Below are positions 1-44,469 of a stretch of DNA of 44,469 bases, piece after piece. Made by a program: the position numbers and the translations under genes. Source of the DNA: Planotetraspora mira. Lineage in GTDB: Bacteria > Actinomycetota > Actinomycetes > Streptosporangiales > Streptosporangiaceae. Every line of letters begins with the position of its first letter. Within the stretch, counting starts at the first letter, position 1. Where the stretch lies: assembly GCF_016863275.1 (NCBI RefSeq), contig NZ_BOOO01000021.1, positions 1-44,469 on the forward strand, in the 5' to 3' direction. The notes below the pieces were generated by a model, which was given only the letters and a program-made list of their open reading frames with translations, was not told the DNA's origin and ran no database searches.

Positions 1-560
1 AACCACTTGACCCGAACCCCGCAATCCAACAGGAATTCCGACCACCCCGTCTCCAGGGCAACCCCTCGAGCTTACCCGTTCAGGCCCCGCCACGCAAGTG
101 GAAACCTGAAACCCGAGCCAGAAAAGCCACACCATGAACACGAGCACCGGCGCCAGCCGGACGCATCCACAACACAACCATCGAAACGATCAGAAGGGGA
201 GCGCCGAACCACGCCGACGACCACAAGATTAGCAGCCCTTGAGACCACCTTGATCCGATAGGCGACGCACGCCGGACTAGGGACGTTGATCCCGGCTCAC
301 CCTTCATGTGGCCCACGAACCAGCTCACATGGCGCACGAAGCAGGCGACCACGATGCGCCCTCACCACACGACCCGGCTCCCCCGCCCAGGAACGCATCG
401 ACGCTTCCCGCCGTTGCCATCGGTGTATCGGTGCGGCCGGCCGTACGGACACGGCAAGCTGGGAACGGCCTGTAGATCTGCCGGAAACAATCAGCGCACC
501 AGTGTTGACGTCTGATCCAATTGTCGGATCTTTCCTCAAAGAAGGGGTAGATACGGGAAC
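1..560. other. Gene-free 5' end of the window
   Basis: No open frame here has a ribosome binding site, recognisable domain or convincing start. The best frame (plus, 7-261) encodes an arginine/proline/threonine-rich chain typical of chance translation of GC-rich DNA. A possible promoter for the downstream transporter is TTGACG at 505-510, followed 17 bases later by a poor -10 (ATCTTT, 528-533). A small inverted repeat GATCC/GGATC flanks the AATTGTC loop in that spacer. The upstream neighbour lies outside the window. Confidence 0.4.
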
Positions 561-1703
561 GTGCTTCCACAGCGGATTCCTCGCGCACTCGTCGCCATGC
601 TCGGCGCCGCAGCCGCTGTCGTCACCCTGGCCGGCATTCAGGCCGTCGGGTCCATCGTCGGCCCGGTGATCCTGGCACTCACGCTGGTCATCGCCGTCTC
701 GCCCCTCCGTGGCTGGCTGTCCCGTCATCGGGCCCCCGTCTGGGTGCAGGTCGTCGTCCCGCTCGCGGTGGTCCTGTTCGTCCTGGCCGGCATGGTGGCG
801 GTTCTCTCTCTCGCCGCCGCGCAACTCGCGATCCTGGCGCCCACGTACTCGACGCAGTTCAGGACGATGGTGGCCGACCTCCAGCACTGGGCCGCCGGTC
901 TCGGCTACGGCAGCGAGCAGTTGAACAAGGCGTTGTCCTCGTTCGATCCCGGCAAGATGATCGAAGTCGCGCAGGGCGTGCTCAGCAGCCTCCTCGGAGT
1001 GTTGTCGAGTCTCTTCCTGATCGTGGTGCTGCTCCTCGCCATGAGCCTGGACGCTCCCGTGTTCTCCCGGATCGTCGACGCCGCCGCAGCGGAACGGCCG
1101 CAACTGGCCGAGGCCCTCAAGTCGTTCACGTCCCGCACCCGCCGCTACCTGGTGGTCTCGACCATCTTCGGGTTGATCTGCTCGGCCCTCGACGTCACGG
1201 TCCTGGCGATCCTCAGCGTGCCACTCCCCCTGCTGTGGGGCGTGCTGGCGCTCATCACCAACTACATCCCGAACATCGGATTCATCCTCGGACTGGTTCC
1301 CCCCGCGCTCCTCGGCCTGCTCGACGGCGGCCCGAGGACGATGCTCCTGGTGATCATCGCGTACATCGCGATCAACGTCGTGATCCAGTCGTTCATCCAG
1401 CCGAAGTTCCTCGGCGACGCCGTGGGGCTCTCCACCACGGCGACGTTCCTGTCGCTCATCATCTGGGCCTGGGTGCTCGGCCCTCTCGGCGCGCTGCTGG
1501 CGATTCCGCTGAGCCTGCTGGTCCGGGCGCTGTTGATCGACAGCGATCCGGACAGCAAGTGGACCGCGGCCCTCATATCCGGCCGGCTGCCCGATCCACC
1601 CGAGAAATCGTCGGCCGAGCCGTCCGGAACACCGTCGGAACCGTCGGCCGAAGCGCCCGCGGAGGGCGCGCCGGTGAAGGCTCAGCGGCCACCCCGCGCG
1701 TAA
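561..1703 (+). CDS. AI-2E family (PerM/TqsA-type) transporter
   Basis: A 380-residue integral membrane protein starting at GTG 561, with a GAAGGGG Shine-Dalgarno-like tract about 13 bases upstream. Paired hydrophobic segments near the N-terminus are followed by a hydrophilic stretch (about residues 95-130) and a block of further transmembrane helices containing NYIPNIGFILG and FIQPKFLG, motifs seen in the AI-2E/PerM family (PF01594). The family includes E. coli TqsA and PerM, and some actinobacterial or halophile members act as Na+/H+ antiporters, so the substrate cannot be assigned. The last 35 residues are a Pro/Glu/Ala/Ser-rich cytoplasmic tail. The next gene begins 9 bases downstream on the same strand, so co-transcription is likely. 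Confidence 0.85.
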   Translation: MLPQRIPRALVAMLGAAAAVVTLAGIQAVGSIVGPVILALTLVIAVSPLRGWLSRHRAPVWVQVVVPLAVVLFVLAGMVAVLSLAAAQLAILAPTYSTQFRTMVADLQHWAAGLGYGSEQLNKALSSFDPGKMIEVAQGVLSSLLGVLSSLFLIVVLLLAMSLDAPVFSRIVDAAAAERPQLAEALKSFTSRTRRYLVVSTIFGLICSALDVTVLAILSVPLPLLWGVLALITNYIPNIGFILGLVPPALLGLLDGGPRTMLLVIIAYIAINVVIQSFIQPKFLGDAVGLSTTATFLSLIIWAWVLGPLGALLAIPLSLLVRALLIDSDPDSKWTAALISGRLPDPPEKSSAEPSGTPSEPSAEAPAEGAPVKAQRPPRA

Positions 1704-1712
1704 TGTCTGAGC

Positions 1713-2123
1713 ATGCGGCGATGGGACATCGACGAGCGCCACACGGGCATTGCCGACGGGTCGGCGATGGACCCGCAGGTGCGAAAACTGCTTGAGACCA
1801 TGCCGCGGGACGGCTGGGTGACCGAGGCTCCCGAGGAGCACCTGCTCCCGCATCTACGGCGTGCGTGCGGCTCCGAATGGCTGCTCCTCGGCGAACGCCT
1901 TCTCGACGACGGGGTCTACGAGGTCACGGTCTCGCTGTCCGGCGACCGGGAGGGTGTGCACATCCACCGCGACGCGATCCGCCTGCTGTCCGCGATCGCC
2001 GAGCCCGCCTTCTTCGTACGGCAGAGCGAGCCCGGCGTGTTCGACTGCGTCACCGGAGTCCTGGACGGCGACCCGCCCGGCTTCAAGAGTCACGGCCACC
2101 TGGTCCGGCTGATCGTCAGGTAG
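1713..2123 (+). CDS. Hypothetical protein, 136 aa
   Basis: I do not recognise this family. The frame starts at ATG 1713, 9 bases after the transporter stop, and shows normal actinobacterial codon bias. The product is a soluble, acidic 136-residue protein without a signal peptide or membrane helix. Its second half looks like a compact alpha/beta fold (YEVTVSLSGDREGVHIHRD). The close spacing suggests an operon with the transporter. The gene converges on the minus-strand glycosyltransferase gene with only 15 bases between stops. A purely regulatory or structural role cannot be deduced. Confidence 0.6.
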   Translation: MRRWDIDERHTGIADGSAMDPQVRKLLETMPRDGWVTEAPEEHLLPHLRRACGSEWLLLGERLLDDGVYEVTVSLSGDREGVHIHRDAIRLLSAIAEPAFFVRQSEPGVFDCVTGVLDGDPPGFKSHGHLVRLIVR

Positions 2124-2138
2124 CGGAGGGCGCCCGTG

Positions 2139-3467
2139 TCAGGCGTCCACGCGGGCGGCCGGGATGCCGGTGGGGACGGCCTCGACTCCTTCGGACCTCC
2201 TGCGGCCCCATGGCATCGCCGCGATGAGCACGGGGAACAGGATGATCGAGCTCATCGCCCAGGGTGAGTGCAACTCGCCCCACTTCTCCCCCGCGAACTG
2301 GGTCAGCACGAGATAACCCACCGCGGACCAGGCCGCGCAGCCGATGACCGTGGGCCACGCCCAGCGGGTCGGCCGGGCGACGAGGAACGGCATGAACCAC
2401 ATCAGGTACTGCGCTCCGAGCCGTGGCGTGAAGATCATGAAGGCCAGCACGATCGCGATCGTCACATCGATGGGATCGGCCTTGCGCCACCAGAGCAGGC
2501 AGAACACCACCGCGGCGTAGATCATGTACTGGCCGAGCTTCAGCGCCGTGGGGTTGAGGACCCAGTCGCCCCCGTTGAGGATCGCCGTCCATCCCCAGTC
2601 GCCGGTGATGGGGCGCACGTCGCCGGGCCGCAGGCCGATCGTCTTGAGGACCTCGGGCAGCTGCCCCCACGCGGTCCACCCGCCGATGGGCAGCGTGAGC
2701 AGGAAGAAGACCGGCGGGATGCCCGCGGCGATCAGGGAGATCAGCCGGGAGCGCGGCCCGGGCAGGAGCAGGAGCATGCCGGGGATGAGGATCACCGGCC
2801 AGCTCTTCGCGCACAGGGCCATTCCCATCAGGAGACCCGCCCAGACGGCCCGCCTCGTGGCGGCCCGATCGGCGTCGACGGGATGGGTGAAGCGACGCAG
2901 CAGGTCACCAGGCCGCCGCCAGGGAAGGGTGGCCGACGGCCGCCAGCCGTCCGGGCCGCGCGCCACGACGTAGGCGGCGACGCCGAAGACCAGGGAGACG
3001 GGCTCGACCTGGCCGTGCACCGAGGCGACGAGGATGGCGAGCGGGTTGCACGCGTACTGGAACGCGCGGAGCTTCTGGGCGGAGCCTCCGGCGAGCTTGC
3101 CGACCAGCGGGATCAGCACGATGTCGGAGACGACCGTGACGAGGCGGCCGGCGACCTCCCAGGGGATGCCCAGCCACAGGAGCAGGCCGTACACGTAGGG
3201 GATGGTCGGCAGGAAATGCCAGCCGCCGTTGCTCTCCAGCACCGGGTCGTGGTGCTGCACGATGGCCTCGCCGGCCGGTCTGAAGCTGTTGACGAAGTCG
3301 ACCGGCTGCCAGCTGTCCTTGGCCGAGAGCACGAGGATCAGCACGCGGAAGCCCACGCCGATCGCCAGCGTGACGGCGAGTGAGGGCTTCCAGCCCTTCC
3401 ACTGCGCGACGAGGGCGAGCACGACACCGGTGACGAGGACGATGCCCGTCGGGATTGCGTAGTCCAT
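2139..3467 (-). CDS. GT87/DUF2029-like polytopic mannosyltransferase
   Basis: A protein with roughly ten to twelve hydrophobic helices, resembling the GT-C polyprenyl-phosphomannose-dependent alpha-mannosyltransferases (DUF2029/GT87) of actinobacteria. Supporting features are an acidic/aromatic first extracytoplasmic loop (SWQPVDFVNSFRPAGEAI) directly after the first helices, NPLAILVASVHGQ, and the C-terminal TPRLGAQYLMWFMPF segment. Such enzymes add mannose to lipoglycans or glycoproteins on the outer face of the membrane. I chose ATG 3467 because TM1 follows at once. The frame stays open to GTG 3569, which would add 34 polar residues and overlap the upstream control region; neither start has a good ribosome binding site. 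A small membrane peptide gene is divergent upstream. Confidence 0.7.
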   Translation of the reverse strand: MDYAIPTGIVLVTGVVLALVAQWKGWKPSLAVTLAIGVGFRVLILVLSAKDSWQPVDFVNSFRPAGEAIVQHHDPVLESNGGWHFLPTIPYVYGLLLWLGIPWEVAGRLVTVVSDIVLIPLVGKLAGGSAQKLRAFQYACNPLAILVASVHGQVEPVSLVFGVAAYVVARGPDGWRPSATLPWRRPGDLLRRFTHPVDADRAATRRAVWAGLLMGMALCAKSWPVILIPGMLLLLPGPRSRLISLIAAGIPPVFFLLTLPIGGWTAWGQLPEVLKTIGLRPGDVRPITGDWGWTAILNGGDWVLNPTALKLGQYMIYAAVVFCLLWWRKADPIDVTIAIVLAFMIFTPRLGAQYLMWFMPFLVARPTRWAWPTVIGCAAWSAVGYLVLTQFAGEKWGELHSPWAMSSIILFPVLIAAMPWGRRRSEGVEAVPTGIPAARVDA

Positions 3468-3594
3468 GACGCTGCCAAGCCTGCCCGACAAACCAGTAAA
3501 GAGGCGACCCGGCTCCAGAATTCTTCGTCCCCCACTACCGTCGGTCACCATTAGTTGTACTCTTGTCACTCAGCGTAACAAATGGGAGACTTCG

Positions 3595-3696
3595 ATGAAG
3601 ATTCGCCTCTGGATCACCCTTGCCATCGCCACGGTCGTGGGCATGTTGATCGGCCTGCTGGCCCCGACGCGAAGCGGCGGCCGGCGCGACGGGTAG
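3595..3696 (+). CDS. Putative 33-aa single-helix membrane peptide
   Basis: ATG 3595 is preceded by GGGAGA (3584-3589) at ideal spacing. The frame encodes a 33-residue peptide with a positively charged N-terminus, one hydrophobic helix (WITLAIATVVGMLIGLLA) and an Arg/Gly tail. The stop codon (3694-3696) sits in the loop of a perfect 16-bp hairpin, so the last codons lie in its 5' arm. Divergent placement from the glycosyltransferase, a good ribosome site and a terminator immediately at the end argue for a real small gene. I do not recognise the family, and chance is not excluded for so short a frame. Confidence 0.5.
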   Translation: MKIRLWITLAIATVVGMLIGLLAPTRSGGRRDG

Positions 3697-3720
3697 GGGG
3701 GATTCCGTCGCGCCGGCCGC
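3677..3720. terminator. Bidirectional hairpin terminator, 16-bp perfect stem
   Basis: Bases 3677-3692 pair perfectly with 3705-3720 around a 12-base loop. There is no U-tract on either strand, which is common for actinobacterial terminators. It lies 26 bases beyond the last chitinase stop (minus strand) and overlaps the end of the small membrane peptide gene (plus strand), so it can serve both convergent transcripts. Confidence 0.75.
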
Positions 3721-3746
3721 CGAGTCATGGCCGGTCGGCCCTGTGA

Positions 3747-5351
3747 TCAGAAGCCGGCGGTGATCCGGGTGAAGTCCCAGTCGTTCTGGGCGATGCCGCT
3801 GCAGTTGGAGACCACGCCGCCGCCCGGGCAACCGCGGTCACGGTTGACCGACCAGAAGGCGAGCCTGCCGAGCCCCTTCGACTTGGCGTAGTCGCGAATC
3901 TGGGTCCAGGTCGCCACCGACGTGAGCTCCTGCTGGTCGGACAGACCGTTCATGCCCGAGATGCCCATGTGCGCGTAGGCCTGGGCGTCGGTCCAGCCCC
4001 AGGCTGTCTTAAGGGCGTTCTTCAGGCCTTCGGCCGCGTTCACGGTGTTCTGGTACATGTTCGCGCCGCCGCCGAAGTCGAACGGCATGATCGTGTAGTT
4101 GTCCACGTTGACGCCGAGCGCCTTCGACTGGTTGATCAGGCGGGTGCCGTAGTAGGTCGGCCCCGTGGTGCTCGTGCCGAAGGTGATGACGACCTTGGTG
4201 TTCGGGTTGTTCTGCTTGATGATCTTCAGGCCGCCGAGGATGCGGTCCTGGACGGCCTCGTTCTCGAACTCGTCGCTGTTCTCGATGTCGAAGTCGACCG
4301 CGGCGGGGTTGTAGGCGTTGATGACCTGCTGGACGGCCCCGGCGAACGCGGACGACGACGAGCAGTTGGGCCCGAGCTTGTTGCCCGAGTAGCCGCCGAA
4401 GGAGATCTGCACGTTGCCGCCGGCGGCCTTGATCTGCGAGATCGCCGTGGCGTCGGCGCCGCCGGTCAGCGGGCGTGAGCTGTCCCAGGCGGGCGTGCAT
4501 CCGCCGCCGGAGAGCATGAACGCCATGGTGAAGGCCTTGACGCCGGTGGCGTTCATGACCGTGGCCGGGCTCGGCGGGTTGCCCCAGCCCTCATAGAGGT
4601 ACGGCGCGCCGGGCAGTTTGCCGCCGCCGGTCGGACAGCCCGTCGTGGTCGCGGTCGCCGCGCCGCTGGCGGCGGACTCGCCCTGCCCGTTGTACGCCTT
4701 GACCGTGTAGGTGTGCGTGGTGCACGTGCCCAGGCCGGAGATCGTGGCGCTGGTGCCGGTGACGGTCGCCCGCACGGTGGTGCCCTCGTAGACCCGGTAG
4801 CCGGTGACGGTGCCGCTCGACGCTCCCCAGGACAGCGAGATCGACGCGTTGGCGGTGCCGGTGACCGTCGGGTTGCCCGGCTTGCCCGGCGCACCCGCCG
4901 GCGGAGTCGGCGTGGGCGACGTGGTCGGACCGCCTCCGCCGCAGGAGGCGCCGTTCAGCGTGCAGTTGGCCGGCGCGGCGCCCGAGCCGCCCGGGCTGCC
5001 GTTGAAGCCGAAGCTCGCGGTGCCACCAGCCGGGATGGTGCCGTTCCAGCCGAGGTTCGTGAAGGTGAAGTGCTGGCCGCTCCTGGTCATCGCGGCGTCC
5101 CAGACGGAGCCGACGCTGTACCCGGACGGCAGGTCGAACTCCACCCGCCAGGTGCTGATCGCCGACGACGTCCCGTTCGTGATCACGTACTTGCCTTCGA
5201 ACCCGGTGCCCCAGTCCTGGGTCTTGGTGAAGACCGCGGTGGCGGACGCCGCGTACGCGGGTGCGACGGCGACGATGCCGCCGACGATGGCGAGCGCCGC
5301 GGCGGCGATGACCGCACGGACGCGCAGGCCGGGGCCTGACCGTAGTTTCAT
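3747..5351 (-). CDS. Secreted chitinase: CBM2 - FN3 - GH18
   Basis: A 534-residue exported endochitinase-type protein. Residues 1-35 are a signal peptide (RVR, then an Ala/Val-rich core ending AYAA). About 36-135 is a family 2 carbohydrate-binding module (ATAVFTKTQDWGTGF, a conserved Trp, and a Cys near the C-terminus). About 155-238 is a fibronectin type III module, and 245-534 is the GH18 catalytic domain. The active-site motif reads AAVDFDIE: Asp353, Asp355 and the acid Glu357 are present, but the first Asp of DxxDxDxE is Ala350. ATG 5351 has a GAGGA ribosome site; an ATG at 5381 overlaps the upstream stop (ATGA) but lacks one. It follows the preceding chitinase by 26 bases and ends before a strong terminator, so it is the last gene of the cluster. 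Confidence 0.9.
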   Translation of the reverse strand: MKLRSGPGLRVRAVIAAAALAIVGGIVAVAPAYAASATAVFTKTQDWGTGFEGKYVITNGTSSAISTWRVEFDLPSGYSVGSVWDAAMTRSGQHFTFTNLGWNGTIPAGGTASFGFNGSPGGSGAAPANCTLNGASCGGGGPTTSPTPTPPAGAPGKPGNPTVTGTANASISLSWGASSGTVTGYRVYEGTTVRATVTGTSATISGLGTCTTHTYTVKAYNGQGESAASGAATATTTGCPTGGGKLPGAPYLYEGWGNPPSPATVMNATGVKAFTMAFMLSGGGCTPAWDSSRPLTGGADATAISQIKAAGGNVQISFGGYSGNKLGPNCSSSSAFAGAVQQVINAYNPAAVDFDIENSDEFENEAVQDRILGGLKIIKQNNPNTKVVITFGTSTTGPTYYGTRLINQSKALGVNVDNYTIMPFDFGGGANMYQNTVNAAEGLKNALKTAWGWTDAQAYAHMGISGMNGLSDQQELTSVATWTQIRDYAKSKGLGRLAFWSVNRDRGCPGGGVVSNCSGIAQNDWDFTRITAGF

Positions 5352-5377
5352 GGTTCCTCGCAGGGGGTTGGGGGGTG

Positions 5378-7042
5378 TCATCCGAGCGCGTTGAGGTACG
5401 CCCGGTGGTTGCGCGAGAACTCGGAGCCGTTGTACTTGTCCCAGTTGATGGACCAGGTCATCAGCCCGCGGAGACCGGAGAAGACACCGTGCGGGCGGTA
5501 GGAGCCGCAGTTGGTCCCCTTCGCGAGGCAGCCGAAGGCCTTCTGGACCTCGGCGACCGTGGTGAAGCCGTTCCCGGCGAACGGAGCGGCCGGCAGGCCG
5601 ATCGCCACCTGGTCGGGCCGGAGCGCGGGGAAGGTGGTGCCACCGGCGACGGGGAAGCCGGTGAGCAGCATGTCGGTCATGGCGACGTGGAAGTCGGCCA
5701 CGCTCATGGTGTGGTACTGGTTGTCGAGGCCCATGATCGGCCCGGAGTTGTAGTCCTGCACGTGGAGCAGGGTCAGGTCGGCCCGCAGAGCGTGGATGAC
5801 GGGCAGGTAGGCCCCTGACCGCGGATCCGCCGAGCCGTTCGGGCCGGGGCCGTAGAACTGGTAGCCGAGCTGCACGAAGAACGTCTCCGGCGCCATGGTG
5901 AGGACGAACTTCGAGCCGTACCTGGCCTTGAGCGACCTGATGGCCGAGATCAGGTTCACCACCACGGGGGTGGTCGGGTTGCGGAAGTCGGTGTCGCCCT
6001 GGTTGAGCGACAACGAGTGGCCCTCGAAGTCGATGTCCAGACCGTCCAGGCCGTACTTGTCGATGATCGCGCCGACGGACTGCACGAACTTGTCGCGCGC
6101 GGCGGTCGTGGTCAGCTGGACCTGGCCGTTCTGGCCGCCGATGGAGATGAGGACCTTCTTGCCCGCCGCCTGCTTGGCGCGGATCGCCGCGGTGAAGTCG
6201 GCGTCGCTCTCCACGTTGGGGCATTCGGCGGCGGGGCAGCGGTTGAACCGGATGTCCCCGGATGTGACCGAGGTCGGTTCACCGAAGGCGAGGTCGATGA
6301 AGTCCCAGTCACCGGGGACGTCGGCCATGCGGATGTAGCCGGATCCGTTGGCGAAGGACGCGTGGAGGTACCCCACCAGCAGGCGCTTGCCGTTCGACGG
6401 GGGCGGCGTGGGTGTGGGTGTCGGCGTGGGAGTGGGGGTGACGGTCGGCGTCGGGGTGGGTGTCGGAGTGGGGCTCGGCGAGGGGTTCGTGCCGCCGGGG
6501 CCGTCGAGCACGATGTCGTCGGCGAAGTAGGTGCCCTGGCCGTACCAGCCGTTGACGTAGACCGTCACGCTGCTGGTCGACGCGCCGGTCGTGAACGACG
6601 TGGTCAGCTGCTTCCACGTCGCGCCGGGGGTGCCCCACGTCTGCGCGTCCGTCGTGCCGGTGCCCGTCGCGCCGAGGAAGACGTAGTTCCCCTGGACCCA
6701 GGCGGAGACGGTGTAGGACGTGGACGGCCTGACGCTGATCGTCTGCTGGCAGCGGGCGAAGTCGCTCCCCGCCGGGGTGGCCGACAGGGCCTTGGTGCCG
6801 CCGTGGACGGGGCTGGAGACCACCGAGGCGGCCGACGGGCAGGTCCACCCGGACAGGCCGGACTCGAACCCGGGATTGGTGACGATGTTGGCGGCGGAGG
6901 CGGTGCCGCCCCACAGGGCGGTCGCCCCGAGCGCCAGCACGGCGGCCGCCGCCCAGTTGCGCACGGACATCCGCCCAGATTTCCTCGTGGCCAATGGCGC
7001 GGGCATTCGCCAGGACATTCGCCCAGACATTCGCGCAGACAT
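5378..7042 (-). CDS. Secreted chitinase: CenC-like CBM - (PT)n linker - GH18
   Basis: A 554-residue exported chitinase. After an unusual 24-residue Ser/Arg/Met-rich leader comes a signal peptide core (NWAAAAVLALGATALW, cleavage near TASAAN). A CBM4/9 (CenC)-type beta-sandwich follows at about 51-185 (NPGFESGLSGWTC start, NGWYGQGTYFADDI end), then a Pro-Thr linker to about 215 and a GH18 barrel. The catalytic motif DGLDIDFE (333-340) is complete, with Glu340 as proton donor. This barrel belongs to a different GH18 subgroup from the three sister genes. I took ATG 7042, preceded by AGGAAAG; ATG 6970 would start directly at the signal peptide. The upstream 316 bases contain a repeat array, so this may be a separate transcription unit. 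Confidence 0.88.
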   Translation of the reverse strand: MSARMSGRMSWRMPAPLATRKSGRMSVRNWAAAAVLALGATALWGGTASAANIVTNPGFESGLSGWTCPSAASVVSSPVHGGTKALSATPAGSDFARCQQTISVRPSTSYTVSAWVQGNYVFLGATGTGTTDAQTWGTPGATWKQLTTSFTTGASTSSVTVYVNGWYGQGTYFADDIVLDGPGGTNPSPSPTPTPTPTPTVTPTPTPTPTPTPPPSNGKRLLVGYLHASFANGSGYIRMADVPGDWDFIDLAFGEPTSVTSGDIRFNRCPAAECPNVESDADFTAAIRAKQAAGKKVLISIGGQNGQVQLTTTAARDKFVQSVGAIIDKYGLDGLDIDFEGHSLSLNQGDTDFRNPTTPVVVNLISAIRSLKARYGSKFVLTMAPETFFVQLGYQFYGPGPNGSADPRSGAYLPVIHALRADLTLLHVQDYNSGPIMGLDNQYHTMSVADFHVAMTDMLLTGFPVAGGTTFPALRPDQVAIGLPAAPFAGNGFTTVAEVQKAFGCLAKGTNCGSYRPHGVFSGLRGLMTWSINWDKYNGSEFSRNHRAYLNALG

Positions 7043-7043
7043 G
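7008..7043 (-). repeat. Three 12-bp tandem units at the chitinase N-terminus
   Basis: Units at 7008-7019, 7020-7031 and 7032-7043 (plus-strand pattern CGCxCAGACATT with few changes) encode MS-A/G/W-R on the minus strand just before the signal peptide. The repeat supplies three alternative in-frame ATG codons. Confidence 0.6.
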
Positions 7044-7084
7044 AGACTCACTTTCCTGGCGACCACCCCCCACCTCCCTTTTGC

Positions 7085-7333
7085 CGTGATCATGCACACC
7101 TTCGGGGAAAGTACCGCTGACCTGGCAGTTCACAATCCGTGATCATGCACACTTTCGGCGCCGGCCCGGCCGACCTGGGCATTCGCCGTTCGTGATCATG
7201 CACGCCGGTCGATCGCGCATGATCACGAACAGTGTTACCGCAGGTTGTACGGCCTTCGGCCGAATCTGTGCATGATCATGATTGAGGTTTCCGCTGGTCA
7301 GACCGGCTTCACCCGAACCTGTGCATGATCACG
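7085..7333. repeat. Mirror array of six CGTGATCATGCAC elements, 53-bp period
   Basis: Three forward copies begin at 7085, 7138 and 7191 (exactly 53 apart). Three inverted copies lie at about 7217-7228, 7267-7279 and 7320-7333 (51-53 apart), facing the first three. The two inner copies form an 11-bp perfect stem (7191-7201 with 7218-7228) around a 16-base loop. Outside the core, the 53-base units share weaker similarity, for example TTCGG directly after the core and GACCTGG-CA-TTC in units 1 and 2. No coding frame is supported in the 7043-7358 gap. It could be a regulatory multi-operator array, a structured RNA or a REP/MITE-like intergenic repeat. Confidence 0.8.
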
Positions 7334-7358
7334 CGCAAGGGAGGAGGGAGGGAGGGGG

Positions 7359-8792
7359 TCAGCCGGTGAAGGGTTTGAAGATGTTCGTGAACTCGTAGCT
7401 GGACTGGGCGACGCCGCTACAGGTGGGTGACACGGTGCCGTTCGGGCAGCCGCCGTTGTCACGGCCGACCGACCAGAACCCGATCCGGCCCACGTGGTTG
7501 GTCTGCGCGTACGACAGGAGCTTGCGGGCGTCGGCCTGGAAGGTGGTCTGGCCCGTGTCGTTCTTGCCGATCATCGGAGTGAGCCCGAGCAGCCGCTTGA
7601 TCTGCGCGTCGGTCTTCGACGGCCAGATCTGCTTCATCTGCGTCACGGTCGCGTTCGCCGCGGAGACCATGGCGTCACCCCAGTTCCCGGAGAAGCCGAA
7701 GTCCATCAGCATCGGGTTGACCATGACGTTGAGCCCCTTGGCCGCGGCGTCCTGGAGGATCTGCACCGAAAACGGGTCCATGCCGTAGTCCTGGCCGAGG
7801 ACCCGCATCGTGTAGCTGATGGTGGTCCCGCGCTCGGTCTGGAGTTGCTTGAGCGCCGTGTTCACCTTGTTGACGTCGATCGAGGCCTCGATGTCGACGT
7901 CGAGGAAGTTGGTGCCGACCGTGTCGAGCACCTTCTTGTAGGCGGCGAGCAGTGCGGCCGAGGTGCCGCAGTTGTGCTCCAGGTACGGCCCGGCCGCTCC
8001 GCCGGTGGCGACGATCACCTGGCCGCCCCTGGACTGGAGGGCCTTGACGTCGTTGATGATCCTCGAGTCGTTGACCGGGATCGTGCCGCCCCATGCCGGG
8101 TTGCAGCCGGTGCTGTCCCCGAGCGCGAACGCCAGCGTGTAGTTCTTCACCCCCGTCGCGTTGTACGCGCTGACCAGCGACGGCGTGGTCATCGTGATGT
8201 CGATGTACGGCGCGAAGGTGATGGCCCCCGGGTTCGGCGGCGGCCCGGTCGGCGTGGGTGTGGGAGTGGGGGTGGGAGTCGGCGTGGGAGTGGGCGTCGG
8301 CGTGGGCGGCACCGAGCCCGGCCCGTCGAACACGATGTCGTCCGCGTAGTAGGTGCCCTGGCCGTACCAGCCGTTGACGTAGATCGCCACGCTGGTGGTG
8401 GAGGCCCCGGTGGTGAACGACGTGGACAGCTGGGACCAGGCGGCGCCCGGCGCTCCCCAGGTCTCGGCGCTCACGCCGTTGCCGGTCGCGCCGAGGAAGA
8501 CGTAGTTGCCGCGCACCCAGGACGACAGGGTGTATTTCGTCGAGGGCTTGACGGTGATCGTCTGCTGGCAGCGGGCGTAGTCGCTCCCCGCCGGGGTGGC
8601 CGACAGCGCCTTCGTCCCTCCGTGCACGGGAGTGGAGACCGCCTGCGCCCCCGACGACCCCGAGCAGGTCCATCCGGACAGGCCGGACTCGAATCCCGGG
8701 TTGGCCGCGATGTTCGCGGCGTACGCCGTGCCGGTCAGGAAGCCCACGAGTGCGACGGACGCCACCGCGCCCAGGGTGATCAGTTTCTTCAT
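7359..8792 (-). CDS. Secreted chitinase: CenC-like CBM - (PT)n linker - GH18
   Basis: A 477-residue exported protein: signal peptide 1-25 (MKKLITLGAVASVALVGF, cleavage near AYAAN), CBM4/9-like module at about 26-158, Pro-Thr linker at 162-190 and GH18 domain at 193-477. The binding module is nearly the same as that of the 5378-7042 chitinase. The barrel instead resembles the other two sisters (FAPYIDIT; GFWSVGRDNGGCP near the end). The catalytic segment is NFLDVDIE: Asp298, Asp300 and Glu302 are kept, while the usual first Asp is Asn295. It starts 4 bases after the preceding chitinase stop, so the two form one operon. Expected role: extracellular chitin hydrolysis, with the CBM anchoring the enzyme to polysaccharide. 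Confidence 0.9.
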   Translation of the reverse strand: MKKLITLGAVASVALVGFLTGTAYAANIAANPGFESGLSGWTCSGSSGAQAVSTPVHGGTKALSATPAGSDYARCQQTITVKPSTKYTLSSWVRGNYVFLGATGNGVSAETWGAPGAAWSQLSTSFTTGASTTSVAIYVNGWYGQGTYYADDIVFDGPGSVPPTPTPTPTPTPTPTPTPTPTGPPPNPGAITFAPYIDITMTTPSLVSAYNATGVKNYTLAFALGDSTGCNPAWGGTIPVNDSRIINDVKALQSRGGQVIVATGGAAGPYLEHNCGTSAALLAAYKKVLDTVGTNFLDVDIEASIDVNKVNTALKQLQTERGTTISYTMRVLGQDYGMDPFSVQILQDAAAKGLNVMVNPMLMDFGFSGNWGDAMVSAANATVTQMKQIWPSKTDAQIKRLLGLTPMIGKNDTGQTTFQADARKLLSYAQTNHVGRIGFWSVGRDNGGCPNGTVSPTCSGVAQSSYEFTNIFKPFTG

Positions 8793-8796
8793 GGCG

Positions 8797-10134
8797 TCAT
8801 CCCGTGTACGAAGCGAAGATCTTGGAGAACTCGTAGGGCGACTGCGCGATGTTGGTGCACATGTAGAGCGCGCCGTTGCAGGCGTTGCGATCCCGGGTCG
8901 TCTCCCAGAAGGCGAGCAGGCCGAGGTGCTTGCCCTTGGCGAAGGTCACGAGTTGCCGGGCGTCGTCCTGGTTGTAGATCCGGCCGTCGTCGTTCTGCCC
9001 GAGCATCGGCGTGACGCCGACCATGCGCCACACCTGGGCGTCGGTCAGGCTCGGATACAGCGACTTGATCTGGGAGAACGTGCTGTTGACCGCCTGGACC
9101 GCCGCGTCGCCGTAGTCGACCGGCTGGTAGTAGTCCATGGCCATCACGTTGACGACGTCGAGCTTGACCCCGGCGTCCCGGGCGGACCTGACGACGTTCA
9201 GCCCGTCGGAGGTGAGGCCGTTCGGCAGGACCGGCAGGGTGAGCGAGATCTTCAGGTTGGGATGGGCCTGCTGGAGCCGGGCGAGCGCCTGCGACCTGCG
9301 GGCGACCGACGCGGGCTCGGCCGTGGCGGAGCCCTCGATGTCGAGGTCGATGTAGTTCAGGCCGTACGCGTTGACCACGGCGTTGTACTCGTTGTACAGC
9401 GCGGTCACGTCGGTGCAGGCCTGGGCGAGCTCGATCCCGGTGGCGCCGCCGAAGGAGATCTTCACGTCACCGCCGCCGGCCCTGATCGCGTCGATCTGGT
9501 CCTTGCCCCACTGCTGCCTCGGGTCGTACGCGTTGAACCACATCGCCTTGCAGCTCGACGCGGTGACGAAGCCGAGCGTGAAGTTCTTCAGGCCGGAGGC
9601 CGAGGCCATGGCGGTGAGGCTCGGGGTCGGCCAGGCGCCCATGTCCACGTACGGCGCGCTCCTGAGGTTCCCCGGCGACGGTGGTGTCGTCGGCGGCGGG
9701 GTGGGCGTGACCGTCGGCGTGGGAGTCGGCGTCGGCGTGGACCCCCCGCCTCCGCACGAAGCGCCGTTGAGCTTGCAGTTCGCCGGGACACCTGTGCCGG
9801 TGCTCACCCAGCCGAAGGCCGCGGAAGCGCCGGGGGCGAGGGTCCCGTTGTACTCGCGGTTCTTGAACGAGTAGTGGTTGCCGGACTTGGTCAGCAGCGC
9901 GTCCCAGTAGGAGCCGACCGACGACCCGGCCGGCAGGTCGAACTCGACCGTCCAGCCGGAGAGCGCGGCGCTCCCGGTGTTGGTGATCGTGTATCTGGCC
10001 TGGTAGGCGGAGCCCCAGTCGGAGTCCTTGGAGAAGACGGCCGTGGCGGTGGCGGCCTGGGCGGGAAGGGCGACGAGGGCGAGCGCGACGGCGGCCACCG
10101 CCGCCAGCACACGCCAGATGATCCTGATCTGCAT
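8797..10134 (-). CDS. Secreted chitinase: CBM2 - (PT)n linker - GH18
   Basis: A 445-residue exported chitinase and first gene of the cluster. Signal peptide 1-27 (WRVLAAVAAVALALVALPAQA), family 2 carbohydrate-binding module at about 28-128 (ATAVFSKDSDWGSAYQ, EFDLPAGSSVGSYWD, Cys pair 120/127), Pro-Thr linker at 132-153 and GH18 barrel at 157-445. The catalytic segment NYIDLDIE keeps Asp263, Asp265 and Glu267 but has Asn260 instead of the first Asp. The closest relatives in the window are the barrels of the 3747 and 7359 genes. Upstream lie a nested-hairpin leader and a perfect palindrome, suggesting substrate-dependent control of the whole minus-strand set. Confidence 0.9.
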   Translation of the reverse strand: MQIRIIWRVLAAVAAVALALVALPAQAATATAVFSKDSDWGSAYQARYTITNTGSAALSGWTVEFDLPAGSSVGSYWDALLTKSGNHYSFKNREYNGTLAPGASAAFGWVSTGTGVPANCKLNGASCGGGGSTPTPTPTPTVTPTPPPTTPPSPGNLRSAPYVDMGAWPTPSLTAMASASGLKNFTLGFVTASSCKAMWFNAYDPRQQWGKDQIDAIRAGGGDVKISFGGATGIELAQACTDVTALYNEYNAVVNAYGLNYIDLDIEGSATAEPASVARRSQALARLQQAHPNLKISLTLPVLPNGLTSDGLNVVRSARDAGVKLDVVNVMAMDYYQPVDYGDAAVQAVNSTFSQIKSLYPSLTDAQVWRMVGVTPMLGQNDDGRIYNQDDARQLVTFAKGKHLGLLAFWETTRDRNACNGALYMCTNIAQSPYEFSKIFASYTG

Positions 10135-10173
10135 GTCACAACCTCTGGGGGGTGAGATGGGAGGTCATGGAAC

Positions 10174-10229
10174 CCGTACGGCTGACGCCTCACGGAGGCG
10201 GCCGAGTAGAAACGGCGCCAGCCGTACGG
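10174..10229 (-). promoter_or_regulatory. Nested hairpin in the chitinase operon leader
   Basis: An 11-bp perfect inverted repeat (10174-10184 with 10219-10229) encloses a second perfect 6-bp stem with a 3-base loop (10186-10191 with 10195-10200). It lies between the palindromic operator and the first chitinase start, so it would fold in the 5' leader RNA. An attenuator, RNA-stability element or protein-binding dyad are all possible. Confidence 0.5.
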
Positions 10230-10285
10230 CGCTTCTTGGCGTCTGGTGACGGGACGCAGTCTCGGAGGTGAACGAAGGTCTTTTT

Positions 10286-10302
10286 TTAGGAAAGTTTCCT
10301 AA
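10286..10302. promoter_or_regulatory. Perfect 17-bp palindrome, probable operator of chitinase genes
   Basis: TTAGGAAAGTTTCCTAA is an 8+1+8 perfect palindrome, AT-rich in a GC-rich setting and immediately next to a run of seven Ts (10281-10287). It is about 150 bases upstream of the first chitinase and about 250 upstream of the divergent ABC exporter. The symmetry implies a dimeric repressor; ROK-type sugar regulators are one candidate class, but the regulator is not in this window. It does not match the DasR site. I see no gene in the rest of the 10303-10549 gap. Confidence 0.6.
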
Positions 10303-10549
10303 GAGTTGATCGGATCGTAGCCCGGCCGACAGGGGGCGGCAAGGCCCAAACGGAAGGGAATTCTGACGAGCTCTGTCAGAGGTCCACGACTGGCGGGAAG
10401 CGTAGTCGCGGGCTTTTCTGACCGGCAAGGGCGCGACCTTAAACGACCCTTATCTCTGCCTCAAGCCCAGATCTCGTGCCTCAGGCCCGGCCGCCGCGCT
10501 GACAGCGTTCTGCCAGGGGCGTGCCAGCGGGCGCCCCGATCCTCAGGAC

Positions 10550-11572
10550 ATGACCAACACGATCGAAGCCGAGGGCCTGGTCAAGAGGTACGGCGACAAG
10601 ATGGCCCTCGACGGGGTGGACCTGGAGGCGCGGGCCGGCTCGGTTCTCGGTGTGCTCGGGCCGAACGGCGCGGGCAAGACGACGGCGGTCCGCATCCTCG
10701 CGACGCTCGTCGTCCCGGACGGGGGCAGTGCCAGGGTCGGCGGCCACGATGTGCGGAAGGAACCCGCGAAGGTACGCGAGCTGATCGGCCTGACCGGCCA
10801 GTACGCGTCGGTCGACGAGAAACTGACCGGCAGGCAGAACCTGGTGATGATCGGCCGCCTGCTCGGCATGAACAGGTCCGCCGCGCGGGCGAGGGCGGCG
10901 GGTCTCATCGACAGGTTCGGCCTGCGGGACGCCGCGGATCGGGCGGCGGGGACCTACTCGGGCGGCATGCGGCGCAGGCTCGACCTCGCGGTGAGCCTGG
11001 TCGGCGAGCCGTCGATCATCTTCATGGACGAGCCGACCACCGGCCTCGACCCACAGGTGCGCGCGGAGTTGTGGGCCGTCGTGCGCGAGCAGATCGCGAG
11101 GGGCGCCACCGTACTCCTGACGACGCAGTACCTGGAGGAGGCCGACCAACTGGCCGACGAGATCGTGCTCATCGACCAGGGGAAGGTGAGCGCCAGGGGA
11201 ACGCCCGACCAGTTGAAGGCCCGTGCGGGAGACAGGCGCCTGGAGATCCGGCCGGAGCACGACGCGGAGAAGGCCGCGCGGATTCTCGCGGAGGTCACCG
11301 GGCTCAGCCCGCATCACGGCGAGAACGGCCTGATCAGCGTGCCGGTCCTCGACCCCACGCTCCCGCCCGCGGTGTTCCGCCGGCTCGACGACGCGGGGAT
11401 CGTCCTCGCCGAGCACGCGCTCAGGCGGCCCACCCTCGACGAGGCCTTCCTCTCGCTCGTCTCCACCCCGGCGCGACCTCCGGCGGAGAGCCCCGCGGAA
11501 ACTCCCGGACGAAGCCCCGCACACGATCCCGCAGATGCTCCCGCAGGAAGCGCAGAAAGGCCGTCGGCATGA
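10550..11572 (+). CDS. DrrA-type ABC transporter ATPase
   Basis: A 340-residue ATP-binding subunit of a daunorubicin-resistance (DrrA)-type exporter. Walker A is GPNGAGKTT (about residues 38-46), the ABC signature is TYSGGMRRRLDLA, Walker B is IIFMDEPTTGLDP, and the switch region ends TTQYLEEADQLAD, which is characteristic of the DrrA subfamily. After residue 310 there is a Pro/Ala/Ser-rich tail with PAESPAETPGRSPAHDP-like repetition, absent from most homologues. The stop overlaps the next start by ATGA, so synthesis of the two subunits is probably coupled. Likely role: export of a hydrophobic compound, with an unknown substrate. No biosynthetic cluster adjoins it. Confidence 0.92.
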   Translation: MTNTIEAEGLVKRYGDKMALDGVDLEARAGSVLGVLGPNGAGKTTAVRILATLVVPDGGSARVGGHDVRKEPAKVRELIGLTGQYASVDEKLTGRQNLVMIGRLLGMNRSAARARAAGLIDRFGLRDAADRAAGTYSGGMRRRLDLAVSLVGEPSIIFMDEPTTGLDPQVRAELWAVVREQIARGATVLLTTQYLEEADQLADEIVLIDQGKVSARGTPDQLKARAGDRRLEIRPEHDAEKAARILAEVTGLSPHHGENGLISVPVLDPTLPPAVFRRLDDAGIVLAEHALRRPTLDEAFLSLVSTPARPPAESPAETPGRSPAHDPADAPAGSAERPSA

Positions 11573-12333
11573 CCACCCGCAACACCTTCGCCCAGGGGAT
11601 GACGCTGACCTGGCGGAGTCTGGTGCCGCTCAGGAACCAGCCCGGGGAGCTGATCCAACTGCTCCTCCAGCCCATCTTCATGATTGTGATCTTCGTCGTG
11701 GTCTTCGGGGCGATGTCCGGCGACCAGGCCGGGGCGGTGCAGCATCTGCTTCCCGGCGTGCTGACCCAGGTCGCCCTCACTCAGACGATCACGACCGGCC
11801 TCCGGCTCGCCGAGGACATCGGCAACGGCGTGTTCGACCGGTTCCGGAGCATGCCGATCGCGAGATCCGCGCCCCTGATGGGCAGGATCCTCGCCGACAC
11901 GGCCACCATGACCCTGACCGTCGCGGTGGCGCTGCTCGTCGGCGCGGTGGTCGGCTTCCGGATCCGCACCTCACCCCTGGAGGCCCTCGGGGGCGTCGCG
12001 CTGCTGCTGGTGTTCACGCTGGCGCTCGGCTGGGTGTCGGCGTGGCTCGGCCTGCGGGCGAAGTCCGCGGCCTCGATGCAGGGCATGGCCACGGCCGTCC
12101 TGCTCCCGCTGACGTTCGGCAGCACGGCCCTCATCCCGGCCGCGAACCTGCCGAGCGTGCTCCAGTGGTGGGCGGCCCTGAACCCGGTCTCGCACCTGGC
12201 CGACTCCCTGCGCGCCCTGTTCACCGGCGGGCCTGCGGGAGCGCACATCTGGATCACCCTGGGCTGGGCCGCCGCCATCGCCGCCGCCTTCGTCCCGCTC
12301 GCCGTGCGCGCCTACTCGCGCAGGATCAGGTGA
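11569..12333 (+). CDS. DrrB-type ABC-2 transporter permease
   Basis: A 254-residue ABC-2 family permease with six predicted helices, partner of the ATPase just upstream, whose stop codon it overlaps (ATGA at 11569-11572). Recognisable family features are an N-terminal cytoplasmic segment (RSLVPLRNQPGELIQ), LLPGVLTQ, and the conserved block GVFDRFRSMPIARSAPLMGRI before helix 3. The C-terminal WWAALNPVSHLADSLRALF is typical of DrrB/NodJ-like exporters. Together the two proteins should form an efflux pump with two ATPases and two permeases. It converges on the large regulator gene with nine bases between stops. Confidence 0.92.
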   Translation: MTTRNTFAQGMTLTWRSLVPLRNQPGELIQLLLQPIFMIVIFVVVFGAMSGDQAGAVQHLLPGVLTQVALTQTITTGLRLAEDIGNGVFDRFRSMPIARSAPLMGRILADTATMTLTVAVALLVGAVVGFRIRTSPLEALGGVALLLVFTLALGWVSAWLGLRAKSAASMQGMATAVLLPLTFGSTALIPAANLPSVLQWWAALNPVSHLADSLRALFTGGPAGAHIWITLGWAAAIAAAFVPLAVRAYSRRIR

Positions 12334-12342
12334 TCGGCGGGC

Positions 12343-15300
12343 TCACCCGCCCGTCGTCACCCGGCGGATCTCCTCGGCCGACAGCGCGCGTCCTCGTTCG
12401 TAGGCCTCCACGAAGACGGCGCCCCCTCCGGCCTTCGCCGACTCCATCGCCCGGAGGGCGTCGGGGTCGGCGTGCCACCCCTCGTGTACGGCGTCCGCGG
12501 CGCCGAACAGGACGGCCGCCCTCTCCGTGCTCCCCTCCGCCAGGGCGACCATGGCGGAGCCGGCGACGAGCAGGGCGAGGACGGGGACGTCGGGGTGGGT
12601 GCCGAGCGCCGCGACCGCCGCCCGGTGCTCGCGCAGAGCGCCGGCCAGGTCGCCCCTTTCCAGAAGAGCCCTGCCGTACCCGCCTCGCGCCATCGCGGCC
12701 TGCTGCGGGATCGTGACGTCGTCCAGCAGGGCCACAACGTCCTCGTAGGCGGCGACGGTGGCGCCGAGGTCTCCGCCGTGACGCGCGACCTCGGCCTCCG
12801 CGATCCTGAGCTGGAGCAGGGTGTGGGACGACATGGCGTCCGACAACCGGGCGCGCGCCGTGGCCAGGTCGCTCATCGCGCCCTCAAGGTCGCCGGCCCC
12901 CATCCTGAGGTGCGCCAGCCGGGTCAGCGCCGAGATCGTGTCCTCCGGGCTCATCCACTCACCGGTCAGCGCGATGATCTCGTCGACGAGCTCGGACGGC
13001 AGGTCGCCGCGTCTGGCGCGGAGGGTGGCCAGTGCGAGCAGCGACTCGCTCAGGCCCCGGCGGTCGCCCGTTCTCCTGAACCCGGCGACCGCGGCCTCGA
13101 GGTCCCGCATGGGGTCGGCGGAGAGCCCCAGCGACCCCCCGCGGATCATCAGCGCGGAGTTGGCCAGCCAGGGGTCGTCCGACTCGGCGTACTGCTGCAG
13201 GAAACTGCGGGCGCGCTCGTCCTGACCGGACATGGCCGCGATGACCACGCGCACGATCAGCAACATCGGATGGACGGGGCCTTCGCGCTCGGCCGCGGCG
13301 ATCAGGCTTTCCATCTCCCGGAACATGGCGTCGATCCGCTCGCGATCGGCCATCGCGTGGCCCAGCTGGAGGGCGGCGATACCGAATCGGCACGCGGCGT
13401 AGTGCCGGAGCAGGCCGGTGGGCGGCCGGTCGCCGACGAGGTCGACGACCCGGCCGGCCCAGACGGCCGCCTCGCTCCCGTATCCGCGCACCCACCAGTA
13501 CCAGCTCAGCTCGCCGCACAACCGCAGGGAGATCTCCACGTCGCCGGAGTCGATCGCCCAGCGGAGCGCGGCGTGGAGGTTGTCCTGTTCGGCGCCCAGC
13601 CGCGCGATCCATTCCAGTTGCCCGGCTGCCCGCAGGTGCGGCTCGGCCTCCTCGGCGAGAGCCAGGAAGTGCCGGGCGTGCCGCCTGTGGAACTCGCCGG
13701 ACTCCCCCGCCTCGGCGAGCCGCTCGAGCGCGTAGGCCCGGATCGTCTCCAGCATCCGGTAACGCCCGTCGTCGGTCACCTCGACCAGGGACTTGTCGAC
13801 GAGCAGGGGCAGGGTCGCCGTCACCTCGCCGGGGTCGCCGCAGACCGACTCGGCCGCCTCGAGCGTGGCCCCGCCCGCGAACACGGCGAGCCGCCCGGCC
13901 AGGGCCCGCTCGTCGGGCGTGAGCAGATCCCAGCTCCACTCGACCACCGCGCGCAGCGTCCGCTGCCGCGGCAGTGCCGTACGGTTCCCTCCCGTGAGCA
14001 GGCGGAAGCGGTCGTCGAGCCTGGCCGCGAGCTGGGCCGGGCCGAGCGCCCGCAACCGCGCGGCGGCGAGCTCGATCGCCAGCGGCATCCCGTCGAGGCG
14101 GCGGCAGATCGTGACGACGGCGTCGACGTTCTCCTCGTCGAGCGTGAAGCCGGGCCGTACGGCGGCCGCCCGGTCCGCCAGCAGCCGCACGGCCGGGTAA
14201 TCCGACGCGTCGGCGACCGTGGCGCCCGCGGGCGGCAGGCCGAGCGGCGGGATGGGGGCGAGCGTCTCTCCCGGGACGCCGAGCGGCTCCCGGCTGGTCG
14301 CCAGCACCCGCACTCCGGGGCACTCCTTGAGCAGGCGGTCGGCCAGCGCCGCCGCCGCGCCGACGACGTGCTCGCAGTTGTCCAGCACCAGCAGGAGAGC
14401 CCGGCCGGCGAGCGAGGTGACGAGATGCTCCACCGGATCCCGGGCGTCCTCCCGCCACTCCCCCGTGACCACCCGCTCGCTCATGATCCCGAGCGCGTTG
14501 AGCACGGCATGGGGCACGTCGACGGTGTCGGTGACGGAGGCCAGCTCGACCAGCCAGGCACCGTCCGGGCGCGGGCCGCCGTGCGGCTGCGCCGACACAC
14601 GCAGCGCGGTCTCGATCGCGAGCCTGGTCTTGCCCGCCCCTCCCGGCCCGATGATCGTGACCAGGCGCGTCCGCTTCAGCAGTCCGCCGAGGTGGGCGAC
14701 CTCGTCTCCGCGCCCCACGAACGTGGTGAGCGGCGCGCGCAGGGCCGGGGTGAGTGGCGCGCGCGGGGGCGTGGTCCGCCCCCCGTCCGGCCGGCCTCGC
14801 CGTACGCCGGGGATCTCTCCCCTGAGGACGGCGAGGTGGGCGCCGCGCAGGTCGGGTCCGGGATCGACGCCGAGGTCGTCCGCGAGCGCCTGCCGGGTCT
14901 TGTCGTAGAGCGCGAGGGCCTCCGCCTGCCTGCCGCTTCGGGCGAGTGCGCGCATGGCGAGCGCGCAGAGCCGTTCCCTCAGGGGGTGGGCGGCGGCCTC
15001 GGCGGACAGGTCGAGGTCACGCCCGAGCGAAAGGTAGGCCTCGGCCCGGCCCTCCAGGGCCGCGAGCCGCTGCTCCTCGAGGGAGGTGGCGACGTTCGCC
15101 AGGTACGGCACGCCCAGCAAGTCGGCGAGCGCGGGCCCGCGCCACAGGGCGAGCGCCTCGTCGAGCGCGTCGGCGGCGCGGGCGGGGTCGCCCGCATCGC
15201 CGATGACACGCAGGACGGCGAAGTGCTGGACGTCGACATGCGTGGGGTCGACGTCCAGGACGTAGCCGCCGGCTCGCCAGACGACGGCGTCCGGACGCCT

Positions 15301-15531
15301 GAGGGCCGCCCGCAACCGCTTGACCAGCGTCTGCAGGGCGTTGGCCGCCGTCGCGGGCGGGTCGTCGCCCCACAGCGCGTCCACGAGACCGTCGGCAGAC
15401 ACGACCTGTCCCGGCCGTACGGCGAGGACGGCCAGCAGCGCCCGCACACGTGGCCCCGCGACGACGATCCGCTCACCGTCGTCGTCCGTTACCTCCATCG
15501 CCCCCAGAAGGCTGACCCGCATGACCGACAT
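12343..15531 (-). CDS. AfsR/SARP-type regulator with BTAD, NB-ARC and TPR regions
   Basis: A 1062-residue transcriptional regulator. Residues 1-95 form an OmpR-like winged helix (RVSLLGAMEV, VRALLAVLAVRPGQVVS). About 98-240 is the bacterial transcriptional activation (BTAD) domain. An NB-ARC/STAND NTPase follows, with Walker A GPGGAGKT at about 295-302 and Walker B LLLVLDNCEH. The long helical C-terminal half looks TPR-like. Proteins of this AfsR-like layout activate secondary metabolism or export genes, with the ATPase acting as a signal switch. It sits tail to tail with the DrrAB-type exporter and head to tail with the siderophore-interacting flavoprotein upstream; control of either is plausible but unproven. 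ATG 15522 is an alternative start. Confidence 0.9.
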   Translation of the reverse strand: MSVMRVSLLGAMEVTDDDGERIVVAGPRVRALLAVLAVRPGQVVSADGLVDALWGDDPPATAANALQTLVKRLRAALRRPDAVVWRAGGYVLDVDPTHVDVQHFAVLRVIGDAGDPARAADALDEALALWRGPALADLLGVPYLANVATSLEEQRLAALEGRAEAYLSLGRDLDLSAEAAAHPLRERLCALAMRALARSGRQAEALALYDKTRQALADDLGVDPGPDLRGAHLAVLRGEIPGVRRGRPDGGRTTPPRAPLTPALRAPLTTFVGRGDEVAHLGGLLKRTRLVTIIGPGGAGKTRLAIETALRVSAQPHGGPRPDGAWLVELASVTDTVDVPHAVLNALGIMSERVVTGEWREDARDPVEHLVTSLAGRALLLVLDNCEHVVGAAAALADRLLKECPGVRVLATSREPLGVPGETLAPIPPLGLPPAGATVADASDYPAVRLLADRAAAVRPGFTLDEENVDAVVTICRRLDGMPLAIELAAARLRALGPAQLAARLDDRFRLLTGGNRTALPRQRTLRAVVEWSWDLLTPDERALAGRLAVFAGGATLEAAESVCGDPGEVTATLPLLVDKSLVEVTDDGRYRMLETIRAYALERLAEAGESGEFHRRHARHFLALAEEAEPHLRAAGQLEWIARLGAEQDNLHAALRWAIDSGDVEISLRLCGELSWYWWVRGYGSEAAVWAGRVVDLVGDRPPTGLLRHYAACRFGIAALQLGHAMADRERIDAMFREMESLIAAAEREGPVHPMLLIVRVVIAAMSGQDERARSFLQQYAESDDPWLANSALMIRGGSLGLSADPMRDLEAAVAGFRRTGDRRGLSESLLALATLRARRGDLPSELVDEIIALTGEWMSPEDTISALTRLAHLRMGAGDLEGAMSDLATARARLSDAMSSHTLLQLRIAEAEVARHGGDLGATVAAYEDVVALLDDVTIPQQAAMARGGYGRALLERGDLAGALREHRAAVAALGTHPDVPVLALLVAGSAMVALAEGSTERAAVLFGAADAVHEGWHADPDALRAMESAKAGGGAVFVEAYERGRALSAEEIRRVTTGG

Positions 15532-15574
15532 CCTGCCCGACGCCCTCCGCGGACGGTGATTCGCGACCGGCCTG

Positions 15575-16303
15575 TCAGTCCATGCCTCGCTTGCCGGGAG
15601 TCCAGAAGGGCTTGGTGACGACGCTTCTGCGCGGCCAGCCTCGCTCGGCGACGAGGTGCCTGCGGACGGCCTGGAGGGTCCGCGCCTCGCCTGCGAGGTA
15701 GGCGACTCCAGGCTCCCCCGGCAGATCGAGCGCCTTCACGGCCTCCAGCAGGGCCGCCGAGGGGACGGCCTCCCCCGTGCGCTCCACGCGCACGAGGTCG
15801 CGCGGGAGCGGCAGGTGGTCCTCCGCCGCGCCGGCCTCGACCACCCCGTAGACCGGAGTGGCCGCCGGGATCGCCTCGAGCATCGCACCGAAGGCGACGG
15901 CGGCGGTCTCGTCTCCGGCGAACAGGTGGTAGCCGCCGGGCCGTACGACGAAGTCGCCCTGGGGGCGGGAGAAGGTGACCTCCTGGCCGGGGGTGGCCCC
16001 CCTCGCCCAGAGGTTGCCGGGGGAGTCGCCCTCGTGGTCGAAGACGACCAGGTCGAGGGTGCCGGCGTCGCCGTCGGCGGCCCAGATCGAGTAGGTGCGC
16101 AGCACGTCGCCCACCGCTCCCCGCAGCCACGTCCTCGCGGCGAACATGTCGGTGACGTGCACTCTGACCTGCTGGCCCGGGGTCCAGGCGAGACCCTTCA
16201 GCGCCGGTCCGGAGATGCGGACGCGGCGCATCCGCGGAGTGAGCAGGTGGACGTCCTCGATCACACCCACGAGGAACAACATTTCGCGAAGGGCGCGGGC
16301 CAT
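15575..16303 (-). CDS. Siderophore-interacting FAD protein (ViuB/FhuF-like SIP reductase)
   Basis: A 242-residue member of the SIP family (FAD_binding_9 plus SIP C-terminal domain). The FAD-binding signature R-T-Y-S is at residues 69-72, GDFVVRPGGYHLFAGDETA marks the start of the NAD(P)H-binding half, and KPFWTPGKRG ends the protein, as in many SIPs. The family reduces ferric siderophores in the cytoplasm to release iron. No siderophore synthesis or uptake gene is nearby, so the protein probably serves xenosiderophores or a distant locus. The start at ATG 16303 is followed by MARALREML. A small AT-rich dyad lies about 40 bases upstream. Confidence 0.88.
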   Translation of the reverse strand: MARALREMLFLVGVIEDVHLLTPRMRRVRISGPALKGLAWTPGQQVRVHVTDMFAARTWLRGAVGDVLRTYSIWAADGDAGTLDLVVFDHEGDSPGNLWARGATPGQEVTFSRPQGDFVVRPGGYHLFAGDETAAVAFGAMLEAIPAATPVYGVVEAGAAEDHLPLPRDLVRVERTGEAVPSAALLEAVKALDLPGEPGVAYLAGEARTLQAVRRHLVAERGWPRRSVVTKPFWTPGKRGMD

Positions 16304-16342
16304 GACGGATCTCCCTCTGTACGGCTGCCACCCACACCCTAT

Positions 16343-16356
16343 CGAGATATATCGCG
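16343..16356. promoter_or_regulatory. Imperfect palindrome upstream of the SIP gene
   Basis: CGAGATATATCGCG contains the perfect core GATATATC and is the only AT-rich patch upstream of the siderophore-interacting protein start. It may be a -10 region or a repressor site. It does not resemble the IdeR/DmdR iron box. Confidence 0.3.
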
Positions 16357-16402
16357 TCCATCCTCCTCCTGAGGGAGGAAGACGGATCTCATCAGCCGGC
16401 TC

Positions 16403-17023
16403 TCACCAGGCGGTGGCGAGGGTGATCGCCCCCGCCCCCACGAGGGCGAACGCCCACATCCGGTCGAGGTTGAACCACGCCTTCCGAAGGATCGTCAGGC
16501 CGGCGAACTCGTAGACGACGAGGGCGATGACCGTGGCCGTGACGAACATGGCCAGGGTGTGGATCCCCGCGACGACCATGCCGCCGGACAGGGCGCCGCC
16601 GTGGTGATGCCCCCCTGCGGCCGTCGTGGCGGCCGGGAGCCGGGTGAGAACCGGCAACAACATCAGGCCGGCGCCGTGGACCGACGACATGAGGAAGGAC
16701 CAGGCCGCGAGCTGCGGAAGCGACACCCGCATGCCGACCCAGCGGAAGTGCCGCTTGGACAGCAGGTGCCAGAGCCCGAAGCCCACGAGCAGCACGCCCG
16801 AGGCGATGCTGAGAACGGAGCCGGTGACCAGCGAGCCGGTGGCGCTGACGATGAGGACCACCACCGCCACCGACGCCAGGTGCCCCAGCGCGATCACCGG
16901 CAGAGACTGCAGGAGCAGGTCCCGGCTGCGTTCCTGCAGTCCCCTGGCGACCGCGAAGAGCCAGCCCATGGAGGGGTTGATGCCATGGAAGGCCCCGAGC
17001 AGGATGACCGCGGTGAGCGTCAC
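16403..17023 (-). CDS. Polytopic membrane protein coupled to SBP56 gene
   Basis: A 206-residue protein with about six hydrophobic helices, starting at GTG 17023, which overlaps the stop of the SBP56 gene by GTGA. The N-terminal helix carries LLGAFHGINPSMGWLFAVA, and HGxNP recalls histidine-containing motifs of metal-permease families. A His-rich loop, GGHHHGG, lies at about residues 140-146. I infer a possible metal (copper or nickel class) transporter; the family name cannot be confirmed from sequence alone. Tight coupling to a metalloenzyme gene supports a role in cofactor supply or in handling its reactive products. No good ribosome site precedes the GTG, in line with translational coupling. 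Confidence 0.65.
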   Translation of the reverse strand: MTLTAVILLGAFHGINPSMGWLFAVARGLQERSRDLLLQSLPVIALGHLASVAVVVLIVSATGSLVTGSVLSIASGVLLVGFGLWHLLSKRHFRWVGMRVSLPQLAAWSFLMSSVHGAGLMLLPVLTRLPAATTAAGGHHHGGALSGGMVVAGIHTLAMFVTATVIALVVYEFAGLTILRKAWFNLDRMWAFALVGAGAITLATAW

Positions 17024-18408
17024 GGGTAGCAGTAGGAGTCGGAGGAGGCGTCGCCACCCTGCAGCCGGGTCTGGTGCGGGCGCAACCCCCGGAAGTCGTC
17101 GCCGTGCGGGAAGAACCTCTCGTCGAGGGTGAACCCCGCCGTGTCGACCTTGGCCATCCAGGCGCCGACGCCGTCGGGGTAGAACTGGTCGTCCCAGGAG
17201 CCGTAGAGGGAGTTCGTCATGTAGACCCGCCGGCCGTCGCGGCTCACCTCGATCATCTGCGGCCCGCCGGACAGCCTCTCGGACGGCGCGGCCGGATGGG
17301 ACGTCCGCCTGACGACGCCGCCGAGGTGGATCGAGCCCGTCTCGACCGGCTTGAACGGGTCGGACACGTCGTACTGCTTCAGCTCGCCCGTGCCCCAGCA
17401 CGAGACGTAGAGGTACTTGTCGTCCACGGACAGGTCGATGTCGGTGACCAGCGGCGGCACGGCCCCGAACGGCTTGAGCACGTCGGGCAGGTCGTCGGCG
17501 GCCGCGGGCTCGGCCGGGATGTCGACGACCTTCCGCACGGCCCAGCGGGAGCCCTCCTCGTACCAGACCCAGATGGAGGCCGACAGGTCCTCCACGTTCG
17601 TGACGACCCCGGCGAAGCCGTACTTCTTCCTGGGGTCGTGGGCGGGCCGCAACTCCAGGACCATCTGGTACTGGTCCCCCAGGTCGACCTCCTGCACGTG
17701 CCTGCGCCTGCGCAGGTCCCAAAAGTGCAGCCGGTGGCCGTACTGGCGGCCGAGCAGCGACTCGCCCACCACACCGTCCTCGATCATGGACGGGGTCCCC
17801 CACTCCGAGGTGACCATCACGTCGTGGTTGATGTGCCACCAGAAGTCGTAGGCGAGGTACTGCGGCCCCCGGTCGGACTCCCACCTGCCGAGCACCTCGA
17901 ACGACGTGTGGTCGAGCACGGCGATGCCGCCGGGACCCTCCTCGCCGTAGCCGCCGAGGGCTGAGACGTACAGCCCCTCGGGCCCGCAGTGGACGGTGTG
18001 CGGGCGGGAGTATCCGGCGCGCTTGCCGAGGTCCTCCGCCTCGATCACCTTGACGAGCTCGGGACTCACCAGGTCCTTGGTGTCGTACACGTAGATCCGC
18101 GACGAGCGCAGCCCCGGGACGATGAGGTAGCGCCGCTCGAGGTGGGGATGCGGCGCGGAGGGGCACAGCGCGCTGCTGCACGCGTTCCAGCCGAAGTGGT
18201 GCAGCTCGTCCCCGGTGTAGGGGAGGTCGGTCCAGCCGACGATCGCGCCGTAGGAAGCGGACTCGGGGTCGGTGTCCAGCACGGTCAGCGCGTCGGGCCT
18301 GTTCGCGGAGCGGTCGAACGCGGCGACGTAGGCGAGCTTCTCCGCCGGGGCCGCGGCGGCATCACGCGGAGACGGATAGAACGTGGGATCCGGCTTCCAG
18401 AGCGTCAT
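17020..18408 (-). CDS. Selenium-binding protein SBP56 / methanethiol oxidase family
   Basis: A 462-residue soluble protein matching the SBP56 family along its length: a TFYPSPRDA start, WNACSSALC with the conserved Cys pair, HTVHCGPEGLYVSALG, YDFWWHINHDVMVTSEWG and DPFKPVETGSIHLGG. Human SELENBP1 and bacterial MtoX convert methanethiol to hydrogen sulfide, formaldehyde and peroxide, using copper in the studied enzymes. The His and Cys clusters listed are the likely metal ligands. The start at ATG 18408 gives the usual N-terminus; the frame remains open 28 codons upstream without homology. The next gene overlaps its stop, forming a two-gene operon. The LysE-type exporter is divergent upstream. 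Confidence 0.9.
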   Translation of the reverse strand: MTLWKPDPTFYPSPRDAAAAPAEKLAYVAAFDRSANRPDALTVLDTDPESASYGAIVGWTDLPYTGDELHHFGWNACSSALCPSAPHPHLERRYLIVPGLRSSRIYVYDTKDLVSPELVKVIEAEDLGKRAGYSRPHTVHCGPEGLYVSALGGYGEEGPGGIAVLDHTSFEVLGRWESDRGPQYLAYDFWWHINHDVMVTSEWGTPSMIEDGVVGESLLGRQYGHRLHFWDLRRRRHVQEVDLGDQYQMVLELRPAHDPRKKYGFAGVVTNVEDLSASIWVWYEEGSRWAVRKVVDIPAEPAAADDLPDVLKPFGAVPPLVTDIDLSVDDKYLYVSCWGTGELKQYDVSDPFKPVETGSIHLGGVVRRTSHPAAPSERLSGGPQMIEVSRDGRRVYMTNSLYGSWDDQFYPDGVGAWMAKVDTAGFTLDERFFPHGDDFRGLRPHQTRLQGGDASSDSYCYP

Positions 18409-18527
18409 ACGCCCAGAATCATTCGTAATTTCCCACCAGGTCAATGGGCATTTCCATGCCCTCACCTGCCAAGACCAAGATGAGTAAGGCACTATAACGG
18501 CGTATGTCGTAATTTGAGGAGCGGGAG

Positions 18528-19184
18528 ATGTTCTTCGGGATCACCAATATCTGGGCCTACATCGTCGGCACGTTTCTGATCATCTTGCTGCCCGGGCCGA
18601 ACTCGGTGTTCGTGTTGACGACCGCGGCCCAGCGGGGTGTCCGGACCGGGTACCAGGCGGCGTGCGGCGTGTTCGCCGGCGACTCGGTGCTGATGTTCCT
18701 GTCGGCGGCCGGGGTCGCCTCGCTGCTGAAGTCCACCCCGATCCTGTTCACCGTGGTCAAGTACTCCGGGGCGGCCTACCTCGCGTGGATCGGCTTCGGC
18801 ATGCTCCGGTCGGCGTGGAAGTCGTGGCGCTCGCCCGCCGCCGTGTCGGCGGTCCCCGAAGAGGCCCTGCCGTCCAAGCGGGTGCGGCCCTTCCGCAAGG
18901 CGCTGAGCATCAGCCTGCTCAACCCGAAGGCGATCCTCTTCTTCGTCGCCTTCTTCGTGCAGTTCGTCGACCCCTCGTACGGCGCGCCCGCGCTGTCCTT
19001 CCTCATCCTGGCCGCGATCGCGCAGGTCTTCAGCTTCTGCTACCTGAGCGCACTGATCTTCAGTGGCACCTACCTGGCCGACCAGTTCCGGCAGCGACGC
19101 CGCCTCGCCGCGGGGCTCACCTCAGGCGTCGGCGCCGTCTTCCTCGGTTTCGGGGCGAAGCTGGCCACGGCGACCCTGAACTGA
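18528..19184 (+). CDS. LysE/LeuE family amino-acid exporter
   Basis: A 218-residue RhtB/LysE-superfamily permease with a strong ribosome site (GAGGAGCGGGAG before ATG 18528). Family motifs are the N-terminal LPGPNSVFVL, the helix 2-3 segment GYQAACGVFAGDS, YLAWIGFGML, and LLNPKAILFFVAFFVQFV in the second half. The best fit is the LeuE-like subgroup, which exports leucine and related neutral amino acids. A possible -10 (TATAAC, about 18492-18497) lies about 30 bases upstream. It converges on the luciferase-like gene with 22 bases between. Confidence 0.9.
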   Translation: MFFGITNIWAYIVGTFLIILLPGPNSVFVLTTAAQRGVRTGYQAACGVFAGDSVLMFLSAAGVASLLKSTPILFTVVKYSGAAYLAWIGFGMLRSAWKSWRSPAAVSAVPEEALPSKRVRPFRKALSISLLNPKAILFFVAFFVQFVDPSYGAPALSFLILAAIAQVFSFCYLSALIFSGTYLADQFRQRRRLAAGLTSGVGAVFLGFGAKLATATLN

Positions 19185-19206
19185 CCGTCTCGCCACCTCC
19201 GTCTCA

Positions 19207-20049
19207 CTACCTCCGCGCCTCGGCGAGCGCGGCCTCGAAGGCGTCCATCTCACGCTGGATCCGGTCGAGTCCCGCTGAGGGAAGCCACGGCATCACCCGG
19301 CTGACTCCGGCGTTCGCATACTCCTCGATCACCTTCGGGTCGGCGGGGAAACCGAGCACCATCACCTCGACCCGCCTGCCTGCCTCGGCGGCCCGACGGA
19401 ACAGGTCGGGGATGCGCTCCACGACGCCCGGCCCGTAGTTGGGCATCCAGACGTCGCCGTAGGCGAGCACGCGGTCGAGCACGCGCGGACCGGTGCCTCC
19501 GACCAGGATGGGCGGATACGGGCGCTGCGCGGGCTTGGGCCACGACCAGATCGAGTCGAACGACACGAACTCGCCGTGATACTCCGCCTCCTCATGCGTC
19601 CAGATCTCGCGCATCGCCTCGATGTGCTCCTTCATCACGGCGAAACGACGGCGGGGGTCGACCCCGTGGTTACGGATCTCGGGCTCGTTCCAGCCCGCCC
19701 CGACACCGAACTCGAAGCGCCCGCCCGTGAGATGGTCGACGCTCGCCACCATCTTGGCCAGGGTTATCGGATCACGCTGGGGAACCAGGCAGATGCCCGT
19801 CCCGACCCGCAGGCGCGTGGTGGCCAGGCCCGCCGCCGTCAACGCCACGAGGGGGTCATAGGTGTGCCAGTACTTGGACGGCAGGTCGCCCCCAGCATCG
19901 TCCTTCACACGCGTGCCCTGCGCCGGCACAGGGATGTGGGTGTGCTCGGCGAACAGCAGCGCCTTGTGGCCACGTTCCTCGACGAGGCGGGCGACGACCC
20001 CGGGACCGGGGGCGTAGTGCGTGGGGAAGTAGCCGAATCCAGATTCCAT
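19207..20049 (-). CDS. LLM-class F420-dependent oxidoreductase
   Basis: A 280-residue luciferase-like monooxygenase-superfamily protein. Conserved features are FAEHTHIPV near residue 33, the barrel strand TTRLRVGTGICLVPQRDPITLAK, DHLTGGRFEFGVGAGWN with the diagnostic GVGxGW, and PPILVGGTGPRVLDR. In actinomycetes this subgroup usually uses coenzyme F420 rather than FMN. The substrate is unknown. The gene stands alone, with convergent LysE downstream and the divergent VC0807-like gene upstream. No strong ribosome site precedes ATG 20049. Confidence 0.88.
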   Translation of the reverse strand: MESGFGYFPTHYAPGPGVVARLVEERGHKALLFAEHTHIPVPAQGTRVKDDAGGDLPSKYWHTYDPLVALTAAGLATTRLRVGTGICLVPQRDPITLAKMVASVDHLTGGRFEFGVGAGWNEPEIRNHGVDPRRRFAVMKEHIEAMREIWTHEEAEYHGEFVSFDSIWSWPKPAQRPYPPILVGGTGPRVLDRVLAYGDVWMPNYGPGVVERIPDLFRRAAEAGRRVEVMVLGFPADPKVIEEYANAGVSRVMPWLPSAGLDRIQREMDAFEAALAEARR

Positions 20050-20154
20050 GGCGCCAAATCAATCACCATTTCTTCCGCATCCCCGGCGACACCCGGCGGG
20101 CTGTCGTAAAGACCTGGCCAGCGCCCGTTTCGGGGCATTCACGGCTTTGCGACG

Positions 20155-20193
20155 CCATGCCGTACGGGCATGGTCCGGGGGCGACGACCCCGG
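20155..20193. other. Two adjacent hairpins in a divergent intergenic region
   Basis: A perfect 7-bp stem (20155-20161 with 20167-20173, loop GTACG) is followed one base later by a perfect 6-bp stem (20175-20180 with 20188-20193, 7-base loop). They sit between two divergent genes, where simple terminators are not expected, about 120 bases before the VC0807-like start. Possible leader structure or protein-binding dyads. Confidence 0.35.
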
Positions 20194-20315
20194 CCGGATG
20201 GGCACAGGATCATGCGGGGGTCGGGTACGTTAGGCCACCGGTAAAGGCCTGCCCTCGTGTTTCCGGCAATTGCTGTGGGTAGGTGGAGGCCCTGCACCCG
20301 GTTCGATGGAGTGTC

Positions 20316-20972
20316 ATGAACCAATCGCCTTTCGTCCTGCCACGGCTCACCGCGATGCTCAAGCAGGCGGTCCCGCGGCTCCTGGAAGGCGTGGTCGCTC
20401 CCCTGGCGGTCTTCTACGCCGCACTCGCGGTGCTCGGTCTGAACGGGGCGCTGGGTGCGGCGGTCGCGTGGGTCTACATCGGGCTGTTGTGGCGGCTCGT
20501 CCGCCGCCGCCCGGTGCCGGGGACGATGGTCCTCGCGGCGATCGCGATCACCGCCCGCGCCGTCCTGGGGCTGTGGACCGGCAGCGCGGTGGTCTACTTC
20601 ATCCAGCCCGAACTGGGCACGATCTGCATCAGCATGGCGTTCCTCGCGTCGGTGCGGCTGCGCCGCCCGCTCGTGCAGAAGCTCACGCTCGACTACATCC
20701 ACCTGCCGTCGGTCGTGTTGCGGCACGAGCGGATCCGCAGGTTCTTCGCGCGCATCACGCTGCTGTGGGCCTTCGTCCTGCTGACCAACTCGACCGTCAG
20801 CATCTGGCTGCTGCTGCACCAGTCGATCGGGACCTACCTGCTCGTCCGCACCGCCGCCGTCGCGGTCATCAGCGGGCTCGCGTTCCTCGGATCGGCGTGG
20901 GCCTTCCGGCGGGTGCTGCACCGCCTGCACGCCGAGACCCCGGCCGTCACCGCTCCCGCCGTCACCGGCTGA
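20316..20972 (+). CDS. VC0807-like integral membrane protein
   Basis: A 218-residue membrane protein with about six helices arranged as in the VC0807 family: an APLAVFYAALAVLGLNGALGA start, a cytoplasmic RRRPVPGTM loop, a long second loop (RLRRPLVQKLTLDYIHLP), then LLWAFVLLTNSTVSIWLLL. No catalytic motif is visible and the family's function is unknown. I chose ATG 20316 because GGAG lies about 6 bases upstream; the open frame starts earlier at 20283 without support. Confidence 0.65.
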   Translation: MNQSPFVLPRLTAMLKQAVPRLLEGVVAPLAVFYAALAVLGLNGALGAAVAWVYIGLLWRLVRRRPVPGTMVLAAIAITARAVLGLWTGSAVVYFIQPELGTICISMAFLASVRLRRPLVQKLTLDYIHLPSVVLRHERIRRFFARITLLWAFVLLTNSTVSIWLLLHQSIGTYLLVRTAAVAVISGLAFLGSAWAFRRVLHRLHAETPAVTAPAVTG

Positions 20973-21032
20973 GCGCCCCGGCCGTCACCGGCCGGAGCGG
21001 CTTGGCCGCGCGGGGCCTGCCTGGTGCTACGC

Positions 21033-21488
21033 CTACAGCGTGTGGGTGCGGACGGCGTCGTCGCCGCGGGTGCGCCGGGGCTCGAACGCCATGGCGGTCA
21101 CCTTCCAGCCCTCGGCCTGCCGTACCAGCCTGAGCCGGTAGACACCCCAGACCTCCCAGATGCCCCCGCCGAGGTCGGCGTCGAGCAGGTTGTAGGCGTA
21201 TCCCTTCGCGGTCACGCCCGCCTCGGCGCCGTCGACGTTGATGGCGTAGTTGCTGACCGTGTGGAAGCTCTGCTTCCTCGCGTGCAGTCCCGTCTTCCAG
21301 CCGTCGACCAGCTGGGCGGAGGTCACCGTCGAGGGCTTCCCGCCGCCCAGGCCGGTGAAGTCCACGGCGACCTCGTCATCGAAGAGCTCCTGGCAGACGG
21401 GCCAGTTCTTCGCGTCGGTCGTGTCGAAGACCGCGGTCACGACATCCTCGATCTCGGCCCGGTCAACCAGTGCGGCGATCTCATCCAT
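21033..21488 (-). CDS. NTF2-like / SnoaL-like domain protein
   Basis: A 151-residue protein of the nuclear-transport-factor-2 fold: helical start (IAALVDRAEIEDVVTAVFDTTDAKNW), then CQELFDDEVAVDFTGLGGG and a run of beta strands ending WEVWGVYRLRLVRQAEGWKVTAMAFE. The SnoaL_4-type group includes ring-closing cyclases, dehydratases and many uncharacterised small-molecule binders. The cavity residues cannot be assigned. The start could be GTG 21497, three codons upstream. It is divergent from the P-loop gene that follows. Confidence 0.8.
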   Translation of the reverse strand: MDEIAALVDRAEIEDVVTAVFDTTDAKNWPVCQELFDDEVAVDFTGLGGGKPSTVTSAQLVDGWKTGLHARKQSFHTVSNYAINVDGAEAGVTAKGYAYNLLDADLGGGIWEVWGVYRLRLVRQAEGWKVTAMAFEPRRTRGDDAVRTHTL

Positions 21489-21610
21489 GCGGATCACTAT
21501 GCACCATGCGCCCTACTCTCGAGGACGGGAGAGCGCACGGCGGCACCATTCAACGCATGATGGGGACCAGGGCACCACCGGGAACCACCCAATCCAGCGA
21601 GGTGCACACC

Positions 21611-22219
21611 ATGGCCGCCGACTCGGTCGCCCCGAGTTCCATCGACGACCTGCACTACCCCGCCCGTTCACTGGTGCTCCTCGCGGGGCTGCCAGGTGCG
21701 GGAAAGAGCACACTGCTGCGACGGCTGTACGGCCTGCGCTGCGACGAGACGGAGCCGGTACCCGACGGCCGGGGGGCGTGGGTGATCGACTCCTACCAGT
21801 CCCGCAACATGTGGGCGCCCTACCTCGGGCCGATCCCCCCACGCCTGCGCACCCCGCTGGTGCACGCCACCCATGTGTGGCGCATCGCGCGGGCGATGAC
21901 GCGGGGACAGGCCGTCGTCGCGCACACGCGCGGCACCTGGCCGCACCTCCTCCACGGCTTCGCGTGGCTCGCCCGCCGGAGCGGCACGCAGATGCACATG
22001 ATCCTTCTCGACGTCGAACCGGACGTCGCGCTGGCCGGCCAGCGCATCCGTGGCCGTACCGTCACCAGGGTCGCCTTCGCCCGGCACCGCCGGCGATGGC
22101 GGGCGCTGATACGGCAGGCCCGCACCGGGGCGCTCCCTCCCGCCGACAGCGTCACCGTGCTCGACCGGCCCGCCGCGGACACGCTCGGCGCGATCCGCTT
22201 CGGCCGACCCGGCAGCTAG
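21611..22219 (+). CDS. P-loop kinase-like ATP-binding protein
   Basis: A 202-residue protein with Walker A GLPGAGKST at about residues 30-38, inside a typical kinase start (SLVLLAGLPGAGKSTLLRRLYG). QAVVAHTRGTWPHLL and MILLDVEPDVALAGQRIRGR follow, which resembles the LID/phosphate-binding Arg helix of the AAA_33/zeta-toxin/gluconate-kinase type. A nucleoside or small-molecule kinase is likely, but the substrate is unknown. The start at ATG 21611 has GAGG at about -12; the frame is open 47 codons further upstream, where it overlaps the divergent NTF2 gene. Confidence 0.7.
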   Translation: MAADSVAPSSIDDLHYPARSLVLLAGLPGAGKSTLLRRLYGLRCDETEPVPDGRGAWVIDSYQSRNMWAPYLGPIPPRLRTPLVHATHVWRIARAMTRGQAVVAHTRGTWPHLLHGFAWLARRSGTQMHMILLDVEPDVALAGQRIRGRTVTRVAFARHRRRWRALIRQARTGALPPADSVTVLDRPAADTLGAIRFGRPGS

Positions 22220-22290
22220 GCGGCGAGAGCCGTACGGGCCGGGACCGGGTCACTTCCAGGCGCCGAGCCCCCGTGATAGGACGGACGACC

Positions 22291-23016
22291 ATGGGAACAG
22301 CACTGGTCACCGGAGCTTCACGGGGTCTCGGCGCGGTCATCGCCGAACGGCTCGCGGGCGACGGCCTGCACGTGGCCGTCAACTACGCGCACGACACCGC
22401 GGGGGCCTCGGCCGTGGTCGAACGCGTCCAGGCCGCCGGCGGCTCCGCGCGCCTGGCCCGGTTCGACGTCACAGACGAGCAGTCCGTACGGCAGGCCATC
22501 GCCGAGATCGGGCCGATCGACGTGGTGGTGAACAACGCCACCGGGCCGCAGCCGCTCATGCCCGTGGAGGAGCAGACCTGGCAGGACCACCTCGACCAGT
22601 TGCACTTCTTCGTCAAGGCTCCGCTCCTCATCCTGCAGGCCGTCCTGCCCGCCATGCGCGCCGCCGGATCCGGCCGGATCGTCAACGTCGGCAGCGAGGT
22701 CACCGACCTCGGGAACGCCGACTACGGGCACTACGTGTCCGCCAAGGCCGCGATGCACGGCCTCACCCGGTCGTGGGCCCGCGAACTCGGCCCGTACGGC
22801 ATCACGGTGAACACGGTCGAGCCCGGCTGGATCCCGGTGGAACGCCACGAGGGCACGCCGGCGGCCGAGTACGACGACTACATGAGGAACCTGCCCCTCG
22901 GGCACATGGGCGTGCCCGTCGACGTGGCCGAGGCGGTGGCCTTCCTCGCCTCTCCCGGTTCCCGGTTCATCACCGGCCAGCGCCTCGCCGTCAACGGCGG
23001 CAAGACGATGACCTGA
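22291..23016 (+). CDS. Short-chain dehydrogenase/reductase (FabG-like)
   Basis: A 241-residue classical SDR. The NAD(P)-binding TGASRGLG motif is at residues 7-14, DVVVNNATG is the NNAG-type motif, and the catalytic Ser (VNVGSEVTD) and Tyr-x-x-x-Lys (YVSAK) are in place. PYGITVNTVEPGWI and the C-terminal SPGSRFITGQRLAVNGG are also typical. The Arg after the Gly-rich start suggests NADPH preference. The substrate is unknown. AGGACGG upstream of ATG 22291 serves as ribosome site. It follows the kinase-like gene by 71 bases. Confidence 0.9.
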   Translation: MGTALVTGASRGLGAVIAERLAGDGLHVAVNYAHDTAGASAVVERVQAAGGSARLARFDVTDEQSVRQAIAEIGPIDVVVNNATGPQPLMPVEEQTWQDHLDQLHFFVKAPLLILQAVLPAMRAAGSGRIVNVGSEVTDLGNADYGHYVSAKAAMHGLTRSWARELGPYGITVNTVEPGWIPVERHEGTPAAEYDDYMRNLPLGHMGVPVDVAEAVAFLASPGSRFITGQRLAVNGGKTMT

Positions 23017-23122
23017 CCGGCCCCACGCGCGGCGGGCATTAGTCCCGCGTTCGACCTCCGGTTGCTGACATGAGGCATTTCGGCCATGACGCCATGTCTT
23101 CATTCAGCTGAAGGGAGGGCGC

Positions 23123-23926
23123 ATGACTGTGCTCGCGGCGGCCATGGCGCTGCTCGGCTCGCTTTTCTTCGCTCTGGGTGCGGCGTTCCAGCAGCATGAG
23201 GCGTCTGGCGCCGCCGGACCCGGCATGCTCGCTCTGCTGCGCCGGCCACGCTGGCTGATCGGCACGGGAGCGGTCGCCCTGGGTGGCGGCCTGCACATCG
23301 TCGCGCTGAGCGCGGGCCCGCTGATCGTCGTGCAGCCGATGGGCGTCGCCAGCCTCCTGTTCGCCCTGCCGATCGCGGCCGCGCTGCACGGCCGCAGGCC
23401 CGCCGCGGGCGAACTCGTCGCCGCGACCGTGGTGGGCGCCGGCCTGGTCGGCCTCGTGGTGCTCATCCCCGCCACGGCGCCGGCGCCCCGCATGGACGAC
23501 GCCAGCGCGCTCGGGCTGCTCGCCGCCGCCGTCCTCACGGCCCTCGCCTGCTTCGGGCTGGCCAAGAGCATCGGCGGCGCCGGCCGCCCCGCGCTGCTCG
23601 CGGTCGCGGCGGGGGTGATGTACGGCTCGAGCGCCACGGTCACCCGCGTGATCGTCGACGGCGGCGGGGGCCACCTCTGGCTCCTGGCCGTCCTTCCGAT
23701 CCCGGTGCTCGCGGCGCTGAGCCTGCTGCAGCGGGCCTACGCCGGCCGTCATTTCGCGGTGGCCTACGCCACCCTGCAACTCACGGACCCTCTCACGGCG
23801 GTCGCCTGCGGAGCCCTGCTGCTCGGAGAACCCCTGCCGACGAACGTGACCGCCGCCGTGGCGGCGGCACTGGTCGCCGGAGCCGGAACCGTCGCCCTCG
23901 CCCGGACCACCCCCCTCACCGGATGA
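23123..23926 (+). CDS. DMT-family transporter
   Basis: A 267-residue protein with nine to ten helices in two EamA-like halves. The first half contains ALGAAFQQHEA and GPLIVVQPMGVASLLFALPIAA; the second contains YATLQLTDPLTAVACGALLLGEPLP, where the LTDP-xxx-GxLLLGE pattern is the usual end of drug/metabolite transporters. Strong ribosome site AAGGGAGG before ATG 23123. The glycosyltransferase begins 33 bases after the stop, so the two are probably co-transcribed, hinting at transport of a lipid-linked or sugar compound. Confidence 0.85.
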   Translation: MTVLAAAMALLGSLFFALGAAFQQHEASGAAGPGMLALLRRPRWLIGTGAVALGGGLHIVALSAGPLIVVQPMGVASLLFALPIAAALHGRRPAAGELVAATVVGAGLVGLVVLIPATAPAPRMDDASALGLLAAAVLTALACFGLAKSIGGAGRPALLAVAAGVMYGSSATVTRVIVDGGGGHLWLLAVLPIPVLAALSLLQRAYAGRHFAVAYATLQLTDPLTAVACGALLLGEPLPTNVTAAVAAALVAGAGTVALARTTPLTG

Positions 23927-23959
23927 CCCCCCGCACCGGATGACGCAGATCGGAGCCCG

Positions 23960-25198
23960 ATGAACGCCGTCCCCGCCCCCTCCAGCCCGGACCTGCCGGA
24001 AGCACAGCCGTCCCTCGCCGTAGCCGCGGCCCCGGCGCGGCGCCGCCGGGTGCTGATCGCCACCGACACCTACCCGCCCGATGTGAACGGCGCGTCGTAC
24101 TTCACCCACCGCCTCGCGGGAGGGCTGGCCGCGCGCGGCGCCGACGTCCACGTGGTGTGCGCGTCCGACGAAGGCCGCCCGCGTACGGAGATCGTGGGCG
24201 GCGTGATGGTCCACCGGCTGTGGTCGGCCCGGCTGCCCCTGCACCCGACGATGCGGATCAGCCTTCCGGCAGGCCTGAAGCGCACGATGACACACCTGAT
24301 CGGCCGGGCCCGCCCCGACGTCGTCCACGTTCAGGGACACTTCATGATCGGTCGTGCGGCCCTCGCGGCGGCAGGCGGGGCGGGCCTGCCCGTGGTGGCC
24401 ACCAACCACTTCATGCCGGACAACCTCTTCCAGTTCGCGCGCGTCCCGGCGGGGCTGCGGGCCCGCGCCGGAGACATGGCCTGGCAAGACCTGACCAGGA
24501 TCTTCGCCCGCGCCCACCGCGTCACCACGCCCACGCGGATCGCCGCCCGGCTGCTGGTCGAGAAGGGGTTCCCCCACGAGGTGGAGGCGGTCTCCTGCGG
24601 CATCGACCTGCAGCGGTTCCAGCGTCAGCCGCAGGAGTGGGCGCGGCGGCGGTTCGGCCTGGCCGACAGGCCCACCGTCCTGTTCGTCGGCCGCCTGGAC
24701 GAGGAGAAGCGGCTCGAGGACCTCGTCCGGGCGCTGCCGTACGTGCTGAACCACGTCGACGCGCAGGCGGTTCTGGTCGGCACCGGCGGGAAGCGGCAGG
24801 ACCTGGAGCGGCTCGCCGCCCGGATCGGGGTGGGCGAGCGGGTGCGGTTCCTCGGCTTCATCCCCGACGCCGACCTGCCGCAGGTCTACTCGGCCGCGGA
24901 CGTGTTCGCCATGCCCGGCGTCGCCGAGTTGCAGAGCATCGCGACACTCGAGGCGATGGCCGCCGGCCTTCCGGTCGTGGCGGCGGACGCCATGGCTTTG
25001 CCCCATCTGGTGGCCGGAAACGGCTTCCTCTACCGGCCGGGAGACGCCAAGGAGATGGCCCGGCATCTCACCGGCATCCTGACCTCCGGCGAGGTGCACG
25101 CGGCCATGGCCAAGGCGAGCCTCGCCATCGCCGCCACCCACGATCACCAGCGATCTCTTGCTCGGTTCGAGGAGATCTACACGGAGCTCCTCGCGTGA
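23960..25198 (+). CDS. GT4 family glycosyltransferase (MgtA/PimB-like)
   Basis: A 412-residue GT-B fold retaining glycosyltransferase. The N-terminal domain has DTYPPDVNGASYFTHRLAGGLAARG and DVVHVQGHFMIGRAAL; the C-terminal domain has VLFVGRLDEEKRLEDLVRA, VGTGGKRQDLERLA and the donor-site ADVFAMPGVAELQSIATLEAMAAGLPVV (family EX7E-type motif). It resembles actinobacterial GDP-mannose-dependent alpha-mannosyltransferases of lipid glycosylation, so mannosylation of a lipid or lipoglycan is likely; the acceptor is unknown. Residues 1-28 form a Pro/Ala-rich extension before the first strand. CGGAG lies 5 bases before ATG 23960. Confidence 0.87.
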   Translation: MNAVPAPSSPDLPEAQPSLAVAAAPARRRRVLIATDTYPPDVNGASYFTHRLAGGLAARGADVHVVCASDEGRPRTEIVGGVMVHRLWSARLPLHPTMRISLPAGLKRTMTHLIGRARPDVVHVQGHFMIGRAALAAAGGAGLPVVATNHFMPDNLFQFARVPAGLRARAGDMAWQDLTRIFARAHRVTTPTRIAARLLVEKGFPHEVEAVSCGIDLQRFQRQPQEWARRRFGLADRPTVLFVGRLDEEKRLEDLVRALPYVLNHVDAQAVLVGTGGKRQDLERLAARIGVGERVRFLGFIPDADLPQVYSAADVFAMPGVAELQSIATLEAMAAGLPVVAADAMALPHLVAGNGFLYRPGDAKEMARHLTGILTSGEVHAAMAKASLAIAATHDHQRSLARFEEIYTELLA

Positions 25199-25238
25199 AA
25201 AGACCCTATTTTCGCAAGAAATCAGTTAATGTCCGTTC

Positions 25239-26111
25239 ATGCCCGGCGCTTATTTCCCCCGCATCCAGACCGTCTCGGGTGCGGTCCCCGTCTCCGAGAT
25301 CGACGGCCCGGTGCTTGCCCGTGAGCATCTGCGCACCGACACCCGGTGGGGAATCGGCGTCGGCTCCGACCCGTACCGCTGGCTCGACGAGGAGCGGTAC
25401 GTCGTCGCCGAGCTCAAGAAGCTGGCGTCCGACCGCGGGCTGAGCCTCGTCGTCGAGCACACCTGCATCGGCATGGCCCGCGACCCCGCGTCGCTCGGCC
25501 GCATGGCCACGGGCAGCCGGGTCGCCGTGGTCGCCGCCACGGGCTTCGCCCCCGAGCCGTTCTCCGGTGACGCCGTCCGGCGGTACAGCGTGGACGACCT
25601 GACCTCGGATCTTCTGCACGAGATCGGCGCGGGGCTCGACGGCGCGGGGTCGCGGCCGGGGCTCATCGTGGCGACCGCCTGGGACGAGACGCCGACGGCG
25701 GCCGAGGAGCGTGCGCTGATCGCCGCCGCCCGGGCCTGCCTGCGCACCGATCTGCCGGTCGCGACCGATGGACTGGGCCTGCTGGAACTCCTGCTCTCCC
25801 ACGGGGTGCCGCCCCGGCGGCTCAGCGCGCGGACGACCGACACGCCGGCGCAGCGGAAGATCGCAGAGACGGGCGCCTACGTGAGCGTCGACGACGCCGA
25901 GCACGTCCTGGCGCTCCTCGACGCCGGCCACGCCGAACGCGTGTTGCTGAGCAGCGGCGTGTCCCGCCGGGAGCACCTCGCCGACTACGGCGGCGAGGGG
26001 TACGGCAGGCTGTTCGACACGATCCTCCCGGCCCTGAGCGAGGCCGGCGTGGACGACGACACCCAGCGCCTGATCACCCACGAGAACCCCCTGCGCTGGC
26101 TGGCCGGCTGA
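25239..26111 (+). CDS. Phosphotriesterase-fold protein lacking expected metal ligands
   Basis: A 290-residue protein laid out like the phosphotriesterase (PTE/PhnP-like lactonase) family: a beta-strand with xREHL at 27-31, GLSLVVEHTCIGMARD, a VAVVAATGFA strand, ERALIAAARACLRTDLPVATDG, and a C-terminal HENPLRWLAG. Family enzymes bind two metals through HxH, a carbamylated Lys, two His and an Asp. Here HxH is R28-E-H30, the VxTH position reads VATDG, the IGHxD position reads LSARTTD, and the LSxD position reads LLSSG. The protein is probably not a conventional two-metal hydrolase; a pseudoenzyme or altered chemistry is inferred. There is no clear ribosome site at ATG 25239. It ends 2 bases before the convergent oxidoreductase stop. 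Confidence 0.65.
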   Translation: MPGAYFPRIQTVSGAVPVSEIDGPVLAREHLRTDTRWGIGVGSDPYRWLDEERYVVAELKKLASDRGLSLVVEHTCIGMARDPASLGRMATGSRVAVVAATGFAPEPFSGDAVRRYSVDDLTSDLLHEIGAGLDGAGSRPGLIVATAWDETPTAAEERALIAAARACLRTDLPVATDGLGLLELLLSHGVPPRRLSARTTDTPAQRKIAETGAYVSVDDAEHVLALLDAGHAERVLLSSGVSRREHLADYGGEGYGRLFDTILPALSEAGVDDDTQRLITHENPLRWLAG

Positions 26112-26113
26112 CT

Positions 26114-27517
26114 TCAGGAGTCGAAGCCGAGCCCGAACGCGTCGAGCGTGCGCAGCCAGGCGTTGCGGCGTCCCTCCTGCGCGTCGGACCTGGCCATCGA
26201 CCACCGGGTGAGCTGGATGACGCCCGACCTGAACGGCTCGGGCGGGAACGGCACGGGCTTGCGCCGGACCATGCGCAACCGGGTCCGGTCGGTCCGCTCT
26301 CCGGCGAGCAGGTCGAGCATCACGTTGGCCCCGAAGCGGGTGGCCCCGACCCCGAGGCCGGTGTAGCCGGCGGCGTAGGCGAGGCGAGAGCCGTACGCGG
26401 TGCCGAAGAAGGCGCTGAACCTGCTGCAGGTGTCGATGACCCCGCCCCACTTGTGGCTGAACCTCACCCCTTCGAGCTGCGGGAACGTCTCGTAGAAGTG
26501 CCGCGCGAGCTTCTCGAACGTGGCGTCGCGCTGGTCCTTGGCCGCCGTGATGAGACCGCCGTTGTAGTAGACCGCGTCGTATCCGCCCCACAGGATCCGG
26601 TTGTCGTCGGTCAGCCGGTAGTAGTGGAACTGGTTGCCCGAGTCGCCGAACCCCTGCCGGTTGCGCCAGCCGACCTCGGCCAGCCGTTCCGCCGGCACCG
26701 GCTCGGTCATCAGCACGTAGTCGTAGACCGGCACGAGGAAGTGCCTCAGCCTGCCCAGCAGCGGAGCGAAGGCGCCGGTGCCCAGGGCGACCATGCTCGC
26801 CCGCACCATGCCGAGCGGCGTGCCCAGTTCGAGAAGGCTTCCGCCGTCCCGCAGCGACCTGACCGGGGTCCGCTCGAAGACGCGCACCCCGAGCCGGAGG
26901 CAGGCCTCCCGGAGTCCCCAGGCGAGCCGGGCGGGGTCGACCATGGCCGCCCCCTCCCTGTCCCACAGACCGCCCAGGTAGGTCGGGGAGTCGACCTCGG
27001 CCCGCACCTGCTCGCGGTCGAGGCGCTCCATCCGCAGACCGAGCGACGCGCCCACCACGGCCTCCTCGTCGAGGCCACGGAGCTCCCAGTCCCGTGTGGC
27101 GACGCGCACCTCGCCGGTGCGCTCGAACGAGCAGTCGATGCCGTGTCTGGCGAGGGACGCCTCGATCTCGTCGAGGTTCTCCCGCCCGAGGCGGTCGAGC
27201 GTGCCGATCTCCTCCGGCCATCGCTCCAGCCCGTTGCCGAGGCCGTGGGTGATGCTCGCGGCGCAGAAGCCGCCGTTCCTGCCGGACGCGGCCCAGCCGA
27301 TCTCGCGCCCCTCCAGCAGGACGACGTCCAGCGACGGGTCGCGCTCCTTGGCCATGAGCGCGGTCCACAGGCCGGAGAAACCACCTCCGACGACGGCCAG
27401 GTCAGCGGTGATCTGGCCGACCAGTCGCGGCGACGGCTCGGGCGCGATCGCCCGATCCAGCCAGTACGGCTTACGCTCCGCGTCAGCGAGCGCCTTCAGC
27501 GGATCCACACATTCCAC
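26114..27517 (-). CDS. FAD-dependent amine oxidoreductase (DAO/PuuB-like)
   Basis: A 467-residue FAD oxidoreductase of the DAO superfamily (PF01266). The dinucleotide motif ADLAVVGGGFSGLWTAL is at about residues 38-54, GWAASGRNGGFC is the PuuB/GlpD-type second FAD contact, and YAAGYTGLGVGATRFGANVMLDL is the C-terminal FAD loop. PuuB-type enzymes oxidise gamma-glutamylputrescine; others oxidise putrescine or related amines directly. As last gene of the pot operon (12 bases after potC) it should make the aminoaldehyde used by the upstream dehydrogenase. No glutamylputrescine synthetase is visible, so a direct amine substrate is as likely. GTG 27517 and GTG 27508 are alternative starts. Confidence 0.82.
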   Translation of the reverse strand: MECVDPLKALADAERKPYWLDRAIAPEPSPRLVGQITADLAVVGGGFSGLWTALMAKERDPSLDVVLLEGREIGWAASGRNGGFCAASITHGLGNGLERWPEEIGTLDRLGRENLDEIEASLARHGIDCSFERTGEVRVATRDWELRGLDEEAVVGASLGLRMERLDREQVRAEVDSPTYLGGLWDREGAAMVDPARLAWGLREACLRLGVRVFERTPVRSLRDGGSLLELGTPLGMVRASMVALGTGAFAPLLGRLRHFLVPVYDYVLMTEPVPAERLAEVGWRNRQGFGDSGNQFHYYRLTDDNRILWGGYDAVYYNGGLITAAKDQRDATFEKLARHFYETFPQLEGVRFSHKWGGVIDTCSRFSAFFGTAYGSRLAYAAGYTGLGVGATRFGANVMLDLLAGERTDRTRLRMVRRKPVPFPPEPFRSGVIQLTRWSMARSDAQEGRRNAWLRTLDAFGLGFDS

Positions 27518-27529
27518 TTCCCCGGAGAG

Positions 27530-28318
27530 CTACGCGCGGCGACGGCGCGCCGCGATGATGTTGCCGACGGCGATCAGGAGACCGGCCGCGAAGATGAGCG
27601 TGCCCATGATGTTGACCTGCGGGGGGATGCCGACACGGGTGACGCCCCAGATCCACAGCGGGAACGTCGTCGTGCCGCCCGCGGTGAAGTTGGTGATCAC
27701 GAAGTCGTCGATCGACAGGGCGAACGCCAGCATCGACCCCGCCAGCACACCCGGGAAGATCATCGGCAGCGTGACCAGCCGGAAGGTGTCCCACGTGCTC
27801 GCGCCGAGGTCCCGGGCGGCTTCCTCGAGCGAGGTGTCCAGCGTCATCACCCGGGCCCGCACCGTCACGGCCACGAAGGAGATCGAGAACATGACGTGGG
27901 CGATGACGATCGTCGGGAATCCCTCCGGCATGCCCAGCGTGATGAACAGGGAATGCAGGGACGCTCCCATCACGATCTCGGCGCAGGAGATCGCGGCGAA
28001 CATCACCAGCGTCAGGAGCGCCGCCCCGCGGAAGCGGTAGCGGCCGAGGGCCAGTCCGATGAGTGATCCGAGCACGCCGGCGATCACCATCGTCAGCACG
28101 GCGATGAGGAGGGAGTTCACCAACGCCTGGGTGAGCGCGTCGATCTCGAACAACTGGCCGTACCACTTGAGGGTGAACCCCTGGAAGGTGGTGTTGAACC
28201 GGCCCTTGGTGTCGTTGAACCCGAAAAGGATCATGACCGCGATCGGCACCACGAGCCAGGCGATCACCAGCCAGGTGTAGATCTGGAGGCCGCGCCCCCG
28301 GAACAGTCCACGGCTCAT
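27530..28318 (-). CDS. potC: Spermidine/putrescine ABC transporter permease PotC
   Basis: A 262-residue inner-membrane permease with six helices. The conserved cytoplasmic EAA loop reads SLEEAARDLGASTWDTFRLVTLP; FNDTKGRFNTTFQGFTLKWY near the N-terminus and DDFVITNFTAGGTTTFPLWIW near the end are PotC hallmarks. ATG 28318 overlaps the PotB stop (ATGA), so the two permeases are translationally coupled. Together with PotA, PotB and PotD it imports polyamines. Confidence 0.92.
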   Translation of the reverse strand: MSRGLFRGRGLQIYTWLVIAWLVVPIAVMILFGFNDTKGRFNTTFQGFTLKWYGQLFEIDALTQALVNSLLIAVLTMVIAGVLGSLIGLALGRYRFRGAALLTLVMFAAISCAEIVMGASLHSLFITLGMPEGFPTIVIAHVMFSISFVAVTVRARVMTLDTSLEEAARDLGASTWDTFRLVTLPMIFPGVLAGSMLAFALSIDDFVITNFTAGGTTTFPLWIWGVTRVGIPPQVNIMGTLIFAAGLLIAVGNIIAARRRRA

Positions 28319-29178
28319 CGCGCGGCCACCTCCAGCACATCCTCGGTGCCGAGGGCTCTCGCGTACACGAAGATGCCGATCAGCAGCAATGCCATGAGCG
28401 TGAACGACAGGGCCGACGCGACCGGGTAGTCCTGGTTGACCAGGAACTGGTTCTGGATGACGTTGCCGATCATGGTGGTGTTGGTGCCACCGAGGACGGA
28501 CGAGTTGACGTAGTCGGAGGTGGCGGGCACGAACGTCATGAGCACCCCGGCGAACACCCCGGGCAGCGACAACGGCAGCACCACACGCAGGAACGTCTGC
28601 ATCCTGCTCGCGTAGAGGTCCTGCGCGGCCTCGAGGAGCCGTGGGTCGATCCGCTCCAGCGCGACGTACATCGGCAGGATCATGAACGGCAGGAAGTTGT
28701 AGGACAGGCCGCCGATCACCGCGTACGGCGTGGCCAGGACGCGGAAGTCCTGCGGGAGCAGTCCCGCGTCCCGCAGCGGGCCGAGCAGGATGCCGTTGTC
28801 CGACAGCAGGAACTGCCAGGAGATCGTCCGCAGCACGAACGACACGAGGAACGGCAGCAGCACCAGGAACAGGTAGACGGACTTGTTGTTGCCGCCCTTG
28901 AAGGCGATCCAATACGCCACCGGGAAGCCGATGAGGATCTGGATGACCGTGGCGGCCAGGCCGTACAGCAGGGACCTGATGATCTGGTCGTGGTAGGTGG
29001 TTATCCCGTCGACGTAGCTGTGCCAGTTCCACGTGAAGGCGAAGCCGTCGACCACGTTCCCCGACTGCAACGACAGCGACAACATCACGAGCGTCGGGAC
29101 GACGAAGAAGATCGCCAGCCAGAGCCCGCCCGGGAAGATCAGCGCGTACGGCGTGAGCCGGGCTCTGAGCGTCCTCAT
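28315..29178 (-). CDS. potB: Spermidine/putrescine ABC transporter permease PotB
   Basis: A 287-residue permease with six helices, preceded by a very strong ribosome site (GAGGAGG). The EAA loop is LLEAAQDLYASRMQTFLRVVLPLSLPG, and other conserved blocks are LLPFLVSFVLRTISWQFLL, NFLPFMILPMYVALERID and SDYVNSSVLGGTNTTMIGN. Pairing with PotC gives the heterodimeric pore. It follows the binding-protein gene by 34 bases and overlaps potC at its end. Confidence 0.92.
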   Translation of the reverse strand: MRTLRARLTPYALIFPGGLWLAIFFVVPTLVMLSLSLQSGNVVDGFAFTWNWHSYVDGITTYHDQIIRSLLYGLAATVIQILIGFPVAYWIAFKGGNNKSVYLFLVLLPFLVSFVLRTISWQFLLSDNGILLGPLRDAGLLPQDFRVLATPYAVIGGLSYNFLPFMILPMYVALERIDPRLLEAAQDLYASRMQTFLRVVLPLSLPGVFAGVLMTFVPATSDYVNSSVLGGTNTTMIGNVIQNQFLVNQDYPVASALSFTLMALLLIGIFVYARALGTEDVLEVAAR

Positions 29179-29212
29179 GCCTCCTCCTCAGCTAAGGGCA
29201 CGTCGAGTCCGC

Positions 29213-30472
29213 TCATGCCGTGGTGATCGCTTGGAAGATGTTCTCGTACTGCTTCTGCTCGTCGGTGTTCTTGAAGTTGCGGTAGCTGCGCAGCTTGGCG
29301 TAGTCCGCCTCCGAGGGGAACACCAGCGGGCTGGCGGCGACCTCTTCGAGGGTCTTCTTGTCGTCGCCCGATGCCGCGTCGGCGTCCGCCTTGATGATGG
29401 CCTGGGCCGCCGGCACGGGCGTGACGTAGTTGATGTACTCGGCGAGGCTCGCCGCGACCTTGGGGTCGTAGAAGAAGTCCATCAGCATGATCGCGTCGAC
29501 GGGGTTGGCCGCCGTCTTCGGGATCATCATGTTGTCGGTCCAGATCGTGGCGCCCTCGTCGGGGATCACGAACTTCAGGTCCGTGCCGTCGGAGACGTTC
29601 TTCTGGAAGATGTCGCCGGACCAGGCCTGGCACATCCAGATGTCGCCCTTGCTCAGCGGGTCAACATACGACTGATCGTAATATTTCCGCACAATCCCGG
29701 CGTCGCGCTGCTCCTTGAGCTTGGCGGCGGCCTTCTCCCAGTCGGCGGGCGTCGACTTCTCCGGGTCGATGCCCAGCAGGAACATGCCGAAGTTGCCGAT
29801 CTCCTGGGAGTCGGCCATCATGCCGACCTTGCCCTTGTACTTGGGGTCCCACATAGCGGCGTAGCTGGTGGGCGGCGTGTCGATGTACTTCGGGTTGTAG
29901 GCGATGCCCGTCATGCCCGACGTCCACGGGATGCTGTACACGTTGCCCGGGTCGAACGCCTCGGACTTGTACCGCGGGCCCGCGTTCGCCGCGAAGTTCG
30001 GCAGCTTGCTGTGGTCGAGCGACACGAGGTAGCCGAGTTCGACGAGCTGGCTGAACTGGATGCCGTTGGTGACGACCATGAGGTCGTAGTTGATCGACTG
30101 ACCGGCGGCGAGCAGCGGCTGGATCTTGGCGAACCAGCTGGCGTTCTCCTGGATGACCTCGCTGTAGGTCACCGAGATGCCGGTCTGGTCGGTGAACTGC
30201 TTGAGCTCCGGCTGCTTGGGGTCCATGTAGAGGGGCCAGTTGGCGAAGTCGACGTGGCCGTTCTTGACCTTGCCGGACCAGTACTGCTGGACCGCCGACT
30301 GCGCCTCGGCCGAGGAGGTGGGCTGGGCCACACGCTTGCCCTGAACGCCACAGGCGGCCAGCGCGAGACCTGCCGCCGACAGGCCGGCGAGGCGGAACGC
30401 GTCACGACGGCCGAGACGGCGCTGCGTCATGCCACGGAGGAAAGCGGGGTCCTGATTGCGGAAGTCGTTCAT
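29213..30472 (-). CDS. potD: Polyamine-binding lipoprotein PotD
   Basis: A 419-residue periplasmic-type binding protein. The leader carries a twin-arginine motif (RRDAFR, Arg22-Arg23) and a lipobox LAAC with Cys41, so it is predicted to be Tat-exported and lipid-anchored. The mature part has the PotD/PotF pattern: FANWPLYMDPK, VTYSEVIQENASWFAKIQP, YSIPWTSGMTGIAYN, WMCQAWSGDIFQKN and IPDEGATIWTDNMMIP, which includes aromatic and acidic residues of the polyamine pocket. It lies between PotA and PotB. AGGAG about 11 bases upstream supports ATG 30472; an internal ATG at 30430 is less likely. Confidence 0.92.
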   Translation of the reverse strand: MNDFRNQDPAFLRGMTQRRLGRRDAFRLAGLSAAGLALAACGVQGKRVAQPTSSAEAQSAVQQYWSGKVKNGHVDFANWPLYMDPKQPELKQFTDQTGISVTYSEVIQENASWFAKIQPLLAAGQSINYDLMVVTNGIQFSQLVELGYLVSLDHSKLPNFAANAGPRYKSEAFDPGNVYSIPWTSGMTGIAYNPKYIDTPPTSYAAMWDPKYKGKVGMMADSQEIGNFGMFLLGIDPEKSTPADWEKAAAKLKEQRDAGIVRKYYDQSYVDPLSKGDIWMCQAWSGDIFQKNVSDGTDLKFVIPDEGATIWTDNMMIPKTAANPVDAIMLMDFFYDPKVAASLAEYINYVTPVPAAQAIIKADADAASGDDKKTLEEVAASPLVFPSEADYAKLRSYRNFKNTDEQKQYENIFQAITTA

Positions 30473-30502
30473 AGGGTTCGTGCTCCTGGTATTTCGAGGG
30501 AG

Positions 30503-31651
30503 TTACCGCAGCACGTAGGAGTGCTGGGGCTGCCAGGACAGCCAGACCGTGTCGCCTCGCTCGGCCGTGATGGTGCTGTCGTGCGCGTTCTGCTGGAAAA
30601 CGGTGATCTCGGCGCCATCGGCGAGAACCACGGCGTAACTGTTCGAGGTGCCCAGATAGACGACCTCGGAGACGGTGCCCTGCACGACGCTGCGGTCGCC
30701 TTCGGGCTGCTCGGTCGAGATCGTGATCTTCTCCGGCCGGACGGTGAGCTCCAGGGTGTCACCCACGGAGACCGCCCCCTCGACGGGTGCCAGGATACGG
30801 TCGCTCGGCCCGAGCGCGAGCACGGCCGTCGATCCGTTGACCTTGTCGACCGTCCCGCTGAGCAGGTTCGACGTGCCGATGAACCCGGCGACGAACTTGG
30901 TCGCCGGCCGCTCGTAGATCTCCCGGGGAGCCGCGAGCTGGTCCACCAGGCCGTCGTTCATGACGGCGATGCGGTCGCTCATCGTGAGCGCCTCACCCTG
31001 GTCGTGGGTCACGTAGACGAACGTGATGCCGACGTCGCGCTGGATGCGCTTGAGCTCGATCTGCATGGCCTGGCGCAACTTGAGGTCGAGCGCGCCGAGC
31101 GGCTCGTCCAGGAGCAGGGCGCGGGGCCGGTTGACGAGCGCGCGGGCGAGGGCCACACGCTGCTGCTGACCACCGGACATCTCCTTGGGGCGGCGCTTCT
31201 CTCGCCCGGTGAGGTCGACGACCTCGAGGATCTCCCCCACCCGCCGCTGGATCTCAGCGGTCTCCACGCTCTTGCGCTTGAGTCCGAACGCCACGTTCTC
31301 CCAGACGCTCATGTGGGGGAAGAGCGCGTAGGACTGGAAGACCATGTTCACATCACGCTTGTTCGGGGGGACGCTCGTGACGTCCTGCCCGTGCAGCCGG
31401 ACCACGCCCTGTGTCGGGTCCTCGAATCCGGCGATCATCCGCATGCTGGTGGTCTTGCCACACCCAGAGGGGCCGAGGAGGGAGAAGAACTCGCCCTCCG
31501 TGATGGCCAGGCTCACGCCTTTGACTGCCCGTACGACCTCGCCGTGCGAGGTGTACTCCTTCACGACATTGTCGAGCTCGATGGCGGGCGTCTGTTGTGA
31601 ACCGGGGGCAGCCGAAGCGGCTGCCCCCGGGCCCGCCTGGATTTCTGTCAT
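30503..31651 (-). CDS. potA: Polyamine ABC transporter ATPase PotA
   Basis: A 382-residue ATPase with an N-terminal Ala/Gly/Pro-rich extension of about 25 residues. Walker A GPSGCGKTT (about 60-68), Q-loop VFQSYALFPHMSV, signature EMSGGQQQRVALARAL, Walker B ALLLDEPLGALDLKLR and the switch His (VTHDQGEAL) are complete. The C-terminal TOBE domain (about 280-382) fits the PotA/MalK class. ATG 31651 has GAGGG about 12 bases upstream; a TTG at 31675 would add eight residues. It powers polyamine import through PotBC. Confidence 0.93.
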   Translation of the reverse strand: MTEIQAGPGAAASAAPGSQQTPAIELDNVVKEYTSHGEVVRAVKGVSLAITEGEFFSLLGPSGCGKTTSMRMIAGFEDPTQGVVRLHGQDVTSVPPNKRDVNMVFQSYALFPHMSVWENVAFGLKRKSVETAEIQRRVGEILEVVDLTGREKRRPKEMSGGQQQRVALARALVNRPRALLLDEPLGALDLKLRQAMQIELKRIQRDVGITFVYVTHDQGEALTMSDRIAVMNDGLVDQLAAPREIYERPATKFVAGFIGTSNLLSGTVDKVNGSTAVLALGPSDRILAPVEGAVSVGDTLELTVRPEKITISTEQPEGDRSVVQGTVSEVVYLGTSNSYAVVLADGAEITVFQQNAHDSTITAERGDTVWLSWQPQHSYVLR

Positions 31652-31700
31652 TCCAGGCTTATCCCTCTTTATCAATAGGTCGTACGGCTCCCGCCGCGGC

Positions 31701-33134
31701 CTATTCGCCGATGTAGTGCATGACGTGCTTGACGCGGGTGTAGTCGTGGAGGCCGAAGACCGAAAGGTCCTTTCCGTACCCGGAATGCTTGAAGCCGCCG
31801 TGCGGCATCTCCGACACGAAGGGGATGTGCGTGTTCACCCAAACCACGCCGAAGTCGAGCCTCTTGGACACCCGCATGGCCCGGCCGTGGTCGGAGGTCC
31901 AGACCGAGCCGGAGAGTCCGTACCTGACGCCGTTGGCCTTGGCCACCGCGTCGGCCTCGTCGGTGAAGGTCTGGATCGTCATGACCGGGCCGAAGATCTC
32001 GTCCTGGATCATCTCGTCGTCCTGACGGAGCCCGTCGACGACGGTGGGGGCGAAGAAGTAGCCCTTGTCCCCGACCTGGTGACCGCCGGTGAGCACGGAG
32101 GCGTGCTCGGGCACACGCTCGAAGAACCCCTGAACCCGCGTGAGCTGGTTGGGGTTGTTCAGCGGGCCGAAGTAGGCCTCTTCATCGTCGAGGCCGCCCA
32201 TCCGGGTGTTCGCGGCGGCCTGCGCGAGCGCGGCGGCGAACTCGTCGTGGATGCCCTCCTGGACGATGACGCGGCAGGCGGCGGTGCAGTCCTGGCCCGC
32301 GTTGTAGAGGCCGGCGCCCGCGATCGCCTCGGCGACGGCGTTGATGTCCTTGACGTCGTCGAAGACGACGACGGGGGCCTTGCCGCCCAGTTCCAGGTGT
32401 ACGCGCTTGAGGTCGTCGGCGGCCGACCTGGCCACGGCCATGCCCGCGCCGACCGAGCCGGTGATGGCCACCATGTCGGCGGTCGGGTGGCCGACGACGA
32501 GGGCGCCGGTCTCACGGTCGCCGGTGACGACGTTGAAGACGCCGGCGGGGAGCACGTCGCCGATGATCTCGGCGAGCTTGATCGTGGAGACCGGTGTGGT
32601 GTCCGACGGCTTGAGGACGATCGTGTTGCCCGCGGCGAGGGCCGGGGCGATCTTCCACACGGCCATCATCATCGGGTAGTTCCACGGGGTGACCTGGCCG
32701 ATGACGCCGATCGGCTCGTGCCGGATCATCGAGGTGTGGTCGGCGAGGAACTCCCCGGCCGTGGGGCCCTCCAGCGTGCGGGCCGCTCCGGCGAAGAAGC
32801 GGAAGTGATCGGCGGCGATCGGGGTCTCGTCCTCAGCCATCCGCGCGCGGGGCTTGCCGGTGTTGCGGCACTCCGCCTCGTTGATCTCGTCGGCGCGGGC
32901 CTCGATGGCATCGGCGATCTTCAGGAGGAAGCCGGCGCGCTCGCCGGGGGTCGTCTCGCCCCAGGTCTCGAAGGCGGCGGCCGCGGCGGCGTAGGCCGCG
33001 TCGACGTCGTCCTGACCGGAAACGGGCGCCTGGGCGTAGACCTCGCCGGTCGTAGGATCGACCACATCCGAGAACCGGCCACTGACGGCGTCGACGAACT
33101 TCCCGTTCACGAAGTTCTGCAGACGGGTGGTCAC
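31701..33134 (-). CDS. Gamma-aminobutyraldehyde dehydrogenase (PatD/PuuC-like)
   Basis: A 477-residue NAD+ aldehyde dehydrogenase, first gene of the polyamine operon. The catalytic Cys283 lies in NAGQDCTAACR, a sequence typical of the PatD (YdcW) aminobutyraldehyde dehydrogenases; the general base Glu is in HLELGGK, and GSVGAG and VTPWNYPMMMAVWK are the cofactor motifs. Reaction: 4-aminobutanal plus NAD+ to GABA plus NADH. GTG 33134 is chosen because AGGAGG stands 7 bases upstream; an ORF extension to 33191 is open but runs through the control region. It is divergent from the Lrp/AsnC gene, which likely regulates it. Confidence 0.9.
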   Translation of the reverse strand: MTTRLQNFVNGKFVDAVSGRFSDVVDPTTGEVYAQAPVSGQDDVDAAYAAAAAAFETWGETTPGERAGFLLKIADAIEARADEINEAECRNTGKPRARMAEDETPIAADHFRFFAGAARTLEGPTAGEFLADHTSMIRHEPIGVIGQVTPWNYPMMMAVWKIAPALAAGNTIVLKPSDTTPVSTIKLAEIIGDVLPAGVFNVVTGDRETGALVVGHPTADMVAITGSVGAGMAVARSAADDLKRVHLELGGKAPVVVFDDVKDINAVAEAIAGAGLYNAGQDCTAACRVIVQEGIHDEFAAALAQAAANTRMGGLDDEEAYFGPLNNPNQLTRVQGFFERVPEHASVLTGGHQVGDKGYFFAPTVVDGLRQDDEMIQDEIFGPVMTIQTFTDEADAVAKANGVRYGLSGSVWTSDHGRAMRVSKRLDFGVVWVNTHIPFVSEMPHGGFKHSGYGKDLSVFGLHDYTRVKHVMHYIGE

Positions 33135-33196
33135 CGTTGCCCTCCTGTCGAGGTAGCTGAATGTCGCGACTCTGGCAGAGAAAAAAACCAACTACA

Positions 33197-33238
33197 AGTG
33201 ATTTCGTGGCTAAGATACCAAATCGCTACGAAATCGCT
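33197..33238. promoter_or_regulatory. Inverted repeat, candidate Lrp/AsnC operator
   Basis: AGTGATTTCGTGGC (33197-33210) is mirrored by GCTACGAAATCGCT (33225-33238) with 12 of 14 positions paired and a 14-base AT-richer centre. It sits in the 214-base divergent region between the aldehyde dehydrogenase and the Lrp/AsnC gene, close to where the minus-strand promoter must lie. A feast/famine regulator site is the natural reading; not demonstrated. Confidence 0.5.
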
Positions 33239-33259
33239 TGACTGGTGCATCGAAGCTGA

Positions 33260-33290
33260 CAACATGTCAGACCTGAACAGCAACATGTCA
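33260..33290. promoter_or_regulatory. CAACATGTCA direct repeat, 21 bp apart
   Basis: Identical decamers at 33260-33269 and 33281-33290 are spaced 21 bases start to start, two helical turns, so a protein could bind both on one face. Each contains the small dyad TGACA/TGTCA-like core. They lie upstream of the Lrp/AsnC start and are a second candidate operator or activator site. Confidence 0.45.
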
Positions 33291-33348
33291 AAAACCGGCG
33301 CGTAACACAGGGCCGCTACGGCGACTCGAAGAGAGGATCCCCCCGAGG

Positions 33349-33837
33349 ATGACGACTCCGCCGAAGGCACGGGCGACCGCCAATGGCGGGCCCGTGGTCC
33401 TCGATGAGATCTCCAAGCAGATCATCGAGCAGTTGCAGATGGACGGTCGCAAGCCGTACGCCGCGATCGGCAAGGCGGTGGGCCTGTCGGAGGCGGCGGT
33501 GCGCCAGCGCGTGCAACGCCTGCTGGACCTCGGAGTGATGCAGATCGTCGCGGTCACCGACCCGCTCACGCTCGGCTTCCCGCGGCAGGCGATGATCGGC
33601 ATCAAGTGCGAGGGCGATCTGGAGACGGTGGCCGACAAACTGTCGTTCATCGAGGAGATCGACTACGTCGTCCTGACCGCGGGTTCCGTGGACATCATGG
33701 TCGAGGTCGTCTGCGAGGGCGACACCCACCTGCTGGAGATCCTCGGTAAGATCCGCGCGATCCCCAGCGTGCGGGCGACCGAGACGTTCGTCTATCTCAA
33801 GCTGCACAAGCAGACCTATTCGTGGGGCACCCGCTGA
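33349..33837 (+). CDS. Lrp/AsnC family transcriptional regulator
   Basis: A 162-residue regulator. The N-terminal helix-turn-helix (about 18-65: LDEISKQIIEQLQMDGRKPYAAIGKAVGLSEAAVRQRVQRLLDLGVM) is followed by the RAM ligand-binding domain (about 80-155: MIGIKCEGDLETVADKL and VVLTAGSVDIMVEVVCEGD). Family members sense amino acids or related amines and act as dimers to octamers. The divergent orientation to the polyamine operon and shared control region make it the likely local regulator, possibly responding to a polyamine or GABA-pathway intermediate. It ends before a hairpin-rich convergent region. Confidence 0.92.
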   Translation: MTTPPKARATANGGPVVLDEISKQIIEQLQMDGRKPYAAIGKAVGLSEAAVRQRVQRLLDLGVMQIVAVTDPLTLGFPRQAMIGIKCEGDLETVADKLSFIEEIDYVVLTAGSVDIMVEVVCEGDTHLLEILGKIRAIPSVRATETFVYLKLHKQTYSWGTR

Positions 33838-33910
33838 TTCGCGGGGGCACCCGCTGACTTATTCACCGGGCAGCCGTTGGCCTGTCGGCCTACGCGGCGG
33901 GCATCCCTTG

Positions 33911-33933
33911 GCCCGCTGACTCATTCGGCGGGC
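33911..33933. terminator. Hairpin terminator between convergent genes
   Basis: GCCCGC (33911-33916) pairs with GCGGGC (33928-33933) around an 11-base loop. A similar weaker copy (CCCGCTGACTTATTCACCGGG) lies at 33850-33870. Both are in the 98-base gap between the Lrp/AsnC stop and the cyclase stop, where a shared terminator is expected. Confidence 0.5.
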
Positions 33934-33935
33934 GG

Positions 33936-34589
33936 TCACTGACGCGCGGCACCGATGCGGGCCACGGCCCGAACCGGGGCGCCGTCGGCGCCCTCCAGAC
34001 GCAGGGGCAGCAGTGACACCTCGATCGGCCGGCCCTCCTTCTGCGCGTCGACGAGCCGGTCGAGACCCCGCAGGTTCTCGGCGATCACGGCGTGCGCGCC
34101 GCACAACACCCGATGGGCGGGCAGTTCCTCCGTCGGCGTCGGGTCCACGCTGAGCGCGTCGATCCCCACGGTGCGGATGCCCGACCCGACGATGAGCTCC
34201 GCCGCCTCCGCGGTGAGCCACGGATGCCCCAGGTAGTCCGCACTCCCCCACATGGCCGCCCAGCCCGTGGCGATCAGAAGGATCGTCCCCGCCCGAAGGT
34301 GCGGCGCCACGAGGGCGGAGGTGATCGGCGCGCGAGGCGGCAGGCCCCTGGCGTCCACGATCTCGGCCGGGCCGATGAAGCGCTCCAGCGGCAGGTCGTC
34401 GAGCCTGGGGAGCGCGTCGTCGATGTGGTACGGAGCGTCCACGTGAGTCCCCGACTGGGACCCGAGATGCAGCCCGAGGACGTTGACGCCCTCCCCCGCC
34501 ACCGTGAGCGCCGGGCGGACGTCCACCTCCGGATCGCCGGGATAGACCGGCATCCCCGTCACGATGGGCACCGACAAGTCGACGATCAT
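33936..34589 (-). CDS. Cyclase-family (kynurenine formamidase-like) hydrolase
   Basis: A 217-residue member of the Cyclase/KynB family (PF04199). The metal motif is HLGSQSGTHVDAPYH: GTHxDxPxH is intact, but the first His of the family's HxGTHxDxPxH is Ser here. DLSVPIVTGMPVYPGDP is the usual N-terminus and IRTVGIDALSVDP the conserved second part. Family enzymes hydrolyse N-formylkynurenine, isatin or cyclic amides using Zn or Mn. Its start overlaps the upstream amidase stop by ATGA, so the two proteins are probably made together in one amide-hydrolysing pathway whose substrate is unknown. Confidence 0.82.
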   Translation of the reverse strand: MIVDLSVPIVTGMPVYPGDPEVDVRPALTVAGEGVNVLGLHLGSQSGTHVDAPYHIDDALPRLDDLPLERFIGPAEIVDARGLPPRAPITSALVAPHLRAGTILLIATGWAAMWGSADYLGHPWLTAEAAELIVGSGIRTVGIDALSVDPTPTEELPAHRVLCGAHAVIAENLRGLDRLVDAQKEGRPIEVSLLPLRLEGADGAPVRAVARIGAARQ

Positions 34590-35506
34590 GGTCGCGCCGC
34601 GGCTTCCTCAGTCACATGCAGATCCGGTTCCTGCGTGGCGGCTTCCTCTGTCACGCGCAGGTCCGGTTCCCTTGTCGCGGACAGCTCCGGCTCCCTCGTC
34701 GCGTACAGATCCGGCCGCCGGTCCCTGTGCACATCGTTGCGCGGGCCCGTGGCCTTGTCCCGCGCCGCGGAGAGGTCGCAGTCGGCGATCAGCACGGTGG
34801 GACGGTCCTGGAGGACGGGTCCTGCCAGCGGGTAGCCGTCCGGTCCCAGGATCGACGATCCGGAGACCCAGCCCACCCCTCGCTCAGCCGAGCACCGATC
34901 GGCCACCGCGACGAACATCCGATTGGAGGCCGCCGCGACCTGGGCATGTGCGACGAGGACGGGCCTCTCCCCCTCGGGCACGGGCGACGCCGGCCAGTTC
35001 GTGGAGACGGCGAGCACGTCCGCCCCCGCGAGCCCGACCGAACGCACCCACTCGGGGAACTCCAGGTCGTAGCAGACCATCATCGCGACGCGGCCGATCG
35101 CCGTGTCGACGACCGGGGCGGGACTCTCGCCCGGCACGAACACGTCCTGCTCGGCGTCCCAGAGATGAACCTTGCGATAGACCGCACGCAACCCGCCGGC
35201 GTCGACCATGGCCTGGCTGTTGCGGACCCGCCCCTCGACCAGCTCGCAGAATCCACCGACGATCACCAGGTCATGAGCCCGTGCCAGCCGCGCCCACTCC
35301 GAGAGGGTCCGGCCGTCGGCGGGCTCGGCCAACGCCCTGGCCTCGGCCGCTCCGGAGAAGACATAACCGCTGTTGACCAGTTCGGGCAGGACGACGAGCC
35401 GCGCTCCGGCCGCGGCGGCCTCGGCGACGGCGACGGACGCCGCCGCCCGGTTCTCCTCAGCTCTTCCCACCTGGAGAGCGAGTTGGGCGACGGCCACCTT
35501 CGTCAT
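34586..35506 (-). CDS. Nitrilase-superfamily carbon-nitrogen hydrolase
   Basis: A 306-residue amidase. The catalytic triad is Glu in LPELVNSGYVF, Lys in YRKVHLWD and Cys in MVCYDLEFPEW. It resembles N-carbamoylputrescine amidases and stereoselective amidases, so a link to the neighbouring polyamine genes is possible but not shown. After residue 255 the catalytic fold ends and a degenerate tail repeats DL-x-ATREP and DL-x-VTEEAA. The start overlaps the stop of an upstream repeat ORF by ATGA, and the gene overlaps the cyclase gene downstream. Confidence 0.82.
   Translation of the reverse strand: MTKVAVAQLALQVGRAEENRAAASVAVAEAAAAGARLVVLPELVNSGYVFSGAAEARALAEPADGRTLSEWARLARAHDLVIVGGFCELVEGRVRNSQAMVDAGGLRAVYRKVHLWDAEQDVFVPGESPAPVVDTAIGRVAMMVCYDLEFPEWVRSVGLAGADVLAVSTNWPASPVPEGERPVLVAHAQVAAASNRMFVAVADRCSAERGVGWVSGSSILGPDGYPLAGPVLQDRPTVLIADCDLSAARDKATGPRNDVHRDRRPDLYATREPELSATREPDLRVTEEAATQEPDLHVTEEAAARP
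34599..34724 (-). repeat. Tandem repeats encoding the amidase C-terminal tail
   Basis: Two 39-bp units (34599-34637, 34638-34676) followed by two related 24-bp units (to about 34724). All keep the frame and give the DL-x-VTEEAA and DL-x-ATREP repeats at the end of the nitrilase-type protein. Confidence 0.7.
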
Positions 35507-35700
35507 GACCGTCCATCCATAGCGGCAGAGGTCGCGACCACAGAGGTCCTGCGATCGGAGGCCACGGGGCCGCGGGTCATGCGACCGGTGGTCGTGGCGC
35601 CCGCGATCACGCGATCGGACGTCATGCGATCGGGGGTCACGCGATCGGCGGTCAGGCCGTCCGCAGTCGTGCGATCGGGGGTCAGGCCGTCAGGCGTCAT
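35503..35700 (-). CDS. Putative 65-aa pentapeptide-repeat ORF upstream of amidase
   Basis: The frame runs from ATG 35700 to a stop that overlaps the amidase start (ATGA). It encodes Thr/Asp/Arg-rich pentapeptides (pattern x-T-x-D-R/G) derived from 15-bp tandem DNA repeats, without signal peptide, membrane helix or known fold. The overlap suggests translational coupling or a leader peptide, but repeats that preserve an open frame by period could give this by chance. No good ribosome site is seen. I regard it as possible rather than established. Confidence 0.3.
   Translation of the reverse strand: MTPDGLTPDRTTADGLTADRVTPDRMTSDRVIAGATTTGRMTRGPVASDRRTSVVATSAAMDGRS
35581..35700. repeat. Eight 15-bp tandem units
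   Basis: Consecutive 15-mers from 35581 follow GCGATCGGxGGTCAx with substitutions; the units at 35626, 35641 and 35671 are nearly identical. The array ends exactly at the ATG (minus strand) of the 65-codon frame. Confidence 0.75.
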
Positions 35701-35736
35701 ACGGTGTCTCCATCTCGGACGGCTTCGTCTTCAGCT

Positions 35737-36696
35737 CTATCCTCGACGCTCCAGCACACCGGCCAGTTCGGCGAGGAAGCGGTCGACCTCACCGATCGCG
35801 TACCCAGGCCGGATGACCACCGTCGTGAACGTGGCGGTCCTTATCTGCTCCGCCGTGACCGGTCGGTCGGTGGTGCCACGCAGCGTGGCGACGACCCGGT
35901 CGAGCAGAGCGTCGACGTCCTGCTCCCGATAGCCCAAGCCGAGCCGTCCCGGCCGGAACGCCATCTGTTCCACCCGCGTCGCCTCGGCCTCCCACTCGTC
36001 CTCCGGTTCGGCGCCGACCAGCACGTCCCGCCCAGTCTGCGCTCCACTGGCGCCGCCCTTGGCATGCGCTCCACCACTCGCATCACCACCGGCCTGCGCT
36101 CCACTACGCGCGCCGCTCGTGGCCTGCGTTCCACTGCTGTCCCTGGATTCGGCGTGCGCTCTGCCGCTCTCCCTGGCCTCGCCAGTCCTGCCCAGGCCGG
36201 CCTTGCTGCTTTCAACCCCGTCGTCGTCGCGTGCGTCCGGCCCAGCGCCGCCCCGTGAGCCCGGCCTGATTCCGAGCTTGGACTCCGCGTCTTGGCCGGT
36301 CCCGCCGAACTTGCTCGAACCGACTTCGCGCTCGGGGCTCTGCTTCGTCTCGGCTTCCGCGTCGGGCTTCTCGGACAGAGCAGGTTCGCCGTGCTCTTCA
36401 CCTGCCTGCCGTACGGCATCGAGGTCAGCGGGATCCTCGCCCGGGGGCAGATCAGCGGCCGAGACATCTCGGGTCTCCACCGCGACGATGAACGCGTCGA
36501 GAGCGAAGTCGACCGCCGTCTCGTTATAGCCGCCGAGCTTCACTCCGAACTTGGCGCCGCGGATCTCATCGGCCGTGACCGGCGGACCGACGAGGCGACC
36601 GCGGCCGAGCGTCCGCTCGATCCTCAGAATCAGCTCGTCGACCTGCTCGGGGTCGTAGCCGAGCCGGACACCGATGACGCGTGGAAAGCGATTCAC
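35737..36696 (-). CDS. DivIVA-domain repeat protein with low-complexity linker
   Basis: A 319-residue protein with four copies of the short DivIVA N-terminal motif (F-x-GY-x-x-x-x-VD): copies at about 4-30 (GYDPEQVDELI), 49-74 (GYNETAVDFAL), 246-272 (GYREQDVDALL) and 289-315 (GYAIGEVDRFL). They are arranged as two similar pairs, each joined by VTA-D/E-EIR. A 160-residue Gly/Ala/Ser/Glu-rich linker with 30-bp DNA repeats separates the pairs. DivIVA proteins bind curved membrane at poles and septa, so a polar-growth or division scaffold is suggested. There is no long coiled coil. GTG 36696 has GGGAG 7 bases upstream; the frame is open to 36849. Confidence 0.75.
   Translation of the reverse strand: MNRFPRVIGVRLGYDPEQVDELILRIERTLGRGRLVGPPVTADEIRGAKFGVKLGGYNETAVDFALDAFIVAVETRDVSAADLPPGEDPADLDAVRQAGEEHGEPALSEKPDAEAETKQSPEREVGSSKFGGTGQDAESKLGIRPGSRGGAGPDARDDDGVESSKAGLGRTGEARESGRAHAESRDSSGTQATSGARSGAQAGGDASGGAHAKGGASGAQTGRDVLVGAEPEDEWEAEATRVEQMAFRPGRLGLGYREQDVDALLDRVVATLRGTTDRPVTAEQIRTATFTTVVIRPGYAIGEVDRFLAELAGVLERRG
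36061..36180. repeat. Four 30-bp tandem units in the DivIVA-repeat gene linker
   Basis: Units begin at 36061, 36091, 36121 and 36151 with GGC-x-TGCG-x-TC; a partial fifth precedes them at about 36034. They encode the Gly/Ala/Ser/Thr-rich linker on the minus strand and are diverged, so not recent. Confidence 0.65.
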
Positions 36697-36835
36697 GCAC
36701 CTCTCCCGTCCATCGCGTGGTCGAGTAGATCCATTGTGTCGGTGAATCGAGCACGAAGGGAGTCCCCTGGCCCCCACTGGCACCACACGCGATCTACAGG
36801 ACGCTGTAAGTCTGTATGGATAAGCTGCGGACTCT

Positions 36836-37738
36836 ATGCGTGTAACCAATCTGTTCTTCCGTTACGGAAGGCGGAATCCCTGGGTGTTGTCGAACGCCGG
36901 GTTTGTTCTCAGCCCGGGCGACGTGACCGAGGTCCTCGGACCGAACGGCACGGGCAAATCCACCCTGTTGCGCCTGCTCGCCGGGCTCCTCAGACCGGTC
37001 AAGGGCACCATCGACGAGCGTCCGGACGTCGTCGGATACGCGCCCGAGCGGTTCCCGGCGGCCCAGCCGTTCACGGTCGCCGCGTACCTGCGCCACATGG
37101 CCGCGATCCGGGGAACCGACCCTCGGCGGATCGATGAATGGTCGGAGCGGCTCGGCATGGATCAGCTGATGGGGCATCGCCTGCCTGATCTCTCCAAGGG
37201 CAGCGCCCACAAGGTGGGGCTCGCTCAGGCTCTGCTCTGTGAGCCGGGGTTGCTCATCCTCGATGAACCGTTCGCGGGTCTGGATGCCACGACCCGGGCC
37301 GAGTTGCCACAGATCATCGGCGAGGTCTCCGCCAGAGGCGGCATCGTCGTCGTCAGTGACCATCAGGGCGAACTGCGTGCGCTCCCCGACCTACGGCGGC
37401 ACGAGGTCAGAAACGGGACAATTCAAGAGCTCCCCAGAAACGCCGGGTCGGACGCCGGCGCGCGCGTCACCGCAAGGAACGGCACCGCACAGAACGGCAC
37501 CACACAGGACATCACCCCGCGGGGCATCACCCCGCAGGACGACAGCGCGCGGGACGACAGCGCGCGGGACGACATGGGGCGCGGAATCACGGTGCAGGGA
37601 GCCGCTGTGCTGGAAGACAGTTCCCCGGCCGTCACCGTGCTCGAAGTCGCCGTCGCGACGTCGAAGGCAGAGGAACTGGCGAGCCGCCTGCGCGCCGAAG
37701 GACACGTGGTCCGAATCGCACGGGAGGCCGCCGAATGA
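36836..37738 (+). CDS. ABC transporter ATPase with repeat-rich C-terminal region
   Basis: A 300-residue ATPase. Walker A GPNGTGKST (about 35-43), signature LSKGSAHKVGLAQAL (LSKGS in place of LSGGQ, as in several ABC-2 exporters), Walker B LLILDEPFAGLD and switch His (VVSDHQ) are intact. The nucleotide-binding core ends near residue 200. It is followed by an 8-unit pentapeptide-repeat linker and a short C-terminal alpha/beta segment (VTVLEVAVATSKAEELASRLRAEGHVVRIA). It overlaps the permease start by ATGA. The start is probably ATG 36836, although no ribosome site is clear. Substrate unknown; the DivIVA-repeat gene is divergent. Confidence 0.82.
   Translation: MRVTNLFFRYGRRNPWVLSNAGFVLSPGDVTEVLGPNGTGKSTLLRLLAGLLRPVKGTIDERPDVVGYAPERFPAAQPFTVAAYLRHMAAIRGTDPRRIDEWSERLGMDQLMGHRLPDLSKGSAHKVGLAQALLCEPGLLILDEPFAGLDATTRAELPQIIGEVSARGGIVVVSDHQGELRALPDLRRHEVRNGTIQELPRNAGSDAGARVTARNGTAQNGTTQDITPRGITPQDDSARDDSARDDMGRGITVQGAAVLEDSSPAVTVLEVAVATSKAEELASRLRAEGHVVRIAREAAE
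37478..37597 (+). repeat. Eight 15-bp units in the ABC ATPase gene
   Basis: From 37478 the codons fall into pentads: NGTAQ, NGTTQ, DITPR, GITPQ, DDSAR, DDSAR, DDMGR, GITVQ. Neighbouring pairs are nearly identical in DNA, which suggests stepwise duplication of 15-bp or 30-bp blocks. Confidence 0.8.
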
Positions 37739-38397
37739 TCGCACTGGCACGCTTCCGGCTCGCGGGATACGCACGCTCGCATCGGGCTCTCCAGCCGCTC
37801 ATCGCGCTGCTTCCTCTACTGGCGATCATGTACGCGACGCCGGTCCCCGCCGGTGAGGAGCTGGGAGCAATGGCCGACTCGGCCGGAATCCTCCTGCCCG
37901 TCTTCGCCTGGGCGGCTCGCGGGCTCCTCGACACCGAGCCGGACGAGCAGCGGATGATCTCCATCGTCACCAACCGCCGAGGGGAACTGCTGAGCGGGAT
38001 CATCGCGGCCTGCGTCTTCGCTCTGGGCCTGGCGGTGATCGGTGAACTCGCTCTGCTCGCGCGCCTCTCCGCCGACCCCGGCATCGGTGCGCTCATGGTC
38101 GGGGTGTGCCTGCACCTGTTCTCCGTCATCGCCGGAGTAGCGCTCGGAGCACTGACGAGCCGTCCGATCCTTCCGTCCCCCGCCGTGTCGAACCTGGTCC
38201 TGATCCTCGGTTATCTGGCGATATTGCTGGTCAGCGCGTCAGGAGCGCGATGGCTGACCGTCCCCGTCATGAGCTGGATGAAGGACGGCCACCACGACGT
38301 CCTGATGGGACATCTGCCACTGCTCGCCGTACAGTCCCTGCTCTGGCCGCTGCTCGGACTCGCGGGGTACGCGTGGCTACGCCGTACCCGACCATGA
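37735..38397 (+). CDS. ABC transporter membrane subunit
   Basis: A 220-residue protein with six predicted helices, translationally coupled to the ATPase (ATGA at 37735-37738). It starts with a short amphipathic cytoplasmic segment (ARFRLAGYARSHRALQPL). It carries a cytoplasmic TNRRGELLSGII loop between helices 2 and 3, which recalls ABC-2 permeases. No specific family is recognised and substrate or direction cannot be stated; the ATPase type suggests export. Its own stop overlaps another ATG (38394), continuing the chain of overlaps. Confidence 0.75.
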   Translation: MIALARFRLAGYARSHRALQPLIALLPLLAIMYATPVPAGEELGAMADSAGILLPVFAWAARGLLDTEPDEQRMISIVTNRRGELLSGIIAACVFALGLAVIGELALLARLSADPGIGALMVGVCLHLFSVIAGVALGALTSRPILPSPAVSNLVLILGYLAILLVSASGARWLTVPVMSWMKDGHHDVLMGHLPLLAVQSLLWPLLGLAGYAWLRRTRP

Positions 38398-38696
38398 CCG
38401 ACCCCACGGAACCGACCCCACGGAACCGACCCCACGGAACAGGCCCGACGACCCCCCGCTGGCTCCGGCCGCCCCCGCCCGGCACGCCACCGCCTCGCCG
38501 GGGGTCGAGGTGGGCACCACCCGCGCACTTCGGCCCGGGTACGGCCGGCACCCGCCGACACACCGTGTACGGCGGACGGCCCGCAGGCCTGACGATCTCG
38601 TCCACCGGTCGATGGGGCCGGCTCCCGGATATCGAACGGCGCTTCCTGAGGGACGAAGCTTTCAAGGGTTGTTTCGATCATACGTTCGATATATGA
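38394..38696 (+). CDS. Doubtful 100-aa Pro/Arg-rich ORF
   Basis: ATG 38394 overlaps the permease stop (ATGA), and the frame runs through a 14-bp tandem repeat to a stop at 38696. The N-terminal two thirds are Pro/Thr/Arg/Gly-rich; the last third (LPDIERRFLRDEAFKGCFDH) looks more protein-like. The end runs through the -35, SOS-type box and -10 of the next gene, an unlikely place for conserved coding. No family is recognised. Confidence 0.25.
   Translation: MTDPTEPTPRNRPHGTGPTTPRWLRPPPPGTPPPRRGSRWAPPAHFGPGTAGTRRHTVYGGRPAGLTISSTGRWGRLPDIERRFLRDEAFKGCFDHTFDI
38397..38438. repeat. Three exact 14-bp tandem units
   Basis: ACCGACCCCACGGA occurs three times without change at 38397, 38411 and 38425, directly after the permease stop. 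A 14-bp period is not a codon multiple, so it differs from the coding repeats nearby. Confidence 0.85.
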
Positions 38697-38697
38697 T
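38669..38697 (+). promoter_or_regulatory. SOS-type promoter: -35, LexA-like box, -10
   Basis: TTGTTT (38669-38674) and TATGAT (38692-38697) are separated by exactly 17 bases, giving a good housekeeping sigma-factor promoter. The spacer is filled by TCGATCATACGTTCGA (38674-38689), which matches the actinobacterial SOS box TCGAAC-N4-GTTCGA at all but one position. LexA bound here would block RNA polymerase. The downstream gene starts about 140 bases later. Confidence 0.7.
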
Positions 38698-38845
38698 CGG
38701 GGCAGCCGTTACAGGTGAGCTTGGTTGGGCGGGCTGTTGAGGCCGTACGCCCCGTGATGAAGCAGTCGATTTCCATGAAGTGGAGTCCCCGATCGCCGCT
38801 CGATCGGGAAGTCGGTCGCTTTCGTCTCCGGGGAGGAGGCCCGCC

Positions 38846-40993
38846 GTGTCCACGGCATCCGCATGCGCATCCGCAGGTCCGGCCGCGGTTCCTCCGCGCG
38901 GCCCTTCACCTGCGGATCATCCGCTGCCCATCCCTGACGGCTTGGCCTCGTTGCCGCCAGGCGTGGAGTTGGCGGAAGCCCTGGCGGCTATCGACGAGCG
39001 TCGCGTATCAGGGTTCGACACGGTCGAGGTGCTGAAAGCGGCCTACCGGCAGTTGTGCCACGATCGAGCCCGGTTTCTCGCGGTCTTACTGGAGGTCGGG
39101 CTGCGAGAGCACTTCTCCGGCGACTCGGTGAGACGACTTGAGGTGCCGGACGAGTTCAGCCCGGATGAGGCGCGCGCGGCACTGGTGTGGTCGCGCCGCC
39201 GCTCGGACTCCACCTTCGAGCTGGCATGGGGTGTGCACCGCCGACTGCCTCAGCTGGGTGAGGCGATGTCGCGCGGTGACCTGGATGAGCCGCGAGCTGC
39301 GGCGTTCATTCGGTGGACCGCGGGCCTGACTCACCAGCAGGCCGAGGTGGTCTGTGCGCAACTGGTGCCCGGAGCTGGTCGGCTGACCGTCGGCGCGTTG
39401 ATCGAACAGATCCAAAGGCTGGTTCTGGCGATCGATCCCGAGTGGGCGCAGAAGCGCTACACGGAGGCGGTCCGCCGTCGCCGCGTGGTGGGGACCCGCA
39501 ACGAGGACGGCACTGCGACCGTGTCAGGCCTGGACCTGCCGTTGGACCGGGCGGCCGCCGGTTGCGAGCGGATCGACGATCTGGCCCGCTCATGCAAACG
39601 CGCAGGAGACAAGCGCCCGATCGACCACATCCGCACCGACCTGTTCCTCGGCTCACTGGACGGGTCGTTCGAAGCTCTCACGGACAAAGAGATCGTCGCT
39701 CACGTCCTCGAGCATCCTTTCGTCGAGCAGAGCGACGATCGAAGTGATGGCGCCGCCGGTGGCCACGCCGGTCGGTCAGCCGACCCCAAGCCTGCACGGT
39801 CTCCCCGCAGGCATCCGGCATCACCGCGCCCAGATGCGGCTCAACGCGCCCGGCCCGGAAACGACCGGTATGGAGACGACCAGCGTGGAAACGGCCCGTA
39901 TGGAAACGGCCCGTATGGAAACGACCGGTCCAGAGCCGATCAAGCGGATTCTGAACGGCCGGATCCCATACAGCCCGATCATGCTGGACCCGAACCTGTT
40001 CAGCACATGCCTGTGCCGTACAACAGGGCCGGCCGGGCGGTTCGTGAGATTCGGGTGGAGCTGACCACCCTCCTCGGGCTTGACGAGCACCCTGCCGAGG
40101 TGCCCGGTTGGGGGATCATCCACGCTGGTCTGGCCCGCGAGATGGTCTCTGGCATGCTCGCCGGCGAATGGCGGTTCGCGGTCTGCACCGACGACGGCCG
40201 ACTCCTGTACAGCGGGATAACGCACCATCGCCCCTGTGCTGCCGCTGAGCGCCCCTCGCGAGACATCCGGCAGAGCGGCATCGTCGAGCTTCAAATCACC
40301 AGATCTCGCCTGATCGACATCGCAGAGGGGGACGGCTTCCTGGGGGTGTGGACGTCGCTCGTCACCGAGCTTGCCCACCGGACCAGACGCCATCTCCAAG
40401 AAACCAGCGACGCGGCCAGGAGCAGCACCGACATCAGCGCCGATCACAAGAGTTCCCGACGACGAGCGGGCGCGGTCTTACGCCGATACGTCCAGATGCG
40501 GGGCCGATGCTGTTCATGGCCCGGCTGCCGCATGCCCGCGACGAGGACCGACCAAGACCACGCTGCCAACTGGGCCGACGGAGGATCGACCACCGAAGAC
40601 AATCTGCACCTGGCCTGTCGTCATGACCACCGCGCCAAGCACGACGGCGGCTGGCGCGTGACCATGCCCGATCCCGGCCTGATCCTGTGGAGCAGCCCGC
40701 TCGGCCACAGCTATCCCACTCGTCTCCCACCGATCATGTTCGGCACCCTCAGTCCGCAGCCTCGCGACTGGCCAGACTCACCGCCCGGCCGCATTCCTGA
40801 CGACGCCCACCCACTGGTGACCGGATTGAAACCGCATAGTCCGCGGACAAGCACTCAACAGCCATGCAATCCACAGCAGCCCAGCCCGCAACCACGCAGC
40901 GAGGAGGGCCCAGATGACGGAGGCACCCAGGCCCACGCCCCGGACCCGATCACTCCCCTGCTCAGGCAGGAGACAGACGCGCCCCCGTTCTGA
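38846..40993 (+). CDS. DUF222/13E12-family HNH endonuclease-domain protein
   Basis: A 715-residue protein of the DUF222 plus HNH architecture. The DUF222 region covers roughly residues 20-240 (VELAEALAAIDERRVSGFDTVEVLKA; ELAWGVHRRLPQLGEAMSRGDLDEPRAAAF). The HNH motif is at about 555-600: CSWPGC, then DQDHAANWADGGSTTEDNLHLACRHDHRAKH with the expected Cys, His and Asn residues. Between them lies a repeat-bearing acidic linker (about 320-395), and the C-terminus is Pro/Gln-rich. GTG 38846 is chosen because GGGAGGAGG lies 6 bases upstream; a GTG at 38780 is open but unsupported. Nuclease activity is unproven. The LexA-type promoter suggests DNA-damage induction. Confidence 0.85.
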   Translation: MSTASACASAGPAAVPPRGPSPADHPLPIPDGLASLPPGVELAEALAAIDERRVSGFDTVEVLKAAYRQLCHDRARFLAVLLEVGLREHFSGDSVRRLEVPDEFSPDEARAALVWSRRRSDSTFELAWGVHRRLPQLGEAMSRGDLDEPRAAAFIRWTAGLTHQQAEVVCAQLVPGAGRLTVGALIEQIQRLVLAIDPEWAQKRYTEAVRRRRVVGTRNEDGTATVSGLDLPLDRAAAGCERIDDLARSCKRAGDKRPIDHIRTDLFLGSLDGSFEALTDKEIVAHVLEHPFVEQSDDRSDGAAGGHAGRSADPKPARSPRRHPASPRPDAAQRARPGNDRYGDDQRGNGPYGNGPYGNDRSRADQADSERPDPIQPDHAGPEPVQHMPVPYNRAGRAVREIRVELTTLLGLDEHPAEVPGWGIIHAGLAREMVSGMLAGEWRFAVCTDDGRLLYSGITHHRPCAAAERPSRDIRQSGIVELQITRSRLIDIAEGDGFLGVWTSLVTELAHRTRRHLQETSDAARSSTDISADHKSSRRRAGAVLRRYVQMRGRCCSWPGCRMPATRTDQDHAANWADGGSTTEDNLHLACRHDHRAKHDGGWRVTMPDPGLILWSSPLGHSYPTRLPPIMFGTLSPQPRDWPDSPPGRIPDDAHPLVTGLKPHSPRTSTQQPCNPQQPSPQPRSEEGPDDGGTQAHAPDPITPLLRQETDAPPF
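39857..39931 (+). repeat. Five 15-bp units in the HNH gene linker
   Basis: Units at 39857, 39872, 39887, 39902 and 39917 (GGAAACGGCCCGTAT and close variants; the third and fourth are identical) encode G-N/D-x-x-Y pentapeptides in the acidic linker. Confidence 0.8.
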
Positions 40994-41018
40994 TCAGCAG
41001 ACACTGATCAACAGGGGC
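40981..41018. terminator. Hairpin at the end of the HNH gene
   Basis: TGATCAG (40991-40997) pairs with CTGATCA (41004-41010) around CAGACA, and GCCCC (40981-40985) can extend it with GGGGC (41014-41018). The stem contains the HNH stop codon. It lies between convergent HNH and rlmN genes and may terminate both. Confidence 0.5.
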
Positions 41019-41046
41019 CCCGGAAGGCGCCAGGAACGGAAGGGCG

Positions 41047-42165
41047 TCAGGAAGCGGGCGTGGCGGCCGCGAGTTGACCGCACGCGCCGTCGATCTCGCG
41101 GCCCCGGGTGTCACGGACGGTGACCGCGACGCCGTGGGACTCCAGCCTCCGGACGAAGGCACGCTCGTCCTCGGGACGTGAGGCGGTCCACTTCGACCCC
41201 GGCGTGGGATTGAGGGGGATCAGATTGACGTGGACGAGCTTGCCCTTGAGGAGGCGGCCGAGCAGATCCGCACGCCATTCCTGGTCGTTGATGTCCTTGA
41301 TCAGGGCGTACTCGATGGAGACACGACGCTTGGTCTTCGCCGCGTAGTCCCAGGCGGCGCCGAGCACCTCGGCGACCTTCCACCTGGTGTTGATGGGGAC
41401 GAGCGTGTCGCGAAGCTCGTCGTCGGGGGCGTGCAGTGAGACGGCCAGCGTGACGGGGAGGCCCTCAGCGGCGAGCTTCTCGATCGCGGGCACCAGGCCG
41501 ACGGTCGAAACCGTCACGCCGCGGGCGGAGATGCCCAGGCCCTCCGGAGCCGGATCGACCAGGCGGCGGACGGCGCCGATCACGGCCTTGTAGTTGGCCA
41601 TCGGCTCGCCCATGCCCATGAAGACGATGTTGCTCACCCGGGCGGGACCACCGGGGACATCGCCTCTGGCAAGCGCCCGGGCACCCGCGACGACCTGCTC
41701 GACGATCTCCGCCGTGGACATGTTCCGGGTCAGCCCGGCCTGACCGGTGGCGCAGAACGGGCAGTTCATCCCACAGCCGGCCTGGGAGGAGACGCACATC
41801 GTCACCCGATCGGGGTAACGCATCAGCACCGACTCGACGAGGGAGCCGTCGAACAGCTTCCACAACGTCTTGCGGGTCATGCCGTCGTCACAGGTGATCT
41901 CCCGGACGGGCGTCAGCAGGGACGGCATGAGCTGGGACACCAGCCGCTCGCGGCTGTCGCCGGGCAGGTCGGTCATCTCCTCCGGGGACCCGGTGAGCTT
42001 GGCGAAGTAGTGCCGGGAGAGCTGGTCGGCGCGGAACGGCTTCTCACCGAGCTCCGTCACGGCCGCCCTGCGCTCGGCCATGGTGAGATCGGCCAGATGG
42101 CGTTGCGGCTTGGCCCGGCGCGGCGCGACGAACGTCAGCTGGCCGGTCTTGGGCTGGTCGCTCAC
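41047..42165 (-). CDS. rlmN: 23S rRNA (adenine-2503-C2)-methyltransferase RlmN
   Basis: A 372-residue radical-SAM methylase. The iron-sulfur cluster motif CxxxCxxC is Cys131, Cys135, Cys138 (CGMNCPFC). GMGEPMANY is the SAM-binding block, [17 protein letters not shown] and [14 protein letters not shown] are family motifs, and Cys362 (DGACGQL) is the C-terminal methyl-transfer cysteine. It methylates C2 of A2503 in 23S rRNA and A37 of some tRNAs. Length and motifs are normal. It converges on the HNH gene and is divergent from the suppressor-of-fused-domain gene. Confidence 0.96.
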
Positions 42166-42248
42166 GCAAAACCTTCCGATCTCCTGCAGATGTGGTCTTA
42201 ACGGCTGCCCAAAGCAGCCTTATTCTGGCGGTGATTCCGGAGGTGAGA

Positions 42249-43286
42249 TTGGACAGGGCATCCGTCGTGCTCACCAGCCCCAACCCCTACGGGAGCCGCA
42301 CTCTCACCATCGAACGCGATCGGGCATCCTCAGTAGCTTACCTGCGCGGATCAAAGGGAACCGTCCACGGAGCCGTCTGGCTGGCCAACCACGGTCCGGC
42401 CCCGGAGACCGTGGATCTCGCCCGGGCCAACGCCGGGCTGCCGCCCGTGATGCCCCGTGTGAACACCATCAACCCTTCCGGTACACCGCCGCTCGACGCC
42501 GCCGCACTGTCCGTGCTCTGGTTCGAGGAGGGGGACGGCGTCGCCATCTTCGAGAACGGCGAACTGCTGGCCGTCATTCCAGGCTGGTCGGATCTGGAAC
42601 GTGGCATGCCGGGCTACGCCAGGGACGCCGTGGGCGAATCGCCCTTCGCCTGGTCGCTGGCCGAGGCGATGGAGGGGCTGTCGCCTCGTGTGACCAAGGC
42701 CCGGGCGTACTGGCAGTGGCGGGAGGCCGAGGGCAGTTGGGCATCGTTCCAGCAGTTCGTCATGGGTCACCTGGACAGCAGGCTCGGCCCGCCCGGACGC
42801 TACTGGGACGTCAGCGGCGCCAGGCTCCCTGTGGTCGGAGTGACTGAGCGGCCCGCCGGTTACGGCAGGGACTACACGGTGTTGTCGACGGTCGGCATGA
42901 GCTGCCAGCGGATGCCGACCGCGGAGCTCTACGACACCGCCTGCCGCATCGAGCTCGCCATCGCGACCCGGCAGGACCCGGGGGTGGCCACCCGGGTGCT
43001 GCTCTGGCTGGGCCAGTACCCCTGGCGGTCGGTGACCTGGCTGGGACACGGCCATACGGCCCGCTGGTTTCAGGGGCCGGGGACGTTCCCACTGGACGGC
43101 GGGCACCAGGGAGTGATCATGTTGGCCGACCCGGTCGGCCTGCCCGACCTGTCGGGATTCGCCTTCGGAGGCGAATCCGTACGGTGGCTGTGGCTGCTTC
43201 CGCTCACCGACACCGAACTCCGGCTGGCCCAGGACCAGGGGCACCAGGTGCTCTCCGACCGCCTGGCCGTACAGGGCCGGATCTGA
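42249..43286 (+). CDS. Suppressor-of-fused (SUFU) domain protein
   Basis: A 345-residue protein whose C-terminal two thirds resemble bacterial SUFU-domain proteins: GRYWDVSGARLPVVGVTERPAGYGRDYTVLSTVGMS, CRIELAIATR, and WLLPLTDTELRLAQDQGHQVLSDRL at the end. These are often linked to immunity to polymorphic toxins or stand alone in actinomycetes; no toxin is near. TTG 42249 is preferred because a full anti-16S match, GGAGGTGA, ends 2 bases upstream; the frame stays open to GTG 42192 without a ribosome site. It sits between rlmN (divergent) and cdsA (convergent). Confidence 0.72.
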   Translation: MDRASVVLTSPNPYGSRTLTIERDRASSVAYLRGSKGTVHGAVWLANHGPAPETVDLARANAGLPPVMPRVNTINPSGTPPLDAAALSVLWFEEGDGVAIFENGELLAVIPGWSDLERGMPGYARDAVGESPFAWSLAEAMEGLSPRVTKARAYWQWREAEGSWASFQQFVMGHLDSRLGPPGRYWDVSGARLPVVGVTERPAGYGRDYTVLSTVGMSCQRMPTAELYDTACRIELAIATRQDPGVATRVLLWLGQYPWRSVTWLGHGHTARWFQGPGTFPLDGGHQGVIMLADPVGLPDLSGFAFGGESVRWLWLLPLTDTELRLAQDQGHQVLSDRLAVQGRI

Positions 43287-43332
43287 CCGCGAGCATGCGC
43301 GGGCAGCGCGGACGGCTAACCCGCGAACAGAA

Positions 43333-44439
43333 CTAGCCCACGAACAGCGTGAGCAGCAGCCAGACGGGGACGAGCGTGAAGAGCAGGGAGTCGAGGCGGT
43401 CCATCACGCCACCGTGGCCCGGGAGAAGGGTGCCCATGTCCTTGATGCCGAGATCGCGCTTGATGACCGACTCGATCAAGTCGCCGAGGGTCGCGCAGAC
43501 GACGACCACGGCTCCGAGGATGCCACCCTGCCAGTAAGCGCCGCCCAGCAGTAAGTGGACCAGTAACGCACCGGCCACGATGCAGGCGAGCGCGGAGCCG
43601 GCGAAGCCCTCCCAGGTCTTCTTCGGGCTGATGAGCGGCGACATCCGATGCTTGCCGAACAGGATCCCGGCGAAATAGCCGCCGATGTCACTGCAGACGG
43701 TCACCGCGATGAAGATGAGCACGCGATCCGAGCCGTCGTCCACCTTGAGGAGCAACGGGACGAAACCCGCGAGAAGCGAGGGGTAGACGGCGATGAAAAG
43801 CCCGGCCGTGGCGTCCCTGACGAAGCCGTCCGTGCCCTGGAACATCCGCCAGGCCAGCACCACCATCGCGGTCACCGCGAAAGCGCCGACGAGGAACGCG
43901 GGGCCGCCCCAGTACGGGCCGACGACCATCGCCGTCATGCCGGCGAGGAGCGGGAGCGTCGGCACCCGGATCCCGCGGGCCGCGACGGCCTTGGTCAGCT
44001 CGTGGACGCCCACGCCGACCGCGGCCAGGACGACGAGGAGGAAGAAGACCTTGACGGTGTAGAGCGAGGCGATGACCACGGCGCCCAGAGCGACGCCGAC
44101 GGCCACGGCCGCGGGAAGGTTCCGCCCCGTACGGCTCCCGCCGCCGGATGCGTCCGAGGGCCCGGTTCCCACCGGGCCGGGCTCCCCGCCTCCAGGACCG
44201 TTCATGCCGCCGCCGAGACCGCCACCGAGACCATCGGCGTGATCGTCACCACGACCGTCGGCGTGATCATCACTCCGGCCCTCACCGCGGCCGTTGCCAG
44301 AGCCGGCACCGGAGTCAGCGCCATGACCGTCATCGTGGCCGTTGCCATGGCCGTTTCCATGGCGCTCGGCATCGCCGTCGCCGGAGACACCGGTCACGCC
44401 ATCGGAATAGCGGTCTCCGGCGGCAGCCGTTCCGTCCAA
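43333..44439 (-). CDS. cdsA: Phosphatidate cytidylyltransferase CdsA
   Basis: A 368-residue CDP-diacylglycerol synthase with about eight transmembrane helices after residue 108. The family signature is intact at the C-terminus: SVIKRDLGIKDMGTLLPGHGG then MDRLDS. SPLISPKKTWEGFAGS precedes it. It makes CDP-diacylglycerol from phosphatidate and CTP for phospholipid synthesis. The first 105 residues are an unusual Gly/Asp/His/Asn-rich region with short repeats (HGNGHGNGHDDGHG; two copies of DDHADG), absent from most homologues. The apparent start is TTG 44439, with GGGAG and TAGGA upstream. It lies 30 bases from the window end, so an earlier start cannot be excluded. Confidence 0.93.
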   Translation of the reverse strand: MDGTAAAGDRYSDGVTGVSGDGDAERHGNGHGNGHDDGHGADSGAGSGNGRGEGRSDDHADGRGDDHADGLGGGLGGGMNGPGGGEPGPVGTGPSDASGGGSRTGRNLPAAVAVGVALGAVVIASLYTVKVFFLLVVLAAVGVGVHELTKAVAARGIRVPTLPLLAGMTAMVVGPYWGGPAFLVGAFAVTAMVVLAWRMFQGTDGFVRDATAGLFIAVYPSLLAGFVPLLLKVDDGSDRVLIFIAVTVCSDIGGYFAGILFGKHRMSPLISPKKTWEGFAGSALACIVAGALLVHLLLGGAYWQGGILGAVVVVCATLGDLIESVIKRDLGIKDMGTLLPGHGGVMDRLDSLLFTLVPVWLLLTLFVG

Positions 44440-44469
44440 AGCGTCCTACTCCCTATACACGTGATCCTT

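What the first reader, a model, noticed from the sequence alone, without database searches (positions are those of the whole stretch)
7085..7333. Mirror-image array of six 13-bp elements on a 53-bp period between chitinase genes
Three forward copies of CGTGATCATGCAC start at 7085, 7138 and 7191. Three inverted copies face them at about 7217, 7267 and 7320, again 51-53 bases apart, so the region is symmetric about 7209. Inner copies form a perfect 11-bp hairpin. Units share further similarity beyond the core. A 53-bp period is five helical turns, so bound proteins would line up on one face. None of the annotated genes explains it: it could be a cooperative operator array, a folded RNA, or a mobile REP/MITE-type unit duplicated head to head. 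ATG triplets in the cores do not open a frame.
Basis: seen in the sequence. Interest (0 to 1): 0.7.

Follow-up and report, generated by a model that had tools for sequence, protein, structure and literature searches.

The report
Genome-wide 53-bp arrays at gene ends
The mirror-image repeat beside a chitinase-type gene is one of many similar arrays that sit at the ends of genes in these soil bacteria, built from a short DNA word that reappears in some distant relatives with a different suffix in each lineage, which suggests an unknown DNA-reading factor.

Summary
The genome (genus Planotetraspora) holds 323/342 (forward/reverse) tandem pairs of GTGATCATGCAC at exactly 53 bp; reversed-pattern control 0/0. 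Of 122 exact 12-mer cores in 0.84 Mb, 119 lie in such arrays and none deep inside called genes. A unit is core + tag + second box (CGTGATCATGCACAggTTCGg…TGACCTGc), behind a C-rich tract. Arrays start mostly near gene stop codons, favour convergent gene ends, and in 90 of 90 two-sided sites the arms read inward. Related species keep them at the same places; tag-end and second-box bases are better conserved than linkers. The tag consensus differs between lineages. The same core, with other tags and spacings, is strongly enriched in five sampled genomes of four other families of the class and near background in most others. Chitinase operator, folded RNA and RAYT-driven REP are not supported. Best reading: a REP/BIME-like intergenic repeat system acting as a directional, lineage-tuned binding array for an unidentified protein, most likely marking or insulating transcription-unit ends. 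Protein and function are inferred, not shown. The paper searches made brought up no description.

The parts
7063..7084 (+). C-rich tract on the outer side of the left arm (CCACCCCCCACCTCCCTTTTGC)
   Evidence: C-rich outer flanks are general: C 0.53, n=69 arms, against 0.36 in 543 array-less 3' ends, and in other genera
7085..7137 (+). unit 1 of left arm: core CGTGATCATGCAC + tag ACCTTCGG + second box TGACCTGG
7138..7190 (+). unit 2 of left arm: core + ACTTTCGG + CGACCTGG
7191..7203 (+). last core of the left arm, not followed by tag or box
   Evidence: innermost cores lack the boxes in general
7204..7214 (.). central spacer; the gap between the facing 11-mers is 13 bp, the commonest geometry
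   Evidence: 13 of 62 clusters of two-sided sites
7215..7227 (-). last core of the right arm (CGTGATCATGCGC)
7228..7280 (-). unit 2 of right arm: CATGATCATGCAC + AGATTCGG + CAACCTGC
7281..7333 (-). unit 1 of right arm: core + AGGTTCGG + TGACCAGC
7334..7358 (-). C-rich tract on the outer side of the right arm (G-rich on +), ending at the stop codon of the right gene
5378..7042 (-). flanking gene, 5' end towards the array: CBM_4_9 + GH18 protein (start ATG at 7042-7040, or internal at 6970 as my caller chose)
7359..8792 (-). flanking gene, 3' end towards the array: CBM_4_9 protein (chitinase-like C-terminal part by eye; Pfam reports no GH18 hit)

Best explanation
The array is one site of a dispersed intergenic repeat system of Actinomycetes. 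SHOWN: a 12-bp core, CGTGATC(A/T)TGCA, is followed by a lineage-specific tag and usually preceded by a C-rich tract. In the Planotetraspora/Microbispora/Sphaerimonospora group it is repeated on a rigid 53-bp lattice with a second box, read inward from one or both sides of an intergenic region, mostly from near the stop codon of the adjacent gene. INFERRED: a sequence-specific DNA-binding protein, not identified, docks on core + tag (and second box) with a fixed polarity, and neighbouring copies are held one 53-bp step apart. Mirror arms make the site work from both sides. INFERRED, less sure: the bound array marks or insulates the end of transcription units by stopping or loading off RNA polymerase that enters from either side (perhaps with the C-rich RNA upstream helping Rho), in place of a hairpin terminator. 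Its evolutionary kind is REP/BIME-like: intergenic repeats that spread long ago in some lineages and are then held in place by selection.
For: Lattice: pairs at 53 bp 323/342 against control 0/0, in 5 of 5 genomes of the genus and, with relaxed core, at least 11 pairs in 13 of 341 genomes of the family. Intergenic: 119 of 122 exact cores in arrays, 0 deep in genes; no called gene inside 148 of 150 sites. Inward arms in 90 of 90 two-sided sites. Placement: convergent junctions 66 of 150 sites against 262 of 1,346 junctions, divergent 10 of 150 against 320 of 1,346 (P 2e-13 and 1e-8, G000 alone 0.038 and 0.036); 163 of 221 arms face a 3' end; the core's own TGA is the stop codon in 23 of 90. Selection: between this genome and P. 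silvatica, TTCG + second-box columns 583/624 identical against 996/1,196 in free columns (P 2e-10; core 516/520, biased by detection). Sites orthologous: 7 of 7 mapped sites keep cores in G002, 5 of 5 in P. thailandica; window site in G001-G004 and G137. Tag consensus differs between lineages, also at orthologous sites, while linkers stay unrelated. Geometry: central gap 13 bp in 13 of 62 clusters, 1-2 bp in 10; neighbouring-base dependences but no pairing. Array 3' ends have weaker hairpins (-9.1, n=26, against -13.7 kcal/mol, n=335). At one site the array of G149 stands where the P. thailandica ortholog has a hairpin by eye. The core occurs with other tags in G093, G432, G491, G414, G091.
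Against: No binding protein was found and no expression data exist here. 58 of 221 arms face gene 5' ends, where a terminator makes no sense unless it stops antisense or upstream transcription. Spacing in distant lineages is not 53 bp and not helically uniform (mostly 37 in G093, 22 in G091, inverted 32 in G432), so same-face binding is not general. The AT periodicity of the unit at 10.6 bp is not significant (P 0.075). Most of the hairpin difference follows from base composition (shuffled -8.2 against -12.0). Within a genome the tag is a consensus, not invariant (ACAGGTTCG in 37 of 129 G000 units, AGAAGTTCG in 19 of 26 in P. thailandica). 10 of 15 genomes of g95 (Microbispora) have no pair, so the system is dispensable.
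Confidence: 0.45

Rival explanations
1. A purely REP/MITE-like mobile repeat: core + tag are the ends recognised by a lineage-specific transposase, gene 3' ends are merely tolerated insertion sites, and arrays grow by tandem duplication. No host function.
For: Dispersed, intergenic, 3'- and convergent-biased like REPs. Sporadic: 287 exact cores in G432, 0 in G388 of the same genus. Conserved outer core with variable inner tag resembles terminal repeats of a transposon family. In distant genomes short palindromes of core-tag-tag'-core'. Period constant within a site but variable between sites in G093 points to tandem duplication. Some arrays present in one lineage where relatives have 12 bp or overlapping genes (G001:153943, G001:106374).
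Against: No Y1/RAYT in 7 of 13 array genomes (G000, G002-G004, G137, G144, G149). Linkers at different sites as unlike as random (0.356, max 0.76 of free columns), so no recent copying between sites was seen. Sites stable between close species. Conservation outside the detection core. No target duplication seen at the few sites read by eye. Two patterns found no such element in viral contigs (0; 6 stretches, unrelated); one G491 element gave one weak, unrelated plasmid match.
Confidence: 0.3
2. A chromosome-organising or nucleoid-protein site (bridging, looping, supercoil boundary) that needs clusters of phased sites; gene ends are used because they are free of coding constraint.
For: Rigid 53-bp lattice and clusters of 2-6 cores per arm; inward mirror arms; spread over many contigs; arm length changes by lineage (mean cores per arm 4.2 G000, 4.3 silvatica, 3.4 G001, 2.4 G002, 3.0 G137, 3.3 G149).
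Against: No regular spacing: 0 sites in the first 80 kb of C4, then 3 within 13 kb; 3 sites in 321.5 kb of 18 other stretches (about 9/Mb) against 22 in 0.70 Mb of C1+C2 (about 31/Mb). Replication polarity was not tested (origin not located).
Confidence: 0.12
3. DNA-uptake-type signal with species dialects (as DUS in Neisseriaceae), accumulated by selective uptake of kin DNA.
For: 12-mer with lineage dialects, inverted pairs at gene ends, a UGA in the word; these are reported for DUS (PMC3630211, PMC2397512, passages).
Against: 0 of 122 exact cores deep inside genes, whereas DUS also lie inside genes (PMC2397512 passage). A single DUS suffices for transformation (same passage), but here copies come in fixed lattices with a second box. 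Density is lower: 684 exact cores in 9 Mb against one DUS per about 1.1-1.5 kb (PMC2397512 passage).
Confidence: 0.06
4. RNA element: the transcribed array folds into a long hairpin that stabilises or terminates mRNA.
For: Two-sided arrays are inverted repeats by construction; distant genomes carry strong palindromes; one mirror-partner pair of units is 95% alike in free columns.
Against: No covariation inside units. 79 of 150 sites are one-sided and cannot pair. No Rfam match. No intrinsic-terminator pattern at the site.
Confidence: 0.07

Closest known systems
REP/BIME elements with RAYT (TnpA-REP) transposases
   Same: Dispersed intergenic units, biased to gene 3' ends and convergent junctions, often in inverted combinations, with lineage-specific sequence beside a conserved short motif (REP details recalled).
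   Different: No Y1 transposase found in this genome or in 6 other array genomes of 13. The unit is not a hairpin. A 12-bp core is shared by several families. Rigid 53-bp lattice with a second box; conserved boxes at orthologous sites.
DNA uptake sequences (DUS) and their dialects in Neisseriaceae
   Same: Short word at hundreds of places, dialects by lineage, inverted pairs at terminators, UGA in the word (PMC3630211 and PMC2397512, passages).
   Different: Not found deep inside genes (0 of 122), clustered 2-6 per arm on a lattice, C-rich flank.
Mycobacterial interspersed repetitive units (MIRU)
   Same: Tandem intergenic units in actinomycetes; recalled: many MIRU loci have 51-54-bp units that overlap stop and start codons. 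My paper searches and passages did not show unit length or sequence.
   Different: No inverted arms recalled; sequence relation not tested.
BrickBuilt MITE of Porphyromonas gingivalis (PMC4596501, abstract and outline)
   Same: Intergenic tandem array of a 23-nt unit with inverted-repeat ends, limited host range.
   Different: Found 19 times in one strain, units without spacers, promoter activity reported; here hundreds of units with diverged linkers and arms reading inward.
TAACTGA direct repeats of marine Beggiatoaceae (PMC4679880, abstract and outline)
   Different: 7-mer just upstream of start codons, suggested to act on translation; from the abstract no fixed long period, mirror arms or dialects.
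Directional protein-bound terminators of rDNA (Sal boxes/TTF-I, Reb1; recalled)
   Same: Works-like comparison only: arrays of oriented sites downstream of genes that stop polymerase from one side.
   Different: Eukaryotic, sequence relation not expected or tested; function here not shown.

Membership tests
REP/BIME (RAYT-associated) | dispersed intergenic units biased to gene 3' ends | tested here: met
REP/BIME (RAYT-associated) | unit is a small imperfect palindrome that folds as a hairpin | tested here: not met
   pairing between boxes equals shuffled; tag changes without change in box 2 (in distant genomes whole palindromes do occur)
REP/BIME (RAYT-associated) | Y1_Tnp (RAYT) gene in the genome | tested here: not met
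   none in G000; present in 6 of 13 array genomes and 6 of 10 array-less ones
MITE / non-autonomous transposon | near-identical copies at different sites | tested here: not met
   (the G000 stretches read): free columns 0.356 alike between sites, maximum 0.76
MITE / non-autonomous transposon | target-site duplication and clean empty sites | tested here: inconclusive
   flanks of a few sites read by eye, no duplication seen; occupied/empty pairs differ by more than the array
DNA uptake sequence | 10-12-mer at hundreds of places with lineage dialects | tested here: met
DNA uptake sequence | common inside genes as well as between them | tested here: not met
   0 of 122 deep inside called genes, 86% coding
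DNA uptake sequence | drives uptake through a pilin receptor | not testable with these tools
   needs transformation assays
Intrinsic terminator | G+C hairpin followed by T run | tested here: not met
   (one match in 5000-10500, at 10215-10232, none near the array)
Operator of chitin genes | restricted to chitin-related genes | tested here: not met
Structured RNA family (Rfam) | match to a covariance model | tested here: not met
   none up to E = 1 in 6800-7600
MIRU | sequence relation to mycobacterial units | not tested
   unit sequences recalled only; searches did not give them

The most novel reading that the evidence does not exclude
An undescribed bacterial boundary system: a DNA-binding protein family of Actinomycetes recognises one shared 12-bp word plus a lineage-specific tag and builds oriented arrays at gene ends, one- or two-sided, that stop transcription from the side they face. 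Protein and hundreds of sites change their dialect together, and each lineage has its own spacing.
Probability: 0.3. Interest if true: 0.9.

Novelty: new variant of a known kind. Interest (0 to 1): 0.73.

Why it matters
By inference from the pair counts, something over a hundred intergenic regions in this genome carry a conserved, oriented, rigidly spaced, binding-site-like array with no match in Rfam at the window site. If it blocks transcription, bacteria have a protein-roadblock way of ending genes, comparable in logic to the oriented terminator arrays of eukaryotic rDNA. If it is mobile, it is a repeat superfamily with one core kept across families and the rest re-tagged in each lineage, apparently without the known REP transposase. 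Either way, the shift of tag consensus at orthologous sites is a natural experiment in how a DNA reader and hundreds of its sites evolve together, and the sites are ready-made bait for finding the protein.

Tried and rejected
Chitin-specific operator: rejected. RNA hairpin within the unit: rejected by pairing counts. RAYT/REP membership: not met. Regular spacing along the chromosome: not seen in the stretches read. 10.6-bp AT phasing of the unit: suggestive only, P 0.075. Helical series of central gaps beyond 13 and 1-2 bp: no clean 10.5-bp period. Hairpin replacement: mostly composition. Other arrays with another word in array-less G145: none found in 120 kb, but the same scan also missed the arrays of G149 in one of two stretches, so it is weak. 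Trans-factor search by synteny (genes in G149 but not in G145): only a response regulator with 37-39% hits in the 120-140 kb compared. Viral contigs: the 6 stretches are unrelated low-GC repeats. Literature: 16 papers hold one of six core words (listing only); by title none is about genomic repeats, and PMC5839063 holds a predicted ARG box (passage). No paper on such repeats in Planotetraspora, Microbispora or the family was among those listed in searches (8 of 244 listed) and 72; only open-licence PMC papers are searched.

Limits: genes were called with a home-made codon-usage caller, not an annotation. Site tallies over several species contain orthologs, and part of the G000 stretches (C4:90-110 kb, the window) was chosen because it holds arrays. 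In the P. silvatica comparison 12 of 13 shared sites were used (one lies on an inverted stretch) and unit pairs under 36/53 identity were dropped. In G002 one of the 7 sites has only a single core on each side, and in G149 one of 2 has a single core. Loci L273-L302 overlap (30 loci, fewer sites). The phylum sample did not contain G432, G491, G414 or G091.

Full report
1. THE OBSERVATION. At 7085-7333 three forward and three inverted copies of a 13-bp word lie at exactly 53-bp steps on each arm. Inner copies give a perfect 11-bp inverted repeat around 7209. The count is beyond chance (0 pairs in 60 shuffles).

2. IT IS GENOME-WIDE. The 9.03-Mb genome has 502/514 copies of GTGATCATGCAC at <=1 mismatch, reversed control 2/3, and 323/342 pairs at 53 bp at <=2 mismatches, control 0/0. 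In 0.84 Mb read in full (partly chosen because it holds arrays) there are 26 sites. 119 of 122 exact 12-mers there are in arrays and 0 deep inside called genes, at 86% coding. An arm has 2-6 cores, mean 4.2. Roughly 130-140 sites in the genome is my inference from 698 pairs at the relaxed core and 129 full units in 26 sites.

3. ANATOMY OF THE UNIT. Over 169 units and by position in the arm: CGTGATCATGCACA-gg-TTCGg, then about 12 free bases, (T/C)GACCTGc, aAC.C, next core at 53. The last core of an arm is not followed by tag or box. Before the first core comes a C-rich tract (C 0.53, G 0.20, n=69 arms; array-less 3' ends C 0.36, G 0.34, n=543; C minus G >= 8 in 0.52 against 0.06, the latter over the best of nine windows). 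It is there on arms that face gene 3' ends and on arms that face 5' ends, and in Microbispora and Sphaerimonospora. In 90 of 90 two-sided sites the arms point inward (orthologs included). Over 62 clusters of two-sided sites the gap between facing 11-mers is 13 bp in 13, 12 in 3 and 1-2 in 10, the rest scattered.

4. PLACE. Of 150 sites (26 G000, 21 relatives, 103 in named loci; orthologs included) 148 have no called gene inside; 71 are two-sided and 79 one-sided. Convergent junctions are 66 of 150 against 262 of 1,346 of all junctions of at least 30 bp, divergent 10 of 150 against 320 of 1,346 (P 2e-13 and 1e-8; G000 alone 9 of 26 and 2 of 26, P 0.038 and 0.036). 163 of 221 arms face a gene 3' end, typically 10-30 bp after the stop codon or overlapping it. 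In 23 of 90 such arms of the sets the TGA of the first core is the stop codon. 58 arms face gene starts, 38 of them at 45-200 bp. Neighbours are ordinary genes: leuA, hemW, miaB, glyA, rsgA, hutI-like, cysH, an IclR-type regulator. In the window one neighbour has CBM_4_9 + GH18 domains and the other CBM_4_9.

5. RELATIVES. Pairs at 53 bp occur in 5 of 5 genomes of the genus. In the family, 28 of 341 genomes match the relaxed pattern; 13 have at least 11 pairs: five Planotetraspora, G137, five of 15 in g95 (Microbispora by inference) and two of two in g34 (Sphaerimonospora by inference); the other 15 have one or two matches. Sites are orthologous: of the G000 sites that could be mapped, 7 of 7 keep cores in G002 (arrays shorter; one site with a single core per side), 5 of 5 in G001, 2 of 2 in G137, 2 of 2 in G149 (one with a single core), 0 of 1 in array-less G145. 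The window site itself has three cores per arm in G001, G003, G004 and G137, and a contracted form in G002. Some sites of G001 and G149 are missing in G000. Mean arm length changes by lineage: 4.2 and 4.3 (G000, silvatica), 3.4 (G001), 2.4 (G002), 3.0 (G137), 3.3 (G149).

6. SELECTION AND DIALECTS. Between G000 and P. silvatica, in 52 unit pairs from 12 of 13 shared sites, TTCG and second-box columns are identical in 583 of 624 cells and free columns in 996 of 1,196 (P 2e-10); core 516 of 520, but the core was used for detection. Free columns of units from different sites are 0.356 alike, same arm 0.395, mirror partner 0.439: sites are not recent copies of each other, while some within-site pairs are nearly identical, as local duplication or arm exchange would give. 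The tag has a consensus per lineage that differs between lineages, also at orthologous sites: CACAggTTCG (G000, silvatica, kaengkrachanensis; bases 14-15 vary), CACA..TTCCC (A-T 1434, G137), CAGAAGTTCG (thailandica, 19 of 26 units), CAGA.ACTCGCA (Sphaerimonospora), CAGTTTGTCGCA (Microbispora), with the second box kept (some sets are small, 9-35 units). I infer co-evolution with something that reads core and tag. The strongest dependences are between neighbouring bases, and pairing of box 1 with box 2 equals shuffled, so a protein on DNA fits better than RNA.

7. FAR RELATIVES, THE SURPRISE. In an even sample of 197 genomes of the class (118 with at least one match) the exact 12-mer CGTGATCATGCA is at 0-4 copies per strand in most, but 134/154 in G093, 150/137 in G432, 27/8 in G091, 18/11 in G491 and 12/10 in G414 (four other families), with reversed controls of 0-1 throughout. 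G388, same genus as G432, has none. Each has its own tag after the core: ATCCCGCCACCC, (C/G)ATC.TGGG, a looser G/C-rich tag, CGTTCGCCC, GTTGnTGT (in the order G093, G432, G091, G491, G414). C is 0.58-0.67 in the outer flank in four (in G091 with G 0.31) and 0.43 in G414 (4-6 flanks each). Many of the loci read lie close to a gene 3' end, some between divergent genes. Spacing is lineage-specific: G093 mostly 37 with other values constant within a site, G091 22, G414 inverted pairs 50 apart, G432 inverted pairs at 32 in 9 of 17 within the 97 listed positions of contig C1. A palindrome pattern over 246 genomes of the phylum matched only G000 and G093 (the other four were not in that sample). So the core is older or more mobile than the 53-bp lattice, and the lattice as a rule is so far known from one family, with a few 53-bp pairs in G432 and G491.

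8. WHAT IT DOES. The site is directional, starts near gene ends, is conserved, and its tag shifts by lineage. A protein array that marks or insulates transcription units explains orientation, mirror arms at convergent ends, and the weak hairpins there (-9.1 against -13.7 kcal/mol, though shuffled sequences already give -8.2 and -12.0). At one site the G149 array stands where the P. thailandica ortholog has a hairpin by eye. The C-rich RNA in front would suit Rho; that is inference. Against: a quarter of arms face gene starts, the protein is unknown, and no transcription data were at hand. A mobile-repeat reading without function remains the main rival (sporadic distribution, palindromes in far relatives), weakened by the absence of Y1 transposase in 7 of 13 array genomes, unrelated linkers and stable sites.

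9. KNOWN KINDS. Resembles REP/BIMEs in placement, but fails two defining features. Resembles DUS in dialects and inverted pairs (PMC3630211 and PMC2397512, passages), but is not found deep in genes. MIRU with about 53-bp units is a recalled lead that the papers found did not let me test. BrickBuilt (PMC4596501) and TAACTGA repeats (PMC4679880) were seen as abstract and outline. I therefore file it as a new variant of dispersed intergenic repeats, with a real chance that it is a new kind of boundary system.

Noticed in passing
window 7334-7358: G-rich run on + (GGGAGGAGGGAGGGAGGGGG, by eye a G-quadruplex-type motif) between the array and the stop codon of the right gene; C-rich/G-rich tracts bound arrays in other genera too.
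   Followed up: partly
window about 6985-7045: Short direct repeats (ATTCGC(C/G)CAGACATTCGC-like, by eye) over the N-terminal or leader region of the left gene, present with changes in P. silvatica (L228).
   Followed up: no
window 3747-10134: Four neighbouring genes on the minus strand with carbohydrate-binding domains (CBM_2 or CBM_4_9); three have GH18 hits, one of them below the Pfam cut-off. Only one junction between them carries an array.
   Followed up: partly
G001 (P. thailandica) C12 stretch, 106374 and 153943: Arrays where G000, silvatica and G002 have overlapping genes or a 12-bp junction; a core-like remnant (CACATGACCACG, by eye) sits at the G000 junction, so loss in that lineage is possible.
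   Followed up: partly
G091:C9:47884-48247: A long tandem run of the 12-mer at 22-bp steps (16 listed exact copies, one step missing) in a far-off family.
   Followed up: no
G093, C1: 3.1-Mb genome with 288 exact cores; period constant within a site but different between sites (23, 30, 37, 41, 45, 55 bp in the listed part), a good place to study how arrays grow.
   Followed up: no
G000 C1+C2 against 18 other stretches: Array density about 31 per Mb in two contigs with many housekeeping genes (22 sites in 0.70 Mb), 9 per Mb in 321.5 kb sampled elsewhere (3 sites).
   Followed up: partly
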